Source: Streptomyces sp. NBC_01353
Lineage (GTDB): Bacteria; Actinomycetota; Actinomycetes; Streptomycetales; Streptomycetaceae
Direction: 5' to 3'
DNA length: 64,000 nt
Assembly: GCF_036237275.1 (NCBI RefSeq)
Contig: NZ_CP108352.1
Span: forward strand, 3,534,001 to 3,598,000
Shown: one piece after another, positions 1 to 64,000 of the stretch
Layout of the letters: each line of letters starts with the position of its first letter
Position numbering within the stretch: position 1 is the first letter of the stretch
The notes under the pieces: model-generated
Seen by the model: the letters and a program-made list of their open reading frames with translations, nothing else
Told to the model about the DNA's origin: nothing
Database searches by the model: none
Position numbers and translations under genes: made by a program

Positions 1-166
1 GTCCGGCGCGTTCGGCCCGCTCCAGGCCGGCGATGTGGTCGCGGTCCGCGCCCACGGCGACGATCTCCGCCCCGTACCCCTCGGGGTCGGCGGCGATGGC
101 GTCGAGCAGGGCCTGGAGGTTGGTGCCGGACCCGGAGACCAGGACGACGAGGCGGGCGGCGGCCAC
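1..166 (-). CDS. purN: Phosphoribosylglycinamide formyltransferase, N-terminal part (cut by window edge)
   Basis: PurN transfers a formyl group from 10-formyl-THF to GAR in cytoplasmic purine synthesis. Only about 55 N-terminal residues are present. They read VAAARLVVLVSGSGTNLQAL and continue with the GAEIVAVGADRD strand typical of actinobacterial PurN; SGSGTNLQ is the phosphoribosyl-binding loop of the family. The GTG start at 166 is chosen because it sits 7 nt after a GGAAAGAG ribosome-binding site. The gene runs leftwards out of the window, where purH would be expected from known Streptomyces order. It is divergent from the membrane-protein gene at 410. Confidence 0.93.
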   Translation of the reverse strand, partial: MAAARLVVLVSGSGTNLQALLDAIAADPEGYGAEIVAVGADRDHIAGLERAERAG

Positions 167-328
167 TCGGTCACTCTTTCCGTGGTGTTTGTACGGTCGC
201 ACAAAGGAATCGTGCCCCCGAATACGGGGAACCCTACGAAGGGCCCGACCGTCAGCAACGATACCGGCACACCGGACGGCCCCCACGGGACGGGGGCGTG
301 GCCGGGGGGTAGCGTCAGGGTTCGACGA

Positions 329-388
329 CAGTAGAGACACCAGTTGACACGGCAGTTGAAACAGCAGTTGAGACAGCAGTTGCGACGA
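329..388. repeat. 12-bp tandem repeat, about five copies, in purN/membrane-gene spacer
   Basis: Four clear copies of CAGTTGNNACNN start at 341, 353, 365 and 377, with a degenerate copy before them (329). The array lies just upstream of the ATG at 410. Because 12 is a multiple of 3 it is also open in that frame from a TTG at 344, where it would encode a Gln/Leu/Arg-rich extension. Confidence 0.75.
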
Positions 389-409
389 CAGAGGGAAGAC
401 GTTCAGCAG

Positions 410-1096
410 ATGCCGGAACGCCAGTCCACGGACGACAACAATCCGTTCGCGCCGCCGCCCGAGGGGCAGCCGGACCAGCCGTGGCAGCCACGGCGGCCGG
501 AGGGCTCGGACGACGACGCGTCGTCCGGCGGCTCCGGAGGCTCGGGCGGCTCGGGCTCGGGCGGCTCCGGAGGCCGCTGGAGCAGCCGCCAGCCGGGCCG
601 CTCCTCCGACGGCTTCGGCCGCCGTCCCGACCGCCAGGGAGGCCCGGAGCAGGGCCAGGGGCCGAATCCGAAGTGGGACCCGACGGACCCCGCGCAGCGG
701 CGGGCACGGTACGCGCTGCTCGCGGGCATGTGGGCGTTCTTCTTCGCCATCTTCGAGATCCAGGAGCTGGCGCTGCTCCTGGGCGCGCTCGCCCTGTACT
801 GGGCGATCAGCGCGCTGCGCGCCAAGCCCAAGGCGCCCCCCTCGGATCCCTCCACGCCGCCGGTACCGGCCGCCCCGGCCACCGGCCTCCCGGCGCGCGC
901 ACAGCGCACGGCGGCGATCAGCGGCCTGGTCGCGGCGGTGCTCTCGCTGCTGATCGTCGCGGGCGGCTTCACGATGCAGCTCGTGTACCGCGACTTCTAC
1001 ACCTGCGCCGACGACGCCCTGACCAGGTCCGGCCAGCTGGCCTGCAACGACCTGCTGCCGGAGCCGCTGCGCGAGGTCTTCGGGGTGCAGGAGTAG
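410..1096 (+). CDS. Hypothetical integral membrane protein with Gly/Ser/Pro-rich cytoplasmic N-terminus
   Basis: The protein has about 228 residues and I recognise no catalytic domain. The first 100 residues are a charged, Pro/Gly/Ser-rich, probably disordered stretch. It is followed by a hydrophobic hairpin (LLAGMWAFFFAIFEIQELAL and LLGALALYWAISAL) and a third segment (ISGLVAAVLSLLIVAGGFTM). The C-terminal tail has two cysteines (FYTC, LACN) that could pair outside the membrane. The ATG at 410 is preferred over an in-frame TTG at 344 because translation from 344 would run through a DNA tandem repeat. The gene is convergent with the DUF6350 gene, with only 10 bp between stop codons. It is conserved beside purN in Streptomyces as far as I recall; function unknown. 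Confidence 0.75.
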   Translation: MPERQSTDDNNPFAPPPEGQPDQPWQPRRPEGSDDDASSGGSGGSGGSGSGGSGGRWSSRQPGRSSDGFGRRPDRQGGPEQGQGPNPKWDPTDPAQRRARYALLAGMWAFFFAIFEIQELALLLGALALYWAISALRAKPKAPPSDPSTPPVPAAPATGLPARAQRTAAISGLVAAVLSLLIVAGGFTMQLVYRDFYTCADDALTRSGQLACNDLLPEPLREVFGVQE

Positions 1097-1106
1097 ACGG
1101 GGTCGC

Positions 1107-2636
1107 CTAGTCCTCTTGCGGCGCCGGAGTGTGCGTCTCCGGCGCCGGGGACTGTTCCGGCTGTTCCGGCGCCGGGGGTGACTCCGGCGCCATCGGCGTC
1201 TCTGGGGCCTTGGGCGTCTCTGAGGCCGGCTGAGGCGGGGGCGGATGGGGCTGTTCCCAGGCAGCCGGGAGGTAGTCGTACGGCTCGAACCCGCCCTCGT
1301 CGTCCTCGTCCTCCTCCTCGGCGAGCGGCTCACGCACGGGCGTCGGCGTGGGCACGGGCTCGGGTGCGAATGCCGGGGCGGCGACGGACGCGAGCGGTAC
1401 GGCCTCCGGCACGAGGGCGGCGCGCTCCGGCTTCGAGCCGCGCCGCACCCAGACCCGTACGCCCAGCGCCGTCGGCACTCCCAGCGCCGCGCACCACAGC
1501 ACCGCCGCCGCACCCGTCTGCCACCACACCGGGCCGAACGCCGACAGCCGGCCCGACCCGAGGGGGCCGCCCGCGAGCGCCGCGAGGAGCGTCACCACCG
1601 CGCCGCACGCCCAGGCCGCGACCAGCGCCGTCAGCGCCGTCTCCCGGCCCGTCCAGGTCCGCGCCGACCGCCCCACGGCCCCGCCCAGGAGCAGCACCGC
1701 GACGAGCGGGACGACGGTGGCGGCCCAGTGCGGCCAGGTGCCGGGGCCTTGCGCGGGCAGGGCTGCGAGCAGCGGGAAGGACGGAACCGCGGCGGTGCCG
1801 GTGAGGCCGAACGGTGTCGCCGAGGCACCCGCGCCGAGCGCGAACCCGGGCCCGAGACCGTACGACGCGCCCCAGACAGCCGCGTTCGGCAACAGTGCGA
1901 CGGCAAGGAGCAGGACCGAGACCTGCCCCGTCCACTCCCCCGCGAGCCCGGCGAAGGACTGCTGTGCCGCGCTCGCGTGCCAGACCAGCGAGACCCCGAA
2001 CAGCGCCGCGCCTCCCCCGAAGAGAGCAATGAGCGCCGTCCCGGCCGCTCGCAACGCCACGGCCGCGTGTTCCTGTCCCGGCAGGGGCCGCCCCTTGGCC
2101 GTCCAGACGCCCAGGCCCGCCGCGGCGGCGACCGTCGCGGGCAGCCAGAGGGCGGCGGTCAGCAGGTCCGCCGGGAGCGGACCTCTCGCCGTGTAGACCA
2201 CGACACCGGCCGCGACCAGCAGATACCCCCCGCACACCGCGGTCACCGCGCCGCCCGTGGAGGGCCTGGGCCCGCACCCGGCCGACTCCAGGGTGTCCCG
2301 TGCGGCCCGGTGCGCGAGCCGGCCCGGCAGGGCCATGAGCAGCAGCGGGGCGACGCCGAGGGGCGCGGGCACTCCGGTGAGGGTCTCCGTGCGGACGAGG
2401 TCCGCTCCGTGGGCGAGCAGCCACAGCCCGGCGACCGTGTGCAGGGCCTCTCCGGGCCCGCTGTCGGGGTACGGCGAGCTGATCCACGCCGCCATGACCA
2501 GTACCGCCAGCGCGCCGAGCCCGAGCCCGGCCGCGACCCCGCCCCGTACGACGGCGGTGGCCAGCGCGGCGGAGCGGCCGCCCCGGACCCGCGGATCGGC
2601 CGTCGGCAAGGGGGTGTGCTCGGTCAGGTGGGTCAC
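1107..2636 (-). CDS. DUF6350 family multi-pass membrane protein
   Basis: The protein has about 509 residues and at least eight hydrophobic segments, for example VAAGLGLGALAVLVMAAWI near the N-terminus and VVPLVAVLLLGGAVG in the middle. A long acidic, Pro/Glu-rich tail of roughly 100 residues follows (LAEEEDEDDEGGFEPYDYLP). This fits the actinobacterial DUF6350 family, sometimes annotated as cell division protein PerM-like. GTG 2636 (VTHLTEHTPL) is chosen because GGGAG lies about 9 nt upstream; an upstream in-frame start at 2702 would add 22 residues with no good ribosome site. It is divergent from the XRE/sigma-like gene at 2756. Function unknown; the tail suggests protein-protein contacts in the cytoplasm. 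Confidence 0.7.
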   Translation of the reverse strand: MTHLTEHTPLPTADPRVRGGRSAALATAVVRGGVAAGLGLGALAVLVMAAWISSPYPDSGPGEALHTVAGLWLLAHGADLVRTETLTGVPAPLGVAPLLLMALPGRLAHRAARDTLESAGCGPRPSTGGAVTAVCGGYLLVAAGVVVYTARGPLPADLLTAALWLPATVAAAAGLGVWTAKGRPLPGQEHAAVALRAAGTALIALFGGGAALFGVSLVWHASAAQQSFAGLAGEWTGQVSVLLLAVALLPNAAVWGASYGLGPGFALGAGASATPFGLTGTAAVPSFPLLAALPAQGPGTWPHWAATVVPLVAVLLLGGAVGRSARTWTGRETALTALVAAWACGAVVTLLAALAGGPLGSGRLSAFGPVWWQTGAAAVLWCAALGVPTALGVRVWVRRGSKPERAALVPEAVPLASVAAPAFAPEPVPTPTPVREPLAEEEDEDDEGGFEPYDYLPAAWEQPHPPPPQPASETPKAPETPMAPESPPAPEQPEQSPAPETHTPAPQED

Positions 2637-2755
2637 GCGCCCATGCTCCCAACGACACGCGCTTTTCACGCGTAACAGGCAAACCGCCGTTGTGTCGCTC
2701 AAGATACGTTTATGTACTTTTCCGCCCGGAGCAGCTCTGCGGGAGGTAGTCGCCC

Positions 2756-4384
2756 ATGAGTCCGACGAGTCGGGGTACAGCCGATTCCGTCTCGCTGCCG
2801 TCTCCGAAGGAGCGGCGCCGATTGCGCGAGGCCCTGGGCCTGAGCGAGGAACACGTGGCCGACGCGGTCGGCGTCACACGGGCCACGGTCCGTTCCTGGG
2901 AAACCGGCCGCACGGAGCCACGCGGCCGAAAGCGAGAGGCGTACGCCAAGCTCCTGAGCGCCCCCGAGGACGCACTCACGCCCTCCGCCGCCCACCTCGC
3001 GCCGCCCGCACCGAACCCGGTGCAGAACACCGCCACGTCCGGTCCGGGGACGGGGTCCGGGATCGAGCCCGAGACCTACGGCGGGTCCGACACCGGGCCT
3101 GGGACGGCGCCGACCCCGGGGACGGGCAGCAAGGTCGCCGCCCCATCCGAGGCCGGCTCCCCGCCCGGGCCTGCGCCCGGGCCGGGGGCGGGGGCGAGCT
3201 CCGAAGCCCCGCCCGAGTCCAGGGCCACGTCCGGTCCGCGAACGGCATCCGAGGGCGGCTCCGGCGTCGGCGAGCGCACCAGTCCTCGGGCCACGCCCGC
3301 TCGGGCGTCGGAGGCGCCCATGCCTGCCAAGCCCAGCAGGCCCGCCGCGGCGCCTGCCGCGCCGCCGGCGAGTACCCGCCCGAAGGCCGCGCCCAAGCGG
3401 GCCGCCAAGCCGCCCAGGACCCCGGCGCCCGCCGGACTCGGCCTCGGCTCCGGACGGAGGCCCTCCCGGCCCGTCCGGGCCGGCGCCCCCGCCACCCCAT
3501 ACCCCCAGGAGCGGCAGAAACCGGTGGAGACCGCCCCCGTACCCGAGCCCCTCGCGCCCCCGGCCACGCCCCCGGTGGAGCCCACCCTCACGCCCGAGGA
3601 GGCCTTCGACGCGCTGTACGCGCACGCGGCCCCCGGCCTCGTCCATCAGGCGTACCTGCTGACCGGCCGTCGTCTGCTCTCCCGGGAGTCCGTCGAGCGC
3701 GCCTTCCACCAGGCCTGGGAGAACTGGCCCGAGGTCGCGGTGGACCGCGACCCGGTCGGCTGGGTGCGGGCCGCCGCGTACGAGTACGCGCTCTCCCCCT
3801 GGCACCGGTTCCGCCGCGCCCACAAGCACCCCGACGCGCCGCCCACCGAGGCCGGGCGGCGGGCCCTGCTCGCGGCGCTGCTCGAGCTGCCGCCGCCGTA
3901 CCGCCGTACCGTCCTGCTCTACGACGGACTCGGCCTCGACCTGCCCGAGACGGCGGCCGAGACCGAGGCGAGCACCCCCGCCGCCGCCAACCGGCTGCTG
4001 CACGCCCGTACCGTCATCGGGCAGCGCGTGCCCGAGCTCGCCGACGCCGACGCCCTGCACGAGCGGTTGGGCACCCTGGCCACCGAGGCGCCGACGGCGA
4101 CGCTCGCGGAGGCCGAGACCGTACGGTCGGGCAGTGAGCGGCGTTCCCGGCTGTGGACACGGGCGGTGGTCGGCGTGACGGCGGCGCTCATCGGCGTGAC
4201 GGCCTTCACGGCCGCGACCGCGCCGACGCGGTACCTGCCGGTGAACCACCCGGGCGAGACCGTCAACGGCGTTCCGGTCCGCGGCGGCTCGCAGAAGCTC
4301 ACCTCGGAGGACAAGCAGCTGCACGACAAGCTGCGCTCACAGCCGCATCACGGTCCAGAGCGGCTGATCCCCGAGCCCGAGTAG
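2756..4384 (+). CDS. XRE helix-turn-helix / sigma-70-like fusion with C-terminal membrane anchor
   Basis: The 542-residue protein joins three parts. Residues about 17-70 are an XRE-type HTH (RRLREALGLSEEHVADAVGV, then RATVRSWETGRTEP). Residues about 80-275 are a Pro/Ala/Gly-rich linker. Residues about 280-435 resemble sigma-factor regions 2 and 4: LYAHAAPGLVHQAYLLTGRR, AFHQAWENWPEV and a weak region 4, LLELPPPYRRTVLLYDGLGL. A transmembrane segment near residue 470 (VVGVTAALIGVTAFTAATAP) leaves about 55 residues outside. GGGAGG lies 8 nt before ATG 2756. The sigma-like part is degenerate, so it may be a regulator and not a true sigma factor. It faces the sucCD operon across a strong terminator. 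Confidence 0.72.
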   Translation: MSPTSRGTADSVSLPSPKERRRLREALGLSEEHVADAVGVTRATVRSWETGRTEPRGRKREAYAKLLSAPEDALTPSAAHLAPPAPNPVQNTATSGPGTGSGIEPETYGGSDTGPGTAPTPGTGSKVAAPSEAGSPPGPAPGPGAGASSEAPPESRATSGPRTASEGGSGVGERTSPRATPARASEAPMPAKPSRPAAAPAAPPASTRPKAAPKRAAKPPRTPAPAGLGLGSGRRPSRPVRAGAPATPYPQERQKPVETAPVPEPLAPPATPPVEPTLTPEEAFDALYAHAAPGLVHQAYLLTGRRLLSRESVERAFHQAWENWPEVAVDRDPVGWVRAAAYEYALSPWHRFRRAHKHPDAPPTEAGRRALLAALLELPPPYRRTVLLYDGLGLDLPETAAETEASTPAAANRLLHARTVIGQRVPELADADALHERLGTLATEAPTATLAEAETVRSGSERRSRLWTRAVVGVTAALIGVTAFTAATAPTRYLPVNHPGETVNGVPVRGGSQKLTSEDKQLHDKLRSQPHHGPERLIPEPE

Positions 4385-4428
4385 CCGCAGGAGCCCATGG
4401 GCGCCAACGCGTCGGCGCATCACGCGAG

Positions 4429-4470
4429 TGGGCCCCGCCCCTCCCGGTTTCCCGGGAGGGGCGGGGCCCA
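4429..4470. terminator. Bidirectional terminator between the XRE/sigma-like gene and sucD
   Basis: Perfect inverted repeat with 19-bp arms (4429-4447 and 4452-4470) and a 4-nt loop (TTTC), made almost wholly of G and C. It sits 45 bp after one stop codon and 22 bp before the other convergent stop, which fits a shared terminator. Confidence 0.9.
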
Positions 4471-4492
4471 CCTGTGCGGTTCAGACGGTGCT

Positions 4493-5377
4493 TCAGCCCG
4501 CGAGGATCGCACGCGCCAGCTTGGCCGTCTCGGTCGGCGTCTTGCCGACCTTGACGCCCGCGGCCTCGAGGGCCTCCTTCTTCGCCTGGGCGGTGCCGGA
4601 GGAACCGGAGACGATGGCGCCGGCGTGGCCCATGGTCTTGCCCTCGGGCGCGGTGAAGCCCGCGACGTAGCCGACGACCGGCTTGGTGACGTTCTTCGCG
4701 ATGAAGTCCGCCGCACGCTCCTCGGCGTCGCCGCCGATCTCGCCGATCATGACGATCAGGTCGGTGTCGGGGTCGGCCTCGAACGCCGCGAGGGCGTCGA
4801 TGTGCGTCGTGCCGATGACCGGGTCGCCACCGATGCCGACGGCGGACGAGAAGCCGATGTCACGGAGCTCGTACATCATCTGGTACGTCAGCGTGCCGGA
4901 CTTCGAGACCAGGCCGATGCGGCCCGGCTTCGTGATGTCGCCCGGGATGATGCCGGCGTTGGACTGACCCGGGGTGATGAGACCGGGGCAGTTCGGGCCG
5001 ATGATGCGGGTCTTGTTGCCCTTCGACTGCGCGTACGCCCAGAAGGCGGCGGAGTCGTGGACGGCGATGCCCTCGGTGATGACGACCGCGAGCGGGATCT
5101 CGGCGTCGATCGCCTCGACCACGGCGGCCTTGGCGAAGGCCGGCGGGACGAAGAGGACGGAGACGTTGGCGCCCGTCTTCTCCATCGCCTCGGCGACGGA
5201 GCCGAAGACCGGGACCTCGGTGCCGTCGAAGTCGACGGACGTACCGGCCTTGCGCGGGTTCACGCCACCGACGATGTTGGTGCCGTCACCCAGCATGAGC
5301 TTGGTGTGCTTCATGCCCGTGGCACCGGTCATGCCCTGGACGATGACCTTGCTGTCCTTGGTGAGGAAGATAGCCAT
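4493..5377 (-). CDS. sucD: Succinate-CoA ligase, alpha subunit
   Basis: SucD is the CoA-binding, phosphohistidine-carrying subunit of succinyl-CoA synthetase, which makes ATP or GTP and succinate in the TCA cycle. The 294 residues are full length. The N-terminal CoA-binding Rossmann motif is [15 protein letters not shown], the middle has [13 protein letters not shown], and the active-site histidine is in [10 protein letters not shown] (about H251). It lies 20 bp downstream of sucC in the same operon, so the two subunits are co-translated. The ATG start is followed by the usual [15 protein letters not shown] sequence. Confidence 0.97.
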
Positions 5378-5397
5378 GGTGTGCTTGACCTCGTCCC

Positions 5398-6576
5398 TTA
5401 CTTCGCAGCCGCGAGCTCGGCGGCCTTGTCGGCCGCGCCGTCCATGGTGTCCACACGCTGCACGAGCGGGTGGTTCGCGTCCGACAGGATCTTGCGACCC
5501 AGCTCCGCGTTGTTGCCGTCGAGGCGCACGACCAGCGGCTTGGTGACCTCTTCGCCCTTGGAGGCGAGGAGCTCCAGGGCCTGGACGATGCCGTTGGCGA
5601 CCTCGTCACAGGCGGTGATGCCACCGAAGACGTTGACGAACACGGACTTGACGTCCGGGTCGCCCAGGATGATCTCCAGGCCGTTCGCCATGACCTCGGC
5701 GGAGGCGCCGCCGCCGATGTCGAGGAAGTTGGCCGGCTTCACGCCGCCGTGGTTCTCACCGGCGTACGCGACGACGTCCAGGGTCGACATGACCAGGCCG
5801 GCGCCGTTGCCGATGATGCCGACCTCGCCGTCGAGCTTGACGTAGTTGAGGTTCTTGGCCTTGGCGGCAGCCTCGAGCGGGTTGGCTGCGGCCTTGTCCT
5901 CGAGCGCCTCGTGCTCGGGCTGACGGAAGTCGGCGTTCTCGTCGAGAGACACCTTGCCGTCCAGGGCCAGGATGTCGCCGGAGGCGACCTTGGCCAGCGG
6001 GTTGACCTCGACGAGGAGCGCGTCCTCGGCGACGAAGGTCTTCCACAGGGTCACGAGGACCTCGGCGACCTTCTCGGCCACGTCGGCCGGGAACTGCGCC
6101 AGGGCGACGATCTCGCGCGCCTTCTCGATGTCGACACCGGTGTTGGAGTCGACCGGCACCTTCGCGAGCTTCTCGGGGGTCGTCGCGGCGACCTCCTCGA
6201 TGTCCATGCCACCGGCGACGGACGCCATGGCGAGGAAGGTGCGGTTGGTGCGGTCGAGGAGGTACGAGACGTAGTACTCCTCGAGGATCTCCGGAGCGGT
6301 CTCCGCGATCATCACCTTGTGGACCGTGTGGCCCTTGATGTCCATCCCGAGGATGTCCGTCGCGCGGGCGACGGCCTCGTCCGGGGTGGCGGCCAGCTTC
6401 ACGCCGCCGGCCTTGCCGCGGCCGCCGACCTTCACCTGCGCCTTGACGACCGACTTGCCGCCAAGACGCTCGGTGGCCTCGCGCGCCGCCTCAGGCGTGT
6501 CGATGACTTCACCGGCCAGCACCGGTACACCGTGCTTGGCGAAGAGGTCCCTCGCCTGGTACTCGAACAGGTCCAC
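5398..6576 (-). CDS. sucC: Succinate-CoA ligase [ADP-forming], beta subunit
   Basis: SucC provides the ATP-grasp nucleotide site of succinyl-CoA synthetase and pairs with SucD. It is 392 residues, the normal length. It begins [19 protein letters not shown] and contains the ATP-grasp pieces [28 protein letters not shown] and the C-terminal ligase segment [21 protein letters not shown] 6576 is chosen because AAGGGACGG lies just upstream and because family members begin exactly there; the open frame extends 32 codons further with no homology. It is the first gene of sucCD. Confidence 0.97.
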
Positions 6577-6971
6577 GCGCGTCCGTCCCTTTTCTGATGA
6601 TCGCGGTTCGTTGTCTGCGTGGGCGTGCCGCGAAGGGCAACGTGACTGCGCTGTCACAAGGGAGGCGTACACGGTGTCCGTGGACGCGGCATGTCCGTCT
6701 CGCAGGTTATCCCCGAGGGACGTGGGTCCCTAAATCGCAGGTCACAACGGAGCGGTGATACGGGTCACAGATCGTAGGGGGAGGGGGGCGGTCCGTAGGG
6801 GACCCCGAGGGTGGCCTCGGGGCCCACGGCACAGGTGGGGACAGGGCGTTGTGGACCTCACGACGCGCCCCGACGCGAGGTGAGGGGGCCGCGGGGCCGG
6901 TTGTGACATGGGCCTCAGTGCGCCCGCACGCGGCCGGTCGGGTGGTGACGGGACGACGGATTCCGCAGCGG
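6577..6971. other. Intergenic region upstream of sucC and downstream of the VWA operon
   Basis: No gene is visible in these 395 bp. The sucC promoter must lie here on the minus strand. A dyad GTGAC-N6-GTCAC (6642-6657), about 65 bp upstream of the sucC start, resembles GTGA/TCAC operators of Streptomyces regulators, but the match is weak. A small hairpin AGGGAC-N4-GTCCCT lies at 6716-6731. CCCCGAGG-N4-CCTCGGGG at 6803-6822 is in the right place to end the VWA operon. Confidence 0.45.
6803..6822 (-). terminator. Possible terminator after the MoxR-DUF5682-VWA operon
   Basis: Inverted repeat with 8-bp arms and a 4-nt loop, about 150 bp beyond the VWA stop codon on the minus strand. The stem is short and has no T-run, so this is a modest candidate. 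Confidence 0.4.
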
Positions 6972-8366
6972 TCAGAGGGTGTCCGGCACCGGCAGGGGGC
7001 GCTTCTCGATCGCCGCCGCCATCACCTCGGGGAAGAGGTCCGGGGTGCAGGCGAAGGCCGGGGCGCCGAGCGCGGCGAGGGCGGCCGCGTGCTCGCGGTC
7101 GTACGCGGGAGCGCCTTCGTCCGAGAGCGCGAGCAGGGCCACGAACTGCACGCCCGACGCCTTCATCGCCGCGACCCGCTTCAGCATCTCGTCGCGTATG
7201 CCCCCTTCGTAGAGGTCGCTGATGAGGACGACGACGGTGTCGGCCGGCCGGGTGATCTGCGACTGGCAATAGGCCAGAGCGCGGTTGATGTCGGTGCCGC
7301 CGCCGAGCTGGGTACCGAAGAGGACGTCGACCGGGTCGTCGAGCTGGTCGGTGAGGTCGACGACCGCCGTGTCGAAGACGACGAGCCGGGTCGCGATCGA
7401 GCGCATCGAGGCGAGGACCGCGCCGAACACCGACGCGTAGACGACGGAGGCCGCCATCGAGCCGGACTGGTCGATGCAGAGGACGACGTCCTTCTTGACC
7501 GACCGGGCCGCCCTGCCGTAGCCGATGAGCCGTTCGGGGACGACCGTGCGGTACTCCGGGAGGTAGTTCTTGAGGTTCGCGCGGATCGTGCGGTCCCAGT
7601 CGATGTCCCGGTGCCGGGGGCGGCTGATCCGGGCCGAGCGGTCGAGCGCGCCGGTGAGTGTGGCCCGGGTGCGGGTCGCGAGGCGCTTCTCAAGGTCTTC
7701 GACGACCTTGCGTACGACGGCGCGGGCGGTCTCCTTGGTCGTCTCGGGCATGGCCTTGTTGAGGGAGAGGAGCGTGCCGACGAGATGGACGTCAGCCTCG
7801 ACGGCCTCCAGCATCTCGGGCTCCAGGAGCAGGGTGGACAGGCCGAGCCGCTCGATGGCGTCGCGCTGCATGACCTGGACGACGGAGCTGGGGAAGTACG
7901 TCCGAATGTCACCGAGCCAGCGGGCGACGGAGGGGGCCGAGGCGCCGAGGCCGGCGGAGCGGTCGCGTCCGGTGGAGCTCTTCGTGCCGCGTCCGTAGAG
8001 CGCGGTCAGCGCTCCGTCCATCGCCGAGTCGGTGCCGGCGAGGGAGCATCCCGTGCCGTCCGCCTCGCCGCCGCCGAGGACCAGGCGCCAGCGGCGCAGC
8101 CGCTCATCGTTCCCGGTTCGGGGACCGGCGCCGGCGCCGACTCGTGGGTCGGTGCCGGTTTCTGCACCGGTGCCGGTGCCGGTGCTGGCTCCGGTTCCGG
8201 TGCTGGTGCCGGTTCCGGTGCTGGTGCCGGTGCCGGTTCCGGTGCTGGTGCCGGTGCCGCTTGCGGTTCCCTTCGCGGTTCCGTTCGCGGTTCCGTTCGC
8301 GGTTCCGTTCGCGGTTCCGTTCGCGGTTCCGTTCGCGGTTCCGTTCGCGGTTCCTGTTCCGTTCAT
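6972..8366 (-). CDS. VWA-domain (CoxE/BatA-like) protein with NGTA repeat N-terminus
   Basis: The 464-residue protein has a C-terminal von Willebrand A domain. The metal-binding MIDAS begins DVVLCIDQSGSMAASVVYAS (DxSxS), and the later MIDAS threonine and aspartate appear in GGGTDINRAL and VVLISDLYEGG. Such VWA proteins usually work with MoxR ATPases as metal-dependent adaptors. The first 75 residues are low complexity: seven NGTA-type tetrapeptides, then GT/ST-rich repeats. ATG 8366 overlaps the DUF5682 stop by 4 bp (ATGA), so the two genes are translationally coupled. It is the last gene of the MoxR-DUF5682-VWA operon. Substrate unknown. Confidence 0.9.
   Translation of the reverse strand: MNGTGTANGTANGTANGTANGTANGTANGTAKGTASGTGTSTGTGTGTSTGTGTSTGTGASTGTGTGAETGTDPRVGAGAGPRTGNDERLRRWRLVLGGGEADGTGCSLAGTDSAMDGALTALYGRGTKSSTGRDRSAGLGASAPSVARWLGDIRTYFPSSVVQVMQRDAIERLGLSTLLLEPEMLEAVEADVHLVGTLLSLNKAMPETTKETARAVVRKVVEDLEKRLATRTRATLTGALDRSARISRPRHRDIDWDRTIRANLKNYLPEYRTVVPERLIGYGRAARSVKKDVVLCIDQSGSMAASVVYASVFGAVLASMRSIATRLVVFDTAVVDLTDQLDDPVDVLFGTQLGGGTDINRALAYCQSQITRPADTVVVLISDLYEGGIRDEMLKRVAAMKASGVQFVALLALSDEGAPAYDREHAAALAALGAPAFACTPDLFPEVMAAAIEKRPLPVPDTL
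8160..8355. repeat. In-frame tandem repeats encoding the VWA protein N-terminus
   Basis: Seven copies of the 12-bp unit TTCGCGGTTCCG run from 8272 to 8355, almost without mismatch, and encode Asn-Gly-Thr-Ala on the minus strand. From about 8160 to 8270 a degenerate GGTGCCGGTTCC-type 6/12-bp array encodes the Gly/Thr/Ser run. Copy-number changes of the 12-bp unit would keep the reading frame. Confidence 0.9.
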
Positions 8367-10780
8367 CGGGCCGCCCCTTCCGGCTCGTCGTGTCCCAGCA
8401 GCAGATGCAGGACCGGCAGCACTCCGTCGGCCCGCTCCTCGTCGAGGCTCGCCGCGAAGCCGGGGGTTCCGGCCTCCGGACGGCTCGCGGTGGCGGACGG
8501 GCCTCGTGCGACCAGCTCGCCCAGGGTGCGCCGGACGCCCGGTTCGTACGCGGAGAAGGTGCGCCGGAGCAATGGCAGTACGTCGGTGAAGGTGTCGCCC
8601 GGGACTCCGGTCAGCCAGTCGTCGACCAGGGTGAGCAGCCGTTCGTCGTGGACGAGGATCATGCCGCCTCCGGCGGCACCGCCGACGAAGCCCTCGATCC
8701 AGGCGGCGGCGTCGGCGGGGGCCGTCCCGGGCGAGAGGGCGAGGCCCATGAGCCGTGCCGCCTCGTCCTCGTCGAGGTGCCCCTCGTCGAGGAGCAGCCG
8801 GGCGGCGCGGCCCCGGAGGATCCCGGGCACGGTGTCGCGGTCGGCGAGCTTGCGGAGCACTCCGGTCCAGCGGTCCGTGCGTTCCGTGCTGTCGGGGAGG
8901 AGTCCGAGGGCGCCGTGGACCGCGTCGAGATGGCCGCGCATCTCGGCGGCGGCGTCGGCGTCGAGTCCGGCGCAGGCCGGGGGGAGGCCGACGCAGATCC
9001 GTTCGGCGAGCCCGGCGGCGACCTCGCCGAGCGCGGCGGTGTCGGTGGCGCGGACGTCTCCGTAGCGCAGGGAGCGTGCGAGCGCGGGCAGGGCCTGGGC
9101 GAGGTGCCCGACGTCGGAGTCGAGCGCGGCGCGGTCGGCGAGGGCCGTCATGACGACGGTCAGGGCCTCGCCGAGTCCGGCGAGCAGGCACTGCTCGGCG
9201 AGCGCGGTGACCTCGGCGAGTGTCGTGGCTTCCAGGGCGCGGGCCTCGGCCTTGGCCGTGGCGGCGGAGTCGACGGTGGTGCCCCAGACGCCTGCCTCGG
9301 CGACCCGGACGTGCAGCTCCGGCTCCCAGCGCAGCCGCCAGCTCTCCCGGAAGGTGCCCGTGCTGCCGCGGCCGGCGACGGGCTCGCCCCAGCCGATGCC
9401 GAGCAGCCGCAGCCGGTGCAGCAGTCTGCTGCGGGCGGCGTCGTTCTCCTTGCGCAGATCGAGCTCCAGCTCCCGCTCCTGCGCCTCCGGTTTGAGGCGC
9501 AGCCCGCGCTGGAGCCGGGCGAGGTCGCGCTGGAGCGGTACGGCGGGGGCGTCGGCGGGGACCTCGCCGAGGACATCGCCGACGACGAGGCGGTCGCGGA
9601 CGAGGTCGAGCGGGATGTCGGAGCCGTCGCACATGACGGCCCGTACGGCGTCGGTGGTCTCGCCGAGCCCCGCCAGCGGCCGGCCGCGCATCGTGGCGAG
9701 GGTCTCGGCGAGCCGTACGGCCTCGATGACATGGGCGGAGGACACGATCCAGTCCTCTTCCCTCAGGAGGCCCGCGACCTTGGTCATCCAGCGCTCGACC
9801 GGGCGGTCGGGGGCGGCGAAGAGGTGTCCGTACCAGCCGGGTGCGTCGATGCCGGCGCCGTACCCCGAGCGGCGGGCGAGCCTGCGGTGGGTCCAGGGCA
9901 CCCACGTCATCTCGGTCTTCACCTTGGGCAGGCCCTTGAGCAGGGCTCGGTCGGCTCCGACGGTGGTCTTCCGAGCCAGCGCGGGCACGTGCCAGGCGCC
10001 GCAGACGACGGCCACGGAGTCGCCGAACTCCTTGCGGGCTCCCCGTAGTTGGAGTCGCATGTATGCCTCGCGGATCAGGTCGCGGGCGTGGCCGCCGTCG
10101 CCGTGCGCCTCGCGCAGGGCGCCCATGGCCTCGGCGACCGCCGCGAACGGAGCCGCGGGGTCGGCGGGCGCGGTGGTGCCGCGGAGCTCGATCACGTCCT
10201 CCCACCAGCGCTCGGGGTCGTCGTACCCGGCGGTCCGCGCGAGCTCGCCGATCGGGTCGATCCGCAGCCCCTCGTCCGCCTCGCCGCCCGTGGGGTCGGT
10301 GGCGTCGGCGGCTTCCGTAGCGGTGGCGGCGAGGCTGTGGGCGGCGGGAAGGTCGATGAAGCGCACGGTGGCGCGGTGGGACAGGGCCCAGCGGATCGCG
10401 ACCCACTCGGGCGAGAACTCGGCGAAGGGCCAGAACGCGGCGCGTCCCGGGTCGTCGACGGCGTGGGCGAGCAGCGCGACCGGTGGCCGCATCTCTTCGT
10501 CGGCGGCGAGTGCGAGCAGCCCGTCCGCCTCGGGCGGCCCCTCGATCAGCACGCACGCGGGCCGCGCCGCGTCGAGCGCCCCGCGCACTCCGCGCGCGGA
10601 CCCGGGGCCGTGGTGCCGCACCCCGAGCAACAGCGGCCCGGAGTCCCCTTGTCCGTCGCGTCGCCCGCCGACCGGCGCGGCCGCGGCCCTCGCGCGCCGC
10701 TCCGTCGCCGCGGGCCTGTCCGGTGGGGCCGCGCGGCCCACGGGGGCCTCGCCGGCCGTCACCGCCGCGGGCGTCGTCAC
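8363..10780 (-). CDS. DUF5682 family protein
   Basis: A large soluble protein of 805 residues. Near residues 40-80 it has the family signature LLLGVRHHGPGSARGVRGAL followed by CVLIEGPPEADGL. This region looks like the TraB/erythromycin-esterase-like fold, which is my inference. Other conserved pieces are VVCGAWHVPAL and MTWVPWTHRRLARRSGYGAG; the C-terminal half is alpha-helical and leucine/alanine-rich. No nucleotide-binding motif is visible. The GTG at 10780 overlaps the MoxR stop by 4 bp (GTGA), and its own stop overlaps the VWA start. This fixed order with MoxR and VWA suggests one complex. Biochemical role unknown. Confidence 0.85.
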   Translation of the reverse strand: MTTPAAVTAGEAPVGRAAPPDRPAATERRARAAAAPVGGRRDGQGDSGPLLLGVRHHGPGSARGVRGALDAARPACVLIEGPPEADGLLALAADEEMRPPVALLAHAVDDPGRAAFWPFAEFSPEWVAIRWALSHRATVRFIDLPAAHSLAATATEAADATDPTGGEADEGLRIDPIGELARTAGYDDPERWWEDVIELRGTTAPADPAAPFAAVAEAMGALREAHGDGGHARDLIREAYMRLQLRGARKEFGDSVAVVCGAWHVPALARKTTVGADRALLKGLPKVKTEMTWVPWTHRRLARRSGYGAGIDAPGWYGHLFAAPDRPVERWMTKVAGLLREEDWIVSSAHVIEAVRLAETLATMRGRPLAGLGETTDAVRAVMCDGSDIPLDLVRDRLVVGDVLGEVPADAPAVPLQRDLARLQRGLRLKPEAQERELELDLRKENDAARSRLLHRLRLLGIGWGEPVAGRGSTGTFRESWRLRWEPELHVRVAEAGVWGTTVDSAATAKAEARALEATTLAEVTALAEQCLLAGLGEALTVVMTALADRAALDSDVGHLAQALPALARSLRYGDVRATDTAALGEVAAGLAERICVGLPPACAGLDADAAAEMRGHLDAVHGALGLLPDSTERTDRWTGVLRKLADRDTVPGILRGRAARLLLDEGHLDEDEAARLMGLALSPGTAPADAAAWIEGFVGGAAGGGMILVHDERLLTLVDDWLTGVPGDTFTDVLPLLRRTFSAYEPGVRRTLGELVARGPSATASRPEAGTPGFAASLDEERADGVLPVLHLLLGHDEPEGAAR

Positions 10781-11979
10781 GCGCTCACCTCGCGGCAGGC
10801 GCGGTAGAAGTCCTTCCAGCCGTCGCGCTCCCGGACGACCGTCTCCAGGTACTCCTGCCAGATGACGCGGTCCGCGGCCGGGTCGCGGACGACGGCGCCG
10901 AGGATGCCGGCCGCGACGTCCGCGGGGCGCAGGATGCCGTCGCCGAAGTGGGCGGCCAGGGCGAGGCCGCCGGTGACGACGGAGATGGCCTCGGCCGTCG
11001 ACAGCGTCCCCGAAGGGGACTTGAGCTTCGTACGGCCGTCCGTGGTGACCCCGTCGCGCAGCTCGCGGAAGACGGTGACGATCCGGCGGATCTCCTCGAC
11101 CCCTTCGGGGACGGCCGGCAGGTCGAGGGAGCGGCCGATCTGGTCGACGCGGCGCGCGACGATGTCGACCTCCGCCTCCGGGGTGGCCGGCAGCGGCAGC
11201 ACGACGGTGTTGAAGCGGCGCCGCAGCGCGCTGGAGAGGTCGTTGACCCCGCGGTCGCGGTCGTTGGCGGTGGCGATGAGGTTGAAGCCCCGTACGGCCT
11301 GCACCTCTTGGCCGAGCTCCGGCACGGGCAGGGTCTTCTCGGACAGGATCGTGATGAGCGTGTCCTGCACGTCGGCGGGGATGCGGGTGAGCTCCTCGAC
11401 GCGGGCGGTCAGGCCCTGGGACATCGCGCGCATGACGGGGCTGGGCACGAGCGCGTCCCGGCTGGGGCCGTGGGCGAGCAGCTTGGCGTAGTTCCAGCCG
11501 TAGCGGATCGCCTCCTCGGGCGTCCCCGCCGTGCCCTGCACCAGCAGGGTCGAGTCGCCGCTGACGGCGGCGGCGAGGTGCTCGGAGACCCAGGTCTTGG
11601 CGGTGCCGGGCACGCCGAGCAGGAGCAGCGCCCGGTCGGTGGCGAGGGTGGTGACGGCGACCTCGACGATCCGGCGCGGTCCGACGTACTTCGGTGTGAT
11701 CACCGTGCCGTCCGGCAGCGTGCCGCCCAGAAGATAGGTGGCGACGGCCCATGGCGAGAGCTGCCAACGGACGGGCCGCGGACGGTCGTCGGCGGCGGCG
11801 AGCGCCTTGAGCTCGTCCGCGAAGGCGTGTTCGGCGTGCGGCCGCAGGGCCTCGGCGCCGGATTCGATGCCGGTGTCGCCGCCGGTTCCGACGCCGGATT
11901 CCGTGGCGGTCGGAGCGGCCGCACCGGTGACGCTTCCGGCACCGGGAACGGCGCTCTCGATGGTTTCGGGCACGGTCAT
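10777..11979 (-). CDS. MoxR-like AAA+ ATPase
   Basis: The 400-residue AAA+ protein has a Walker A (LLLLGVPGTAKTWVSEHL), a Walker B-like region (ADVQDTLITILSEKTLPVPE), sensor 1 (GFNLIATANDRDRGVNDLS) and an arginine finger in SSALRRRFNTV. MoxR ATPases act as chaperones for VWA partners, here the product two genes downstream. The first 75 residues are variable, Gly/Thr/Ala-rich. ATG 11979 has an excellent GGAGGGGG site 6 nt upstream. A PafBC-type promoter match (12018-12040) lies 40-60 bp before it, which suggests induction by DNA damage. It is the first gene of the three-gene operon. Confidence 0.92.
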   Translation of the reverse strand: MTVPETIESAVPGAGSVTGAAAPTATESGVGTGGDTGIESGAEALRPHAEHAFADELKALAAADDRPRPVRWQLSPWAVATYLLGGTLPDGTVITPKYVGPRRIVEVAVTTLATDRALLLLGVPGTAKTWVSEHLAAAVSGDSTLLVQGTAGTPEEAIRYGWNYAKLLAHGPSRDALVPSPVMRAMSQGLTARVEELTRIPADVQDTLITILSEKTLPVPELGQEVQAVRGFNLIATANDRDRGVNDLSSALRRRFNTVVLPLPATPEAEVDIVARRVDQIGRSLDLPAVPEGVEEIRRIVTVFRELRDGVTTDGRTKLKSPSGTLSTAEAISVVTGGLALAAHFGDGILRPADVAAGILGAVVRDPAADRVIWQEYLETVVRERDGWKDFYRACREVSA

Positions 11980-12017
11980 GGATCCCCCTCCAGATCGTTC
12001 GACCTGATGTGTGATCC

Positions 12018-12040
12018 ACCGTGCACCATGCCACTGACAA
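12018..12040 (-). promoter_or_regulatory. PafBC-type (RecA-independent DNA-damage) promoter of the MoxR operon
   Basis: On the minus strand the sequence reads TTGTCAGTG, 8 nt, CACGGT. The consensus described for mycobacterial RecA-independent damage promoters is TTGTCRGTG-N8-TANNNT. The upstream element is a perfect match and the spacer is exact; the first base of the -10 is C instead of T. Transcription would start near 12011 and give a leader of about 32 nt with the GGAGGGGG site. Confidence 0.7.
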
Positions 12041-12089
12041 TCGGCCGTCGCCGCAGGTCGGAGGCTAAGTCCGCACGTTCGTAAGGGAG

Positions 12090-12506
12090 TCAGCCGGCGA
12101 TCGGGGAGACCGCGACGCAGCCACCGGCCATCGCCTGCTCGCCCTTCGCCTCCTTGATGACCTTGCCCTTGTGGATGACCTTGCAGGTGAGGTCGGCCGC
12201 CGGGTCGAGCGAGAGCGGCATGACGGCGGGCGGCATGATGCCCTTCAGCGTCACCGTCTTCGTCCACGGCGTGGTCGGCTTGGTCTCCTTCTCGAGCTTC
12301 GGCTCCATGGCCGAACCGCTGCCACCGTGGAACTCGATCGACTCGATGTTCTTGCCGGTGACCTCGTACGTGACCTCGTAGGTCTCGTTGACGGCCTTGT
12401 CGACCTGGTCGGCGGCCTTGTCCGCGGCCTCGGAGCAGGCGCCGAGACCGAACGCGAGGCCGGTGACGGCGAGGACCGAGACGGCGGTGCGGATGGTGCG
12501 CTTCAT
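12090..12506 (-). CDS. MmpS-like lipoprotein
   Basis: The 138-residue exported lipoprotein has a signal peptide MKRTIRTAVSVLAVTGLAFG and a lipobox LGAC with the lipidated cysteine at about residue 24. The mature part resembles MmpS family transport-accessory domains: VTYEVTGKN, a Gly-rich turn, TPWTKTVTLKG and a disulfide-capable pair (LTCKV and GGCVAV). The ATG at 12506 is chosen because the signal peptide starts there; upstream codons are not conserved in type. It lies between the MoxR and SWIM arms, on the same strand as MoxR and 110 bp upstream of it. Whether it belongs to that system is unclear. Confidence 0.82.
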   Translation of the reverse strand: MKRTIRTAVSVLAVTGLAFGLGACSEAADKAADQVDKAVNETYEVTYEVTGKNIESIEFHGGSGSAMEPKLEKETKPTTPWTKTVTLKGIMPPAVMPLSLDPAADLTCKVIHKGKVIKEAKGEQAMAGGCVAVSPIAG

Positions 12507-12543
12507 GAGGTGTCCCCCAGGGAGTTCTGTGGTTGTCCCCCGC

Positions 12544-12572
12544 ACACAATCGCAAAGGAAAGGTAAAGTCAA
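12544..12572 (-). promoter_or_regulatory. Possible vegetative promoter of the MmpS-like lipoprotein
   Basis: On the minus strand TTGACT, 17 nt, TTGTGT lies about 40 bp before the ATG at 12506. The -35 is good and the -10 is weak. Confidence 0.35.
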
Positions 12573-12621
12573 ATACCTTGTCCGGTCGACCTCGATCGCA
12601 AAAAACAGCAGGTCAGGATCG

Positions 12622-12644
12622 TTGTCAGTGGGGCCCCCTACCGT
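12622..12644 (+). promoter_or_regulatory. PafBC-type (RecA-independent DNA-damage) promoter of the SWIM operon
   Basis: The sequence TTGTCAGTG, 8 nt, TACCGT matches TTGTCRGTG-N8-TANNNT at every defined position. The -10 ends 7 nt before the ATG at 12652, so transcription should begin at or beside the start codon and give a leaderless mRNA. This explains why no ribosome-binding site is seen. Confidence 0.78.
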
Positions 12645-12651
12645 CGTGGAC

Positions 12652-14016
12652 ATGGATACACAGGGGGTGCGCTGGACGGCGGATCAGGTGCTGGCTCTGG
12701 CTCCTGACGACGCCTCACGCAGAGCGGGGAGCAAGCTCGGCACGGCCGGGCCGTGGTCGAGTACGGGAGGCAGCGGCGAGGGGGCCGTCTGGGGTCTGTG
12801 CCGGGGCAGCGGCAGCACGCCGTACCGCACGGTCGTCGACATCACGGGCCCGGCGTATTCGTGCAGCTGCCCCAGCCGGAAGTTCCCGTGCAAGCACGCG
12901 CTGGGGCTGCTGCTGCTCCGGGCGGCGGACGGAGCGGACATCGGGGGCGGCGACGCGCCGGACTGGGCCGAGCAGTGGCTGGAGGGCAGACGTAAGCGCG
13001 CCGAGGGCGTACGGGCGCGCAAGGCGGACGGCTCCGGCCGGGCGGGCACCGCCGATCCCGAGGCCGCGCGCCGCCGGGCGGAGCGCCGGGCGGCTCGGAT
13101 CACCGCGGGCGCGGAGGAGTTGGAGCATCGGCTCGCCGATCTGCTGCGGGGTGGTCTGGCCTCGGCCGAGCAGTCCGGATACGGCCTGTGGGAGGAGACC
13201 GCGGCCCGGATGGTCGACGCCCAGGCTCCCGGACTCGCGGGCCGGGTCAGGGACTTGGGTGCGATTCCGGGCTCGGGGCCCGGCTGGCCGGTCCGGCTCC
13301 TGGAGGAGTGCGCGCTGACCCATCTCCTCGACCGCGCCTGGCTGTCCGTGGACCGACTCCCCGGCCCGCTGGCGGCGACCGTCCGTACCCGGGTGGGCCT
13401 GCCCGCTCCGCCGCAGGGCGCCGCGGTGCGGGACCAGTGGCTGGTGCTCGCCCAGTACGACTCCACGGACGGCAAGCTGACGACGCGTCGCATCTGGCTG
13501 TACGGCAGGGAGACCGGGCTCACGGCGCTGCTCCTCTCCTTCGGAGCCATGGGGCGCGCACCCGAACTGGGCCTTCCGGTGGGCGTGATGGTCGACGCCG
13601 CGCTCACCCCGCACGCGGGTGCGGGTGCGCTGCGGGCCGAGCTGGGCGAGCTGTTCTCGGCGCCCACCCCGTTCGACGCCCCGCCCCGGGGCGGCACGGT
13701 CGGGGACGCTCTCACCGCCTACGGCCTCGCCCTGCGCGAGGACCCCTGGCTGGACTCCTGGCCGGTGACGCTCGCCGATGTCGTCCCCATACCGACGGAC
13801 CACGGCTGGCAGCTCGCCGACGCGGCACCGGTCGCCGGCGGCGGCGAGGCGCTGCCGCTCAGCGGTCCCGCGCTCGGGCGGCCTGGCCTGTGGCGGCTCG
13901 CCGCGCTCTCCGGAGGCGGGCCGGTGACCGTCTTCGGGGAGTGCGGGCACCGCGGGTTCACCCCGCTAGCCGCCTGGTCCGCCGACGCCCCCGGAGAGAC
14001 GGTCCCGCTCCACTGA
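12652..14016 (+). CDS. SWIM zinc-finger protein
   Basis: The 454-residue protein has a SWIM domain near residues 60-85: YSCSCPSRKFPCKHALGLLL carries the C-x-C-xn-C-x-H metal ligands. SWIM domains bind zinc and are linked to DNA or protein contacts. A charged Arg/Ala helix follows (about residues 105-160), then a mixed alpha/beta region of unknown fold that ends with VFGECGHRGFTPLAAW. ATG 12652 is taken as the start because the PafBC-type promoter places the transcript start there; an in-frame GTG at 12646 is possible. The next gene, DUF5691, starts 38 bp on. The pair is divergent from the MoxR arm, with the MmpS-like gene between. Confidence 0.87.
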   Translation: MDTQGVRWTADQVLALAPDDASRRAGSKLGTAGPWSSTGGSGEGAVWGLCRGSGSTPYRTVVDITGPAYSCSCPSRKFPCKHALGLLLLRAADGADIGGGDAPDWAEQWLEGRRKRAEGVRARKADGSGRAGTADPEAARRRAERRAARITAGAEELEHRLADLLRGGLASAEQSGYGLWEETAARMVDAQAPGLAGRVRDLGAIPGSGPGWPVRLLEECALTHLLDRAWLSVDRLPGPLAATVRTRVGLPAPPQGAAVRDQWLVLAQYDSTDGKLTTRRIWLYGRETGLTALLLSFGAMGRAPELGLPVGVMVDAALTPHAGAGALRAELGELFSAPTPFDAPPRGGTVGDALTAYGLALREDPWLDSWPVTLADVVPIPTDHGWQLADAAPVAGGGEALPLSGPALGRPGLWRLAALSGGGPVTVFGECGHRGFTPLAAWSADAPGETVPLH

Positions 14017-14054
14017 GTCCGTACGACCGCCCGACGACAGCCTGGAGGACCTCG

Positions 14055-15641
14055 ATGGACGCCTGGGAAGAACTCGTCACCTCGGCGCTGCTCGGCACCG
14101 ACCGCCGGCCGCCCGCGCTCCCGAAGACGGTGGCCGGGGATGCTCCCGTCGCGCTGCTGGACGCCGCGGCGCTGCACACCGTACGGCGCAGGGCGGGGCT
14201 GCGGCCGGGGCCTGCCGCCCCCGCGCCTGAGCCCGCGCCCGCGGACACCCGCAGGCCCCTGCCCGAGCCCGCCCGCCACCGTCTTGCCCAGCTCCTCGCG
14301 GGCCGCGCCGCGGCCGCGCCGTCCGGGGGGCGGCGCGGGGCCGCGCCCGACCTCGCCGAACTGCTCCCGCAGTGGCTCGCCGCCGCCGGCGACCACGGCT
14401 ACAAGGCGCCTGCCTCGGCGCTGCCCGCCCTCCTCGACGCCGCCCGCGCCCGTACCGATCTGCGGCCCCAGGCCCTCGCGCTCGCCGGGCCGCGCGGGCT
14501 CTGGCTGGCCCGGCTGAACCCGGAGTGGAAGTTCGCCCTGCGCGGTGCGGGAGGGAGTTCGGCGCTCCCCTACCCCCGGGACGGCGAGGCGGTCCGGGCG
14601 CTGTGGGAGGAGGGGCTGTTCGCCGAGCGGGTCGCGCTGCTCGCCTCCGTACGGACCGAGGACCCTGCGGCCGCCCTGGAGCTGCTGCGTTCCACATGGA
14701 CGGCCGAGCGCGCCGAGGACCGGCTGATGTTCCTGGACTCGCTGCGGGCCGGGCTCTCCGGCGCGGATGAGGAGTTCCTGGAAGCTGCCCTGTCCGACCG
14801 CAGTCGCAATGTGCGCTCCACCGCCGCCGAGCTGCTCTCCGCGCTGCCCGACTCCGCGCTCGCGGGCCGCATGGCGCGGCGTGCCTCGTCCTGTGTCTCG
14901 CTGGACCGCACGAAGGGGGCCGAGACCGTCGTCGTCGAAGCCCCGCACGAATGTGACGAGGCGATGCAGCGGGACGGGCTGGTCCCCACCCCGCCTGCCG
15001 GCCGCGGCGAGCGGTCCTGGTGGCTGGGCCAGCTGGTCGAGTCGGCGCCCCTGTCGTGCTGGCAGGCGCGGTTCGGGGGGCGGGCGCCCGAGGAGATCGT
15101 CGCCCTTCCGGTCGCCGACGACTGGCAGGGGGAATTGCACGCCGCCTGGTGCCGGGCGGCGGTACGGCAGCGGGACGCCGGCTGGTCCCGGGCCCTGCTC
15201 GGCGCCCCGGCCGCCCCACCGGCGACCGGTCCCGGCATCGCGTCCCTGGCGGAGCGGGCGAAGCTGCTCTCGACGCTCCCGGACGAGGAGCGGGCCCGAT
15301 GGGTCGCCTCGTTCATCGCGGCCCACGGCCTGTCGGAGGCGTTCCAGCTGCTCGGCGTGTGCACGGTGCCCTGGGCGGAGCCGCTGGGCGGGGCGGTGAT
15401 CGACGCCCTGGACATCGCACGCGAGGCGGGCAGCTATCCCTGGAGCTTCAGCGGGGTGATGGGCCTCGCGGAACGCTGCCTGTCCCCGGACGCGGCGCCC
15501 CAGCTGGAATCCCTGACCGCCCTGCCCGCAGAACCGGAGGACGCCTCCCCAGGAGCCGGCAGCTACTGGTCGGAGGCCTTCCAGCGCCTGGTGTCGACCT
15601 TGCGCCTACGGGCCACGATGCGAGCGGAACTCGCGGGGTAG
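14055..15641 (+). CDS. DUF5691 family protein
   Basis: The 528-residue cytoplasmic protein starts MDAWEELVTSALLGTDRRPP, the family hallmark; LLGTDR recurs in DUF5691 proteins. The middle contains helical repeats that read like HEAT or armadillo units (AALELLRSTWTAERAEDRLM and SDRSRNVRSTAAELLSALPD), so a scaffold role is plausible. A GGAGG site sits 6 nt before ATG 14055. It is the second gene of the SWIM-DUF5691 operon. Known bacterial neighbourhoods of DUF5691 include SWIM, MoxR, DUF5682 and VWA genes as I recall; biochemical function is unknown. Confidence 0.85.
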   Translation: MDAWEELVTSALLGTDRRPPALPKTVAGDAPVALLDAAALHTVRRRAGLRPGPAAPAPEPAPADTRRPLPEPARHRLAQLLAGRAAAAPSGGRRGAAPDLAELLPQWLAAAGDHGYKAPASALPALLDAARARTDLRPQALALAGPRGLWLARLNPEWKFALRGAGGSSALPYPRDGEAVRALWEEGLFAERVALLASVRTEDPAAALELLRSTWTAERAEDRLMFLDSLRAGLSGADEEFLEAALSDRSRNVRSTAAELLSALPDSALAGRMARRASSCVSLDRTKGAETVVVEAPHECDEAMQRDGLVPTPPAGRGERSWWLGQLVESAPLSCWQARFGGRAPEEIVALPVADDWQGELHAAWCRAAVRQRDAGWSRALLGAPAAPPATGPGIASLAERAKLLSTLPDEERARWVASFIAAHGLSEAFQLLGVCTVPWAEPLGGAVIDALDIAREAGSYPWSFSGVMGLAERCLSPDAAPQLESLTALPAEPEDASPGAGSYWSEAFQRLVSTLRLRATMRAELAG

Positions 15642-16174
15642 CCGACTGCCGTGGCGGCCGGCCGCCGAACCCACGGGATGGCCACGGCTCTGCCACACGG
15701 CCGCCGCTCCGGCGACAGCCCGGCGCGGCCGGTGCGAGCACCCGGCGACGGGGCGACGGCCTGGCGGCACGGGCGGGCGGGCCCGGCGGTCCGGCACCCA
15801 GCACCCAGCACCCAGCACCCAGCACCCAGCACCCAGGCGACATTGCCACCCGACGCACACCGGGCCGAGCCGCCTGTGGGCCACGCGGGATGCGCCGGAC
15901 AAGAGTCTGCGGGACGTTGCGGGCCCCACGGGCCCCACCCACCCCTTCGGACCTCGACCGCAAGTCGGGCCGAGCACGCCCGTCGGGGGCTCCAAAGGCG
16001 CTGGATGGGCCGGGCAAGAGCCGGGGCATAGCGGGCCAGGCCCGCCCGTGGACCTGCTCCGCAGGCGCCACGCTGGATCAGCTTGGCAGGCAGCGGGGAC
16101 CCGGCGGGCCAAGGGGCGCCCGGCGCCGCCCCGGCGGTCGACGGGTCCAGCCCGCCCGCCCCCGCCCCGCAGGG
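15642..16174. other. Long convergent intergenic region with repeats, no gene seen
   Basis: This 533-bp stretch lies between the convergent DUF5691 and icmB genes. It holds a 14-bp palindrome GGCGGCCGGCCGCC (15653-15666), the CACCCAG array (15795-15836) and a weak hairpin GCGGGCC-N-GGCCCGC (16031-16045). Open frames here have poor codon composition and no recognisable domains. Confidence 0.5.
15795..15836. repeat. Six perfect tandem copies of the heptamer CACCCAG
   Basis: The heptamer repeats start at 15795, 15802, 15809, 15816, 15823 and 15830 without a mismatch. The array lies in non-coding DNA, so its length may vary between strains. Confidence 0.95.
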
Positions 16175-16582
16175 CTACGCGGCGACGCGGACGTTCGCGT
16201 TCACCCAGGCCACGATCGACGCCGTCGTCGCGCCCGGCGTGAAGATCTCTGCCACACCCTTCTCCTTCAGCGGCGCGATGTCCGCGTCCGGGATGATCCC
16301 GCCGCCGAAGACCTTGATGTCCTCCGCGTCGCGCTCCTTCAGGAGCTCCAGGACCTTCACGAAGAGTGTGTTGTGCGCGCCCGAGAGGATCGAGAGGCCG
16401 ATCGCGTCGGCGTCCTCCTGGATCGCCGTGTCCACGATCTGCTCCGGCGTCTGGTGCAGCCCCGTGTAGATGACCTCCATGCCGGCGTCACGCAGTGCCC
16501 GCGCGATCACCTTGGCCCCGCGATCGTGGCCGTCGAGACCCGGCTTGGCCACCACCACGCGGATCGGACCGGTCACACCCAT
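16175..16582 (-). CDS. icmB: Cobalamin-binding small subunit of isobutyryl-CoA mutase
   Basis: The 135-residue B12-binding domain protein has the motif DGHDRG (DxHxxG, whose His ligates cobalt), SILSGAH (SxL) and [11 protein letters not shown] free-standing domain of this length in Streptomyces is the small subunit IcmB (HcmB-like). It joins IcmA to interconvert isobutyryl-CoA and n-butyryl-CoA, linking valine and fatty-acid metabolism. The large subunit is not in the window, as usual for Streptomyces. ATG 16582 has a GGAGG site 5 nt upstream. It could also serve a related acyl-CoA mutase. A large inverted repeat lies 210 bp upstream. Confidence 0.85.
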
Positions 16583-16883
16583 CACTGCCTCCACATGCGA
16601 CCCCCGCGCGTCTTTGCCGGGGAGGTGAACGAACGTTATCGCCAGCATCCCGCACGTGACCGTTTCGCGGTGGCCGGCGAGGGGGAAATCACACGGTGGG
16701 ACATTGTTCGCCTGCGCCGGACCCTTCCGGGCCCGCCACACCGGGCCCACCAGCCTCAATCGGGTCGTGCGCAAGGGAGCCGCCACGGGGTTGTCGTACC
16801 TCCGCGCCGTCAGCCGCACGGCACGGAGGTACGACACACCGCACTGCCGTTTCGGCGCCCGCGTGCCGTTCGGGAGGTCGCCG
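16583..16883. other. Divergent promoter region between icmB and the lipase gene
   Basis: These 301 bp must hold both promoters. The one striking element is the 13-bp-arm inverted repeat at 16792-16836; I see no further gene or RNA. Confidence 0.5.
16792..16836. promoter_or_regulatory. 45-bp inverted repeat upstream of the lipase gene
   Basis: The arms TGTCGTACCTCCG (16792-16804) and CGGAGGTACGACA (16824-16836) are perfect; an inner GCCGT/ACGGC pair extends the stem. It ends 47 bp before the lipase ATG. It may be an operator for a dimeric regulator or a 5' UTR stem-loop. It contains CCTCC/GGAGG, so folding in RNA could also affect ribosome access. Confidence 0.6.
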
Positions 16884-17672
16884 ATGGAGCTCACCAGGCT
16901 CACCAAGGTCACGACTGCGCTGAAGGCCAACGCCCTGGAGCTGGCGATCCTCACCGGCCATCTGATCCTCTACCCCTCCGGCATCGCCGCCGAGCGCCCC
17001 ACCCCCGCGTCGGAGCCGGGGACGGGCACCGGGCGGCCGGTCGTCCTGCTGCACGGCTTCGTCGACAACCGCTCGGTCTTCGTCCTGCTGCGCCGCTCGC
17101 TCGCCCGGCACGGCTGTCACCCTGTCGAATCGTTCAACTACTCTCCGCTCACCTACGACCTCCGCACCGCCGCCGAACTGCTCGGTCGGCATGTAGAGGA
17201 GCTCTGTGCCCGCACCGGCCACCACGAGGTGGACCTCGTCGGGCACAGCCTGGGTGGCCTCATCGCCCGCTATTACGTACAGCGCCTGGGCGGTGACGCA
17301 CGGGTGCGCACGCTCGTCATGCTGGGCACCCCGCACTCCGGCACCGCCGCAGCGCCCTGGGTCGGCGCCCACCCCCTGATCCGGCAGATGCGCCCCGGCT
17401 CCGAGGTGCTGCTGGAGCTTGCCGAGCCCGCGCCGGGCTGCCGTACGCGCTGTGTCAGCTTCTGGAGCGATCTCGACCAGGTGATGGTCCCGGTGGAGAC
17501 CGCGCGGCTCGACCACCCCGACCTCCTGGTGCACAACGTGCGCGTCAGCGGGATCGGTCATCTCGCCCTGCCGGTGCATCCGACCGTCGTGGCCGGGATC
17601 CGGGACGCCCTCGACGCCGAGGAGTCGGCCGCCACGCCGGGGGCCGAGCCGGGCGCCGCGTCCGTGGCGTGA
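16884..17672 (+). CDS. Lipase / alpha-beta hydrolase
   Basis: The 262-residue alpha/beta hydrolase is of the class 2 lipase (LipA/EstA-like) type. The oxyanion-hole strand is [16 protein letters not shown], the nucleophile elbow is [15 protein letters not shown] and a following [14 protein letters not shown] block is typical of bacterial lipases. The catalytic histidine is likely in [12 protein letters not shown] and the aspartate in [10 protein letters not shown]. The N-terminus has one hydrophobic segment ([17 protein letters not shown]) but no clear cleavage site, so location is uncertain. A GGGAGG site lies 6 nt before ATG 16884. Divergent from icmB. Confidence 0.85.
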
Positions 17673-17750
17673 TCCCGCGCCTCCGCCCCGGCGCGCGACC
17701 CGGCGCATATCCCGGCACACAGACGCCTGACGACCCGCCAGAAGGTGTCT

Positions 17751-17772
17751 GTTCTTCGAACGTTCCTCGAAC
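17751..17772. promoter_or_regulatory. Tandem pair of GTTC-N3-GAAC sites
   Basis: GTTCTTCGAAC (17751-17761) is followed at once by GTTCCTCGAAC (17762-17772). Each is an interrupted palindrome, and they are spaced by exactly 11 bp, one helical turn. They lie about 80 bp upstream of the candidate promoter of the M23 peptidase gene. Confidence 0.45.
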
Positions 17773-17851
17773 ACAGAGCCAAAGCTCTTCCCCTGGATCA
17801 CCGAAACACGGCCGATTGCCCGTTTCCTGTGGACCCAAAAACCTCGGAAGA

Positions 17852-17881
17852 TTGTCGCTTGCGTATACCGCCGGGTACAGT
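17852..17881 (+). promoter_or_regulatory. Possible promoter of the M23 peptidase gene
   Basis: TTGTCG, 18 nt, TACAGT, about 80 bp upstream of the start codon. It is a moderate match to vegetative promoters. Confidence 0.35.
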
Positions 17882-17961
17882 CGCGCCACTGCTTAACCCC
17901 GGGACACCCCTCTGCGGGCCCGACCCGGACTGGTCCTGCCGCCGAGGCGAGAGAGAAGTTG

Positions 17962-19461
17962 GTGAACGACCAGCACCCCCACGCCGGGTACGTCGGAGAC
18001 GACGCCCACAGCACCGGCGGCTTCGCCACCGACCCGCTCTTCGGCGCCCTCCCGGGCGGTTACGACGCGGGCCACAGCGGCCAGTACGACACCACTCAGT
18101 GGAGCGGCAGCCACCAGTGGGACGCCGGCACGTACGACACCTACGTCGCACAGCAGCCGATGACGCAGCAGTACGACACCACCGGCCAGTACGACGTCTC
18201 CGGTCAGTACGACACCACGGGTCAGTGGGACGCCACCGCCTGGAGCGAGGCGCAGCAGACCGGGCAGTACGAGACCGCGCACTTCACCTCGTACGACACC
18301 ACCGGCCAGTGGACGACCCCCGCCTTCGAGACGGGTACGTACGACGCCACCGCCTGGAACTACGCCGCGCCGGAGCAGGACCTCCTGGTCGCCGACCCCG
18401 TCGTTCCGCAGCAGTACACCCCCGAGTACGAGTTCGTCCCCGAGCAGCAGACCGTGCAGCCGGCCGAGCACCAGCCGGAGTACGCCACCCAGCCCGAGCA
18501 CGCCGAGCACACCGCGCAGTTCGAGGTCCTCACGCAGGACGACTCGTACGCGGACTCGTATGCGGACACGGACCTGGACGCGGACGGGTACACGTACGAG
18601 TACGTCTACGAGCCCCCGGCGGAGTCCGAGGAGTCGGCCGTCGAGAGCGCGGAGTCCGCGGTCGGCGCGGCGGCCGTCGCCGCCCGCCCGGTGCGCCGTT
18701 CCTCCGGTGGCAGCCGAGGCCGTCGCCGTACACCCGCCAAGCGCTCCGCGCTCCTGACCGTCGCCGTCCCCTCCGCCTGCGTCATGGGCGTCGCCGGGAT
18801 CGCGGCCGCCTCGGTCGGCGGGCTCGCCGACGCGGGCGACACCAAGGACGACACGACGGCGCTCGCCGCCGCCGACCCGGCCTCGGTCAAGCCGGTGGCC
18901 GCCAACAACGAGCTGGACACCCAGCTCGCGGCGCTCAGCGCCGACGCCCGCGACTTCGGCGACCGCGCCAGCCGCACCCAGGAGCGCATCGACCTCAAGC
19001 TGCGCCAGGAAGCGGAGAAGAAGAAGCGCGAGGAGGAGGCGGCCCGCAAGGAGGCGCTGCGTCCCAAGTTCGCCCTTCCGGTGAAGCTGCACGAGCTCAG
19101 CGCGCGCTACGGGCAGGCGGGCGTCAACTGGATGTCCGTGCACACCGGTATCGACTTCCCGGTGCAGTACGGCACGAAGGTGATGGCCGCGACCGACGGC
19201 ACCGTCCGCACCCAGTACAACAGCGCCTACGGCAACATGGCGATCGTGACCGCCGCGGACGGCACGGAGACCTGGTACTGCCACCTGAGCAGCACCAAGA
19301 TCCGCAGCGGCAAGGTCAAGGCCGGTGACGTCATCGCGTACTCCGGCAACTCCGGCAATTCCACCGGCCCGCACCTCCACTTCGAGGTCCGGCCGAACGG
19401 CGGCTCGGCGATCGACCCCGAGGCGTGGCTGCGCAGCCACGGCCTCAGCCCCACGGGCTGA
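17962..19461 (+). CDS. Membrane-anchored M23 (LytM-type) peptidase
   Basis: The 499-residue protein is a probable cell-wall endopeptidase or amidase activator. Residues 1-165 are an acidic, Tyr/Thr/Gln-rich region with repeats such as QYDTTGQ. A transmembrane segment follows near residue 260 (LLTVAVPSACVMGVAGIAAA), then a coiled coil (TQERIDLKLRQEAEKKKREE) and the M23 domain. The zinc ligands are all present: HTGIDFPV (HxxxD) and GPHLHFEV (HxH). GTG 17962 is preferred; TTG 17959 is one codon upstream. The long N-terminal part would be cytoplasmic. It ends at a strong terminator shared with pcrA. Confidence 0.88.
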   Translation: MNDQHPHAGYVGDDAHSTGGFATDPLFGALPGGYDAGHSGQYDTTQWSGSHQWDAGTYDTYVAQQPMTQQYDTTGQYDVSGQYDTTGQWDATAWSEAQQTGQYETAHFTSYDTTGQWTTPAFETGTYDATAWNYAAPEQDLLVADPVVPQQYTPEYEFVPEQQTVQPAEHQPEYATQPEHAEHTAQFEVLTQDDSYADSYADTDLDADGYTYEYVYEPPAESEESAVESAESAVGAAAVAARPVRRSSGGSRGRRRTPAKRSALLTVAVPSACVMGVAGIAAASVGGLADAGDTKDDTTALAAADPASVKPVAANNELDTQLAALSADARDFGDRASRTQERIDLKLRQEAEKKKREEEAARKEALRPKFALPVKLHELSARYGQAGVNWMSVHTGIDFPVQYGTKVMAATDGTVRTQYNSAYGNMAIVTAADGTETWYCHLSSTKIRSGKVKAGDVIAYSGNSGNSTGPHLHFEVRPNGGSAIDPEAWLRSHGLSPTG

Positions 19462-19483
19462 CGCCTCCTCACACGGACGAACG

Positions 19484-19522
19484 ACGAGAGGGGCCCCGGC
19501 CGATGGCCGGGGCCCCTCTCGT
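19484..19522. terminator. Bidirectional terminator between the M23 peptidase gene and pcrA
   Basis: Perfect inverted repeat with 18-bp arms and a 3-nt loop (GAT), located 23 bp after the peptidase stop and 13 bp before the convergent pcrA stop. Confidence 0.92.
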
Positions 19523-19534
19523 GTCGTACTCCGC

Positions 19535-21994
19535 CTACAGCTTCTCGACCGGCGCGTACCGCAGCAGCAGTCGCTTGGGCTTCTCGTCGCCGAAGTCGAT
19601 CGTCGCCTGCGCGTCGGCGCCGACGCCCGTCACCTGCATGACGGTGCCGAGGCCGAACTGGTCGTGCGTGACCCGGTCGCCTACCTGGAGCGCGATCACC
19701 GGCTTGTCGGTGGTGCGGCGGGTGGCGAAGCCCGAGGGGCCCGAGCGTGCGCGGGAGGAGGAGAGCGAGGAGGTGATCCCCGAGGTGGGCCCGGCGGGCT
19801 TGACCATGGGGCCGGTCCGCTTCCACTCCAGGTGCGTCGCCGGGATCTCCTCAAGGAAGCGCGAGGCCGGGTTGTACGACGGCTGGCCCCAGGCGCTGCG
19901 CATCGAGGAGCGGGTCAGATACAGCCGCTCGCGGGCGCGCGTGATGCCCACGTACGCCAGCCGGCGCTCCTCCTCCAGCTCCTTGGCCTGACCGAGCGCG
20001 CGCATGTGCGGGAAGACGCCGTCCTCCATGCCGGTCAGGAACACCACCGGGAACTCGAGGCCCTTGGCGGTGTGCAGCGTCATCAGCGTGATGACTCCGG
20101 ACCCCTCCTCGTCCTCGTCGGGGATCTGGTCGGAATCGGCGACGAGCGCGACCTTCTCCAGGAACTCGGCCAGGGTGCCGGTCTCCTCCTCACCGCGCTC
20201 CTGCTCGAACTCCAGGGCCACGGCGGCCAGTTCCTGGAGGTTCTCGATCCGGGTCTCGTCCTGCGGGTCGGTGGAGGCCTGCAGTTCGGCGAGGTAGCCG
20301 GTCCGCTCCAGGACGGCCTCGAGGACGACCGCCGGGCCGGCGCCGGAGTCGACGACCGTACGGAGCTCCTCCATGAGGGCGTTGAAGCGCTTGACGGCGT
20401 TGGCGGAGCGGGCCGCCATGCCGTACGCCTCGTCGACCCGCTTCAGCGCCTGCGGGAAGGTGATCTTCTCCCGGAGGGAGAGGGCGTCGATCATCGCCTC
20501 GGCGCGCTCGCCGATGCCGCGCTTGGGCACGTTCAGAATGCGGCGCAGCGGGACGTTGTCCTCGGGGTTGGCGAGAACGCGCAGGTAGGCGAGGACGTCG
20601 CGGACCTCCTTGCGCTCGTAGAAGCGCACGCCGCCGACGACCTTGTAGGGCAGGCCGACGCGGATGAAGATCTCTTCGAAGACTCGGGACTGGGCGTTGG
20701 TCCGGTAGAAGACGGCGACGTCGCCGGCCTTCGCGTCACCCGCGTCCGTGAGCCGGTCGATCTCGTCGGCGACGAACTGGGCCTCGTCGTGCTCGGTGTC
20801 GGCGACGTAGCCGGTGATCTGGGCGCCCGCGCCCGCGTTGGTCCACAGGTTCTTGGGACGGCGGGACTCGTTGCGCTCGATGACGGCGTTGGCGGCGGAG
20901 AGGATCGTCTGCGTCGAGCGGTAGTTCTGCTCCAGCAGGATCGTCGTCGCGTTCGGGTAGTCCTCCTCGAACTGGAGGATGTTGCGGATGGTCGCGCCGC
21001 GGAAGGCGTAGATCGACTGGTCCGCGTCACCGACGACGCACAGCTCGGCCGGCTCCAGGTCCTCGTAACCGGTGCCGACCAGCTCCCGTACGAGGGTGTA
21101 CTGGGCGTGGTTGGTGTCCTGGTACTCGTCGACGAGGACGTGGCGGAAGCGGCGGCGGTAGTGCTCGGCGACGTCCGGGAACGCCTGGAGCAGGTGGACC
21201 GTCGTCATGATGATGTCGTCGAAGTCCAGGGCGTTGGCCTCGCGCAGCCGCGCCTGGTACATCCGGTACGCCTCGGCGAGCGTCTTCTCGAAGCCGTCGA
21301 CGGCCTGGTCCGCGAAGGTCTCCTCGTCGATCAGCTCGTTCTTCAGGTTCGAGATCTTGGCGCTGAAGGACTTCGGCGGGAACTTCTTCGGGTCGAGGTC
21401 CAGGTCGCGGCAGACCAGCGCCATCAGGCGCTTGGAGTCGGCGGCGTCGTAGATCGAGAACGAGGAGGTGAAGCCGAGCTTCTTCGACTCGCGGCGCAGG
21501 ATGCGGACGCAGGCGCTGTGGAACGTCATGACCCACATCGCGTTGGCGCGCGGGCCGACGAGGTGCTCGACGCGCTCCTTCATCTCGCCGGCGGCCTTGT
21601 TGGTGAAGGTGATCGCCAGTATCTGGCCGGGGTGCACGTGCCGCGTGCCCAGCAGGTGGGCGATGCGGTGGGTGAGCACCCTGGTCTTGCCGGAGCCGGC
21701 GCCCGCGACGATGAGCAGCGGGGTGTCGGTGTGGACGACGGCGGCGCGCTGCTGTTCGTTCAGCCCGTCCAGGAGCGCGGCGGCGTCCACGACGGGGCGG
21801 GCGGCTCCGTCGCGGTAGTACGCGTCCCTGGTGGGCGGCGCGTCGAAGCGCCCCTCGAAGAGGTCGTGCGGGACCTCCTCCGCGGCTGGGGCGCCGTGCG
21901 GGTGGTGCTCGTCGTCCTCGGGCGGGGGCGGAGGCTCCTCCGAGGAGTGGTTCTGGAGGCTCGCCAGGAAGCTGTCGTCAAAGAGGCTGCTCAT
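19535..21994 (-). CDS. pcrA: ATP-dependent DNA helicase PcrA/UvrD
   Basis: This superfamily 1A 3'-5' helicase acts in nucleotide-excision repair and displacement of stalled polymerase. It has 819 residues. Motifs in order are Q motif LNEQQRAAVV, Walker A VAGAGSGKT (G98-T104), Ia AITFTNKAAGEMKERV, Walker B/II VLVDEYQDTNHAQY, III GDADQSIYAFRGA, IV LEQNYRS, V TLHTAKGLEFPVVFLTG and VI RLAYVGITRAR. The N-terminal 70 residues are an acidic/Pro extension and the C-terminus has a PcrA Tudor-like end (DQFGLGTVMQVTGVG). A PafBC-type promoter match overlaps its start region. No ribosome site precedes the ATG, so it is probably leaderless. Confidence 0.97.
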   Translation of the reverse strand: MSSLFDDSFLASLQNHSSEEPPPPPEDDEHHPHGAPAAEEVPHDLFEGRFDAPPTRDAYYRDGAARPVVDAAALLDGLNEQQRAAVVHTDTPLLIVAGAGSGKTRVLTHRIAHLLGTRHVHPGQILAITFTNKAAGEMKERVEHLVGPRANAMWVMTFHSACVRILRRESKKLGFTSSFSIYDAADSKRLMALVCRDLDLDPKKFPPKSFSAKISNLKNELIDEETFADQAVDGFEKTLAEAYRMYQARLREANALDFDDIIMTTVHLLQAFPDVAEHYRRRFRHVLVDEYQDTNHAQYTLVRELVGTGYEDLEPAELCVVGDADQSIYAFRGATIRNILQFEEDYPNATTILLEQNYRSTQTILSAANAVIERNESRRPKNLWTNAGAGAQITGYVADTEHDEAQFVADEIDRLTDAGDAKAGDVAVFYRTNAQSRVFEEIFIRVGLPYKVVGGVRFYERKEVRDVLAYLRVLANPEDNVPLRRILNVPKRGIGERAEAMIDALSLREKITFPQALKRVDEAYGMAARSANAVKRFNALMEELRTVVDSGAGPAVVLEAVLERTGYLAELQASTDPQDETRIENLQELAAVALEFEQERGEEETGTLAEFLEKVALVADSDQIPDEDEEGSGVITLMTLHTAKGLEFPVVFLTGMEDGVFPHMRALGQAKELEEERRLAYVGITRARERLYLTRSSMRSAWGQPSYNPASRFLEEIPATHLEWKRTGPMVKPAGPTSGITSSLSSSRARSGPSGFATRRTTDKPVIALQVGDRVTHDQFGLGTVMQVTGVGADAQATIDFGDEKPKRLLLRYAPVEKL

Positions 21995-22003
21995 CGCCTA
22001 TCG

Positions 22004-22026
22004 AGTCTAGGCCGCCGCACCGACAG
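22004..22026 (-). promoter_or_regulatory. PafBC-type DNA-damage promoter of pcrA
   Basis: On the minus strand CTGTCGGTG, 8 nt, TAGACT matches TTGTCRGTG-N8-TANNNT except at the first base. The -10 ends 9 nt before the pcrA ATG, so the mRNA should be leaderless or nearly so. UvrD/PcrA belongs to the PafBC-controlled damage genes in mycobacteria, which supports the match. Confidence 0.75.
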
Positions 22027-22276
22027 CCCGCTGCCACCTCCCGAAGTGACCGGATTCTTACGGAGGGTGACAGTCCGCTTCAGGTCACGAAAATGTATCG
22101 GACATATCGAACATCGGCCTTCACAGCGCCCTCACGGGTTGGCTAGCGTGCTCGCCCAAGCAGCCCGTCCCCTCCGGCGGCGAATCGCGCCGAGCGGGCA
22201 GCCCACGCCGAACCCGGTCCTGTCTCCAGCCAGTTGGGCCTGCACATGTCGGCGGCCACGGAAGGAGATGCCGGTC

Positions 22277-23428
22277 TTGGCGTCCCATCGCAAGCCGCGC
22301 AGCACACGTCCGCACTCCCCCGCCGTCGGGGTCACGACGGCCGCCATAGCCTCCGTGACGCTGCTGTCCACGCAGAGCGCCCAGGCGGCCCCCGCGCCGC
22401 CGAAGCCGACGGTGGAGGAGATCCAGAAGAAGGTCGACGACCTCTACCGGCAGGCCGGCACGGCGACGCAGGAGTACAACCGGGCCAAGGAGGCCACCGA
22501 CCAGCAGCGCCGCAAGGTCGACCGGATCCTCGACGACGTGGCCAAGCGGACGGACGCCATCAACGAGTCCCGCCGCGCGCTGGGCTCGTACGCGGCGGCC
22601 CAGTACCGGGCGGGGGCCGTCGGCCCGACCGCCGCGCTGATCTTCGCCGACAGCCCGCAGTCGTACTTCGACCAGACCCACCTCATGGACCGGCTGTCCG
22701 AGCGGCAGCACAGCGCGGTGGCGGACTACGAGGACAAGCGCGCCGCGGCGGCGAAGCAGCGGGCGGAGGCGACGAAGAGCCTGGAGAGCCTCACCGACTC
22801 GCAGGCGACGCTGCGCACGAGCAAGCAGAACGTCCAGGGGAAGCTCGCGGAGGCGCGGACCCTGCTGGCGCGGCTGACGGCCGAGGAGAAGGCCCGGCTC
22901 GCGGAGCTGGAGCGCAAGCGCCAGGCCGAGGCCCGGCGCAAGGCGGAGGAGCGGGCGAAGGCCGAGGCCGCGGCGGCGGCCAAGGCGGCCGCGGAGGCCG
23001 AGCGGCGCAGGCAGGAGGAGGCGGCCAAGGACACGCCCGAGCCGCCGGCGACCGGCGGGACGAGCGGCTCGACGTACGCGGCGAAGGCGGAGAAGGCCCT
23101 GGCGTTCGCCCGGAACCAGATCGGCAAGCCGTACGTGTGGGGCGCGACCGGCCCGAGCTCGTACGACTGCTCGGGGCTGACGCAGGCCGCCTGGAAGTCC
23201 GCGGGCGTCGACCTGCCCCGTACCACCTGGGACCAGGTGGAGGTGGGGACCCGGGTCGCGACGGCGGATCTGCTCCCCGGCGATCTCGTCTTCTTCTACG
23301 ACGACATCAGCCACGTCGGCCTGTACATCGGCGGCGGCAAGATGATCCACGCGCCGAAGCCGGGTGCCAACGTCCGCGAGGAATCGATCTACTACATGCC
23401 GATCTACGGGAGCGTCCGCCCGGCCTGA
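22277..23428 (+). CDS. Secreted NlpC/P60 cell-wall hydrolase (first of two)
   Basis: The 383-residue exported protein is a probable D-glutamyl/meso-DAP-type endopeptidase. The signal peptide starts LASHRKPRSTRPH and ends near LLSTQSAQA. Residues about 45-260 are a long coiled coil (KKVDDLYRQAGTATQEYNRA; later an Arg/Ala/Glu-rich helix), as in RipA-like hydrolases. The NlpC/P60 domain has catalytic Cys in SYDCSGLTQAAW and His in DISHVGLYIGGG and MIHAP. TTG 22277 is preferred since AAGGAG lies 9 nt upstream; ATG 22268 is in frame but abuts that site. The next hydrolase at 24181 is a paralogue. Confidence 0.9.
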   Translation: MASHRKPRSTRPHSPAVGVTTAAIASVTLLSTQSAQAAPAPPKPTVEEIQKKVDDLYRQAGTATQEYNRAKEATDQQRRKVDRILDDVAKRTDAINESRRALGSYAAAQYRAGAVGPTAALIFADSPQSYFDQTHLMDRLSERQHSAVADYEDKRAAAAKQRAEATKSLESLTDSQATLRTSKQNVQGKLAEARTLLARLTAEEKARLAELERKRQAEARRKAEERAKAEAAAAAKAAAEAERRRQEEAAKDTPEPPATGGTSGSTYAAKAEKALAFARNQIGKPYVWGATGPSSYDCSGLTQAAWKSAGVDLPRTTWDQVEVGTRVATADLLPGDLVFFYDDISHVGLYIGGGKMIHAPKPGANVREESIYYMPIYGSVRPA

Positions 23429-23489
23429 GCCGGCTTCGTGACGTCTGGAGCCGGCTTCGTCACGTCCTGAGCCGGCTTCGTCACGTCCA
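23427..23489. repeat. Three tandem copies of a 21-bp unit
   Basis: GAGCCGGCTTCGTSACGTC-type units start at 23427, 23448 and 23469. The array begins at the P60 stop codon and runs into the last codons of the convergent membrane protein. Confidence 0.9.
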
Positions 23490-23834
23490 GAGCGTGGCGA
23501 TGAAGATGTTGGCCACGGTCAGGCCGCCGACCGCGCCGAAGAGGCCCTTGGAAACCTTCTCCTCGTCCCGCTTCACGTACACGAGGGCGAGGATGACGAC
23601 GAGGACCGCCATCTTGATGCCGATCTTCACGTTGTTGACGGCCTGGTCGTCCGCCTGGTTGAGGCCGACCAGGGCGATCCCGGTGACCAGCATCGTCAGC
23701 GCGCCGTGCAGCATGGCCGGCACGAAGCGGGCCGTACCCGCGCCCATCGCCTTCATCTGGGTGAGGAATCCGCCGAGGAGCGAGGCGATTCCGATGATGT
23801 GCAGGGCGACGAAGACATTGATGAGTACGTCCAT
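23481..23834 (-). CDS. Small four-helix integral membrane protein
   Basis: The 117-residue protein has four hydrophobic segments: VFVALHIIGIASLLGGFLTQ, MLHGALTMLVTGIALVGL, VKIGIKMAVLVVILALVYVK and a C-terminal GLTVANIFIATLW. The pattern resembles small CopD-like or DUF-type membrane proteins, without metal ligands that I can see. ATG 23834 (MDVLINVF) is chosen because the four-helix core starts there; upstream codons in the frame look non-coding. The last codons lie inside a 21-bp repeat array. Function unknown. Confidence 0.78.
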   Translation of the reverse strand: MDVLINVFVALHIIGIASLLGGFLTQMKAMGAGTARFVPAMLHGALTMLVTGIALVGLNQADDQAVNNVKIGIKMAVLVVILALVYVKRDEEKVSKGLFGAVGGLTVANIFIATLWT

Positions 23835-24180
23835 GGGGCGGAGCCTAACCGGGCCGTAGCACCGCTGTTCGGCCGGGTCCAGCCGGTCCGGCGCATCGGT
23901 CACGGGCGGGCCGGATCAGGGCACCCACCCGCCGCCCGCCCGGGAAGCGAACGGTCCCGGAGCGCCAACTGGCGCCAATAACGGTCAACCCCCCGCCCTG
24001 CCCTCACACCGAGGTTTAGCGTCCTCCTCCAGGTGGCCGGCTCCCCACCACCGTCGGTTCTTCCGGCGGCAGTCGGCCGCCCCCGCCGAGAAATCCGGCG
24101 GTGGGCCGTCTCCCCTGTGCGGTCCATCGCCGGACCCGGTGGGCATCGACCCCCACAGGGAGAGGATGTGACCCGCCCTC
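23835..24180. other. Divergent intergenic region before the second P60 gene
   Basis: These 346 bp contain a near-palindrome GCGCCAACTGGCGC (23962-23975). I looked here and upstream of 22277 for the ydaO (c-di-AMP) riboswitch core found before some Streptomyces hydrolase genes and did not see it. Confidence 0.4.
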
Positions 24181-25269
24181 GTGGCAGCTCACCGCAAGCC
24201 CAGGAACTCACCCCTCGGTGGTCAGGCGGCACGGACCGCCGCCACGCTCGCCCTCGCCTCCGCGGCCACGGCGACACTCTTCGAGGGCTCCGGGCAGGCC
24301 GAGCCCAGGCTCACCCCCGCGCAGGTGAAGGCGAAGGTCGACCGGCTGTACCAGGAAGCCGAGGCGGCCACCGAGAAGTACAACGGGGCGAAGGAGAAGG
24401 TGGACGAGGCGCGGGGCGCGCTCGACCGGCTGCGTGACGAGGCCGCCCGCAGGACCGCGCGCCTCAACACCGCCCGCGACGCCCTCGGCTCGACGGCCGC
24501 CGCACAGTACCGTTCCGGCGGCCTCGACCCCGCCGTACAGCTCGCTCTGACCTCCGACCCGGACGAGTACCTGGCGCGGGCCGCGCTCGCGGAGAAGGCC
24601 GGGGAGCGGCAGGCGACGGCGATCACCTCCGTACGGCGTGAGCTCACCGGGATCGCGCAGCTGCGCGCCGGGTCGACGGAGCGGCTGACGCAGTTGCGCG
24701 GCCACGAGGCCGAACTGCGGCGGCAGAAGACGGCCGTGCAGGGCAAGCTCGACGAGGCGCGGACCCTGCTGGCCCGGCTGACCGCCGAGGAGCGGGCGCG
24801 GTACGAAGCGGCTGCGACCGGTTCGGGACGGGGCGGCGACGGATCCGGAGGGTTCGCCGACGCGGCCGGGGCCCGGGCCGACCGGGCCGGCGAGGCGCGC
24901 GGCCCGGTCGCGGCACCGAACGGGCGGGCCGCTCAGGCGATCTCCTTCGCCAGGAACCAGCTCGGCAAGCCGTACGTGTGGGGGGCGACGGGCCCGTCGG
25001 GGTACGACTGCTCGGGCCTGACACAGGCGGCCTGGCGCTCGGCCGGGGTGTCGCTGCCCCGTACGACGTACACGCAGATCAACGCCGGGCAGCGGGTGTC
25101 ACGCTCCGAACTGGCCCCGGGTGACCTGGTGTTCTTCTACTCCGGCATCAGCCACGTCGGGCTGTACATCGGCGGTGGGCAGATGATCCACGCGCCCCGG
25201 CCGGGCGCTCCGATCCGGGTCGCGCCGATCGACGAGATGCCGTTCGCAGGGGCGACACGGGTGGTGTGA
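24181..25269 (+). CDS. Secreted NlpC/P60 cell-wall hydrolase (second of two)
   Basis: The 362-residue protein is a paralogue of the product at 22277-23428 with the same plan: VAAHRKPRNSP signal start, a coiled coil (VKAKVDRLYQEAEAATEKYN) and a C-terminal NlpC/P60 domain with GYDCSGLTQAAW, GISHVGLYIGGG and MIHAPRPGA. The coiled coil is shorter and lacks the Lys/Ala/Glu-rich arm of the first copy; instead a Gly/Asp-rich linker (about residues 215-240) precedes the catalytic domain. GTG 24181 is chosen from alignment with the paralogue; a GGGAGAGG lies about 14 nt upstream, rather far. The two genes are separated by the small membrane-protein gene. Confidence 0.9.
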   Translation: MAAHRKPRNSPLGGQAARTAATLALASAATATLFEGSGQAEPRLTPAQVKAKVDRLYQEAEAATEKYNGAKEKVDEARGALDRLRDEAARRTARLNTARDALGSTAAAQYRSGGLDPAVQLALTSDPDEYLARAALAEKAGERQATAITSVRRELTGIAQLRAGSTERLTQLRGHEAELRRQKTAVQGKLDEARTLLARLTAEERARYEAAATGSGRGGDGSGGFADAAGARADRAGEARGPVAAPNGRAAQAISFARNQLGKPYVWGATGPSGYDCSGLTQAAWRSAGVSLPRTTYTQINAGQRVSRSELAPGDLVFFYSGISHVGLYIGGGQMIHAPRPGAPIRVAPIDEMPFAGATRVV

Positions 25270-25282
25270 GGGCAGTAATCCC

Positions 25283-25313
25283 TTGACCTTTGGATAGTGG
25301 CGCTATCTACTAT
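25283..25313 (+). promoter_or_regulatory. Promoter of the dimeric-barrel gene
   Basis: TTGACC (25283-25288), 19 nt, TACTAT (25308-25313). The region is unusually AT-rich for this genome, and the -10 lies in the centre of the palindrome, so a bound repressor would block it. Confidence 0.55.
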
Positions 25314-25332
25314 AGGTAGTGCCACTATCCAA
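25290..25332. promoter_or_regulatory. 43-bp palindromic operator
   Basis: The arms TTGGATAGTGGC (25290-25301) and GCCACTATCCAA (25321-25332) are perfect, and most of the 19 bp between them also pair. Each half contains its own smaller dyad (GATAG-N5-CTATC). This is the layout of a TetR- or MarR-type autoregulated operator, yet no such regulator is adjacent. Confidence 0.75.
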
Positions 25333-25349
25333 TCGTGAGAGGACATGCC

Positions 25350-25757
25350 ATGCCCACGCTCCCCTGGACCGTCCCGAATAAGGCCCGCGCCGGCACCGAG
25401 GCGCAGGTCATGGCCTCCCGCTTCGAGGTGCGCTCGCTGAAGGACGTGCCCCGGTTCTTCCTTCAGTCGCTCAGTGCCTGGCGCCAGGTGAAGTCGGCGC
25501 CGGGCGCCCTGGGTGCCTCGTTGATCGCGCAGCCGCTGAAGCGGACCTTCTACACCCTCTCGGCCTGGGAGGACCGCGACGCCCTCTACGCCTACGCTCG
25601 CGCCGAGCCCCACCGCTCGATCATGAGCGGACTGCGCGCGACGATGCGCGACTCCACCTTCACCTTCTGGGAGGTGCCGGTGGAGCGACTCCCGATCGAC
25701 TGGAGCGAGGCCAAGCGCCGACTCAGCGAGGAAGCCGCGAAGAAGCCGGGGTCCTAG
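25350..25757 (+). CDS. DUF3291-like / monooxygenase-type dimeric alpha-beta barrel protein
   Basis: The 135-residue small soluble protein matches the dimeric alpha/beta-barrel pattern of antibiotic-biosynthesis-monooxygenase and DUF3291-like proteins: VMASRFEVRSLKDVPRFFLQ, GALGASLIAQPLKRTFYTLS and a W-rich AWEDRDALYAYARAEPHRSI. Such proteins often act on quinones or heme-like compounds, but no cofactor site is evident here. ATG 25350 has GAGAGGA about 7 nt upstream; GTG 25335 is possible. It has its own strong operator-promoter, so it is probably induced by a small molecule. It is convergent with the LuxR regulator gene, 14 bp away. Confidence 0.75.
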   Translation: MPTLPWTVPNKARAGTEAQVMASRFEVRSLKDVPRFFLQSLSAWRQVKSAPGALGASLIAQPLKRTFYTLSAWEDRDALYAYARAEPHRSIMSGLRATMRDSTFTFWEVPVERLPIDWSEAKRRLSEEAAKKPGS

Positions 25758-25771
25758 GGCCTGTTCGCGCC

Positions 25772-26479
25772 TCAGACCAGCCGGCGGGCGGTCGCCCAGC
25801 GGGTCAGCTCGTGGCGGTTGGACAGCTGGAGCTTGCGCAGGACCGCCGAGACATGCGACTCGACCGTCTTCACCGAGATGTAGAGCTGCTTGGCGATCTC
25901 CTTGTACGCGTACCCACGGGCGATCAGCCGCAGCACCTCGCGTTCCCGCTGAGTGAGCCGGTCGAGGTCCTCGTCCACCGGCGGTGCGTCGGTGGAGGCG
26001 AAGGCGTCGAGCACGAAGCCGGCCAGGCGGGGGGAGAACACCGCGTCGCCCTCCTGGACGCGGAAGATCGAGTCGACCAGGTCGGTGCCGGTGATCGTCT
26101 TGGTGACGTAGCCGCGGGCACCGCCCCGGATCACGCCGATCACGTCCTCCGCCGCGTCGGAGACCGAGAGGGCCAGGAACCGTACCGCGCCCTCGGGCGC
26201 CGACATCAGGCTCGCGCAGCGGCGCAGCACCTCGACCCCGCCGCCGCCCGGCAGGTGCACGTCGAGCAGGACGACCTCGGGGCGGGTGGCGGTGATCACC
26301 GTGACCGCCTGGTCGACGTCGGCGGCCTCGCCGACCACCTCGACCCCGGTCACGTCGGTCCGGCCGATCTCGGCCTGCACGCCCGTGCGGAACATCCGGT
26401 GGTCGTCGACGAGCACGACCCGTACCCGGCGCTCCACGGTCTCCGCCCCCGTCGTCCCGGTCCCGGTCTCGTCGCTCAT
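25772..26479 (-). CDS. NarL/FixJ-type (LuxR) response regulator
   Basis: The 235-residue protein has a receiver domain (VRVVLVDDHRMFRTGV, phosphoacceptor D73 in VVLLDVHLPGGGG, TKTITGTDL with the conserved Lys) and a C-terminal LuxR HTH (LTQREREVLRLIARGYAYKE and VKTVESHVSAVLRKL). It is the partner of the PspC-domain kinase encoded just upstream; ATG and TGA overlap by 4 bp. The pair probably responds to envelope stress because of the kinase's PspC domain and the divergent LiaF-like gene. Confidence 0.92.
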   Translation of the reverse strand: MSDETGTGTTGAETVERRVRVVLVDDHRMFRTGVQAEIGRTDVTGVEVVGEAADVDQAVTVITATRPEVVLLDVHLPGGGGVEVLRRCASLMSAPEGAVRFLALSVSDAAEDVIGVIRGGARGYVTKTITGTDLVDSIFRVQEGDAVFSPRLAGFVLDAFASTDAPPVDEDLDRLTQREREVLRLIARGYAYKEIAKQLYISVKTVESHVSAVLRKLQLSNRHELTRWATARRLV

Positions 26480-27744
26480 GCGTCCGCCCTCTCCATCTCA
26501 AGCTCCACTTCGGTGCCTCCGCCCGGCACCGACCGCAGCCGGGCCGAACCGCCGTTGCGCTGCATCCGGCCGATGATCGATTCTCGTACGCCCATCCGGT
26601 CGGCGGGTACGGAATCGAGGTCGAAGCCGGGCCCCCGGTCCCGCACGGAGACGAAGACCGAACGGCCCTCCACCTCCGCGTAGACCTGCACCGCCCCGCC
26701 CTCGCCACCGTACTTCGCGGCGTTCACCATCGCCTCGCGCGCGGCCTGCATCTGTGCGACCAGCTTCTCGTCGAGCGGGCAGTCGCCCACGACGACGACC
26801 TCCAGCGGGACACCATGCTTGTCCTCGACCTCGGCGGCGGCCCGCTTCACCGCCTCGGCGAGGGTCTCGGGCTCCTCCCCCTCGTCCTTGCCCGTGCCCT
26901 CCGGCTTGTACAGCCAGTTCCGCAGCTCCCGCTCCTGTGCGCGGGCGAGTCGGCGCACCTCGCCGGGCTCGTCCGCGTTCCGCTGGATCAGGGTGAGCGT
27001 GTGGAGCACGGAGTCATGGACATGGGCCGCGACCTCGGCACGCTCCTGGGCGCGGATACGCATGGTCCGCTCCTCGGAGAGGTCCTGCGACATCCGCACC
27101 AGCCAGGGTCCGGCGAGCAGGGCGATTCCGGTGAGCACGGCTATCGCGGCGGTCAGTGCCGTGCCCAGCTGGGCCGCGGAGCCGCGGACCACCATGAAGA
27201 CGGTCAGCCCCATGCCGACCAGGGCGACTCCGGCGAAGCCGCGGGCGAGTTGCAGGGTGCGTCGGCGTCGGCCGGTCTCGGTCCAGCTGGCCCGGCGGGC
27301 GTTGTCCGCCTGCCGCCAGACGAGCACCACGCCGACACCGATCAGGAGCGTCGGCCAGACATAGCGGTCGGTCCGATTGCCCCAGTCGATGTTCCCGGCG
27401 AAGATCGCGGCGCCGATGGCGAGCGCGATCAGCGCGAAGATCTGGCCGCGGTCCGGCTTGCGCAGCCTGCGCCGGCCGTCGGCGGTGGTCTCGAACACGG
27501 GCCGGGGCGTGGAGCGGCCGCCGACACCGAGCGGGACGACGATCCAGAAGACCGCGTACAGCAGGGCGCCGAGGCCGTCCGCGAGGAGCAGGGCCACGAA
27601 CAGGGCGCGGACCCAGACGACGGGCAGCCCCAGATGTCCCGCGAGGCCGCGCGCGACACCGCCGAGCCACCGGCCGTCAGCGCTGCGATAGAGCTTGCGC
27701 ACGGGCGGTTCGTCGGTCTCGGCGACACGGGCGGTTGCGGGCAT
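26476..27744 (-). CDS. Histidine kinase with N-terminal PspC domain
   Basis: The 422-residue membrane sensor kinase has a PspC domain at residues about 15-75 (KLYRSADGRWLGGVARGLAG and VRALFVALLLADGLGALLYA), four further transmembrane segments, a HisKA_3 dimerisation helix with the phosphoacceptor His in AHVHDSVLHTLTLIQRNADE, and an HATPase domain (REAMVNAAKYGG, VRDRGPGFDLD, GMG-like DRMGVRESIIGRM). ATG 27744 is chosen since the PspC domain begins soon after; ATG 27780 would add 12 residues. It is co-translated with the LuxR regulator and divergent from the PspC/LiaF-like gene. Confidence 0.92.
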   Translation of the reverse strand: MPATARVAETDEPPVRKLYRSADGRWLGGVARGLAGHLGLPVVWVRALFVALLLADGLGALLYAVFWIVVPLGVGGRSTPRPVFETTADGRRRLRKPDRGQIFALIALAIGAAIFAGNIDWGNRTDRYVWPTLLIGVGVVLVWRQADNARRASWTETGRRRRTLQLARGFAGVALVGMGLTVFMVVRGSAAQLGTALTAAIAVLTGIALLAGPWLVRMSQDLSEERTMRIRAQERAEVAAHVHDSVLHTLTLIQRNADEPGEVRRLARAQERELRNWLYKPEGTGKDEGEEPETLAEAVKRAAAEVEDKHGVPLEVVVVGDCPLDEKLVAQMQAAREAMVNAAKYGGEGGAVQVYAEVEGRSVFVSVRDRGPGFDLDSVPADRMGVRESIIGRMQRNGGSARLRSVPGGGTEVELEMERADA

Positions 27745-27914
27745 GAACCGATCGTCACACGTCCGGCCGGGCGTGGGCATCAGGGTCTGCCCTGAGATCG
27801 CCCCTAGGACGCGGCCCCTAGGAGCTTCTCGGGGTGGACCGCCCGCGGAATATCAGGGTCGCGCCAGGGTCGGCCCCGGTGCCGCGGCGGGGCACCGGCC
27901 GTCACCATGGACGC

Positions 27915-29270
27915 ATGACGAGTTCGACGCCTTCTCACCACGAGGCCCCGCCGTCGGCGGAGGCCCCGCCCGTCGCGCCCCTGCGGCGCTCGCGGCGTCA
28001 CAAGGTCGTGGCCGGTGTGTGCGGCGGCCTCGGCCGGCACTTCGATCTCGATCCGGTGATCTTCCGGATCGCGGTGGGCGTGCTGTCCGTGACCGGCGGC
28101 ATCGGGCTGATCTTCTACGGCTTCGCGTGGCTGCTCCTCCCGCTCGCGGGCGAGGAGGAGAACGAGGGCCGCAGGCTGCTCTCCGGCCGGGTCGACGGGG
28201 CGGCGCTCGCGGCCGTGCTGATGGCACTGGTCGGCTGCGGCGTCTTCCTCTCGATGCTCGGGAACGGCGGGACGCTGGCGTTCGCGATGATGTTGTCGAT
28301 AGCGGTGTGCGGGGCGGCGGTCTGGTCACAGCGGCGGATGCAGGCGGTCGGCGGTGACGCCGAGGGCCGGATGGACGCGGCGACGGCGCAGGCCGTCGCG
28401 GAGGCGCCGCCGGAGGCTAAGGCACCGCCGCTGGTGGAGTTCCCGTCCTGGTGGAAGGACCCCATAGTCAAGGACGGGTCGACCGGCAGGATCGCCGTCG
28501 GCTATCTCTGGGGCCCGCACGGCGTGGTGGACAAGGACGGCCGGCTGGAGAACGGCGAGATCCCGGTGCCCGGCAGCCAGTGGGGCACGGACGGACCGGC
28601 CGCCGGGCGACGGCCCACAGCCTCGGCGGCCCGGCGCGGGCCGCGCTCCATCGGCGGCCTGGTCTTCCTGCTCGCGCTGCTGGCCGGCGGCCTGGGCACG
28701 GGCCTGTCCTGGGAGACGAATCCGCTCGGCACCGCCCTGCAGATCGGCCTGGTCGCCGCTCTGGGCGTGTTCGGCCTCGGCCTGGTGATCAGCAGCTTCC
28801 TGGGCCGGACCGGGTTCGGCACGATCTTCCTGACCGTGGTCACCGCGGGCCTGCTCGCAGTGGCGGCGGCGCTGCCGAAGGAGATCTCCACGGAGTGGGT
28901 CCGTACGACCTGGAAGCCCGCCTCGGTCGCCGCCGTACAGCCGCGCTACGAACTGGGCACGGGCGTCGGCACGCTCGATCTGTCCCGTCTTGCGGTCCCC
29001 GCCGGGAAGACGGTCGGCACCGAGGCCGAGGTCGGGGCCGGAAGGCTCGAAGTGATCGTCCCGAAGAACGTCACGGTGAAGCTGCGGGCCCAGGTGGGTC
29101 TGGGCGATCTCCAGCTGCCGCAGCAGGCCCCCGGCGACATCGACATCGCGCCGGACCGCGACGTGACCCGGACGCTCGCCCCGCCGAAGGGCACCGCCCC
29201 GGCGGGTACGGTCGACCTCTCGCTGGAGGTCGGCCTCGGACAGGTGGAGGTCACCCGTGCTGCTTCATGA
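27915..29270 (+). CDS. PspC domain / LiaF-like membrane protein
   Basis: The 451-residue protein has an N-terminal PspC domain (HKVVAGVCGGLGRHFDLDPV, then IFRIAVGVLSVTGGIGLIFY), several transmembrane helices and a C-terminal beta-rich domain (YELGTGVGTLDLSRLAV, VEVGAGRLEVIVP-like blocks) as in the cell-wall-active antibiotic response domain of LiaF/VraT. With the divergent kinase/regulator pair this forms a LiaFSR-like three-component arrangement, which is my inference. ATG 27915 (MTSSTPSHHEA) is chosen; the frame upstream runs into the promoter region. Its stop overlaps the next small gene by 14 bp. Confidence 0.85.
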   Translation: MTSSTPSHHEAPPSAEAPPVAPLRRSRRHKVVAGVCGGLGRHFDLDPVIFRIAVGVLSVTGGIGLIFYGFAWLLLPLAGEEENEGRRLLSGRVDGAALAAVLMALVGCGVFLSMLGNGGTLAFAMMLSIAVCGAAVWSQRRMQAVGGDAEGRMDAATAQAVAEAPPEAKAPPLVEFPSWWKDPIVKDGSTGRIAVGYLWGPHGVVDKDGRLENGEIPVPGSQWGTDGPAAGRRPTASAARRGPRSIGGLVFLLALLAGGLGTGLSWETNPLGTALQIGLVAALGVFGLGLVISSFLGRTGFGTIFLTVVTAGLLAVAAALPKEISTEWVRTTWKPASVAAVQPRYELGTGVGTLDLSRLAVPAGKTVGTEAEVGAGRLEVIVPKNVTVKLRAQVGLGDLQLPQQAPGDIDIAPDRDVTRTLAPPKGTAPAGTVDLSLEVGLGQVEVTRAAS

Positions 29271-29517
29271 GTTCCGTCCCGGCCGGCTGATCGCCGGCGC
29301 CACCGCCCTGGCGCTCACCGTGATGTACGCGGGTGACGCCTCGGGCGCCTGGACCACCCCGTGGTACGAGGTGGTCCCGGTCCTCTTCGGCGGCCTGGGG
29401 GTGGCCGCCCTGGCGACCTGGATCGCCTACCGGGTGCGCCGTCGCTCGCCGAGAACGGCGTCGAGCGAGAAGTACGCGGCCCCGGCGAGCACGAGCGGCA
29501 GCCAGGACATCAGATAG
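29257..29517 (+). CDS. Small membrane protein, 3' end overlapping doxX on the other strand
   Basis: The 86-residue protein has two hydrophobic segments (LIAGATALALTVMYAGDASG and VVPVLFGGLGVAALATWIAY) and a basic/Ser-rich tail. GTG 29257 lies 6 nt after GGAGG and overlaps the PspC/LiaF-like gene by 14 bp, so it is likely translated with it. The last 30 codons overlap the 3' end of the DoxX gene on the opposite strand (91 bp). Function unknown; it probably belongs to the PspC operon. Confidence 0.72.
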   Translation: MLLHEFRPGRLIAGATALALTVMYAGDASGAWTTPWYEVVPVLFGGLGVAALATWIAYRVRRRSPRTASSEKYAAPASTSGSQDIR

Positions 29518-29960
29518 GCGAGGTCGTTCCCGTAGTAGTACGGGTTGACCTGCCAGCTCACCGTCAGCCACAGGCTCAGGGAGATCAGCGCCCCGCCGAG
29601 CGCGGCCAGCCGGGCGAACAGGCCCACCAGCGTCCCGATGCCGACGGCGAGTTCGCCGAACGCGATGGCGTAGCCGAATCCGACGGGGTTGTTGAGCGCC
29701 AAGTCCACCAGGGCCGGGATGGCCGAGGTGTCCCGGACGCCGCGCATCATCTCGCCGATGGACCCGCTGCCGGTGTCGGACATGAAGGCGGAGTCGGTGA
29801 GTTTGTCGATCCCGGCGTAGATGAAGGTGATCCCGAGGAAGAGCCTCAGCGGCAGCAGTGCGTACCGCGAGCCGGTCTCCTTCCAGCCGGCGAGCCGACC
29901 GGATCGGCCGTACCCGCCGTTCCCGTACGTCCCGGTCGTCCCGTGCATTCGTTCTGACAT
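29427..29960 (-). CDS. DoxX family membrane protein
   Basis: The 177-residue protein has four transmembrane helices of the DoxX family: ALLPLRLFLGITFIYAGIDK, a periplasmic loop, NPVGFGYAIAFGELAVGIGT, LVGLFARLAALGGALISLSL and the last LMSWLPLVLAGAAYF. DoxX-like proteins occur in redox and thiol-stress complexes, but this member's role is unknown. ATG 29960 (MSERMHGTTG) is chosen with a purine-rich GGGAGAGGCAGG upstream. Its 3' end overlaps the convergent small membrane-protein gene. Confidence 0.85.
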   Translation of the reverse strand: MSERMHGTTGTYGNGGYGRSGRLAGWKETGSRYALLPLRLFLGITFIYAGIDKLTDSAFMSDTGSGSIGEMMRGVRDTSAIPALVDLALNNPVGFGYAIAFGELAVGIGTLVGLFARLAALGGALISLSLWLTVSWQVNPYYYGNDLAYLMSWLPLVLAGAAYFSLDAVLGERRRTR

Positions 29961-30072
29961 CGTCGGCCTGCCTCTCCCGCGCCACTGTCCGTCCGCGGAA
30001 CCGATTGTCCTCGGACCCCCTGTGTGGGGATACGCGAGGAACACGTGGAGAGTTCAGGCGAGCCCGATCGGC

Positions 30073-31311
30073 TCAGTCGACGACGTCGATCGTGACCCGG
30101 TTGGTCTCCACGCCCGAGGCCGTCACCACCCACACCTCGACCCGCCCCGGCTCCACGTCCACGGGGAGTGGGACGGTCAGGGAGGTGTCCGTCGGGTTGG
30201 CGAAGCCGCCCGGAACGGGGACCAGCGGAACGTGCGCGTGGACGGATCCGATGCGCACGACCAGTCGGGTCAACGGGTCCGGTCCGTCGGCGCCGGCCGG
30301 GACGAAACCGGCCCCCCGGATCTCGATGTCGTCGCCGGTACGGATCGGTGCGTCCAGATCGCCCGCCTCGCGGGAGCGGACGACGGAGAAGAGGGCCGGC
30401 CGCCCGCCCTCGACGCACTTCGCGGCGAGATAGCAGGCCGCCGCCAGGGCGGCCAGGAGGACCAGGGACCAGGGCACGCCGGGTAGCCGGTCGGGTTCGC
30501 GCCCGAGCCGCACGGCGCCGAGGACGAGGACCGCGCCGCACACCAGGACGTACGCGAGGTCCGTGGGGCAGGCGCGTCCGTTGTCGTCGCAGAGGAGGTC
30601 GGCGGCGCGGGGGCGGTCGGCGCGGACCTTCTGCAGGCGCTGCCCCATGACCCGTACCCACACGATCCGGCGGGTGGCGACGGCGACCGCCGACGTCAGG
30701 GCGAAGACGGTCAGCAGCCCTGCGCCGCGGGAGATTCCGAGGCCGGTCCGGTCGGCGCCGGTAACCAGGCGCAGCGCGAGGAAGAGCACGGCGTAGACGG
30801 CGAAGAGCATCCAGCCGGCCGCGACCGCGCGGGAGGTGGAGAGCCGGTTGTCCTCCCCGATCAGCGGGGCGAGGACCCCGCCGCGCGCCCGGTGGGCGTG
30901 GGCCGCGCCGGTCAGTGGGACCGCGAGGAGAAGCGCGGCGACCAGGCCGGCCGTGCGCGCGCCTGTCCACCCCGTGCCGATCGCGGTGAGCGCCTGCCCG
31001 AGGAGCAGGGCGAGGACGGCACCCCACACGGCGCCGAGGGTGGCGCGGCGGACCCGCCGGAGCCAGGCCTCGCCCGCCTCGCGGTCGCGCGCGGCGACGG
31101 TACGGGCCGACTGGGCGAGTTCGTCGGAGACCCACTGCCGGGAGGCTACCGGCGAGTGCGCGACGGCCGCGGGCACCCCGTGGCCGGCGGCGAGCTCGTC
31201 CCGTAGGGCGAGGAAGGCGGCGACGGCACGTCGGTGACCTGCGCGCCCGCCCTGTGCGCACCCCGCATGGTCACCGCACTGTCTCGCCTCTTGCACCGCC
31301 ACGGCGTTCAC
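30073..31311 (-). CDS. Hypothetical membrane protein with C-terminal IPT/TIG-like beta domain
   Basis: The 412-residue protein has a soluble N-terminus (about 85 residues), roughly six transmembrane segments (LGAVWGAVLALLLGQALTAI; TAGLVAALLLAVPLTGAA; YVLVCGAVLVLGAVRLG; WSLVLLAALAAACYLAAK) and a beta-rich C-terminal part with GDDIEIRGAGFVPAG and VEVWVVTASGVETNRVTIDV. That pattern recalls immunoglobulin-like IPT/TIG domains. The start is uncertain: GTG 31311 or GTG 31299, neither with a good ribosome site. I do not recognise a function. Confidence 0.65.
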   Translation of the reverse strand: MNAVAVQEARQCGDHAGCAQGGRAGHRRAVAAFLALRDELAAGHGVPAAVAHSPVASRQWVSDELAQSARTVAARDREAGEAWLRRVRRATLGAVWGAVLALLLGQALTAIGTGWTGARTAGLVAALLLAVPLTGAAHAHRARGGVLAPLIGEDNRLSTSRAVAAGWMLFAVYAVLFLALRLVTGADRTGLGISRGAGLLTVFALTSAVAVATRRIVWVRVMGQRLQKVRADRPRAADLLCDDNGRACPTDLAYVLVCGAVLVLGAVRLGREPDRLPGVPWSLVLLAALAAACYLAAKCVEGGRPALFSVVRSREAGDLDAPIRTGDDIEIRGAGFVPAGADGPDPLTRLVVRIGSVHAHVPLVPVPGGFANPTDTSLTVPLPVDVEPGRVEVWVVTASGVETNRVTIDVVD

Positions 31312-31459
31312 TTCCCGATTCGTCCGTCAACTGGCCGTTGAGTCCAGGGAATTGTGCCGCACCGGAGAGCCTCCCGACTGCTCCGAGCGCCCCGCGCGAG
31401 AGTGATTGAACCGTCATCACATTGACGTAAGGACAGTTAAGGCCAGTTACGGCCACGTT

Positions 31460-32248
31460 CTAAGACAGCAGTTCGGGCTCCGACCGGCTGATCCTGCGCC
31501 ACAGCGGCTGGTAGTTGATCCACGCCGCGAGATCGGTGCCGAGCTGTGCACGGGTGGCCACCGACTCCCGGTGGCCGATCGGCACCGGCTTGCCCGCGGC
31601 CCGCGCGGCCAGCTGCACCTGGGCGCACCGCTCCATCGCGATGAACCACCAGGCGGCCGCGTCGACCGAGGACCCGACGGTCAGCAGCCCGTGGTTGCGC
31701 AGCACGATCGCCTTGTACGGGCCGAGGGCGGCGGCGATCCGCCGCCCTTCCTCCCGGTCGACGGCCACCCCGGTGTAGGCGTCGTAGAGCGCGTGGTCCT
31801 GGTAGAAACCGCAGGCCTCCTGGGTGATCGGCTCGATCAGCTCGCCGAGGGCAGCGAGCGCCCGCCCGTAGGTGGAGTGGCTGTGCGCGACGGCGACGAC
31901 ATCGGGCCGGGCCCGGTGGACCTCGGCGTGGACGGCGAAGGCTGCCTGATTGACGGGTGCGCCGCCGAGCACGACCTGACCGTCGCCGTTGACCAGGACG
32001 AGGTCGCTCGCGGTCAGCTCGTCGAAGGGCGCGCCGAAGGGGTTCACCCAGAAACAGTCGGCGTACTCGGGATCCCGGGCGGTGACATGCCCGGAGACGC
32101 CCTCCTCGTACCCGAACCGTCCGAAGAGTCTGAGCGCGCCCGCGAGTCTCTGCTTGCGGTACGTCCGCTCCTCCTCGACGGTCCCGTGGACGGGAGGCAT
32201 CGCGACGTGGAGCCGATCGGCGGGTACGGGGGCCGGTGTCTCGCTCAT
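31460..32248 (-). CDS. Class II aldolase/adducin family protein
   Basis: The 262-residue protein has the class II aldolase fold with zinc ligands in VAVAHSHSTYGRALAALG and the third His in IVLRNHGLLTVGSS; GYEEGVSGHVTARDP holds the phosphate/substrate loop. Family members cleave or epimerise sugar phosphates (fuculose-1-P, ribulose-5-P) or process small hydroxy-acids. The actual substrate cannot be told from sequence. It stands alone, with an ATG start at 32248 and the guaA terminator just upstream. Confidence 0.87.
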   Translation of the reverse strand: MSETPAPVPADRLHVAMPPVHGTVEEERTYRKQRLAGALRLFGRFGYEEGVSGHVTARDPEYADCFWVNPFGAPFDELTASDLVLVNGDGQVVLGGAPVNQAAFAVHAEVHRARPDVVAVAHSHSTYGRALAALGELIEPITQEACGFYQDHALYDAYTGVAVDREEGRRIAAALGPYKAIVLRNHGLLTVGSSVDAAAWWFIAMERCAQVQLAARAAGKPVPIGHRESVATRAQLGTDLAAWINYQPLWRRISRSEPELLS

Positions 32249-32339
32249 GCGCGGGAAGGTAACGCCGGACCGTGCAACTGACCAGAGAGATCACACACCG
32301 AAGACGCCGAAGACACCGAAGACGCCGAGCACGACGAAA

Positions 32340-32368
32340 CCGCCGCCCCCGGATGGTGGGGGCGGCGG
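32340..32368 (-). terminator. Rho-independent terminator of guaA
   Basis: Stem of 11 GC pairs (32340-32350 with 32358-32368) and a 7-nt loop; on the minus strand it is followed by TTTCGTCG. It lies about 30 bp after the guaA stop. A short 9-bp direct repeat of CCGAAGACG type (about 32298-32333) abuts it. Confidence 0.85.
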
Positions 32369-32399
32369 CTTCACACACGTACGGGAGCACCCGGAGGTA

Positions 32400-34001
32400 C
32401 TACTCCCACTCGATGGTGCCCGGCGGCTTGCTCGTCACGTCGAGCACCACACGGTTCACATCGGCGACCTCGTTGGTGATCCGGGTCGAGATCTTCGCCA
32501 GGACGTCGTACGGCATCCGCGTCCAGTCCGCCGTCATGGCGTCCTCGGAGGAGACGGGGCGCAGGACGATCGGGTGGCCGTAGGTACGGCCGTCGCCCTG
32601 CACGCCCACCGAGCGCACATCGGCGAGCAGCACGACCGGGCACTGCCAGATGTCGCGGTCGAGACCGGCGGCCGTCAGCTCCTCGCGGGCGATGGCGTCT
32701 GCCTCGCGCAGCAGGTCCAGGCGCTCCTTGGTGACCTCGCCGACGATGCGGATGCCGAGGCCGGGGCCGGGGAACGGCTGGCGCTGGACGATCTCCTCCG
32801 GCAGGCCGAGCTCCTGGCCGACCATGCGGACCTCGTCCTTGAACAGCTGGCGCAGCGGCTCGACGAGCTCGAACTCCAGGTCCTCGGGGAGGCCGCCCAC
32901 GTTGTGGTGGGACTTGATGTTCGCGGTGCCGGTGCCGCCGCCGGACTCGACGATGTCCGGGTAGAGCGTGCCCTGGACGAGGAACGCGACGTCCTCGCCG
33001 GTGCCCGCCGACTCGGCGACGATCTCGGCCTGCGCCTGCTCGAAGACGCGGATGAACTCGCGGCCGATGATCTTCCGCTTCTCCTCGGGGTCGGAGACCC
33101 CGGCGAGCGCGGTGAGGAATCGCTCCTGCGCGTCGACGACCTTCAGCTGCACACCGGTGGCGGCGACGAAGTCCTTCTCGACCTGCTCGGTCTCGTTCTT
33201 GCGCATCAGACCGTGGTCGACGTAGACGCAGGTCAGCTGCGAGCCGATGGCCTTCTGCACGAGCGCGGCGGCCACGGCGGAGTCGACGCCGCCGGACAGA
33301 CCACAGATGGCGCGCTTGGTGCCGACCTGCTCGCGGATGGCCGCGACCTGCTCGTCGATGACGTTGCCGGTGGTCCAGGTCGGCTCGATGCCGGCACCCC
33401 GGTAGAGGAAGTGCTCCAGGATCTGCTGGCCGTGCGTGGAGTGCAGCACCTCGGGGTGGTACTGGACGCCGTACAGCTTCTTCTCGTCGTTCTCGAAGGC
33501 GGCGACCGGCACGACGTCCGTGGAGGCGGTGACGGTGAAGCCCTCGGGGGCGGCGGAGCAGGCGTCGCCGTGCGACATCCACACGGACTGCTCGGTCGGG
33601 GTGCCCTCGAAGAGGGTCGATCCGGCCTTGGAGACGTGCAGCGGCGTACGGCCGTACTCGCGGGCGCCCGTGTTGTCGACGGTGCCACCGAGGGTGGTCG
33701 CCATCAGCTGGAAGCCGTAGCACATGCCGAAGACGGGGACACCGGCCTCGAAGAGCGCGCGGTCGAGGCGCGGGGCGCTCTCCGCGTACACGGAGGACGG
33801 GCCGCCGGAGAGGATGATCGCCTTCGGGTTCTTGGCCAGCATCTCGGCCACCGGCATGGTGGACGGGACGATCTCGCTGTAGACCCGCGCCTCACGGACG
33901 CGTCGGGCGATGAGCTGGGCGTACTGGGCGCCGAAGTCGACAACGAGGACTACGTCCGGGTTGGTGACGTCGGGCGCGGCAGCGGGAGTCGCTGATGACA
34001 C
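32400..34001 (-). CDS. guaA: GMP synthase (glutamine-hydrolysing)
   Basis: GuaA aminates XMP to GMP, the last step of guanine nucleotide synthesis. It has 533 residues. The N-terminal class I glutaminase has the nucleophile C94 in VFGMCYGFQ and the later [13 protein letters not shown] triad region. The ATP pyrophosphatase domain has the P-loop [14 protein letters not shown], and the C-terminal dimerisation domain ends [12 protein letters not shown]. The GTG at 34001 is chosen with GGAAGG about 9 nt upstream. The pathway partner guaB is in the same window at 51.4 kb. Confidence 0.97.
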
Positions 34002-34107
34002 TACGGCGGCCTTCCGGCGGTAGGGAGGGGGTCCCCCGAAGGGGGGGCTATTTGTCGATTCTACCGGCGCGCCGGAGTCGCTTTTCGTCTCACCATCCGA
34101 ACCCGGT

Positions 34108-34138
34108 TTGGCCGGGCCCCCGGGCGGGGGTCCATACT
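34108..34138 (+). promoter_or_regulatory. Promoter of the chorismate mutase leader
   Basis: TTGGCC (34108-34113), 19 nt, CATACT (34133-34138). The -10 ends 6 nt before the leader-peptide ATG at 34145, so the mRNA would begin at or next to that ATG and be leaderless; no ribosome site is present. Confidence 0.55.
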
Positions 34139-34144
34139 GTCGCC

Positions 34145-34216
34145 ATGCGCACGCTCACGACCTTCGTCTTTACCTATGGCACCGGCCCGACCGGCTGCCA
34201 TGGTCGTGTTGCTTAG
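34145..34216 (+). CDS. Putative 23-residue leader peptide (FVFTY) for chorismate mutase attenuation
   Basis: The open frame is 23 codons and reads [20 protein letters not shown] plus RVA. Residues 7-11 are Phe-Val-Phe-Thr-Tyr, so aromatic residues are clustered, and two of them use TTT and TAT, which are rare codons in Streptomyces. The end products of chorismate mutase are exactly Phe and Tyr. A strong terminator hairpin follows 16 nt after the stop, and the chorismate mutase gene starts 60 nt after the hairpin. This is the classic attenuator arrangement; the peptide itself probably has no other function. Confidence 0.68.
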
Positions 34217-34232
34217 CTGACAAGCGACTTCC

Positions 34233-34267
34233 CAGGCGCCCCGGGCCGACAAGGCCCGGGGCGTCTG
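34233..34267 (+). terminator. Attenuator hairpin between leader peptide and chorismate mutase gene
   Basis: A 15-bp stem (34233-34247 with 34253-34267, one G-U pair) with loop GACAA, followed by UCGUUU. A leader segment CGGCCCG (34183-34189), just downstream of the FVFTY codons, can pair with CGGGCCG (34242-34248) in the left arm. This could act as an antiterminator when ribosomes stall. Confidence 0.75.
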
Positions 34268-34327
34268 TCGTTTCCGGGCCGTGTCGCTCCGGGGGCCTCC
34301 GACGACGACACCCCGAGGAGCCCCACC

Positions 34328-34618
34328 ATGACCGCCATGACCCACACCGAGAAGACCGGCGCCCGCACCGACGAGGCCGCCGCGCTCATCGGCGACGCCC
34401 GCGAGCGCATCGACGCCCTCGACGACCGGATCATCGGCCTGATCCAGGAACGGATGGCCGTCTCGGCCGTGATCCAGGAGGCCCGGATCGGCTCGGGCGG
34501 CCGCCGCGTGAACCTCGCCCGCGAGATGGAGGTGCTCGGCCACTACCGGGACGCGCTGGGCAAGCCGGGTACGGCGCTGGCGATGACGATGCTGGAGCTG
34601 TGCAGGGGCCGTATCTGA
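34328..34618 (+). CDS. aroQ: Chorismate mutase (AroQ class)
   Basis: The 96-residue all-helical AroQ-type protein converts chorismate to prephenate, the branch to Phe and Tyr. The first helix is ERIDALDDRIIGLIQERMAV, followed by SAVIQEARIGSGGRRVNLAR with the Arg/Glu positions that bind substrate, and REMEVLGHYRDALGKPGTAL. It is a short actinobacterial form without a prephenate dehydratase domain. ATG 34328 has GAGGAG about 8 nt upstream; ATG 34337 is a possible alternative. It lies downstream of the leader peptide and attenuator, so its expression should follow Phe/Tyr supply. Confidence 0.9.
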   Translation: MTAMTHTEKTGARTDEAAALIGDARERIDALDDRIIGLIQERMAVSAVIQEARIGSGGRRVNLAREMEVLGHYRDALGKPGTALAMTMLELCRGRI

Positions 34619-34914
34619 GCGTGCGGACCGGCGCGCGTACGCGTACCCGAGTGCGCGCGCTCACGGATCGACGAGCGCTCGCGTATCCGAGTGCGTCCCC
34701 GCATCTGAGTTCGGGCCCGCTCTCACCCGTACGGCGCGTGACCGGCTCCCGCACCCCTTCGTTGGTCCCGTTGTCCGTGCCAGCCAGGGGCGGGCCCGAA
34801 AAAACCACGCGTGGCTTCGCTGGGGCGTGTGACGTACCGCAAGTACGTCGTGGGACCTCGCACCAGCGCGCGTGACCGGACGGCAGGGGACAGCAGCCCG
34901 GTCACCCAGAAAGG

Positions 34915-34948
34915 GCGGTCGGCTCCGGGGACGCCCGGGGCCGACCGC
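34915..34948. terminator. Terminator-like hairpin downstream of chorismate mutase
   Basis: Inverted repeat GCGGTCGGC / GCCGACCGC with a 16-nt GC-rich loop. Confidence 0.4.
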
Positions 34949-35107
34949 AACCGGTCAAGACGGATGCCCGGCCGCACCCGTCCAGCACGATGCGAGACAC
35001 CCACACCCCACCCCCTGTCCCACCGCACCTCCTCACCACACGCGGCGCAACCCCCCGGCGCCGCTCCCCTCGGCACCGCCGCTGCCCTGACACCGGTGCC
35101 GATCTCC

Positions 35108-35149
35108 AAGGGCCCCGCCGTGCGACCGGAATCGCGCAGCGGGGCCCTT
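35108..35149. terminator. Terminator-like hairpin
   Basis: Perfect 11-bp arms AAGGGCCCCGC and GCGGGGCCCTT flanking a 20-nt loop that can partly pair itself. Works in either direction; on the plus strand it is followed by TTGCG. Confidence 0.6.
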
Positions 35150-35167
35150 GCGTACGCCCTCTTCGAC

Positions 35168-35181
35168 GTGACGCGCGTCAC
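35168..35181. promoter_or_regulatory. 14-bp palindrome matching the Crp-type consensus
   Basis: GTGACGCGCGTCAC is fully palindromic and fits GTG-N6-GNCAC, the form reported for Streptomyces Crp. It lies between two convergent genes, so it has no obvious promoter to act on. Confidence 0.3.
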
Positions 35182-35256
35182 ATGACATTTCCGTCCGTCG
35201 CCTACAACCAATCCCCCTGGCCACAGGTCATGTATGCAGCACCACCCAGAAACTGG

Positions 35257-35292
35257 AGAGGCGCTGCACTCGGAGGGGGGTGCAGCGCCTCT
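35257..35292. terminator. Terminator of the GMC oxidoreductase gene
   Basis: 13-bp perfect arms (AGAGGCGCTGCAC with GTGCAGCGCCTCT) and a 10-nt loop, 22 bp beyond the stop codon on the minus strand. Confidence 0.85.
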
Positions 35293-35313
35293 TCCATGTC
35301 CTGCTTCTATGGC

Positions 35314-37140
35314 TTACGACTTCTTCGGCGGGACGGCCGGCATTCCCAGGAACGGCAGCTTCAGCGCGCCGAAGGCGTCCGCCGGGACCGCCGGGGCCTT
35401 CGGGGCGACCGCCGTCAGACGCGCGTACGCCTCGCCCTGAGCCGGCCGCGGGTCCTCCTCGCCCTTGTTCGGCCAGAAGGACATCGCGCGCTCCGCCTGG
35501 GCCGTGATCGTCAGCGAGGGGTTGACCCCGAGGTTGGCCGAGACGGCCGCTCCGTCGACGACCGAGATGCCCGGGTGCCCGAAGAGCCGGTGGTACGGGT
35601 CGATGACGCCGGACTCGGCGTCGGCGCCGATCGGGCAGCCGCCCAGGAAGTGCGCGGTGAGCGGGGTGCCCATCAGCTCGCCGATGTTGGAGCCGGCGAA
35701 GCCGTTGATCTCCTCGGCGAGCAGGGAGGCCGCCCGGGTCGCCTCCGGGATCTGGTTCGGGTTGGGCGCGCCATGGCCCTGGCGGGCCGTGAGGAGACCC
35801 TTGCCGAGGCCACCGGGCTTGCGGAAGGTCGTCAGGGAGTTGTCCAGGGACTGCATGACGAGACCGATGATGGTCCGCTCCGACCAGCGGCGGTTGGAGA
35901 GGGCCCGGATCGCGAGCGTGGGGTGCTTCGCCATCTGGAGGAGCCAGTTCCGTACCCGGTGCGCGCCGTAGGGCACCTGGAGGATCGTCATGCCGCCCAT
36001 GGCGTTGGAGCCCTTGCCGTAGCGGACCGGTTCGATGTGGGTGTTCTCGTCCGGGTGGATCGAGGAGGTGATCGCGACTCCGCGCGTGAAGTCGACCTTC
36101 TCCGCGCCGTGCTTCTTGCGGTAGCGCCGGTCGGTGGTCTGCGAGCCGACCAGCGCCTCGGAGTTGGTACGCGTCAGCTCGCCCAGCCGGCCCGAGATCC
36201 GGGGCAGCAGCCCGGTGTCCTTCATCCGGTGCAGCAGCGTCTGCGTCCCGTACGTGCCGGCCGCGACGACGACCCGGCGGGCCGTGAAGGTCCGGCCCTT
36301 CCCCTTCTTCTTGTTGTCGGTGGGGAGGGTCTTGACGGCGAAGCCGCCCCGCGAGTCCTCTGTGAGGGCGACGACCGAGGTCATGGGGTGGACGACGGCG
36401 CCGGCCTTCTCGGCGAGGTGGAGGTAGTTCTCGTTGAGGGTGTTCTTGGCGCCGTGGCGGCAGCCCGTCATGCACTCGCCGCACTCGGTGCACGCCTTGC
36501 GCGACGGCCCCGCGCCGCCGAAGTACGGGTCGGCGACCTCGGTGCCGGGCTTCGCCTTCGCCGTACCGACCCCGTCCCCGCCGACGGCGTCACGTCCGTC
36601 TCCGAAGAAGACGCCGACCGGTGCCATGTGGAAGGTGTCGCCGATCCCCATGGCCTGCGCGGTGGCCTTCAGGTGGACGTCCGAGGGGGTCGTCGTCGGG
36701 TTGAGCCGGACGCCCAGCATCCGCTTGGCCTGGTCGTAGTAGGGCGCCAGCTCCTCCTGCCAGTCCGTGATGTTCTTCCACTGCGGGTCGTTGAAGAACG
36801 GTGCGGGCGGCACGTAGAGGGTGTTGGCGTAGTTCAGCGAGCCGCCGCCCACGCCGGCGCCCGCCAGCACCATGACGTTGCCGAGCAGGTGGATGCGCTG
36901 GATGCCGTAGAGACCGAGGGCCGGGGCCCAGAGGAAGTTCTTCAGGTCCCAGGAGTTCTTCGGCAGATCGGCACGCGTGAAACGACGGCCCGCCTCCAGG
37001 ACACCGACCCGGTAGCCCTTCTCCGTCAGACGCAGGGCCGTGACCGAGCCGCCGAAGCCGGAGCCGACGACGACGACGTCGTAGTCGTACGCCTCGTCCT
37101 CTTCCTGCTCCCGATTTTGGGAAGGGGGTACCGCGGTCAT
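35314..37140 (-). CDS. GMC-family (cholesterol-oxidase-like) FAD oxidoreductase
   Basis: The 608-residue flavoprotein has an N-terminal FAD site YDVVVVGSGFGGSVTALRL, a second GMC signature AGAGVGGGSLNYANTLYVPP and a C-terminal GMC block (TAHFLGGCPIGADAESGVID and SVVDGAAVSANLGVNPSLT). A cysteine-rich insert, CTECGECMTGCRHGAKN, looks like an Fe-S or metal-binding loop; it recurs in actinobacterial members of the cholesterol-oxidase-like branch. Substrate unknown. It follows the succinate-semialdehyde dehydrogenase gene by 41 bp on the same strand, so an alcohol-to-aldehyde-to-acid route is possible. Confidence 0.88.
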   Translation of the reverse strand: MTAVPPSQNREQEEDEAYDYDVVVVGSGFGGSVTALRLTEKGYRVGVLEAGRRFTRADLPKNSWDLKNFLWAPALGLYGIQRIHLLGNVMVLAGAGVGGGSLNYANTLYVPPAPFFNDPQWKNITDWQEELAPYYDQAKRMLGVRLNPTTTPSDVHLKATAQAMGIGDTFHMAPVGVFFGDGRDAVGGDGVGTAKAKPGTEVADPYFGGAGPSRKACTECGECMTGCRHGAKNTLNENYLHLAEKAGAVVHPMTSVVALTEDSRGGFAVKTLPTDNKKKGKGRTFTARRVVVAAGTYGTQTLLHRMKDTGLLPRISGRLGELTRTNSEALVGSQTTDRRYRKKHGAEKVDFTRGVAITSSIHPDENTHIEPVRYGKGSNAMGGMTILQVPYGAHRVRNWLLQMAKHPTLAIRALSNRRWSERTIIGLVMQSLDNSLTTFRKPGGLGKGLLTARQGHGAPNPNQIPEATRAASLLAEEINGFAGSNIGELMGTPLTAHFLGGCPIGADAESGVIDPYHRLFGHPGISVVDGAAVSANLGVNPSLTITAQAERAMSFWPNKGEEDPRPAQGEAYARLTAVAPKAPAVPADAFGALKLPFLGMPAVPPKKS

Positions 37141-37181
37141 GGCTCTCCTCGTACGAAAAGGTGCGGAATCGGGCAGTGCTG

Positions 37182-38810
37182 TCAGCGCAGGCGCAGGGCC
37201 TTCATCGCCTTCAGGGACAGGCTCATGAACGCGGCGTACTTCTCGTCGTCCATCCCGAAGGAGGGCGCGAGCGGGATCAGCCGCTGCTGGGCCACGGTCT
37301 GCGCCTCGGTGAACTTGAGGATGCCCTCCGAGCCGTGGCGCCTGCCGAGCCCGGAGTCCTTCATCCCGCCCATCGGCGCCTGGACGCTGCCGTAGGCGGG
37401 CGCGTAGCCCTCGTTGATGTTGACGGTGCCGGTGCGCAGCCGGGCGGCGACGGCGTGGCCGCGTCGCGAGTCCTTCGTCCAGACCGAGGAGTTGAGGCCG
37501 TACGGCGTGCCGTTGGCCAGCTCGACGACCTCGTCCTCGTCCTTGAAGCGGTAGATGGAGACGACGGGGCCGAAGGTCTCCTCGGTGCAGACGGCCATCG
37601 GGGCCTCGACGCCGTCGAGGATGGTCGGCTCGTAGAACAGCGGGCCGATGTCGGGGCGGGCGACACCGCCGGCGACGAGCTTGGCGCCCTTGGCGACGGC
37701 CTCCTCGACGTGCTTGGTGACCGTCTCCAGCTGCCGCTCGCCGACGAGGGAGCCCATGTCGGCGCCGTAGGAGAGGGAGTTGCCGAGCCGCATCGCCTTC
37801 GTGCGGGCGGCGAAGCGGGCGACGAAGTCGTCGGCGATCGACTCGTGGACGTACAGGCGCTCGATGGAGATGCAGAGCTGTCCGGCGGAGGAGAAGCAGG
37901 CGCGGACCGCGCCGGCGGCCGCCTTCTCGATGTCGGCGTCCTTGAGGACCAGCATGGCATTCTTGCCGCCGAGCTCCAGGGTCACGCCGACGAGCCGGGC
38001 CGCGGCGCCCTGGGCGACCTCGCGGCCGGTGCGGGTGGAGCCGGTGAAGGAGACGTAGTCGGCGTGCTTGACGACCTCGGGGCCGACGACCGGTCCCTCG
38101 CCGATGACGACCTGGAAGACCTCGGCGGGCAGCCCGGCCTCGATGAGCAGGTCACGGGCCCACAGGGCGGTCAGCGCGGTCTCGGTGTCCGGCTTCATCA
38201 CGACGGCGTTGCCCGAGACGAAGGCGGGCAGCGCGTCGCCGACCGACAGCTCCAGGGGGTAGTTCCAGGGCGCGATCTGGCCGACGACGCCGCGCGACTG
38301 GCGCAGCTCGGTGACCTTGGTGAGGGTCGGTACGACGCCGGTGTGGTGCTTGGGGCGCAGGTAGGAGGGGGCCTTGCGGCCGTAGTGGCGGGCGGCGACG
38401 GCGACCGCCTGGACCTCCTCGTGGGCGTGCAGACGCGCCTTGCCGGTCTCCAGCTGGATGAGGTCGAGGACCTCGGCCTGGCGCTCGAGGACCAGGTCGT
38501 GGAAGCGGAGCAGCACCGCGGCGCGGGCGCGGACGGGCGTCTCGGCCCAGGCGGCCTGGGCGGCGCGGGCGCGGGCGAACGCCTCGGCGACGTCCTCGGG
38601 GGTGGACTCGGGCAGCTCGGCCAGCTTCTCCCCGGTGAACGGGGTGTGGTTCGCGGTGCGGCCGGAGCCGACGACTCCGCGGGTGAGCTGGGCGACCACC
38701 TCCGGCGTGACCACGTCGGCGGCGGTGCGGGCACCGGCCGGCGAGGGCGCGAGAGGGTTCGTGCCGGTGGCGGCGGGGGCCGGGGTGGTGAGTGCCTGCG
38801 AGTCCGTCAT
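37182..38810 (-). CDS. gabD2: Succinic semialdehyde dehydrogenase (GabD2-type aldehyde dehydrogenase)
   Basis: The 542-residue NAD(P)-dependent aldehyde dehydrogenase oxidises succinate semialdehyde to succinate in GABA breakdown. Typical blocks are GQIAPWNYPLELSVGDALPA, VSFTGSTRTGREVAQ, LELGGKNAMLVLKDAD with the catalytic Glu, and the nucleophile Cys in SSAGQLCISIERLYVH. ATG 38810 (MTDSQALT) is chosen; ATG 38831 would add 7 residues, and neither has a clear ribosome site. It probably forms a two-gene operon with the GMC oxidoreductase. A 16-bp palindrome lies 76 bp upstream. Confidence 0.9.
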   Translation of the reverse strand: MTDSQALTTPAPAATGTNPLAPSPAGARTAADVVTPEVVAQLTRGVVGSGRTANHTPFTGEKLAELPESTPEDVAEAFARARAAQAAWAETPVRARAAVLLRFHDLVLERQAEVLDLIQLETGKARLHAHEEVQAVAVAARHYGRKAPSYLRPKHHTGVVPTLTKVTELRQSRGVVGQIAPWNYPLELSVGDALPAFVSGNAVVMKPDTETALTALWARDLLIEAGLPAEVFQVVIGEGPVVGPEVVKHADYVSFTGSTRTGREVAQGAAARLVGVTLELGGKNAMLVLKDADIEKAAAGAVRACFSSAGQLCISIERLYVHESIADDFVARFAARTKAMRLGNSLSYGADMGSLVGERQLETVTKHVEEAVAKGAKLVAGGVARPDIGPLFYEPTILDGVEAPMAVCTEETFGPVVSIYRFKDEDEVVELANGTPYGLNSSVWTKDSRRGHAVAARLRTGTVNINEGYAPAYGSVQAPMGGMKDSGLGRRHGSEGILKFTEAQTVAQQRLIPLAPSFGMDDEKYAAFMSLSLKAMKALRLR

Positions 38811-38885
38811 GAGGGCGAGAGTAGGCCGCATTCCGGTCTTTGGGTACCCGTCGGTAACGCGTTTTCACCGGGTGCGCACAATCGC

Positions 38886-38901
38886 GCCAGCGATCGCTGG
38901 C
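38886..38901. promoter_or_regulatory. 16-bp perfect palindrome upstream of gabD2
   Basis: GCCAGCGATCGCTGGC, located 76 bp before the gabD2 ATG. It is a candidate operator. Confidence 0.45.
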
Positions 38902-38904
38902 ACA

Positions 38905-38925
38905 TAAGCCCTGATCAGGGGCTTA
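38905..38925 (-). terminator. Hairpin after the serine/threonine kinase gene
   Basis: TAAGCCC-N7-GGGCTTA, 40 bp beyond the kinase stop on the minus strand; the loop is itself palindromic (TGATCAG). Confidence 0.5.
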
Positions 38926-38964
38926 CGGCGGCCAGGGAGGGCGATTTCGCGGATTCCGGCCCGG

Positions 38965-40578
38965 TCAGTCGCCCGGCGCCCGCCAGTGCTGCACGACGAT
39001 GTCGAACTGTTCCCGGGTGGTCTCCCAGCTCGACTCCGGCGAGGCCATGTACAGGGCGTACTCGGTGCCGTCGTCCGTGAAGTACAACTGGTCGATGGCG
39101 TGTCTCGGGCCCGGGAACTCCTGCTTCTCGTACCAGGTGAACTCCCACCGGGCGGAGCGGACCTGGTCGCGGTAGGTGTTCTGGTTCAGCTTGATGCGCT
39201 TGTACTGGAGCCGCTTCTTCAGCGTCTTCTCCAGATCCAGCACGTGCATGTACGGGTTCTCGAAATCGGGCGTGGGGTCGACGCTGATCCGGATCCGGTG
39301 GCGTCCGTTGTCCGGCGTGTAGTCGATGCTGTCGCCTTCCGTCTGGCGCTTCCAGCCCTTGGGCACCGCCAGGCTGAAGCCCTTGGGGTCCTCGACGCGG
39401 TGCCAGCCGGCCGGCAGGGCGTCCGTGTCGGGCTTCGCCTCGGGCTGCGTGCTGTGGCCGGTGTCCCCGGCCTTGCCGCCTCCGCCGGAGTAGTTCATGG
39501 CGGCGAAGACGGCTCCACCGGCGACCACGCCGGCGAGAACGGCCGCCAGCACCGCCGAACGCCACCGACCGCGCCCCTTGGCCTCGGGCGCTCCGGTCCG
39601 GGGCACGACGGTGGGGGTGGAGACGGGGGTGGCCGTGGGCCCGGGCTGATCCTGCGCCGGGAGCTGGGCGGTCGCGGAGATCAGCTCCTGCTGCCCCACC
39701 CGCTGCGTCGGTACGTACGCCTGCGCGGCCTGGGGCGTACGGCCCTCCATGGCGTCGAGCAGCATCCGCTCGGCCTCGTCCGCACGCGGCCGGTCCGCCG
39801 GATCCTTGCGGAGCAGCGCGACGATGACGGGGGCCAGCGCGCCGGCCTTGCCCGGGTGCGGCGGCTCCTCGGTCACCACGGCCTGCATGGTGCTGATGGG
39901 CGAGGTCCGCCGGAACGGCGAGGTCCCCTCCACCGCCGTGTACAGCGTCGCGCCCAGCGACCAGAGGTCGGAGGCCGGGCCGGGATCCCCGCCCCGTACC
40001 CGCTCGGGCGCCAGATAGTCGATGGAGCCGACGAGTTCACCGGTCCGGGTGATCGTGGAGTCGCCCTCGATCGCGGCGATGCCGAAGTCGGTGAGCAGGA
40101 CCCGACCGTCGCGGGCCAGCAGGACGTTGCCGGGCTTGACGTCCCGGTGCAGGACGCCCGCGGCGTGCGCGGCGCGCAGGGCCCCGAGGACGTGCAGGCC
40201 GATCCGGGCCGCCTCGCGGGGCTCGAGCGTGCCGGCCTCCTTCGCGGCGTCCGCGAGCGAGGGCCCGTCGACGTACTGCATCACGATCCACGGCCGGTCG
40301 TCGTGCTCCAGCACGTCGTGCACGGTGACCACGCCCGGGTGAGTGATCCGGGCCGCGGCCCGGGCCTCCTTCTGCGTACGGGCATGGAGAACCAGCCGGT
40401 CGGCCTCGGCGACGAACCGACCCGCCGTCAACTCCTTGACCGCCACCACCCGGTGCAGGACCTCGTCGTGCGCCCGCCAGACCTTGCCCATGCCACCACG
40501 GCCGATGGTCTCGGCCAGCCGATAGCGACCGGCGAGCAGAAGCCCCGCCGCGGTGTCCGCACTCTGTGAATGTTCCAC
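38965..40578 (-). CDS. Membrane serine/threonine protein kinase (third of the cluster)
   Basis: The 537-residue Hanks-type kinase has a Gly-loop GRYRLAETIGRGGMGKVW, the catalytic Lys in VVAVKELTAG, the loop GVLHRDVKPGNVLL (HRD), LLTDFGIAAI (DFG) and IDYLAPERV. A transmembrane helix near residue 345 (SAVLAAVLAGVVAGGAVFAA) leads to an outer domain of about 170 residues (WHRVEDPKGFSLAVPKGWKR) that may sense a ligand. All catalytic residues are intact. GTG 40578 has GGGGGA about 4 nt upstream. It is the last of three kinase-like genes in tandem, all with related outer domains. Confidence 0.93.
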   Translation of the reverse strand: MEHSQSADTAAGLLLAGRYRLAETIGRGGMGKVWRAHDEVLHRVVAVKELTAGRFVAEADRLVLHARTQKEARAAARITHPGVVTVHDVLEHDDRPWIVMQYVDGPSLADAAKEAGTLEPREAARIGLHVLGALRAAHAAGVLHRDVKPGNVLLARDGRVLLTDFGIAAIEGDSTITRTGELVGSIDYLAPERVRGGDPGPASDLWSLGATLYTAVEGTSPFRRTSPISTMQAVVTEEPPHPGKAGALAPVIVALLRKDPADRPRADEAERMLLDAMEGRTPQAAQAYVPTQRVGQQELISATAQLPAQDQPGPTATPVSTPTVVPRTGAPEAKGRGRWRSAVLAAVLAGVVAGGAVFAAMNYSGGGGKAGDTGHSTQPEAKPDTDALPAGWHRVEDPKGFSLAVPKGWKRQTEGDSIDYTPDNGRHRIRISVDPTPDFENPYMHVLDLEKTLKKRLQYKRIKLNQNTYRDQVRSARWEFTWYEKQEFPGPRHAIDQLYFTDDGTEYALYMASPESSWETTREQFDIVVQHWRAPGD

Positions 40579-40746
40579 TGTCCCCCGCCTGTTCCTTCGG
40601 ATGCCAGGTTACGGAGGGAAAGACGGGGTACGGAACATCGGGGCGGGCAAAGGAACAGCACTGTGACCAGGCCGACGGAGACCAGCGCTTTTCAGCCACG
40701 TTTGTGAGGGTCGTCCGGCCCGGCATCGGGGGCCGTCGGTGCGAGG

Positions 40747-43458
40747 TCAGCGGTTCGCTCGGTACGCCTTCACTGCCTGGTCGTAGATCTCCGACACCTT
40801 GTCCCGTTCGCTCTCCGGACCGATGACCTGCACCACGTGGTAGCGCCCGCCGTGGATCAGGGCGAGGTTGCGGACGAAGACGTCGCGACCGGTGGTGTCC
40901 TGCCAGGTGAACTGGCCCACCGCCATGGCCTGCTGACCGACGTCGATCCTGCGCAGCCCCGAGGCGCTGGACCAGGAGGAGTCCCGCCACGGCTGGAGCT
41001 CGCGCTCCTTGGTGCGCTGGTACGCCATCGGGTCGGAGCCGTTGGCCTGCACGGTGTCCCGGCCGGGGACGACGATCAGGGTGAAATCGCCACCGGTGTA
41101 GCGGACTTGTCCGGCATCGTTGATCGGGCTGCGACGCCAGTCCTTGGCGACACCGATCTGGAAGCCCTCCGGGTCCTTGCGCAGGGTGTATCCGGCGGCG
41201 AGGGCGGGTGTGCTGGGGTCGGCGGGCGGCGGGGTCGTCTTCGCGGCACTCGGCTTGGGGCTCTGCGTGGTGGGCGGGGCGGACTGGCCCGTGGGCTGCA
41301 GCCCGGCGGGCCGGTTCGAGGGGCGGCCGCCGGGCTGTTCGCCCTCGGCGCCTTCCTTGGGCATGAACATCACGGCGTAGGCGACCACGCCGGCGAGCAG
41401 CAGGAAGATGAGGAGCAGGAGCGCACGCCCGAGGGAGCGCGGGGAACGGGCGCCGCCGGTCGCGCGCGGAGCGCGGGGGGCACGCGGTGCGCGCTGCGGG
41501 AGTTCCTCGTGGAAGTACTCCTGGCGGAAGTCCTGACGCTGCTCGGCACGACGGCCGTCACGGCGGCCTTCCCTGAGGTCGGGACGGTGTTCCACACGGC
41601 GGTCGGGGCGTACGCCTCGGGGCTCCTTGCTCTTCCGGTGGCGATGACGGCCACCGGCCGCCCCCCCGCGGCGCCTGCGCACCAGCTCACCGCGGCGGCG
41701 CACGACGGGCAGACGGGTCGCGTCCACGGCGGGCAGCGGCACGATCCCCAGGCCGGCCTCGGGCTCCGGGGCGGACCGTACGAGGGAGCGCAGCCAGCCG
41801 CTCAGCTCCTCGAAGTCGGGGCGCTCGGTGGGGTCCTGGCGCAGCAGGGACTCGACGACCGGGCGCAGCGGGCCGCACTCCTCCGCGAAGGCGGGGGGCT
41901 CGGCGCAGACGAGCTGGACGAGCTCGGCGGCGTTGTCCTCGGGGTACGGGGCATGGCCCTGGACCGCGCGGTAGAGCAGCGCGCCGAGCGCCCAGAGGTC
42001 GGTGGCGGGGCCGATGGGCGGGGCGAGCCGCCAGTTCTCGTGGACCGGCCCCGCCTGTTCGGGCGCCCAGCGTTCGGTGACGGCGCCGACGACCGCGATC
42101 CGGGCCTGGCGGGCCCGCTCGCCCGCGAGGCGGGTGGCCGGGCCGCGGTAGACGCTCGCGGTACCGGTCGCCTCGGCGGCATCGCCCCAGCCTCCGGAGG
42201 CGGGTGCCGGTACGGGTACGGGCGGCTGGGGGGCGGGCGCGGGGGTGTAGCCGGCCGGGAGGGCGGGGAGCGCCGGGCCGGGAGTGGAGCCGCCGCCCGC
42301 GGGGACGGGGCCGGAGCTGTCGCGCGAGGCATGGGGTCCGTCGCTCCAGGATCCGGCGAGCAACGCGCGCGGCGGCCCGCCGCCTTCGGTCCCGTACCCC
42401 TTCCGGTACGGGGCCGGGTACTCGTCGTCGGTGTCGTCCTCGTCGTCCTCGTCCGCGGCCTGGGACCACCACTGCGGCTCCGGGCCCAGGCCCTGGGCGG
42501 GAGCCGTGGGAAGCGCGGGTGACCCTTCGGGGTCGGGCTCCGGCTCGGGGCTCGGGCGCTGGACCGGGACGGCCCCGGTGTCGCCGATCCGCGCCGCGGC
42601 GCGCGCTCCCGCGCGGTAGGCGGCGATGGCACCCGCACGGGCGGCCCGTACGTCCCCCGCGGCCGGTCCCGTTCCCGGCAGTTCGGGTCGCGAGCCCGCC
42701 TCGATCTCCGTACGTCCGCGTGCTTCGGGCACGACCGTGTCCGGCTCGGGTTCCTCCTCGGCGGAGGGCCCGACCGCCGGTCGATCCTCGTACGAGGGCC
42801 CGACCGCGGGGCGCTCCTCGTACGGAGGCGCGTAACCGGCACCGGTCCCGCGCTCGTCCTCCTCGGCGAGCGGCACCGGTGCGTAGCCGCACAGGGCCTC
42901 CTCCGCCGCGCCGGCCGCCAGGCCGGTCAGCACCACGCGGCCGTCGTCGCAGACGAGCACGGTGCGGGTGGTGATGTTCCGGTGGGTCCAGCCGTGCGCG
43001 TGCAGGGCGCGCAGGGCGGTCAGGACGTCGGAGCCGATCTCGGCCGCGCGGTACGGGCTGAGCGGGCGCTCGACGAGCAGCGCGGCCAACGGCCTGGCTC
43101 CGACCAGTTCACTCACTATCCACAAGGAGCCGGCCTCCGCGAACACGTCGAAGACCTGGTCGAGGCGGGGGTGGTCGGGGATCTGCGCGGCGGCCTGCGC
43201 CGCCTCGACGGCGCGCCGCACCGCGGGGTCGGCAGGCCTGCGGGTCGCCCCGCCGTGGCCGCGGTCCGGCCGGTAGCCGGAGCCGTCGGCGTCGAGGAAC
43301 TCGGCGTCGACCACCTCGGGCAACGGCACCTGGCGGACACGGACTTCCTGCCCGCTGTAGGTGTCGAAGGCCCGGGTCTCCACGAGCTCATGGGCGTCCG
43401 AGGGAGACACAGGCAGGCGGTATCGCTCGGCGAGCACCCTTCCCGCGTAGTCCTCCAC
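40747..43458 (-). CDS. Membrane pseudokinase with protein-kinase-like domain (middle of the cluster)
   Basis: The 903-residue protein has a kinase-like N-terminal domain, but every catalytic motif is lost. There is no Gly-loop, VAVK is VRVRQV (R42), the HRD loop is THRNITTRTVLV (N161) and DFG is LTGLAA (T178). A second lobe appears far downstream (ATDLWALGALLYRAVQGHAP and EECGPLRPVVESLLRQDPTE), separated by a 270-residue acidic/Pro insert. A transmembrane helix follows near residue 690 (LLLLIFLLLAGVVAYAVMFM), then an outer domain related to the two neighbours. GTG 43458 lies 4 nt after GGGGAGG. It may scaffold or regulate the flanking kinases. Confidence 0.88.
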   Translation of the reverse strand: MEDYAGRVLAERYRLPVSPSDAHELVETRAFDTYSGQEVRVRQVPLPEVVDAEFLDADGSGYRPDRGHGGATRRPADPAVRRAVEAAQAAAQIPDHPRLDQVFDVFAEAGSLWIVSELVGARPLAALLVERPLSPYRAAEIGSDVLTALRALHAHGWTHRNITTRTVLVCDDGRVVLTGLAAGAAEEALCGYAPVPLAEEDERGTGAGYAPPYEERPAVGPSYEDRPAVGPSAEEEPEPDTVVPEARGRTEIEAGSRPELPGTGPAAGDVRAARAGAIAAYRAGARAAARIGDTGAVPVQRPSPEPEPDPEGSPALPTAPAQGLGPEPQWWSQAADEDDEDDTDDEYPAPYRKGYGTEGGGPPRALLAGSWSDGPHASRDSSGPVPAGGGSTPGPALPALPAGYTPAPAPQPPVPVPAPASGGWGDAAEATGTASVYRGPATRLAGERARQARIAVVGAVTERWAPEQAGPVHENWRLAPPIGPATDLWALGALLYRAVQGHAPYPEDNAAELVQLVCAEPPAFAEECGPLRPVVESLLRQDPTERPDFEELSGWLRSLVRSAPEPEAGLGIVPLPAVDATRLPVVRRRGELVRRRRGGAAGGRHRHRKSKEPRGVRPDRRVEHRPDLREGRRDGRRAEQRQDFRQEYFHEELPQRAPRAPRAPRATGGARSPRSLGRALLLLIFLLLAGVVAYAVMFMPKEGAEGEQPGGRPSNRPAGLQPTGQSAPPTTQSPKPSAAKTTPPPADPSTPALAAGYTLRKDPEGFQIGVAKDWRRSPINDAGQVRYTGGDFTLIVVPGRDTVQANGSDPMAYQRTKERELQPWRDSSWSSASGLRRIDVGQQAMAVGQFTWQDTTGRDVFVRNLALIHGGRYHVVQVIGPESERDKVSEIYDQAVKAYRANR

Positions 43459-43502
43459 GACGCCTCCCCACCGAGCGCGCTGTCCCCCAGGTCCCACCTA
43501 CC

Positions 43503-43537
43503 CCGTGGGATCCCGTTCAGCTCATGGGATCCCACGG
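43503..43537 (-). terminator. Hairpin between the first kinase and the pseudokinase gene
   Basis: Perfect 12-bp arms CCGTGGGATCCC and GGGATCCCACGG with an 11-nt loop, about 100 bp past the stop of the first kinase on the minus strand. It suggests separate transcription of the two genes. Confidence 0.6.
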
Positions 43538-43633
43538 ATCGCGCGAAACCGTCAATTCCGGTCCGGGCCTGTGCAGTTAACGGCTCTGTTCGACTGCGTA
43601 CGGTCCGCGACCTCTCACGATACGTGGCGCCGG

Positions 43634-46090
43634 TCAGTCCTTGGGGCTGAACGTGGCGAACGCCGTGTCCCGCAGCGTCTTGCACGCGGGGGCGTCCCAC
43701 TCGTCCGCCTTGCAGCTGATCATGATCGAGTAGCCGCGCTTGGCGTCCACCTTGAAGCCCCGGTTCAGTATCCGGATCTTCATGCCCTTCTCGGTGCGCT
43801 CGAACTCCCAGTCCGCGACGGTCGGATAACCCTTGTACGAGACGGGCCTGATGCCGATGTGCCGGTATCCGTTGCTGGTGGCGGCGACGCCGGCCATGGC
43901 AGCGGACCACGCGCTGGCCGCGTCGTCCTTGGGGCTGCTGTTGAAGTCGACCTGGACACGCGGGTAACCACCGTCCGCGTTGAATATCCCGCCCGAGTTC
44001 CGGCCGGCGATGCCGTTGAGCCGGAAGGAGGCCGGCATCGCCATGGTGAAGTGGAAGCGGTCGTTGGTCACCATCGTGTAGCCGGCGGGCAGCTGCGTGC
44101 CACCGGCTCCGGGCGCGGCGGTGCCCGGCGTCCCGGAGGGCGTACCGCTCTGCTCGCCCGAGCCCGAACCGGAGCCCGAGCCGCCGGGCTGGTCACCGCC
44201 CTGCTGGCCGGGGTCGCTCGGCGTCGTGCCCTGGTTCTGGCCGTCGCCGTTCCCGGCCGTGGCGCCGGCCGAGGTCACCTTGTCCCCGCTGCCCTTGCCA
44301 CCGCCCTTGTTGTCCTTGCCGTCCTCGTCGCCGTTCAGCGCGACGGCCAGGATCGTGCCGAGGAGGGCCAGGACCACGACCGCGGCGATGATCACCAGGG
44401 TCCGGCGCGGCACGACGTCGGTGAGCGAGGCCCGCGGCTGCGCCGGCCGGTTCCCGCCCTGGAGCGGCTCCGGCTTCGGCTTGGCCTTCTGCTCGGGCTT
44501 TGCCGAGGCGGCCGCGTTCCGTACGGACCTCAGCGCCCCGCGCACGCGGTCGGCGGCCGCGTCGGCGCCCTTCTCCTTCGTGGAGGACGGCGCGAACGGC
44601 GGCGTGGGCGGAAGCGGCGGAAGCGGCACCACTCGGGTGGCCTCCGGAGACGGCTCGGGCTCGGGCACGGGTGCGTCGAGCACGGCCCGCAGCAGCACCC
44701 GGGCACCCGCGTCGTCGAGGCGCTGGGCGGGGTCCTTGGCGAGCAGGCCGTAGATGACCTTCTCCAGGAGCGGCCCCGCGTTCTTCGGCGGGTCGACGGA
44801 CTCGGTCATCACGGCAGTGAGCGTCGCGATCGCGGAGCCCTTGTCGTACGGCGGGCTGCCCTCGACGCTCGCGTACAGCAGTCCGCCCAGCGACCACATG
44901 TCGGCGGCGGGGCCGGGCTTGTGGCCGCGGGCCCGCTCGGGCGAGATGTACGAGGGGGCGCCGACGAGCATGCCGGTGGAGGTGATCGACGGGTCGCCCT
45001 CCACCTGGGCGATGCCGAAGTCGGTGAGGACGACCCGGCCGTCCCCGCCGATCAGCACGTTGGACGGCTTCACGTCGCGGTGCAGGATGCCCTCGCGGTG
45101 CGCGGAGCGCAGCACGTCGAGGATCGCGAGGCCGACCTCGGCGGCGCGGTGCGGGGTGAGCGTGCCGTCCTCGCGCACGGCGTCGGCGAGGGACTTGCCC
45201 TCGATGAGCTCCATGACGATCCAGGGACGGTCGTCCTCGTCGACGACGTCGTAGACGGTCACGGCGCCGTTGTTACGGATCCGGGCGATGGCCTTGGCCT
45301 CGCGCAGGGTCCGGGTGATGAGGCGTCGCTTCTCTTCCTCGTCGATGCTGTTGGGGAACCGCAGTTCCTTGACGGCGACGGTGCGCCCGAGGGTCTCGTC
45401 GACCGCGCGCCACACCGTGCCCATGCCGCCACGCCCGAGCACCACGCCCAGCCGGTACCGCCCGGCCAGCAGACGCCCCTCGGCCGTAGCCGCCGCGCTC
45501 CCGGCCGCTCCGGAGCGCCCCGCGCCCCCGGCCTTCTTGAGCACCGGCGCGTCGGCCTTGGGCGCCGCGTCCCGGGGCGCGTCCTTGGGCGCCTTGTCCT
45601 CAGGCGCCGCGTCCTTGGGCGCCTCGCCCTCGGGCGCCGCGTCCTCAGGCGCCGCGTCCTTGGGCGCCTTGTCCGCAGGCGCCGCGTCCTTGGGCGCGGC
45701 GTCCTTGGGCGCCGCGTCCTTGGGCGCCTTGTCCGCAGGCGCCGCGTCCTTGGGCGCCTTGTCCGCAGGCGCCGCGTCCTTGGGCGCGGCGCTCTTTGGC
45801 GCCTCGCCCTCGGCCGCCTCGGCCTTGGACGCGCCACCCTCGGGTGTCCCGCCCTTCGACTCAGCGCCCTTGGCCGCCCCGTCCTCGGGCGTCGAGTCGG
45901 ACTCGACCCCCGCCGTGCCACCGGTCCCGGTGGACTCGGCCGACGTGGACGAATCCTTACCGGACGTCACACCCGGCTCCGCCTCACGCGCCGCTGGAAC
46001 CACACCTCGGTCGCCGTCGGTTCCGGCACCCGCTGCGGCGTTCCGCCGAGGGTCCCGCGCCGTGTCCCGCGACTGCTCCGCCTCCGACAT
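43634..46090 (-). CDS. Membrane serine/threonine protein kinase (first of the cluster)
   Basis: The 818-residue kinase has intact motifs: GRYRLGVVLGRGGMGTVWRA, the Lys in TVAVKELRFP, ILHRDVKPSNVLIG, VVLTDFGIAQVEG and PSYISPERARG. Unusually, about 210 residues precede the kinase domain, with a run of APKDAAPADKAP-type repeats (roughly residues 80-190). After the kinase come a Pro/Lys linker, a transmembrane helix (TLVIIAAVVVLALLGTILAV), a Gly/Ser-rich stretch and an outer beta-rich domain. ATG 46090 (MSEAEQSRDT) has AGAGGGGA 4 nt upstream. Confidence 0.93.
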   Translation of the reverse strand: MSEAEQSRDTARDPRRNAAAGAGTDGDRGVVPAAREAEPGVTSGKDSSTSAESTGTGGTAGVESDSTPEDGAAKGAESKGGTPEGGASKAEAAEGEAPKSAAPKDAAPADKAPKDAAPADKAPKDAAPKDAAPKDAAPADKAPKDAAPEDAAPEGEAPKDAAPEDKAPKDAPRDAAPKADAPVLKKAGGAGRSGAAGSAAATAEGRLLAGRYRLGVVLGRGGMGTVWRAVDETLGRTVAVKELRFPNSIDEEEKRRLITRTLREAKAIARIRNNGAVTVYDVVDEDDRPWIVMELIEGKSLADAVREDGTLTPHRAAEVGLAILDVLRSAHREGILHRDVKPSNVLIGGDGRVVLTDFGIAQVEGDPSITSTGMLVGAPSYISPERARGHKPGPAADMWSLGGLLYASVEGSPPYDKGSAIATLTAVMTESVDPPKNAGPLLEKVIYGLLAKDPAQRLDDAGARVLLRAVLDAPVPEPEPSPEATRVVPLPPLPPTPPFAPSSTKEKGADAAADRVRGALRSVRNAAASAKPEQKAKPKPEPLQGGNRPAQPRASLTDVVPRRTLVIIAAVVVLALLGTILAVALNGDEDGKDNKGGGKGSGDKVTSAGATAGNGDGQNQGTTPSDPGQQGGDQPGGSGSGSGSGEQSGTPSGTPGTAAPGAGGTQLPAGYTMVTNDRFHFTMAMPASFRLNGIAGRNSGGIFNADGGYPRVQVDFNSSPKDDAASAWSAAMAGVAATSNGYRHIGIRPVSYKGYPTVADWEFERTEKGMKIRILNRGFKVDAKRGYSIMISCKADEWDAPACKTLRDTAFATFSPKD
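45590..45800. repeat. 15-bp/30-bp in-frame repeats in the kinase N-terminal tail
   Basis: Repeats of GGCGCCGCGTCCTTG and GGCGCCTTGTCCGCA alternate and encode Lys/Asp/Ala/Pro pentapeptides. Expansion or contraction would keep the reading frame. Confidence 0.85.
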
Positions 46091-46329
46091 GCGTCCCCTC
46101 TGCGATCCCTGATCTCCGCCCGCGTCCGCCGCTTCCCGCGCGATGCGGTAACCCACCCTGGAAGAGAGCTCATTGTCTCTCACGCAGGGACCGATACCGA
46201 TCCCGGGTCCGCACTCCGAGAGGACGGCCCCGGAGGAAAGCGCTCCCACCATGGCACCCGACGCCGAGGCAACCCTCTCGGGTTCCCCGTCCGTACGAAC
46301 AGGATGCCGCAACCTCCCCCAAGGAGCCC

Positions 46330-46354
46330 CACCGGCGGACCACTTCTGCCGGTG
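46330..46354 (-). terminator. Weak hairpin right after the glpD stop
   Basis: CACCGGC-N11-GCCGGTG, 3 bp beyond the stop codon on the minus strand; stem of 7 bp only. Confidence 0.35.
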
Positions 46355-46356
46355 CG

Positions 46357-48063
46357 TCAGATCGGAACGATGTCCGGAGCTCCGAGCCGAGCCGCGTCCG
46401 CCGTCAGGTCGTCCGGCTGCCGTTGCGACTCCCGCTCCGCCTCCACCCGCTTGTCATAGTGCTCGATCTCCTTCTCGATCTGGTTCTCGTCCCAGCCCAG
46501 CACCGGCGCCATCAACTCCGCGCACTCCCGGGCGCTGCGCGTCCCCCGGTCGAAGGTCTCGATCGAGATCCGGGTGCGCCGGGTCAGTACGTCGTCGAGG
46601 TGCCTGGCGCCTTCGTGCGAGGCCGCGTAGACGACCTCGGCGCGCAGATAGTCCTCGGCCCCGGTCAGCGGTTCGGCGAGACTCGGGTCGGCGGCGATGA
46701 GCTCCAGGACCTCCTCCGTCAGCGACCCGAACCGGTTGAGCAGATGCTCGACACGCACCACGTGGAGGCCCGTCCGGGCGGCGATCCTGGCCCGCGCGTT
46801 CCACAGCGCCTTGTATCCCTCGGCGCCCAGGAGCGGGATGTCCTCGGTGACGCAGGCCGCGACCCGCTGGTCGAGGGCGTGGACGGCCTCGTCCACGGCG
46901 TCCTTTGCCATCACGCGGTAGGTCGTGTACTTGCCGCCGGCCACGACCACGAGGCCGGGGACCGGGTGCGCGACGGTGTGCTCGCGAGAGAGCTTGCTCG
47001 TGGCGTCCGACTCGCCCGCCAGCAGAGGCCGCAGCCCTGCGTAGACCCCCTGGACGTCGTCCCTGGTGAGCGGCACCGCCAGGACGCTGTTCACATGCTC
47101 CAGGAGATAGTCGATGTCGGCGCTGGAGGCGGCCGGGTGGGCCTTGTCCAGGTCCCAGTCGGTGTCCGTCGTGCCGATGATCCAGTGCCGTCCCCACGGG
47201 ATCACGAACAGCACGGACTTCTCTGTCCGCAGGATCAGTCCGGTATTCGAGTGAATCCGGTCCTTGGGCACCACCAGGTGGATGCCCTTCGACGCCCGTA
47301 CATGGAACTGCCCCCGCTCCCCGATGAGCGCCTGGGTGTCGTCCGTCCACACCCCGGTCGCGTTCACGAGCTGCTTGGCCCGGATCTCGTACTCCCCGCC
47401 GGCCTCCACGTCCTGGACGCGCGCGCCGACGACCCGCTCGCCCTCGCGCAGGAAGCCGATCACCCGCGCGCGGCTGGCGACCTTCGTGCCGTAACTCGCG
47501 GCGGTCCGCACGAGCGTGGCGACGAAACGGGCGTCGTCCATCTGGGCGTCGTAGTACTGCAACGCCCCGACCAGGGAGTCCTTCTTCAGACAGGGCGCCA
47601 CCCGCAGGGCGTTGCGCCGGGAGAGGTGGCGGTGGATCGGCAGGCCTCGGCCGTGGCCCGAGGAGACGGACATCGCGTCGTACAACGCGACGCCCGAGCC
47701 CGCGTAGAGCCGCTCCCAGCCCTTGTGCTGCAAGGGGTAGAGGAAGGGCACCGGCTTCACCAGGTGGGGTGCGAGCCGCTCCAGGAGCAGCCCGCGCTCC
47801 TTCAGCGCCTCCCGCACCAGCGCGAAGTCCAGCATCTCGAGATAGCGCAGACCGCCGTGGATGAGCTTGCTCGACCGGCTGGACGTGCCGGACGCCCAGT
47901 CCCGGGCCTCCACGAGGCCGGTCGAGAGGCCTCTCGTGGCCGCGTCGAGCGCGGTCCCGGCGCCGACCACTCCGGCGCCCACGACCAGCACGTCCAGCTC
48001 GCGCTCGGCCATCCCCGCGAGCGCTTCGGCGCGCTCGGCGGGTCCCAGTGTCGCTGTCCTCAC
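46357..48063 (-). CDS. glpD: FAD-dependent glycerol-3-phosphate dehydrogenase
   Basis: GlpD oxidises glycerol-3-phosphate to dihydroxyacetone phosphate at the membrane and passes electrons to quinone. The 568 residues include the FAD motif VLVVGAGVVGAGTALDAATR, the family blocks SSRSSKLIHGGLRYLEMLDF and GIHLVVPKDRIHSNTGLILR, and HWIIGTTDTDWD. GTG 48063 (VRTATLGPAE) is chosen because GGGAGG lies 5 nt upstream; the frame continues 25 codons further without support. It does not sit beside glpF/glpK here. Confidence 0.95.
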   Translation of the reverse strand: MRTATLGPAERAEALAGMAERELDVLVVGAGVVGAGTALDAATRGLSTGLVEARDWASGTSSRSSKLIHGGLRYLEMLDFALVREALKERGLLLERLAPHLVKPVPFLYPLQHKGWERLYAGSGVALYDAMSVSSGHGRGLPIHRHLSRRNALRVAPCLKKDSLVGALQYYDAQMDDARFVATLVRTAASYGTKVASRARVIGFLREGERVVGARVQDVEAGGEYEIRAKQLVNATGVWTDDTQALIGERGQFHVRASKGIHLVVPKDRIHSNTGLILRTEKSVLFVIPWGRHWIIGTTDTDWDLDKAHPAASSADIDYLLEHVNSVLAVPLTRDDVQGVYAGLRPLLAGESDATSKLSREHTVAHPVPGLVVVAGGKYTTYRVMAKDAVDEAVHALDQRVAACVTEDIPLLGAEGYKALWNARARIAARTGLHVVRVEHLLNRFGSLTEEVLELIAADPSLAEPLTGAEDYLRAEVVYAASHEGARHLDDVLTRRTRISIETFDRGTRSARECAELMAPVLGWDENQIEKEIEHYDKRVEAERESQRQPDDLTADAARLGAPDIVPI

Positions 48064-48188
48064 CGCTGCCTCCCGTCGTCCCCCCGCGTGGTCGGGCTCA
48101 CAGACTCGATTCTGTCCCGGCCCTCCGACTTCAGCCACCGCCTGTGGATAACACTCGGCGACCTTCGGCCCCGCAATGCCGCGTATCG

Positions 48189-48215
48189 GTCATATTTACG
48201 CCTAGTCTGACATTG
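48189..48215. promoter_or_regulatory. AT-rich motif shared with the whiD upstream region
   Basis: GTCATATTTAC-N2-CTA-N4-GACA, 75-100 bp upstream of the nucleotide-sugar-dehydrogenase-like gene. The same string with the same spacing recurs at 55033 upstream of whiD. Confidence 0.5.
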
Positions 48216-48289
48216 CGCTCAACCCGTTCTGTCCACCGGGGTTGCGCATCTCGTCCCCTCCGGCTACTGGGAAGGACGGCCCACCCTTC

Positions 48290-49531
48290 ATGCCCGCTGA
48301 TCTCGCCGTCATCGGCCTCGGCCACCTCGGACTCCCCCTCGCCCAGGCCGCCATCGCCGCCGGCATCGACACCATCGGCTACGACACCGACCCGCGCCCC
48401 GTCACCGAACTCGCCGCCGGCCGCCCGCCCGTCGACGGCTCGCTCTCCGCGTCGGAGATCCGCCGGATGCTCTCGGGGGGCTTCCGGCCCACGACCAACC
48501 CCGCCGAACTCGGCCGGGTCCGCACGGCCGTCATCTGCGCCCCGACCCCACTCGGCCCCGACCGCACGCTCGACCTGACCGCCGTCGACGACGCCGCCCG
48601 CGCCCTCGCCGCCAAGCTGCGCCCCCACACGACGGTCCTGCTGGAGTCACCCGTCCCACCCGGCACCACCGAAGGTCTGCTGCGGGACCTCCTGGAGGAG
48701 GGCTCGGGGCTGCGCGCGGGACGCGACTTCCACCTCGCCTACTCCCCCGGCCGGCTCGACCCCGGAAACCGCGCCCAAGGCTTCGCCGGCACCCCCAAGG
48801 TCATCGGCGGCCTCACATCCGCCTGCCAGGAGTCCGCCGCCGCCTTCTACGGCCGGCTCACCGACAAGGTGGTACGCGCGCGTGGCCCGCGCGAGGCCGA
48901 GACCGTCAAGCTGCTCGAGACCAACTTCCGGCACGTCAACATCGCCCTCGTCAACGAGATGGCGGTGCTGTGCCATGAACTCGGCGTCGACCTCTGGGAC
49001 GTGATCCGCTGCGCCGAGACCAAACCCTTCGGCTTCCAGGCCTTCCGCCCCGGCCCCGGGGTGGGCGGCCACGGCGTCCCCGTCGACACCATCAGCACCC
49101 ACCGCCCGCTCCGCATGGTCGAACTGGCCGGCCAGGTCAACGAACGGATGCCGCAGTACGTCATCCAGCGCTGCGCCACCCTCCTCAACGAGCACGGCAA
49201 GTCGGCCCGAGGCGCGCGGGTCCTTCTGCTGGGGATCACGTACAAACCCGATCTCGCAGACCGCGAGGGCTCGCCTGCCGACGAGATCGCCCGGCGCCTC
49301 ATGGACCTGGGCGCGGTGGTCAGCTACCACGACCCCCATGTCCCGGACTGGCGTGTCCGCGACCTCCCGGTCCCCCGCGCGGACTCGCTCTACGAGGCCG
49401 CCGCCCACGCCGACCTGACGGTCCTTCTGCAACACCACCGCACCTACGACCTCCAGGGCCTCGCGGTGAAGGCCCAACTGCTCCTGGACACCCGCGGCGC
49501 CACGCCGGCGGGCGCGGCACACCGCCTCTGA
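48290..49531 (+). CDS. UDP-glucose/UDP-ManNAc dehydrogenase-like protein lacking catalytic residues
   Basis: The 413-residue protein follows the nucleotide-sugar dehydrogenase fold: Rossmann motif LAVIGLGHLGLPLAQAAIAA, central dimer helix ETVKLLETNFRHVNIALVNE, and a C-terminal sugar-binding domain with LLLGITYKPDLADREGSP. In active enzymes the hinge reads GVGGHCIPVDP with the nucleophilic Cys; here it is GPGVGGHGVPVDTIST with Gly262. The SPE catalytic glutamate is also replaced (AYSPGRLDPGN). NAD+ binding looks intact, but the two-step oxidation cannot proceed as usual. ATG 48290 has GGAAGGA about 14 nt upstream. Codon use is like the neighbours, so it is not decayed. Confidence 0.85.
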   Translation: MPADLAVIGLGHLGLPLAQAAIAAGIDTIGYDTDPRPVTELAAGRPPVDGSLSASEIRRMLSGGFRPTTNPAELGRVRTAVICAPTPLGPDRTLDLTAVDDAARALAAKLRPHTTVLLESPVPPGTTEGLLRDLLEEGSGLRAGRDFHLAYSPGRLDPGNRAQGFAGTPKVIGGLTSACQESAAAFYGRLTDKVVRARGPREAETVKLLETNFRHVNIALVNEMAVLCHELGVDLWDVIRCAETKPFGFQAFRPGPGVGGHGVPVDTISTHRPLRMVELAGQVNERMPQYVIQRCATLLNEHGKSARGARVLLLGITYKPDLADREGSPADEIARRLMDLGAVVSYHDPHVPDWRVRDLPVPRADSLYEAAAHADLTVLLQHHRTYDLQGLAVKAQLLLDTRGATPAGAAHRL

Positions 49532-49623
49532 ATTCCCGGAGGCGGCACGTCGGAGCGGACTGTTAGTCTCCGGTCTCTTCGCTCGCACATCCGTGCACAC
49601 GTGTCCCTGGGGGGATCAGCACC

Positions 49624-50115
49624 ATGTCTCAGCCCGTTCCGCCGCCCGGCAACCCCTTCGCCGACGGCGCCGCGCCCACCCCGTACCCGGCCACCCCGCC
49701 GCCGGCGCCGGCACGCAACAACGTGGGCCTCGGCCTCGTCGCCGCCCTGGTCGCGGCTCTCGTCGGCGCGGGCCTCTACGGCGGTCTCGCCGGGGCCGTC
49801 GACCGGGAGATCGGCTACGCCGCGGTGGGCGTCGGCATCCTCGTCGGCTTCGCCGCCGGCAAGGTCGGCGGCGCCAACCCGGCACTGCCGGTCGTCAGCG
49901 CCGCACTGTCCCTCGGGGCCGTCTACCTCGGCCAGCTTCTGGCGATCTCGATCATCCTCAGCAAGGAGCTGAACGTGTCCGCGTCGGACATGTTCTTCGA
50001 GCAGTTCGACCTCCTGACGGAGGTCTGGAGCGGGAGCAAGGACTTCATGACGTTCCTGTTCTTCGCCCTGGCCGCGTTCGCCGCGTTCGCGGGCTCGAAG
50101 AAGGCCGCCCAGTAA
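49624..50115 (+). CDS. Small integral membrane protein with Pro-rich N-terminus
   Basis: The 163-residue protein has a Pro/Ala-rich soluble start (MSQPVPPPGNPFADGAAPTP), then four hydrophobic segments: VGLGLVAALVAALVGAGLYG, IGYAAVGVGILVGFAAGKVG, VVSAALSLGAVYLGQLLAIS and FMTFLFFALAAFAAFAGSK. ATG 49624 has a GGGGGGATC site 6-8 nt upstream. It ends before a very strong terminator shared with guaB3. No function recognised. Confidence 0.82.
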   Translation: MSQPVPPPGNPFADGAAPTPYPATPPPAPARNNVGLGLVAALVAALVGAGLYGGLAGAVDREIGYAAVGVGILVGFAAGKVGGANPALPVVSAALSLGAVYLGQLLAISIILSKELNVSASDMFFEQFDLLTEVWSGSKDFMTFLFFALAAFAAFAGSKKAAQ

Positions 50116-50118
50116 CAG

Positions 50119-50172
50119 CGCGTACGAAGAGGGGCCCCGCACCACCCGGTGCGGGGCCCCTCTTCGTACGCG
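50119..50172. terminator. Bidirectional terminator between the membrane protein gene and guaB3
   Basis: Perfect inverted repeat with 25-bp arms (50119-50143 and 50148-50172) and a 4-nt loop; the longest such element in the window. It lies between two convergent genes. Confidence 0.95.
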
Positions 50173-50183
50173 ACGGAAGGACG

Positions 50184-51308
50184 TCAGCGCTTGTGCTGCG
50201 CGTCCGCGACCGTGACCTCGACGCGCTGGAACTCCTTGAGCTCGCTGTAGCCCGTCGTCGCCATCGCGCGGCGCAGGGCGCCGAAGAAGTTCATCGAGCC
50301 GTCCGGGGTGTGCGACGGACCGGCGAGGATCTCCTCGGTCGTGCCGACGATGCCCAGGTCGACCAGCTTGCCGCGCGGCACGTCCTCGTGGACGGCCTCC
50401 ATGCCCCAGTGGTGGCCCTTGCCCGGCGCGTCCGTGGCGCGGGCCAGCGGGGAGCCGATCATGACCGAGTCGGCACCGCAGGCGATCGCCTTGGGCAGGT
50501 CGCCGGACCAGCCCACGCCGCCGTCGGCGATGACGTGGACGTACCGGCCGCCGGACTCGTCCATGTAGTCGCGGCGAGCCGCGGCCACGTCGGCGACCGC
50601 GGTCGCCATCGGGACCTGGATGCCGAGCACGTTGCGCGTGGTGTGCGCCGCGCCGCCGCCGAAGCCGACCAGGACACCGGCCGCGCCGGTGCGCATCAGG
50701 TGCAGGGCCGCGGTGTACGTGGCGCAGCCGCCGACGATGACCGGGACGTCGAGCTCGTAGATGAACTGCTTGAGGTTCAGCGGCTCGGCCGCGCCCGAGA
50801 CGTGCTCGGCGGAGACCGTGGTGCCACGGATGACGAAGATGTCCACGCCTGCGTCGACGACGGCCTTCGAGAACTGCGCGGTGCGCTGGGGGGAGAGAGC
50901 GGCGGCGGTGACCACGCCCGAGTCGCGCACCTCCTTGATACGCTGCCCGATCAGCTCTTCCTTGATCGGGGCGGCGTAGATCTCCTGCAGACGGCGCGTC
51001 GCGGTCGCCTCGTCCATCTCCGCGATCTCGTCGAGCAGCGGCTGCGGGTCCTCGTACCGGGTCCACAGACCCTCGAGGTTCAGCACGCCCAGGCCGCCCA
51101 GCTCACCGATGCGGATCGCGGTCTGCGGCGATACGACCGAGTCCATGGGGGCGGCCAGGAAGGGGAGCTCGAAGCGGTAGGCGTCGATCTGCCAGGCGAT
51201 CGAGACCTCCTTCGGGTCCCGGGTGCGCCGGCTCGGTACGACGGCGATGTCGTCGAACGCGTACGCCCTGCGGCCGCGCTTGCCGCGCCCGATCTCGATC
51301 TCAGTCAC
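50184..51308 (-). CDS. guaB3: GuaB3 family IMP dehydrogenase-related protein
   Basis: The 374-residue TIM-barrel protein lacks the CBS module of IMPDH. It keeps FDDIAVVPSRRTRDPKEVSI, the phosphate-binding GGCATYTAALHLMRTGAAG and VIADGGVGWSGDLPKA, and GADSVMIGSPLARA. The IMPDH catalytic loop SICTTR is not found; VIRGTTVSAEHVSG lies where other barrel strands are. GuaB3 proteins are a distinct branch; one cyanobacterial member was reported to act as a GMP reductase, but the actinobacterial role is not settled. GTG 51308 has GGAAAGG 8 nt upstream. It lies just downstream of guaB across a strong terminator. Confidence 0.9.
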   Translation of the reverse strand: MTEIEIGRGKRGRRAYAFDDIAVVPSRRTRDPKEVSIAWQIDAYRFELPFLAAPMDSVVSPQTAIRIGELGGLGVLNLEGLWTRYEDPQPLLDEIAEMDEATATRRLQEIYAAPIKEELIGQRIKEVRDSGVVTAAALSPQRTAQFSKAVVDAGVDIFVIRGTTVSAEHVSGAAEPLNLKQFIYELDVPVIVGGCATYTAALHLMRTGAAGVLVGFGGGAAHTTRNVLGIQVPMATAVADVAAARRDYMDESGGRYVHVIADGGVGWSGDLPKAIACGADSVMIGSPLARATDAPGKGHHWGMEAVHEDVPRGKLVDLGIVGTTEEILAGPSHTPDGSMNFFGALRRAMATTGYSELKEFQRVEVTVADAQHKR

Positions 51309-51360
51309 GATGTGTGGCCTTTCCCTCTACGTCTGCGCCTACCAGTATCCCCGACACAAG

Positions 51361-51403
51361 CGCGTGGGGCGGTTCCGGCCACATGCCGGAACCGCCCCAC
51401 GCG
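51361..51403 (-). terminator. Terminator between guaB and guaB3
   Basis: Perfect inverted repeat with 19-bp arms and a 5-nt loop (CACAT region), 11 bp after the guaB stop and 53 bp before the guaB3 start. The two genes on the same strand should be separate transcripts or partly coupled by read-through. Confidence 0.88.
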
Positions 51404-51413
51404 TCGCGCTCTG

Positions 51414-52958
<1,545 letters not shown>

Positions 52959-53056
52959 CTAACGGGCCTCGACGGTGTCTCATTCCACGATCAAGATCAG
53001 AGAGCAGCTTTGGACGTTCGTACGTATACGTGAGGGCCACCGGCCCCCGCCGACCC

Positions 53057-53722
53057 TTACTGCTCGGCCAGTGCGCGCAGTCGGCTGAGCGCGCGGTGCT
53101 GCGCCACCCGAACAGCCCCCGGAGACATCCCGAGCATCTGCCCGGTCTCCTCGGCGGTGAGTCCGACCGCCACCCTCAGCACCAGCAGCTCCCGCTGGTT
53201 CTCCGGCAGATTGGCGAGCAGCTTCTTGGCCCATTCGGCATCGTCGCTGAGCAGCGCACGTTCCTCCGGGCCGAGGGAGTCGTCGGGCCGCTCCGGCATC
53301 TCGTCGGAGGGCACGGCCGTCGAGCCCGGGTGCCGCATGGCGGCCCGCTGCAGATCGGCGACCTTGTGTCCGGCGATGGCGAAGACGAAGGCCTCGAACG
53401 GCCTGCCCGTGTCCTTGTAGCGCGGCAGCGCCATCAGGACGGCGACACAGACCTCCTGTGCGAGGTCCTCGACAAAGTGGCGAGCATCACCGGGCAACCG
53501 GTTCAGCCGCGTCCGGCAATAGCGCAGGGCGAGCGGGTGCACACGCGCCAGAAGGTCGTGCGTGGCCTGCTCGTCGCCCTCGACGGCACGGTGAACGAGT
53601 GCACCGATCACCGTGGGCTCGTCGTCGCGCATCGCTCCATGGTGCCTTGACGCCTGAGAATTCGCGGCACCGCGTTCGTAGTTGTGCACCGAAGCGTTAT
53701 GAGTAGGTGCGCCGGAACTCAT
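53057..53722 (-). CDS. shbA: ECF-type sigma factor (ShbA; SigD-like)
   Basis: The 221-residue protein has sigma region 2 ([40 protein letters not shown]) and region 4 ([20 protein letters not shown] and [20 protein letters not shown]). ShbA of S. griseus drives transcription of hrdB, the principal sigma gene; M. tuberculosis SigD sits in the same neighbourhood. Identification rests on the guaB/bldM/whiD context and sequence type. ATG 53722 (MSSGAPTH) is chosen with GGGGAGGG 8 nt upstream; ATG 53632 (MRDDEPTV) would give 191 residues and also has GGAG. A 23-bp repeat array lies upstream. Confidence 0.9.
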
Positions 53723-54122
53723 CTCCTGCGCCCTCCCCTCACGCTTGATCGACTCGTCCCCGAGGAACTCCACACCCTCAAGGATGCGGCATCCGGCGCG
53801 TAAGTGACACAAGCTGCTCCGCAGCGGGGAGACAAGCCGCTCCACCACGGGAACAGAAGCCGCTCCACCACGGGGCCAGAAGCCACTCAACCGCGGGAAC
53901 AGAAGCCACTCCACCGCAGGGACACCAACTGCTCCACACCGGGGACGCAAGCCGCCCCGCGGCGGCGACGCAGGCTGCCCCACAGCGGGACCCGTGCCGG
54001 GATACGAGCACTCCCGCCGGGCCCACAAGCTTGCTCCGCAGCGCCAGTACGAGCGCTCCCGCCGCGGGGCCGTGACTCCGCTGCCGCAGCGGGGACACGA
54101 GGCCGCCGCGGCAGGGCTTCGG
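53723..54122. other. Repeat-filled spacer between shbA and bldM
   Basis: These 400 bp contain the shbA promoter region and the tandem 23-bp array described separately. Degenerate copies continue to the bldM stop. No gene is supported here. Confidence 0.55.
53811..53994. repeat. Eight tandem copies of a 23-bp unit between shbA and bldM
   Basis: Units begin at 53811, 53834, 53857, 53880, 53903, 53926, 53949 and 53972, exactly 23 bp apart. The consensus is close to AAGCCGCTCCACCGCGGG plus ACAGN-type ends, with a small CCGC/GCGG dyad in each unit. Further degenerate copies extend to about 54120. The period is not a multiple of 3 and no frame stays open across it in a gene-like way. Confidence 0.9.
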
Positions 54123-54734
54123 CTAGCGGACCAGACCCCAGCGGAAACCGAGGGCGACGGCGTGCGCCCGGTCCGATGCGCCCAGCTTCTTGAACAGGCG
54201 TCGGGCGTGGGTCTTGACCGTGTCCTCGGAGAGGAAGAGCTCGCGCCCGATCTCCGCGTTCGACCGGCCGTGGCTCATGCCCTCCAGCACCTGGATCTCA
54301 CGCGCGGTGAGCGTCGGCGCCGCACCCATCTCGGCCGACCGCAGCCGGCGCGGGGCGAGCCGCCAGGTCGGGTCGGCGAGGGCCTGGGTGACCGTGGCCC
54401 GCAGCTCGGCGCGCGAGGCGTCCTTGTGCAGATAGCCACGGGCGCCCGCGGCGACCGCGAGCGCGACACCGTCCAGGTCCTCCGCGACCGTGAGCATGAT
54501 GATGCGGGCGCCGGGGTCCGCGGACAGCAGCCGGCGGACGGTCTCCACGCCACCCAGACCGGGCATGCGTACGTCCATCAGAATCAGGTCCGAGCGGTCC
54601 GCGCCCCAGCGGCGGAGGACTTCCTCGCCGTTGGCCGCGGTGGTCACGCGCTCCACGCCGGGCACGGTCGCGACCGCGCGGCGAAGCGCCTCTCGGGCAA
54701 GCGGGGAGTCGTCGCAGACGAGGACGGATGTCAT
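54123..54734 (-). CDS. bldM: Response regulator BldM (development)
   Basis: BldM is an atypical NarL-type regulator needed for aerial hyphae and, as a heterodimer with WhiI, for spore maturation. It has 203 residues. The receiver starts [20 protein letters not shown], with the phospho-site position D54 in [13 protein letters not shown]; the HTH is [20 protein letters not shown] and [15 protein letters not shown]. There is no cognate kinase, as known for BldM. GGAGGG lies 7 nt before ATG 54734. It is divergent from whiD. A sigma-BldN-type promoter is found upstream. Confidence 0.95.
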
Positions 54735-54858
54735 GGCCGCCCTCCGCAGCTGATGCGCGTCACCTTAAGCCTCCAGGGCTGGTACGTATCGTCACCTGTG
54801 CGGTTGACGCTCTCGGACACCTGCCCGAGCGCTTGTTCCTTCAACCGCCTCCGCACAC

Positions 54859-54886
54859 TCAACGACGGTCACTCGAAAGAGTTACG
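54859..54886 (-). promoter_or_regulatory. Sigma-BldN-type promoter of bldM
   Basis: On the minus strand CGTAAC, 16 nt, CGTTGA, the consensus reported for sigma-BldN promoters. It places the transcript start about 118 nt before the bldM ATG. bldM is an established sigma-BldN target in S. coelicolor. Confidence 0.85.
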
Positions 54887-55032
54887 GGTCGGACGGCCGC
54901 CTTCGGCACTCTACGTGAGGGAGCGTGCGCGGAGGAGAGCCACGCAGGTCATCCGCCCATCGCCCGGAAGCCATGCCCCATTTAGCGGGTTTTCTTCCCT
55001 TTTTGTGGTGTCTGTGGCTAGATTCGCAATGA

Positions 55033-55059
55033 GTCATATTTACATCTACTTAGACAGTA
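55033..55059. promoter_or_regulatory. AT-rich motif shared with the 48.2-kb upstream region
   Basis: GTCATATTTAC-N2-CTA-N4-GACA about 125-150 bp before the whiD ATG. It matches the copy at 48189 with identical spacing. Confidence 0.5.
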
Positions 55060-55182
55060 GTTGTACGGTCGGGTCGTGCCCGCGAGAGCGGGTACGCGAG
55101 ACCCATGGGGGGCGAAGGGCCCCCGATCAGCCATCCACCCGCCCACCTATCCGTTCGACACGGTTTCAAGGGGACAAGCGCA

Positions 55183-55512
55183 ATGGCAGATTTCTCCCGC
55201 CTTCCTGGACCCAACGCCGATCTTTGGGACTGGCAACTGCTCGCGGCCTGCCGCGGAGTCGACAGTTCCCTGTTCTTCCACCCCGAGGGAGAGCGCGGCG
55301 CGGCACGGAGTGCGCGTGAGAACTCGGCGAAAGAGGTCTGCATGCGGTGCCCGGTACGCGCGGAGTGCGCGGCACACGCACTCGCCGTGCGGGAGCCCTA
55401 CGGCGTCTGGGGCGGCCTCACCGAGGACGAACGCGAAGAGCTCATGGGACGAGCCCGCAATCGCCTGATCACGGCATCGGCATCGAGTTCGGCAGGCGTG
55501 GGGCGCGCCTGA
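55183..55512 (+). CDS. whiD: WhiB-family Fe-S regulator WhiD
   Basis: WhiD is needed for late sporulation septation and spore maturation and binds a [4Fe-4S] cluster. The 109-residue protein has four cysteines (C23, C53, C56, C62) in the pattern C-xn-CxxC-x5-C, the turn GVWGG (74-78) and a basic C-terminus. The sequence from MADFSRLPGPNADLWDWQLL onward is what I recall for S. coelicolor WhiD, and the divergent bldM neighbour agrees. Orthologous to WhiB3 of M. tuberculosis. It ends before a strong terminator. Confidence 0.95.
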   Translation: MADFSRLPGPNADLWDWQLLAACRGVDSSLFFHPEGERGAARSARENSAKEVCMRCPVRAECAAHALAVREPYGVWGGLTEDEREELMGRARNRLITASASSSAGVGRA

Positions 55513-55582
55513 AGGTCTGAAGGAACGTTTCTGCTCGTGCAGGGAACGGGGCCGGGTCCGCATCCCACCCGGCTCCACGGAG

Positions 55583-55617
55583 CCGCACCGCACGCGGCCC
55601 GGGGGCGTGCGGTGCGG
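55583..55617 (+). terminator. Terminator of whiD
   Basis: Perfect 13-bp arms CCGCACCGCACGC and GCGTGCGGTGCGG with a 9-nt loop, 70 bp after the whiD stop. Confidence 0.85.
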
Positions 55618-55661
55618 AGGGAGCGCGGTGCGCCCGCGGACTACGCGCGCGTGGCCACGCG

Positions 55662-55711
55662 AAAGTCGCTACGCACGCGTGACCGCAAAGTCGCTACGCA
55701 CGGGTGACCGC
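55662..55711. repeat. Tandem duplication of a 25-bp unit
   Basis: Two adjacent copies of AAAGTCGCTACGCACG plus SGTGACCGC (55662-55686 and 55687-55711) differ at one base. The array lies between the whiD terminator and the LysR gene stop. Confidence 0.9.
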
Positions 55712-55743
55712 GCCGAGGACCCGTGTGGCCGCACGGACGGCGC

Positions 55744-56637
55744 TCACGCGCGTGTGGCCGCGCGGGTCAGCTCGTCGAGCGTCGCCGCGACGGCCGGGAC
55801 CTGGGCCAGGTCCGGCAGCGTGAGGGCGACGATCTCTCGCTCCACGGACGGCTCCACCACCACGGTCCGCGCCCCCTTGGGGCGTACGGACTCGATGGCG
55901 AGCGCCGGCAGGACGGCGACGCCCAGCCCGGCTCCGACCAGTCCGACCACGGCCGGGTAGTCGTCGGTCGCGAAGTCGATGCGCGGGGTGAACCCCGCCT
56001 CCTCGCAGACGTCCACGAGCTGGCGGCGGCAGCGCGGGCAGCCGGCGATCCAGGACTCGTCGGCCAGTTCGGCGATGCCCACCGACTCGGCGTCGGCGAG
56101 CCGGTGCGCCTCCGGCACGAGGCCCACCAGGCGGTCGGCGAGCAGGGGACGGACGACGAGGTCGTTCCACTCGTCGGGGCCCGCGCCGTAGCGGAAGGCC
56201 AGGGCCACGTCGCAGTCGCCCTCCCGCAGCATCTCCACCGAGCGCGGCGGCTCGGCCTCCACGAGCGAGACCCGGGTGCCCGGGTGCGCCGCGCGCAGGG
56301 CGGCGAGGGCGGTGGGAACGAGGGTGGAGCTTCCGCTGGGGAAGGAGACCAGGCGGACACGGCCGGCGCGCAGGCCCGCGATGGCGGCCACCTCCTCCTC
56401 GGCGGCCGTGAGGCCCGCGAGGATGCCCGAGGCGTGCCTGACCAGGGCCTCGCCCGCCTGGGTGAGCCGCATCTCGCGGCCGGTCCGGATCAGCAGGGGC
56501 GTTCCGGCGGAGGATTCGAGCGCCTTCATCTGCTGGCTCACCGCGGGCTGGGTGCAGCCGAGTTCGCGCGCGGCGGCGGAGAAGGAGCCGGTCGCGGCGA
56601 CGGCGCGCAGGACGCGGAGATGGCGGGCCTCGATCAT
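55744..56637 (-). CDS. LysR-family transcriptional regulator
   Basis: The 297-residue protein has an N-terminal winged HTH (LRVLRAVAATGSFSAAAREL, GCTQPAVSQQMKALESSAG) and an effector-binding domain (VRLVSFPSGSSTLVPTALAA; GLGVAVLPALAIESV). The short CPRCRRQL segment in the effector domain is cysteine-containing. It is divergent from the MOSC-protein gene with only about 80 bp between, the usual position for a LysR regulator and its target. ATG 56637 is chosen at the start of the HTH; ATG 56649 is an alternative. Confidence 0.9.
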   Translation of the reverse strand: MIEARHLRVLRAVAATGSFSAAARELGCTQPAVSQQMKALESSAGTPLLIRTGREMRLTQAGEALVRHASGILAGLTAAEEEVAAIAGLRAGRVRLVSFPSGSSTLVPTALAALRAAHPGTRVSLVEAEPPRSVEMLREGDCDVALAFRYGAGPDEWNDLVVRPLLADRLVGLVPEAHRLADAESVGIAELADESWIAGCPRCRRQLVDVCEEAGFTPRIDFATDDYPAVVGLVGAGLGVAVLPALAIESVRPKGARTVVVEPSVEREIVALTLPDLAQVPAVAATLDELTRAATRA

Positions 56638-56718
56638 GGGTCGAGCATAAGCGAGTCTTGGGCCTTGCGGCGAATACTCATTCCTGACTTTGAGAAGGGG
56701 TGGCCTAGGGTGCCCGAC

Positions 56719-57396
56719 ATGAAGCTGATCAGCGTGAATGCCGGACGGGCCGAGGCCGTGCCGTACACCGACTCCCCCTCGGGCATGTCGGGCATCGACA
56801 AGCGTCCGGTCGAGGGGCGGGTACGGGTCGAGGCGCCGAGCGCGCGCGGGGTCGGGGCGAGCGGGCTCGCCGGGGACACGGTGTGCGATCTGCGCTTCCA
56901 CGGCGGCGACGACCGGGCCGTGACCGCCTTCGCGCGGGAGGACATGGACGTCTGGGAGCGCGAGCTGGGCCGGCCGCTGGCCAACGGCTCGTTCGGCGAG
57001 AACCTCACCACGCTCGGGCTGGATGTGAACGGCGCCCTGATCGGCGAGCGTTGGCGGGTCGGTTCGGACGTGGTGCTCGAAGTGACGGGTGGCCGCATCC
57101 CCTGCCGTACGTTCGAGGGCTTCGTCCGGGAGAAGGGGTGGGTCCGCCGCTTCACGCGGTCGACCGCCGGCCCGGGCGCACTGCTGCGGGTGATCGAGCC
57201 GGGCGAGATCGCCGCCGGCGACGCCGTGGCGGTCGTGCACCGGCCCGCGCACCCGGTCACGGTCGCGCTCCTGCACCGGGCCGCGACCACCGAACGCGCG
57301 CTGCTGCCGAGCACGCTGGTCGCGGCCGAGTGGATGGAGTCGGGCCTGCTCCGGGTCGCGCGCACGTATACGGAGAAGTACGGCACAGGCGCGTAA
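56719..57396 (+). CDS. MOSC domain (YiiM-like) protein
   Basis: The 225-residue protein has a MOSC domain of the YiiM type: GLAGDTVCDLRFHGGDDRAV, GSFGENLTTLGLDVNGALIG and the conserved Cys in TGGRIPCRTFEGF. MOSC proteins bind or transfer sulfur next to molybdenum cofactors; YiiM reduces N-hydroxylated bases. A C-terminal 3-alpha-helical extension (PVTVALLHRAATTERALLPS) is also typical. The start is uncertain: ATG 56719 (MKLISVNAGR) or GTG 56710. The LysR regulator next door probably controls it. Confidence 0.88.
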   Translation: MKLISVNAGRAEAVPYTDSPSGMSGIDKRPVEGRVRVEAPSARGVGASGLAGDTVCDLRFHGGDDRAVTAFAREDMDVWERELGRPLANGSFGENLTTLGLDVNGALIGERWRVGSDVVLEVTGGRIPCRTFEGFVREKGWVRRFTRSTAGPGALLRVIEPGEIAAGDAVAVVHRPAHPVTVALLHRAATTERALLPSTLVAAEWMESGLLRVARTYTEKYGTGA

Positions 57397-57517
57397 GTCG
57401 CCTCCCGGGCCGGGCATCGGGGCCCGCGGAGGGCGAATCCAGGGCGCTTCGGGACAGGCCCGGGGGCGGGAAAGGCCCGTACGCCGCACGCTCACGCGGG
57501 GCACTAACGTGCCGCGT

Positions 57518-58291
57518 ATGACGACTGCATTGATTACGGGCGCGACGGCGGGCATCGGCGCCGCCTTCGCGCGGAGACTGGCGGCGGACGGTCACGATGT
57601 GGTGCTCGTGGCCCGCGATGTGAAGAAACTGCGCGAGCAGGCGACCGAACTGCACGACCGCCACGGCATCGAAGCCGAGGTACTGGCCGCCGATCTGTCC
57701 GACGAGAAGGGGATCGCGGCCGTGGAGGCCCGGCTCTCCGATGCGCGACAGCCCGTGGACCTGCTGGTGAACAACGCCGGTTTCGGCAACAAGGGCCGGT
57801 TCCTGGAAGTCTCCATGGCCGACGAGTTGAAGATGCTGACGGTGCACTGCGAGGCGGTGCTGCGGTTGACGTCGGCGGCGGCGGAGTCCATGCGGACGCG
57901 CGGTCGGGGCGGGGTGGTGAACGTGGCCTCGATGGCCGCCTTCGTCCCGCGTGGCACGTACGGGGCGTCCAAGGCGTGGGTCGTGCAGTTCACCCAGGGT
58001 GCGGCGCGGGACCTGGGGGGTAGCGGGGTGCGGCTGATGGCGCTCTGCCCGGGGTTCGTCCGGACGGAGTTCCACGAGCGGGCCGGGATGGGGACGGACA
58101 ACATCCCGGGCTGGATGTGGCTCGACGCGGACAAGTTGGTGGCGACGGCGTTGAGCGATCTGGCGCGGGGCAAGACGCTGTCCATCCCGGACCCCCGCTA
58201 CAAGGCGCTGATGGGTGTGGTGAAGCTGGCGCCTCGCGGCCTGCTCGGAGGGGTCTCCTCCAAGGCAGGCCGCAAGTACGGACCGAAGTGA
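57518..58291 (+). CDS. Short-chain dehydrogenase/reductase
   Basis: The 257-residue classical SDR has a cofactor motif TALITGATAGIGAAFARRLA (TGxxxGIG), VNNAG, the active Ser in VVNVASMAAFVPRG and YxxxK in GTYGASKAWVVQF. Arg at the end of the second strand (VLVARD) suggests NADP+. The substrate is unknown. ATG 57518 follows no clear ribosome site; GTG 57509 is an alternative. It is 121 bp downstream of the MOSC gene on the same strand. Confidence 0.9.
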   Translation: MTTALITGATAGIGAAFARRLAADGHDVVLVARDVKKLREQATELHDRHGIEAEVLAADLSDEKGIAAVEARLSDARQPVDLLVNNAGFGNKGRFLEVSMADELKMLTVHCEAVLRLTSAAAESMRTRGRGGVVNVASMAAFVPRGTYGASKAWVVQFTQGAARDLGGSGVRLMALCPGFVRTEFHERAGMGTDNIPGWMWLDADKLVATALSDLARGKTLSIPDPRYKALMGVVKLAPRGLLGGVSSKAGRKYGPK

Positions 58292-58336
58292 CCTTCCGCC
58301 CCCGTGTGGGCAATCGTCCCGCTGGGGCGGTGGGGG

Positions 58337-58359
58337 TCCCCCGGACGAAGTCTGGGGGA
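58337..58359. repeat. Hairpin of a dispersed Streptomyces repeat type
   Basis: TCCCCCGGAC-N3-GTCTGGGGGA-type stem downstream of the SDR gene. The surrounding GGGGGTCCCCCGGACGAAG string resembles short palindromes scattered in Streptomyces genomes, as I recall. It may also end SDR transcription. Confidence 0.45.
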
Positions 58360-58438
58360 GGGTGGGCACACGGGACGGCGCCGCATGCGGGCGCCTTCCG
58401 CACATGAGCCTGACCCGTGCCCCGGGGCCGTTGCGCGT

Positions 58439-60325
58439 TCAGGTACCTCGGAGGTGGACGTAGGGGGACGGGGCGGACGCCCGCCTAGGGCGCCGTTCCG
58501 TTGTGCCCACAACGGGGTGGGCTGCGAGGTCGAGGTGGGTCGTGGGGCCGTTTTGCCAGGTTACTTGGATGGTGCGGCCGGTGACCTGGACGGCTGCGAG
58601 GGTGGACGCGGGCGCCGGGGCGGGCTCTGCGGTGAGCGAGGCGAGGGTGACGAAGAGGCTCTCGGGGCCGCTGGTGGAGCCGTGCAGGGCAGCGGTACGG
58701 GTGTCCGGGCCGCCCTGGAGCGTGGCGCCGGTGGAGAGTTCGACCGGCTCGGTGGCCGGTGGAAAGCCGTGGACCGGGTGGAGTTGGGCCGTGGGGCCCT
58801 CGGGGGTGGTGGCCCAGCCGGTCTGGCGTACGGGAGTTCCGTCGGGCGCGCCGAGGACGAGGTGGGCGCGGACCTCGGCGCGGCCGTGGGCCAGGGTCGC
58901 GGAGAGGATCCGGATGCCGGGGAGCGGGGTGTGCAGGGAGGCGGCCCAGCCTGGGCCGGTTCCCAGGAGGGTCGCGGGGCCGCGCCGCGTGACCCTCCCG
59001 TCGAGAACCAGGGCGAAGTGGTTGTCGGGCTGGTCGGGCGGGGTGGTGGGGCCGGTGCGGGTGGAGTAGGCGTAGCGGGCGTAGCCGGAGTCGTCGGCGC
59101 CGGACGGGTCGCTGCTCACGTGGTTGCTGCCGTGGTTGTGGAGGCGGACGAGTCCATCGGCGGCGGTGGACTGTATGAGCAGCCCGGCGGGGGCGACGGG
59201 GCGCACGGTGTCGGCGCGTTCGGCGGGGAGGGGTTCTTCGGGGTCGGTCCAGGCCGGGTGGTCGGCGGGGAGGAGCAGGCCGAGGAAACCCTTGGCGGCC
59301 CAGTACGGGGAGGCGGGGCCGGAGTAGCTCTGGACGACGGGTTCGTACGGGCCGTGCCAGCCGAGGGTGAGCAGGTCGCGCTCGTCGGTGGCGCCCCGGT
59401 CGAGGAAGTACCGGAGTGTGCCGGAGGCGAGGCGGCGGGTGGCGCCGGGCGTGAGCGGGGTGTGTCCGGTGAGGGCCCCGAGCCAGGGGGCGGCGGCCGC
59501 GGCGAAGCGGTAGGTGAGGGAGCGGCCGTACGGGAGGGGGGCGCCGTCGCTGTCGAAGAGGTGGGCGTAGTCGTCGAGGTGGCGCCGCAGCCGGGGGCCG
59601 TAGCGGTCGAGGAGGTCCTGGTCGCCGGCGAGGTGGGCGTGCAGGACGGGGTAGAGGTGCAGGGCCCAGGCGTTGTAGTGGTCGAAGGCGCGGTTGTCGC
59701 CGTCGCTGTACCAGCCGTCGCCGAGGTACCACTTCTCGATGCGGTCGAGGGAGCGGTCGATGGTGGCGGCGGCGCGGTCGGTCTCGATGCCGGCGTCCTG
59801 GAGGAAACCGGCGACGGTGAGGCCGAAGAGCCACCAGTTGTTGTCGACCGGGGAGGGTTCGAGGGCGGGCAGCAGCCACTCGACGGTGCGCTGCCGGGTG
59901 CGGTCGTCGAGGCTGTCCCAGAGCCAGGGGCGGGTCAGTCGCAGTCCGAGGGCGACGGAGGCGGATTCGACGACGGCCTGGCGTACGTCGGTGAGGAGCG
60001 GCCAGGAGTCGGGGCCGTCGCCGCCCGGAGCCTCCGCGCCGGCGGCGAGGCCCTCGGCGTGAAAGGCGAGGTGGCCGTGCGGGTCCTCCCCCCGGGCGCC
60101 CGCGACGCGGAGTGCGGTGAGGAGGAACGTACGGGCGTGGCCTTCGAGGCCGTCGGAGCGGGCGCCGGACCAGCTGGGGCGGGGGCCCGGGAGGGCGAGG
60201 AGTCCGTGGCGGGGGGAGGCGTACGGTCGTACGGCGAGGAGGAGACGGTCGGCGGTGTCCTCCCAGTGGGCGCGGGTCCAGCCGGTGAACGGGCTGAGCT
60301 CACGGTTCTCGGGCGGCGTGGGCAT
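58439..60325 (-). CDS. DUF2264 family protein (probable polysaccharide-active alpha/alpha barrel)
   Basis: The 628-residue protein is mostly helical in its first half, with WTRAHWEDTADRLLLAVRPY, DNNWWLFGLTVAGFLQDAGI, WYLGDGWYSDGDNRAFDHYN and DLLTLGWHGPYEPVVQSYSG; the second half is beta-rich. This is the DUF2264 family, which resembles glycan-lyase or unsaturated-uronyl-hydrolase (alpha/alpha)6 proteins. No signal peptide is present, so it should act on imported oligosaccharides. ATG 60325 is chosen since AGGAG lies 5 nt upstream; ATG 60364 is a longer option. It is divergent from its likely regulator and next to the sugar importer. Confidence 0.8.
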   Translation of the reverse strand: MPTPPENRELSPFTGWTRAHWEDTADRLLLAVRPYASPRHGLLALPGPRPSWSGARSDGLEGHARTFLLTALRVAGARGEDPHGHLAFHAEGLAAGAEAPGGDGPDSWPLLTDVRQAVVESASVALGLRLTRPWLWDSLDDRTRQRTVEWLLPALEPSPVDNNWWLFGLTVAGFLQDAGIETDRAAATIDRSLDRIEKWYLGDGWYSDGDNRAFDHYNAWALHLYPVLHAHLAGDQDLLDRYGPRLRRHLDDYAHLFDSDGAPLPYGRSLTYRFAAAAAPWLGALTGHTPLTPGATRRLASGTLRYFLDRGATDERDLLTLGWHGPYEPVVQSYSGPASPYWAAKGFLGLLLPADHPAWTDPEEPLPAERADTVRPVAPAGLLIQSTAADGLVRLHNHGSNHVSSDPSGADDSGYARYAYSTRTGPTTPPDQPDNHFALVLDGRVTRRGPATLLGTGPGWAASLHTPLPGIRILSATLAHGRAEVRAHLVLGAPDGTPVRQTGWATTPEGPTAQLHPVHGFPPATEPVELSTGATLQGGPDTRTAALHGSTSGPESLFVTLASLTAEPAPAPASTLAAVQVTGRTIQVTWQNGPTTHLDLAAHPVVGTTERRPRRASAPSPYVHLRGT

Positions 60326-60397
60326 GATGCTCCTGAGGCGGACTTCGGCGTCGCCGGGAATCATGAACGCGCCCCGATCGAACGTCAACAGCTCCGA

Positions 60398-60433
60398 CCG
60401 AATGATCGAAATACCTTCGATTCGATCATTCGG
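60398..60433. promoter_or_regulatory. Operator between the DUF2264 gene and the DeoR/LacI-type regulator
   Basis: Perfect 13-bp arms CCGAATGATCGAA (60398-60410) and TTCGATCATTCGG (60421-60433) with a 10-bp spacer, in the divergent promoter region. Related TTCGATC sequences recur at 61628-61655. Confidence 0.75.
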
Positions 60434-60502
60434 CGTGAGAAGGTCTGACCACAAGGCCGGCGGACCGCCGGACCACCCACCACCGCAAGGGGGAGACACG
60501 CC

Positions 60503-61630
60503 GTGCGTGAGAGTGCCGCCGAACGACACGACCGACTGCTGGCCCTGGTGCGCGAGCGCGGTACGGCGCGCGTCGCCGACCTGGCCACGCTCCTCGGGGT
60601 CTCCCCCGTCACCGCTCGCCGCGATGTCGAGGCGCTGGCGACCAAGGGCCTGCTCGACCGGGTGCACGGCCAGGTCTCCTGGCCGGAGCGGCCGGAGCGG
60701 CCCGAGCGCCAGGGCGATCCGGGTGCCCGGCGCACCGGCGAGGGTCTGGTGCTCGGGCTGCTCGCGCCCTCCGCCACGTACTACTTCGCCGAGGTCATCC
60801 GGGGTGCCCACGAGGCCGCGGCGCGGGCCGGGGCCCGGCTGGTGCTGCGGATCTCGGACTACCGCCCGGAGGAGGACCGCGCGCGCACCGAGGGCCTGCT
60901 CGCGGCCGGCGCCGAGGGCGTGCTCGTCGCGCCCGGCTGGCGCGGGCCCGAGGACCGGCAGGCGTACGGGGACTGGCTGGCCGAACTGCCCGTACCCGCC
61001 GTGCTCCTGGAGCGCCGGGCCGACCCCGGCACGCCCCTCGACGCCCTGGACCGGGTGGTCTCCGACCATGGCCACGGCGTCCTGCTCGCCCTGCGCCACC
61101 TGCTGGAACTGGGCCACGGCACCCCACTCCTGGTGGCCCGCGGCGACAGCCCGACGGCGCTCGCGGTGCGCGCCGGGTACGCCGAGGCGCTGGGCACCCT
61201 GGACCTCGACGCGCCCGGCCCGGTGATCGATTCGGTACCGGCCGATCAGGACCCCGAGAGCTTCGAGCGCGCCGTACGGGCCCTGTACGAGGCGGTGACC
61301 TCCGGCCGGGTGAGCGCCGCCCTGGTCCACAACGACGTGGACGCGATCGAGATCGTCCAGCGTCTGGCGGACCTGGGGGTGAAGGTGCCGGAGGATCTGG
61401 CCCTGATCGCGTACGACGACGAGGTCGCCGCGCTCGCCGACACCCCGCTGACGGCGGTCGCCCCGCCCAAGCGCCAGGTCGGCAGACACGCCACGGAGTT
61501 GCTGGTGGAACGGCTGACGGAGGCGCACGAGGCCCCCGACGAGGAGCCGGCACGGCGTCATCTGAGCCTGTTGCCGCGACTGCGCGTGCGCGCCTCCTGC
61601 GGGGCTCCTTCGGGGGTTCGCCCCATCTGA
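60503..61630 (+). CDS. DeoR-type HTH / LacI-type sugar-binding transcriptional regulator
   Basis: The 375-residue protein joins a DeoR-like winged HTH (ERHDRLLALVRERGTARVAD, LGVSPVTARRDVEALATKGL) to a periplasmic-binding-like sensor domain as in LacI (VLGLLAPSATYYFAEVIRGA, ALRHLLELGHGTPLLVARG, ALVHNDVDAIEIVQRLADLG, DLALIAYDDEVAALADTPLT). Such proteins repress sugar operons until the sugar binds. GTG 60503 has GGGGGAG 7 nt upstream. It lies between two copies of its likely operator and upstream of the ABC importer. Its stop codon overlaps the second operator region. Confidence 0.9.
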   Translation: MRESAAERHDRLLALVRERGTARVADLATLLGVSPVTARRDVEALATKGLLDRVHGQVSWPERPERPERQGDPGARRTGEGLVLGLLAPSATYYFAEVIRGAHEAAARAGARLVLRISDYRPEEDRARTEGLLAAGAEGVLVAPGWRGPEDRQAYGDWLAELPVPAVLLERRADPGTPLDALDRVVSDHGHGVLLALRHLLELGHGTPLLVARGDSPTALAVRAGYAEALGTLDLDAPGPVIDSVPADQDPESFERAVRALYEAVTSGRVSAALVHNDVDAIEIVQRLADLGVKVPEDLALIAYDDEVAALADTPLTAVAPPKRQVGRHATELLVERLTEAHEAPDEEPARRHLSLLPRLRVRASCGAPSGVRPI

Positions 61631-61655
61631 TCGATTCGATCCTTTTTCGATCAAT
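61628..61655. promoter_or_regulatory. Second operator region, upstream of the ABC importer
   Basis: TGATCGA (61628-61634) and TCGATCA (61647-61653) form a dyad; CGATTCGATC-type sequence is shared with the 60398-60433 operator. It lies just upstream of the TTGACT promoter, suiting repression by the adjacent regulator. Confidence 0.6.
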
Positions 61656-61668
61656 CAATCTTTCGCTC

Positions 61669-61697
61669 TTGACTTCGCTCATAAACGGTCACAGGAT
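61669..61697 (+). promoter_or_regulatory. Promoter of the sugar ABC importer
   Basis: TTGACT, 17 nt, CAGGAT; leader of about 40 nt before the GTG at 61744 with an AGGAG ribosome site. Confidence 0.6.
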
Positions 61698-61743
61698 CAC
61701 GGCCACACACCCCGTGTCGCCCCCGTCCTTCAGGAGCCGTGTC

Positions 61744-63060
61744 GTGAGCCGTACTTGGAGCAGAACGTCCCGTGTCATAGCCGGTACCGCCACCGCCCTC
61801 GCCGTTCTGACGGCCTGCGGCGGCGGTGAAGGCGGTACCGACGCCGCGTCGAACGGGCCCGTGACCATCACCTTCTGGGGCTGGGCCAAGGGCTCCAAGG
61901 ACGTGGTCGACGCGTTCAACGCCTCGCACAAGAACATCCAGGTGAAGTTCGAGGAGATCCCCTCCGGCAACGCCGGCGGCTACGCCAAGATCTCCAACGC
62001 GGTGAAGGCGGGCAACGCGCCCGACCTGGTCTCCATCGAGTACCCCTCGCTCCCCGAGTTCGTCAGCTCCGGCGCCCTGCAGGACATCGGCGGCGAGTTC
62101 ACCGAGGCCGACCGGGGCAAGCTGCTCCCCCAGGCGGTGGAGCTCACCACCCTCGGCGGCAAGACCTGGGCCGTCCCCTTCGACGCAGCACCGCAGGCCT
62201 TCTTCTACCGCAAGGACCTCTTCGCGAAGTACAAGGTCGAGGTCCCCACGACCTGGGACGCCTTCAAGGCCGCCGCGGAGAAGGTGAAGAAGGCCGACGC
62301 CAAGGCTCGTATCGCCACGTTCTTCCCGGACGACCCGACCACCTTCGAGGCGATGGCCTGGCAGGCCGGCGCCCAGTGGTTCAAGGCCGAGAACGACACC
62401 TGGAAGATCAACACCACCGACCCGGCCACCACCAAGGTCGCCGACTACTGGCAGGGCCTGATCGAGGCCGACCTGATCCACAAGAACGCCTCGTTCAGCC
62501 CCGAGTGGACCGGTTCGCTCAAGAACGGCACCACCATCGGCTACCTCGGCGCGTCCTGGGGCGCGGGCGTCCTCAAGGGCACCCTGCCCGAGCAGAGCGG
62601 CAAGTGGGCCGTGGCGCCCATGCCCAGCTGGGACGGCAAGCCCGCGAGCGGAATCCTCGGCGGCACCACCTTCGCCGTGACCAAGGACAGCAAGAAGACC
62701 GCGGCGGCCGTCGAGTTCGCCGAGTGGATGGCCACCACCGAGGCCGGCGTCAAGGCCCGTATCGCCTCCGGCACCTCCAGCGCCTTCCCCGCCGCGGCCG
62801 CGCTGCGCCCGGTCGCCAAGGCCGCCTTCGACGCGAGCTACTACGGCGGCCAGGACATCTACGCCCTCTTCGAGCAGTCCAGTGCCTCCATCAACCGGAA
62901 CTGGACCTGGGGCCCCACCACCGGCACCACCAACACGGCCATCAAGGACCAGTTCGGCAAGGTCACCAAGGGCGGCCCGACGATCGCCGACGCGATCAGG
63001 ACCGGCCACGAGGCGACGGTCACCGAGCTCACGAAGCGCGGTCTGAAGGTCGAGGGCTGA
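61744..63060 (+). CDS. Sugar ABC transporter substrate-binding lipoprotein
   Basis: The 438-residue extracellular lipoprotein is of the family 1 (MalE/UgpB-like) type. The signal peptide VSRTWSRTSRVIAGTATALA is followed by lipobox VLTAC with the lipidated C25. Core blocks are VTITFWGWAKGSKDVVDAFN, KAGNAPDLVSIEYPSLPEFV, and SWDGKPASGILGGTTFAVTK. GTG 61744 has an AGGAG site about 7 nt upstream. It delivers a sugar or oligosaccharide to the permeases encoded next. Context with DUF2264 suggests an oligosaccharide. Confidence 0.93.
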   Translation: MSRTWSRTSRVIAGTATALAVLTACGGGEGGTDAASNGPVTITFWGWAKGSKDVVDAFNASHKNIQVKFEEIPSGNAGGYAKISNAVKAGNAPDLVSIEYPSLPEFVSSGALQDIGGEFTEADRGKLLPQAVELTTLGGKTWAVPFDAAPQAFFYRKDLFAKYKVEVPTTWDAFKAAAEKVKKADAKARIATFFPDDPTTFEAMAWQAGAQWFKAENDTWKINTTDPATTKVADYWQGLIEADLIHKNASFSPEWTGSLKNGTTIGYLGASWGAGVLKGTLPEQSGKWAVAPMPSWDGKPASGILGGTTFAVTKDSKKTAAAVEFAEWMATTEAGVKARIASGTSSAFPAAAALRPVAKAAFDASYYGGQDIYALFEQSSASINRNWTWGPTTGTTNTAIKDQFGKVTKGGPTIADAIRTGHEATVTELTKRGLKVEG

Positions 63061-63064
63061 CCGG

Positions 63065-63955
63065 ATGAACGCCCGCACCCGTGCCGCAGCGTTCCTGCTG
63101 ACCCCCTTCTTCGCCCTGTTCGTCGTGGTGATGGTCGTGCCGATCGGATACGCGGTCTGGCTCAGCCTGTTCACCGAGAAGCAGTCGGGGCTGGGCTTCG
63201 GCGGCACCGAGACCGTCTTCAGCGGGCTCGACAACTACACCGCGGCACTGGGTGACCGGGCCTTCCGCGAGGGCTTCGGCGTACTGCTCGGATACTGCCT
63301 CTTCTACATCCCGCTGCTGCTCGCCGGGGCCCTCGGCCTCGCCCTCCTGCTCGACTCGGCGCTCGCCCGCGCCCGCCGCTTCTTCCAGCTCGCGCTCTTC
63401 CTGCCGCACGCCGTCCCCGGCATCATCGCCGCGCTCATCTGGGTCTACCTCTACACACCCCAACTCAGCCCGGTCGTGAAGGCGATGGAGGCCGGCGGCA
63501 TCGGCTTCGATTTCTTCTCGCCCGAGGGCGCACTGCCCTCCATCGTCAACATCGCGCTGTGGGAGTGGCTCGGCTACAACATGGTGATCTTCTACGCCGC
63601 CCTGCAGGCCATCGACCGCTCCGTCCTGGAGGCGGCCACCGTCGACGGCGCCGGCTCCTGGCGCATCGCCTTCAGCATCAAGATCCCGCTGATCCGCGCC
63701 TCGCTCCTGATGGTCTGCCTCTTCACGATCATCGGCTCCCTCCAGCTGTTCACCGAGCCGCTGATCCTCAACAAGGGAACGGGCTCCGCCGTCACCTCGA
63801 CCTGGACGCCGAACATGTACGCCTACACCGCGGCCTTCGACCGCAACGACTACGGGCTGGCCGCCGCCGCGTCCGTCCTGCTGGCCCTGACCGCGGCGCT
63901 GCTCTCCTTCGCCGTCACCCGACTGACCGGCCGCCGGAAGGGGAAGCGCGCATGA
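63065..63955 (+). CDS. Sugar ABC transporter permease (MalF type)
   Basis: The 296-residue permease has six transmembrane segments, starting AAAFLLTPFFALFVVVMVVP and the periplasmic ELxxNY-type YTAALGDRAF. The cytoplasmic EAA loop that contacts the ATPase is EAATVDGAGSWRIAFSIKIP. It starts 4 bp after the binding-protein stop (ATG 63065) and its own stop overlaps the next ATG by 4 bp (ATGA), so the three genes are one operon. The ATPase is not encoded in the window; in Streptomyces it is often the shared MsiK. Confidence 0.94.
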   Translation: MNARTRAAAFLLTPFFALFVVVMVVPIGYAVWLSLFTEKQSGLGFGGTETVFSGLDNYTAALGDRAFREGFGVLLGYCLFYIPLLLAGALGLALLLDSALARARRFFQLALFLPHAVPGIIAALIWVYLYTPQLSPVVKAMEAGGIGFDFFSPEGALPSIVNIALWEWLGYNMVIFYAALQAIDRSVLEAATVDGAGSWRIAFSIKIPLIRASLLMVCLFTIIGSLQLFTEPLILNKGTGSAVTSTWTPNMYAYTAAFDRNDYGLAAAASVLLALTAALLSFAVTRLTGRRKGKRA

Positions 63956-64000
63956 GCCCGTCCCGCACCCGCCCCACGAACGTCTGGCTCTCGAAGACCG
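63952..64000 (+). CDS. Second sugar ABC permease (MalG type), N-terminal part (cut by window edge)
   Basis: Only 16 codons are present (MSPSRTRPTNVWLSKT). The ATG overlaps the stop of the first permease by 4 bp. Position right after a MalF-type gene makes a MalG-type permease the best guess. Confidence 0.7.
   Translation, partial: MSPSRTRPTNVWLSKT

Follow-up and report, generated by a model that had tools for sequence, protein, structure and literature searches.

A five-gene MoxR-VWA cassette of the YehL family behind DNA-damage-type promoters in Streptomyces: a candidate remodelling machine

Introduction

What task a MoxR AAA+ ATPase and a VWA protein might perform together with DUF5682, SWIM and DUF5691 proteins, when each of the two arms that encode them begins with a promoter of the DNA-damage type, is the question raised by a cassette in the 64-kb stretch of Streptomyces DNA analysed here (the window). 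An answer would offer a testable function, in the DNA-damage response, for a five-gene unit of at least five phyla. The RecA-NDp/PafBC promoter has the consensus TTGTCRGTG-N8-TANNNT. In the accessible part of PMC5087735, a RecA-NDp promoter is reported for recA and SCO6735 of S. coelicolor, the latter a UV-inducible gene, and the promoter type, though not its letters, is backed by the accessible parts of that paper and of PMC8223512. A S. venezuelae study (PMC9380542) notes that, by a first search, the M. smegmatis motif seemed not to be conserved there. Our literature search returned no report of the cassette as a member of the RecA-NDp/PafBC regulon, and neither the name DUF5682 nor the name DUF5691 was found in it.

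Gene content and layout

The five genes lie at window positions 6972-15641, with VWA, DUF5682 and MoxR on the minus strand and SWIM and DUF5691 on the plus strand (Table 1). Coordinates and Pfam matches confirm what an earlier reading made without database searches (the sequence-only reading) had described, namely five genes in two divergent arms with 4-bp overlaps: such stop/start overlaps occur at both gene junctions of the minus arm, and a gap of 38 bp separates SWIM from DUF5691. A small lipoprotein-like gene between the arms was missing from that reading. A relative of it was found in one of 16 other Streptomycetaceae type-A loci (L181, 69% identity), where it likewise separates the two promoters, and a PADLOC search gave a Specificity_I match (E=0.032); the gene probably stands outside the machine.

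Table 1. Genes and promoters of the cassette, in window coordinates.
Feature	Position	Strand	Remarks
VWA_CoxE, YehP-like	6972-8366	-	Pfam VWA_CoxE E=6e-62
DUF5682, YehM-like	8363-10780	-	GTG start; Pfam DUF5682 E=8e-301
MoxR AAA+ ATPase, YehL subfamily, type A	10777-11979	-	Pfam AAA_5 E=9e-37
MoxR-arm promoter, RecA-NDp/PafBC-type	12018-12040	-	TTGTCAGTG-N8-CACGGT
Small lipoprotein-like gene, 138 aa	12090-12506	-	Between the two arms
SWIM-arm promoter, RecA-NDp/PafBC-type	12622-12644	+	TTGTCAGTG-N8-TACCGT
SWIM zinc-finger protein	12652-14016	+	Pfam SWIM E=1.5e-6
DUF5691 protein	14055-15641	+	Pfam DUF5691 E=2e-175

Distribution and gene order

Among 248 actinobacterial genomes, DUF5682 occurred in 24 and DUF5691 above cut-off in 22, all of these being among the 24 and having the two genes within a few kb of each other by coordinates; five further genomes had DUF5691 matches below cut-off without DUF5682. 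All five genes were found jointly in 94 of 101 loci; of these 94 complete loci, 78 keep a single order on the same strand and the other 16 are divergent. The expectation that the five families travel together in a fixed order was thus borne out across these genomes and loci, and on the same grounds the idea of unrelated neighbours was rejected. Apparent gene fusions, of DUF5682 with VWA in type C and of SWIM with DUF5691 in one open frame in two loci (L045 and L053), add to co-occurrence and fixed order in supporting one functional unit.

Outside the Streptomycetaceae, the usual layout is a single operon, SWIM-DUF5691-MoxR-DUF5682-VWA, and the divergent arms represent a Streptomycetaceae rearrangement of it. 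With 78 of the complete loci on one strand, a divergent layout was rejected as the defining architecture, and the earlier description of the cassette as two-armed does not extend beyond that family. Cassettes were seen in actinobacteria, cyanobacteria, deinococci, planctomycetes and proteobacteria, and Bacteroidota form a sixth phylum, with a probable SWIM-DUF5691 fusion. Within the genus, DUF5691 is present in 115 of 121 genomes and four cassette types (A-D) coexist, up to three of them in one sampled genome; cassette copies also occur in 32 records of a plasmid collection, some of them chromosome-sized.

These distributions bear on an alternative that we consider improbable, namely that the cassette serves conflict or phage defence as a MoxR-vWA ternary system, with DUF5682 as its effector and DNA damage as the arming signal. 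Such systems of MoxR, vWA and a third protein have reportedly been described already (by Kaur et al. in 2020), and the coexistence of several types in one genus and the plasmid records speak for this alternative. The bpMoxR profile, which its Pfam description makes part of these systems, gave 23 bits against our MoxR, below the 27-bit cut-off, and a term search of the main text of Kaur et al. (PMC7159879) found no DUF5682, SWIM, DUF5691, YehM, EreA or TIKI. Against it, PADLOC-DB 2023 matched the ATPase only to IetA (E=0.016 and 0.042), short of a known anti-phage system; 30 candidate stretches in viral contigs yielded no confirmed relative, a phage collection held one unverified record, and the place of the cassette is fixed, with sucC within ~8 kb in all 16 other Streptomycetaceae loci. 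Based on this fixed place, the presence throughout most of the genus, the lack of a confirmed viral relative and the weak PADLOC matches, a core damage-response machine is favoured over mobile phage defence. The same data weaken the defence or conflict system that the sequence-only reading had offered as one of its two alternatives, the other being a complex that remodels a target during repair; its interpretation as a whole is partly supported.

Promoters of the two arms and the host regulon

The pattern TTGTCRGTG-N8-YANNNT has exactly two matches in the window, one per cassette arm, against 0.01 expected from shuffling. Both arms carry the promoter sequence of the PafBC/RecA-NDp regulon: the SWIM arm matches TTGTCRGTG-N8-TANNNT exactly, and the MoxR arm differs in the first base of the -10 element, which is C there, as it is in each of the 12 same-genus type-A loci. 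The SWIM-arm promoter, whose footprint is kept in 16 Streptomycetaceae loci, ends 7 bases before the SWIM ATG, so that the SWIM-arm mRNA is probably near-leaderless. TTGTCAGTG stands on both arms in all 12 same-genus type-A loci (phylum sample, window included), and the promoter pair was found in 16 of 17 Streptomycetaceae type-A loci (phylum sample plus five named loci), L191 having the SWIM-arm site and no recognised MoxR-arm site. For the paralogous types B, C and D in the genus, the motif precedes 2 of 2, 6 of 6 and 3 of 3 clusters, a count that allows up to one mismatch, which three of the eleven have; in G160, of the same class, types C and D are present without it.

In many other actinobacteria, too, SWIM is preceded by a motif similar to the SWIM-arm promoter, and 63 of 95 loci reached at least 10 of 12 motif positions, compared with 26 of 1010 random windows. 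The other 32 loci, among them cyanobacteria, a planctomycete, Thiofilum and five Rhodococcus loci, fell below this level, so that damage control is not universal. By eye, no damage box was seen upstream of E. coli yehL or of the Rhizobium or Deinococcus genes, and universal damage control outside the actinobacteria was rejected.

The host genome has 35 motif sites, against one in the reversed control, and all 61 genus genomes compared in this way showed a strong excess (20-79 sites, against 0-3 in the control), a result relevant to the question of a PafBC-type, LexA-independent damage response in Streptomyces. The motif precedes recA, dnaX and genes for topoisomerase IV A, an Lhr-type helicase, UDG, and MGMT-like and RadA-like proteins, as well as genes with no evident repair role, and a PafC-type HTH protein is encoded. 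Shuffling, the reversed control, random windows, the genus-wide excess and the conserved footprint led us to reject a chance match. The proposal that both arms have the same damage-type promoter therefore stands, and the promoter is kept far beyond the species. From these sequence comparisons we concluded that the five genes are one conserved unit behind a promoter shared with recA, in Streptomyces and in many other actinobacteria; its place directly behind a DNA-damage-type promoter suggests that it helps cells to deal with DNA damage.

Relationship to YehL

The E. coli run yehI-yehL-yehM-yehP-yehQ unites, as the cassette does, MoxR (YehL), DUF5682-like (YehM), VWA (YehP) and SWIM (YehQ) proteins, and the window proteins matched E. 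coli with 228 bits for MoxR (YehL), 225 for VWA and 131 for DUF5682. In the E. coli type, YehI (DUF4132) stands in front, SWIM is last and DUF5691 is missing, whereas in the window SWIM and DUF5691 lead and DUF4132 is missing, an arrangement distinct from yehILMPQ proper. The window SWIM protein gave no match to YehQ at E<=1e-5, and the two thus have only the domain name in common. Clusters of the yehI type in the genus are separate loci (L058 and L059).

On a type-A MoxR profile, types A-D and YehL scored 288-711 bits; the sole two other MoxR rows reported reached 36.5 (L221) and 15.6 bits (L211), and RavA (L209), L210, L212 and L224 gave no row at E<=1e-3. In a MoxR tree that left out NorQ- and CbbQ-type proteins, 28 YehL-family rows split off with 100/99 support, albeit with long-branch warnings; type A was its own clade (97/100), and type B was not one clade, with L055 apart. 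The MoxR protein being closer to YehL and encoded in an operon with DUF5682, VWA and SWIM, these comparisons identify the cassette as a paralogue of E. coli yehI-L-M-P-Q and hence as a member of the YehL subfamily of MoxR ATPases, so that the label "undescribed", given to it earlier, cannot be kept as written.

Motor and partner proteins

Support for a MoxR-VWA module comes from intact Walker and MIDAS residues: Walker A (GVPGTAK), N239 and R254/R255 of MoxR are conserved to at least 97% across 98 sequences, and the VWA protein, which has an N-terminal tail of low complexity, has a complete MIDAS, with D299, S301, S303, T358 and D384 conserved to at least 97% across 96 sequences. The VWA protein had no PDB match at E<=0.01 and a weak one to the ViaA profile (22 bits against a 500-bit cut-off). 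By sequence, the closest solved structures to MoxR are Midasin and NorQ.

The NorQ likeness, together with the CoxE type of the VWA protein, speaks for a reading that we hold to be rather unlikely, in which the cassette is a chaperone that, like NorQD, CoxDE or RavA-ViaA, matures a single enzyme or loads it with a cofactor, DUF5682 is its client or partner, and damage control follows that enzyme's need or its inactivation under genotoxic or oxidative stress. The cassette, however, has its own SWIM/DUF5691 pair, which to our knowledge is missing from all three of these systems, and the annotated neighbourhoods in E. coli, Deinococcus, Rhizobium and Methylosinus have no common flanking enzyme gene. 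On the other side, MoxR-VWA pairs of known function are chaperones of this kind according to the accessible part of PMC3893208, as is NorQD. Midasin chains gave the best solved-structure match of MoxR (E=8e-12 over 74 residues), which would suit a ribosome- or translation-linked remodeller with Midasin-like AAA+/MIDAS logic, on during damage recovery; we regard this as very unlikely, the likeness spanning only one AAA segment. A motif site does precede the ribosomal S6 gene, but it may, we assume, serve ssb further down the same operon, and no other link between cassette and ribosome was found.

The N-terminal part of the DUF5682 protein is an alpha/beta domain that bears RHH, IEGP, FIDLP and GAWHVP motifs, and the C-terminal part is an alpha-solenoid (AlphaFold2 model of residues 48-805, pLDDT 88, pTM 0.83). 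A conserved, active-site-like His/Glu/Asp/His set lies in the N-terminal domain, which is perhaps a TIKI/TraB-like hydrolase. Sequence searches of the PDB gave no match for DUF5682, as a single sequence (E<=1) or a profile (E<=10), and Foldseek gave none for the model at E<=0.001. The VIA-align list was filled by matches to the C-terminal solenoid, so that the N-terminal domain was barely probed and the missing TIKI folds are not counterevidence; profile comparison with a seven-row TraB set gave 1.6% probability and no significant match. Yardstick searches with the TraB and ChaN families each turned up a single genome out of 149. For E. coli YbaP, relatives appeared in 20 plasmid records and none of three viral-contig candidates was confirmed; for an actinobacterial TraB protein, no plasmid relative was found. 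In the SWIM protein, the CxCx6CxH motif (C71, C73, C80, H82) is invariant in 45 sequences, and its profile matched only V-ATPase subunit G in the PDB (E 0.68-0.95).

Proposed function

On balance, we think it somewhat probable that the cassette is a core AAA+ remodelling machine of YehL type that is induced by DNA damage. Build-up of ssDNA would lead PafBC to switch on both arms, and the MoxR ring, coupled through the VWA MIDAS, would remodel a target picked by the SWIM/DUF5691 pair. DUF5682 would act as a dedicated third partner, its alpha-solenoid docking to VWA and its other domain being a candidate hydrolase. The likely role would be the clearing or reactivation of protein or nucleoprotein in damaged cells, not phage killing.

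A broader proposal is tentative and less likely: YehL-type machines may be a conserved post-damage disassembly system, in which the AAA+/MIDAS motor feeds protein or nucleoprotein targets selected by SWIM/DUF5691 to DUF5682 as a new hydrolase, the four Streptomyces paralogues having exchanged recognition modules and all being controlled by PafBC. If true, they would rank among the larger components of the damage response of actinobacteria still to be characterised. The common promoter on several paralogous cassettes means that deletion and pull-down tests can be well aimed.

Comparison with known systems

Like RavA-ViaA, NorQD and CoxDE, the cassette joins an AAA+ ATPase to a MIDAS VWA partner, NorQ being a sequence match as well, but it differs from them in having three more conserved partners and no known client enzyme. 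With the MoxR-vWA ternary conflict systems it has in common the combination of MoxR, vWA and a third protein. With the RecA-NDp/PafBC regulon it shares both promoter sequence and spacing, as does recA in this genome.

Cassette genes and gene order

All five genes of the two divergent operons were found where the sequence-only reading had placed them, with every identity backed by Pfam. A sixth, lipoprotein-like gene lies between the arms; only one of the 16 other Streptomycetaceae loci (L181) has a relative, again parting both promoters, and the promoter-to-promoter distance is 581 bp in the window and 566 bp in L181 versus 36-61 bp in 14 other Streptomycetaceae loci. Based on this single relative and the promoters pushed apart, we treated the gene as an insertion and not as part of the machine. 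Short repeats (GTANGTAN..., GTGTST...) make up the N-terminus of the VWA gene, a low-complexity stretch that possibly differs from strain to strain, and CCAGCACCCAGCACCC occurs in a short tandem run after the DUF5691 gene.

Positions of cassette features and side observations (window positions unless a locus, L, is named; G000 is the window's genome)
Feature	Position	Strand	Remark
Whole cassette	6972-15641		
MoxR-DUF5682-VWA arm		-	two 4-bp overlaps
SWIM-DUF5691 arm		+	
Lipoprotein-like sixth gene	12090-12506		between the two arms
MoxR-arm motif	12018-12040	-	
-10 start of MoxR-arm promoter	12018-12023		CA, not TA
SWIM-arm motif	12622-12644	+	
VWA N-terminal repeats	8120-8360		
CCAGCACCCAGCACCC run	15795-15840		
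Type-D cassette	L061 4788-12183		G000:C1, ~0.50 Mb
Second SWIM gene	L110 17484-18920	-	G000:C1:7343898
Ribosomal protein S6 gene	L086 1143-1463		G000:C1:4395291
HEPN protein	L091 1571-2098		G000:C1:6338769
DUF5682 relative in phage-labelled clone	L194 1447-3618		MT835988.1

Among 248 actinobacterial genomes, DUF5682 was present in 24 and DUF5691 over the cut-off in 22, all within those 24, with DUF5682 adjacent in 22/22 genomes; DUF5691 matches under the cut-off and without DUF5682 were seen in five further genomes. Gene order was compared in 101 loci (the best 80 of 552 confirmed relatives and 21 others), in which the window's type, type A, is over-represented because loci were picked by DUF5682 similarity. 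Of the 101, 78 carried SWIM-DUF5691-MoxR-DUF5682-VWA on one strand, and 16 had the two-armed layout, every one from the Streptomycetaceae or the window's genus. The other seven lacked part of the set: four lie at contig ends, and three from cyanobacteria have DUF5682 only (two near a contig edge). Annotations of Deinococcus and Rhizobium show the single-strand order too, as does that of Methylosinus up to DUF5682. In a Hymenobacter record the DUF5691 gene is 1009 aa long and SWIM has no gene of its own, probably a SWIM-DUF5691 fusion, and matches to both families fall inside one open frame in two genomes (L045 and L053).

Within the genus, DUF5691 was found in 115 of 121 genomes, and sucC lay within ~8 kb of the cassette in 16/16 other Streptomycetaceae loci; this is what a core chromosomal locus would look like. 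An unverified 14-kb faecal 'Bacteriophage sp.' clone, perhaps misfiled bacterial DNA, also encodes a relative of DUF5682 (28% identity).

Damage-type promoters

The pattern searched, TTGTCRGTG-N8-YANNNT, is the RecA-NDp-type consensus adapted to the window's own sites. It matched only twice in 64 kb (0.01 expected), once ahead of each arm, bearing out the damage-type promoter that had been read on both. The whole 8.57-Mb genome contained 35 sites versus 1 for the reversed pattern: the two cassette arms and 33 others, of which 20 downstream frames were Pfam-scanned. These encoded RecA, topoisomerase IV subunit A, an Lhr-type helicase, DnaX, DNA polymerase III beta-like and MGMT-like proteins, uracil-DNA glycosylase, PhoH and, as read from its domains, a RadA-like protein, together with a second SWIM protein, two transporters, an oxidoreductase, a glyoxalase, a pentapeptide-repeat protein, a HEPN protein and ribosomal protein S6; Pfam gave no family for three of the 20, and part of the genome's sites lacked a convincing downstream gene. 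The S6 operon in many bacteria includes ssb. The HEPN protein is SAV_6107-like and lies 47 bases downstream of a CA-form site. A PafC-type HTH protein is encoded in the genome (111 bits).

Across the genus, 61/61 genomes had 20-79 sites (control, 0-3). RecA-NDp promoters in Streptomyces, including that of recA, are already described (PMC5087735). For S. venezuelae, one study (PMC9380542) relates a first search according to which the motif of M. smegmatis seemed not to be conserved. The site counts obtained here speak for a motif widespread in this genus.

In the phylum sample, all 12 type-A loci of the genus had an exact, correctly spaced TTGTCAGTG on both arms, and adding five Streptomycetaceae loci gave the promoter pair in 16 of 17, L191 having the SWIM-arm site only. 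Column identity across the 16 aligned loci was near complete over the motif and dropped upstream. The 95 of 101 compared loci with a SWIM match entered upstream scoring: at least 10 of 12 motif positions were found in 63/95, versus 26/1010 random windows from the same loci. The motif was perfect in 20/95, five beyond the Streptomycetaceae (three Nocardiopsis, two Streptosporangium), and 32/95 missed the 10/12 level, including two cyanobacteria, a planctomycete, Thiofilum and five Rhodococcus. The CA start of the MoxR-arm -10 recurred in 12/12 same-genus loci, and this arm is possibly more activator-dependent.

Relationship to other MoxR-VWA cassettes

No functional study of the five-gene unit and no mention of the names DUF5682 or DUF5691 came up among the open-licence PMC papers searched, which does not prove that such a study is absent elsewhere. 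In a Caulobacter library report, a SWIM gene is among the biofilm-screen mutants.

Besides type A, the sampled genomes contain three more cassette types. Type B has the E. coli gene order with a YehI-like gene leading; type C has MoxR and a DUF5682-VWA fusion with a DUF4132 gene ahead (Pfam-scanned in 1/7); type D has VWA-MoxR-divergent DUF5682, the genes ahead having no Pfam match over the cut-off (scanned in 3/5). In the actinobacterial sample, the motif leads 11/11 such clusters of the window's genus (2 B, 6 C, 3 D), with a single mismatch in three of them. Beyond the genus, it was found at type D of one genome (G178) and was absent at G160 (types C and D) and G082 (type B-like, contig end). 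Type C clusters carry the motif several kb 5' of MoxR, ahead of the DUF4132 gene, and we infer that a single transcript spans the cluster. The window's genome also has a type-D cassette; ahead of it lie a one-mismatch motif and two genes that match no Pfam family over the cut-off. The second SWIM gene of this genome has its own exact promoter, and the gene after it is DUF7824/DUF7825/DUF6493-like; relatives of MoxR, DUF5682 or VWA were not found in 20 kb around it, the upstream side being barely covered.

In E. coli, yehI-L-M-P-Q encodes homologous MoxR, DUF5682 and VWA proteins and also a SWIM protein, and YehL is listed among seven named MoxR subfamilies (PMC3893208). In the MoxR tree, types A, C and D each formed one clade and B did not, and types A-D with YehL split from the small number of other MoxR-like proteins in the tree, a split subject to a long-branch warning. 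The cassette is real and conserved, and its promoters agree with the regulation first supposed; judged by sequence, it is a new, putatively damage-controlled actinobacterial variant of the known but unexplained MoxR-VWA family.
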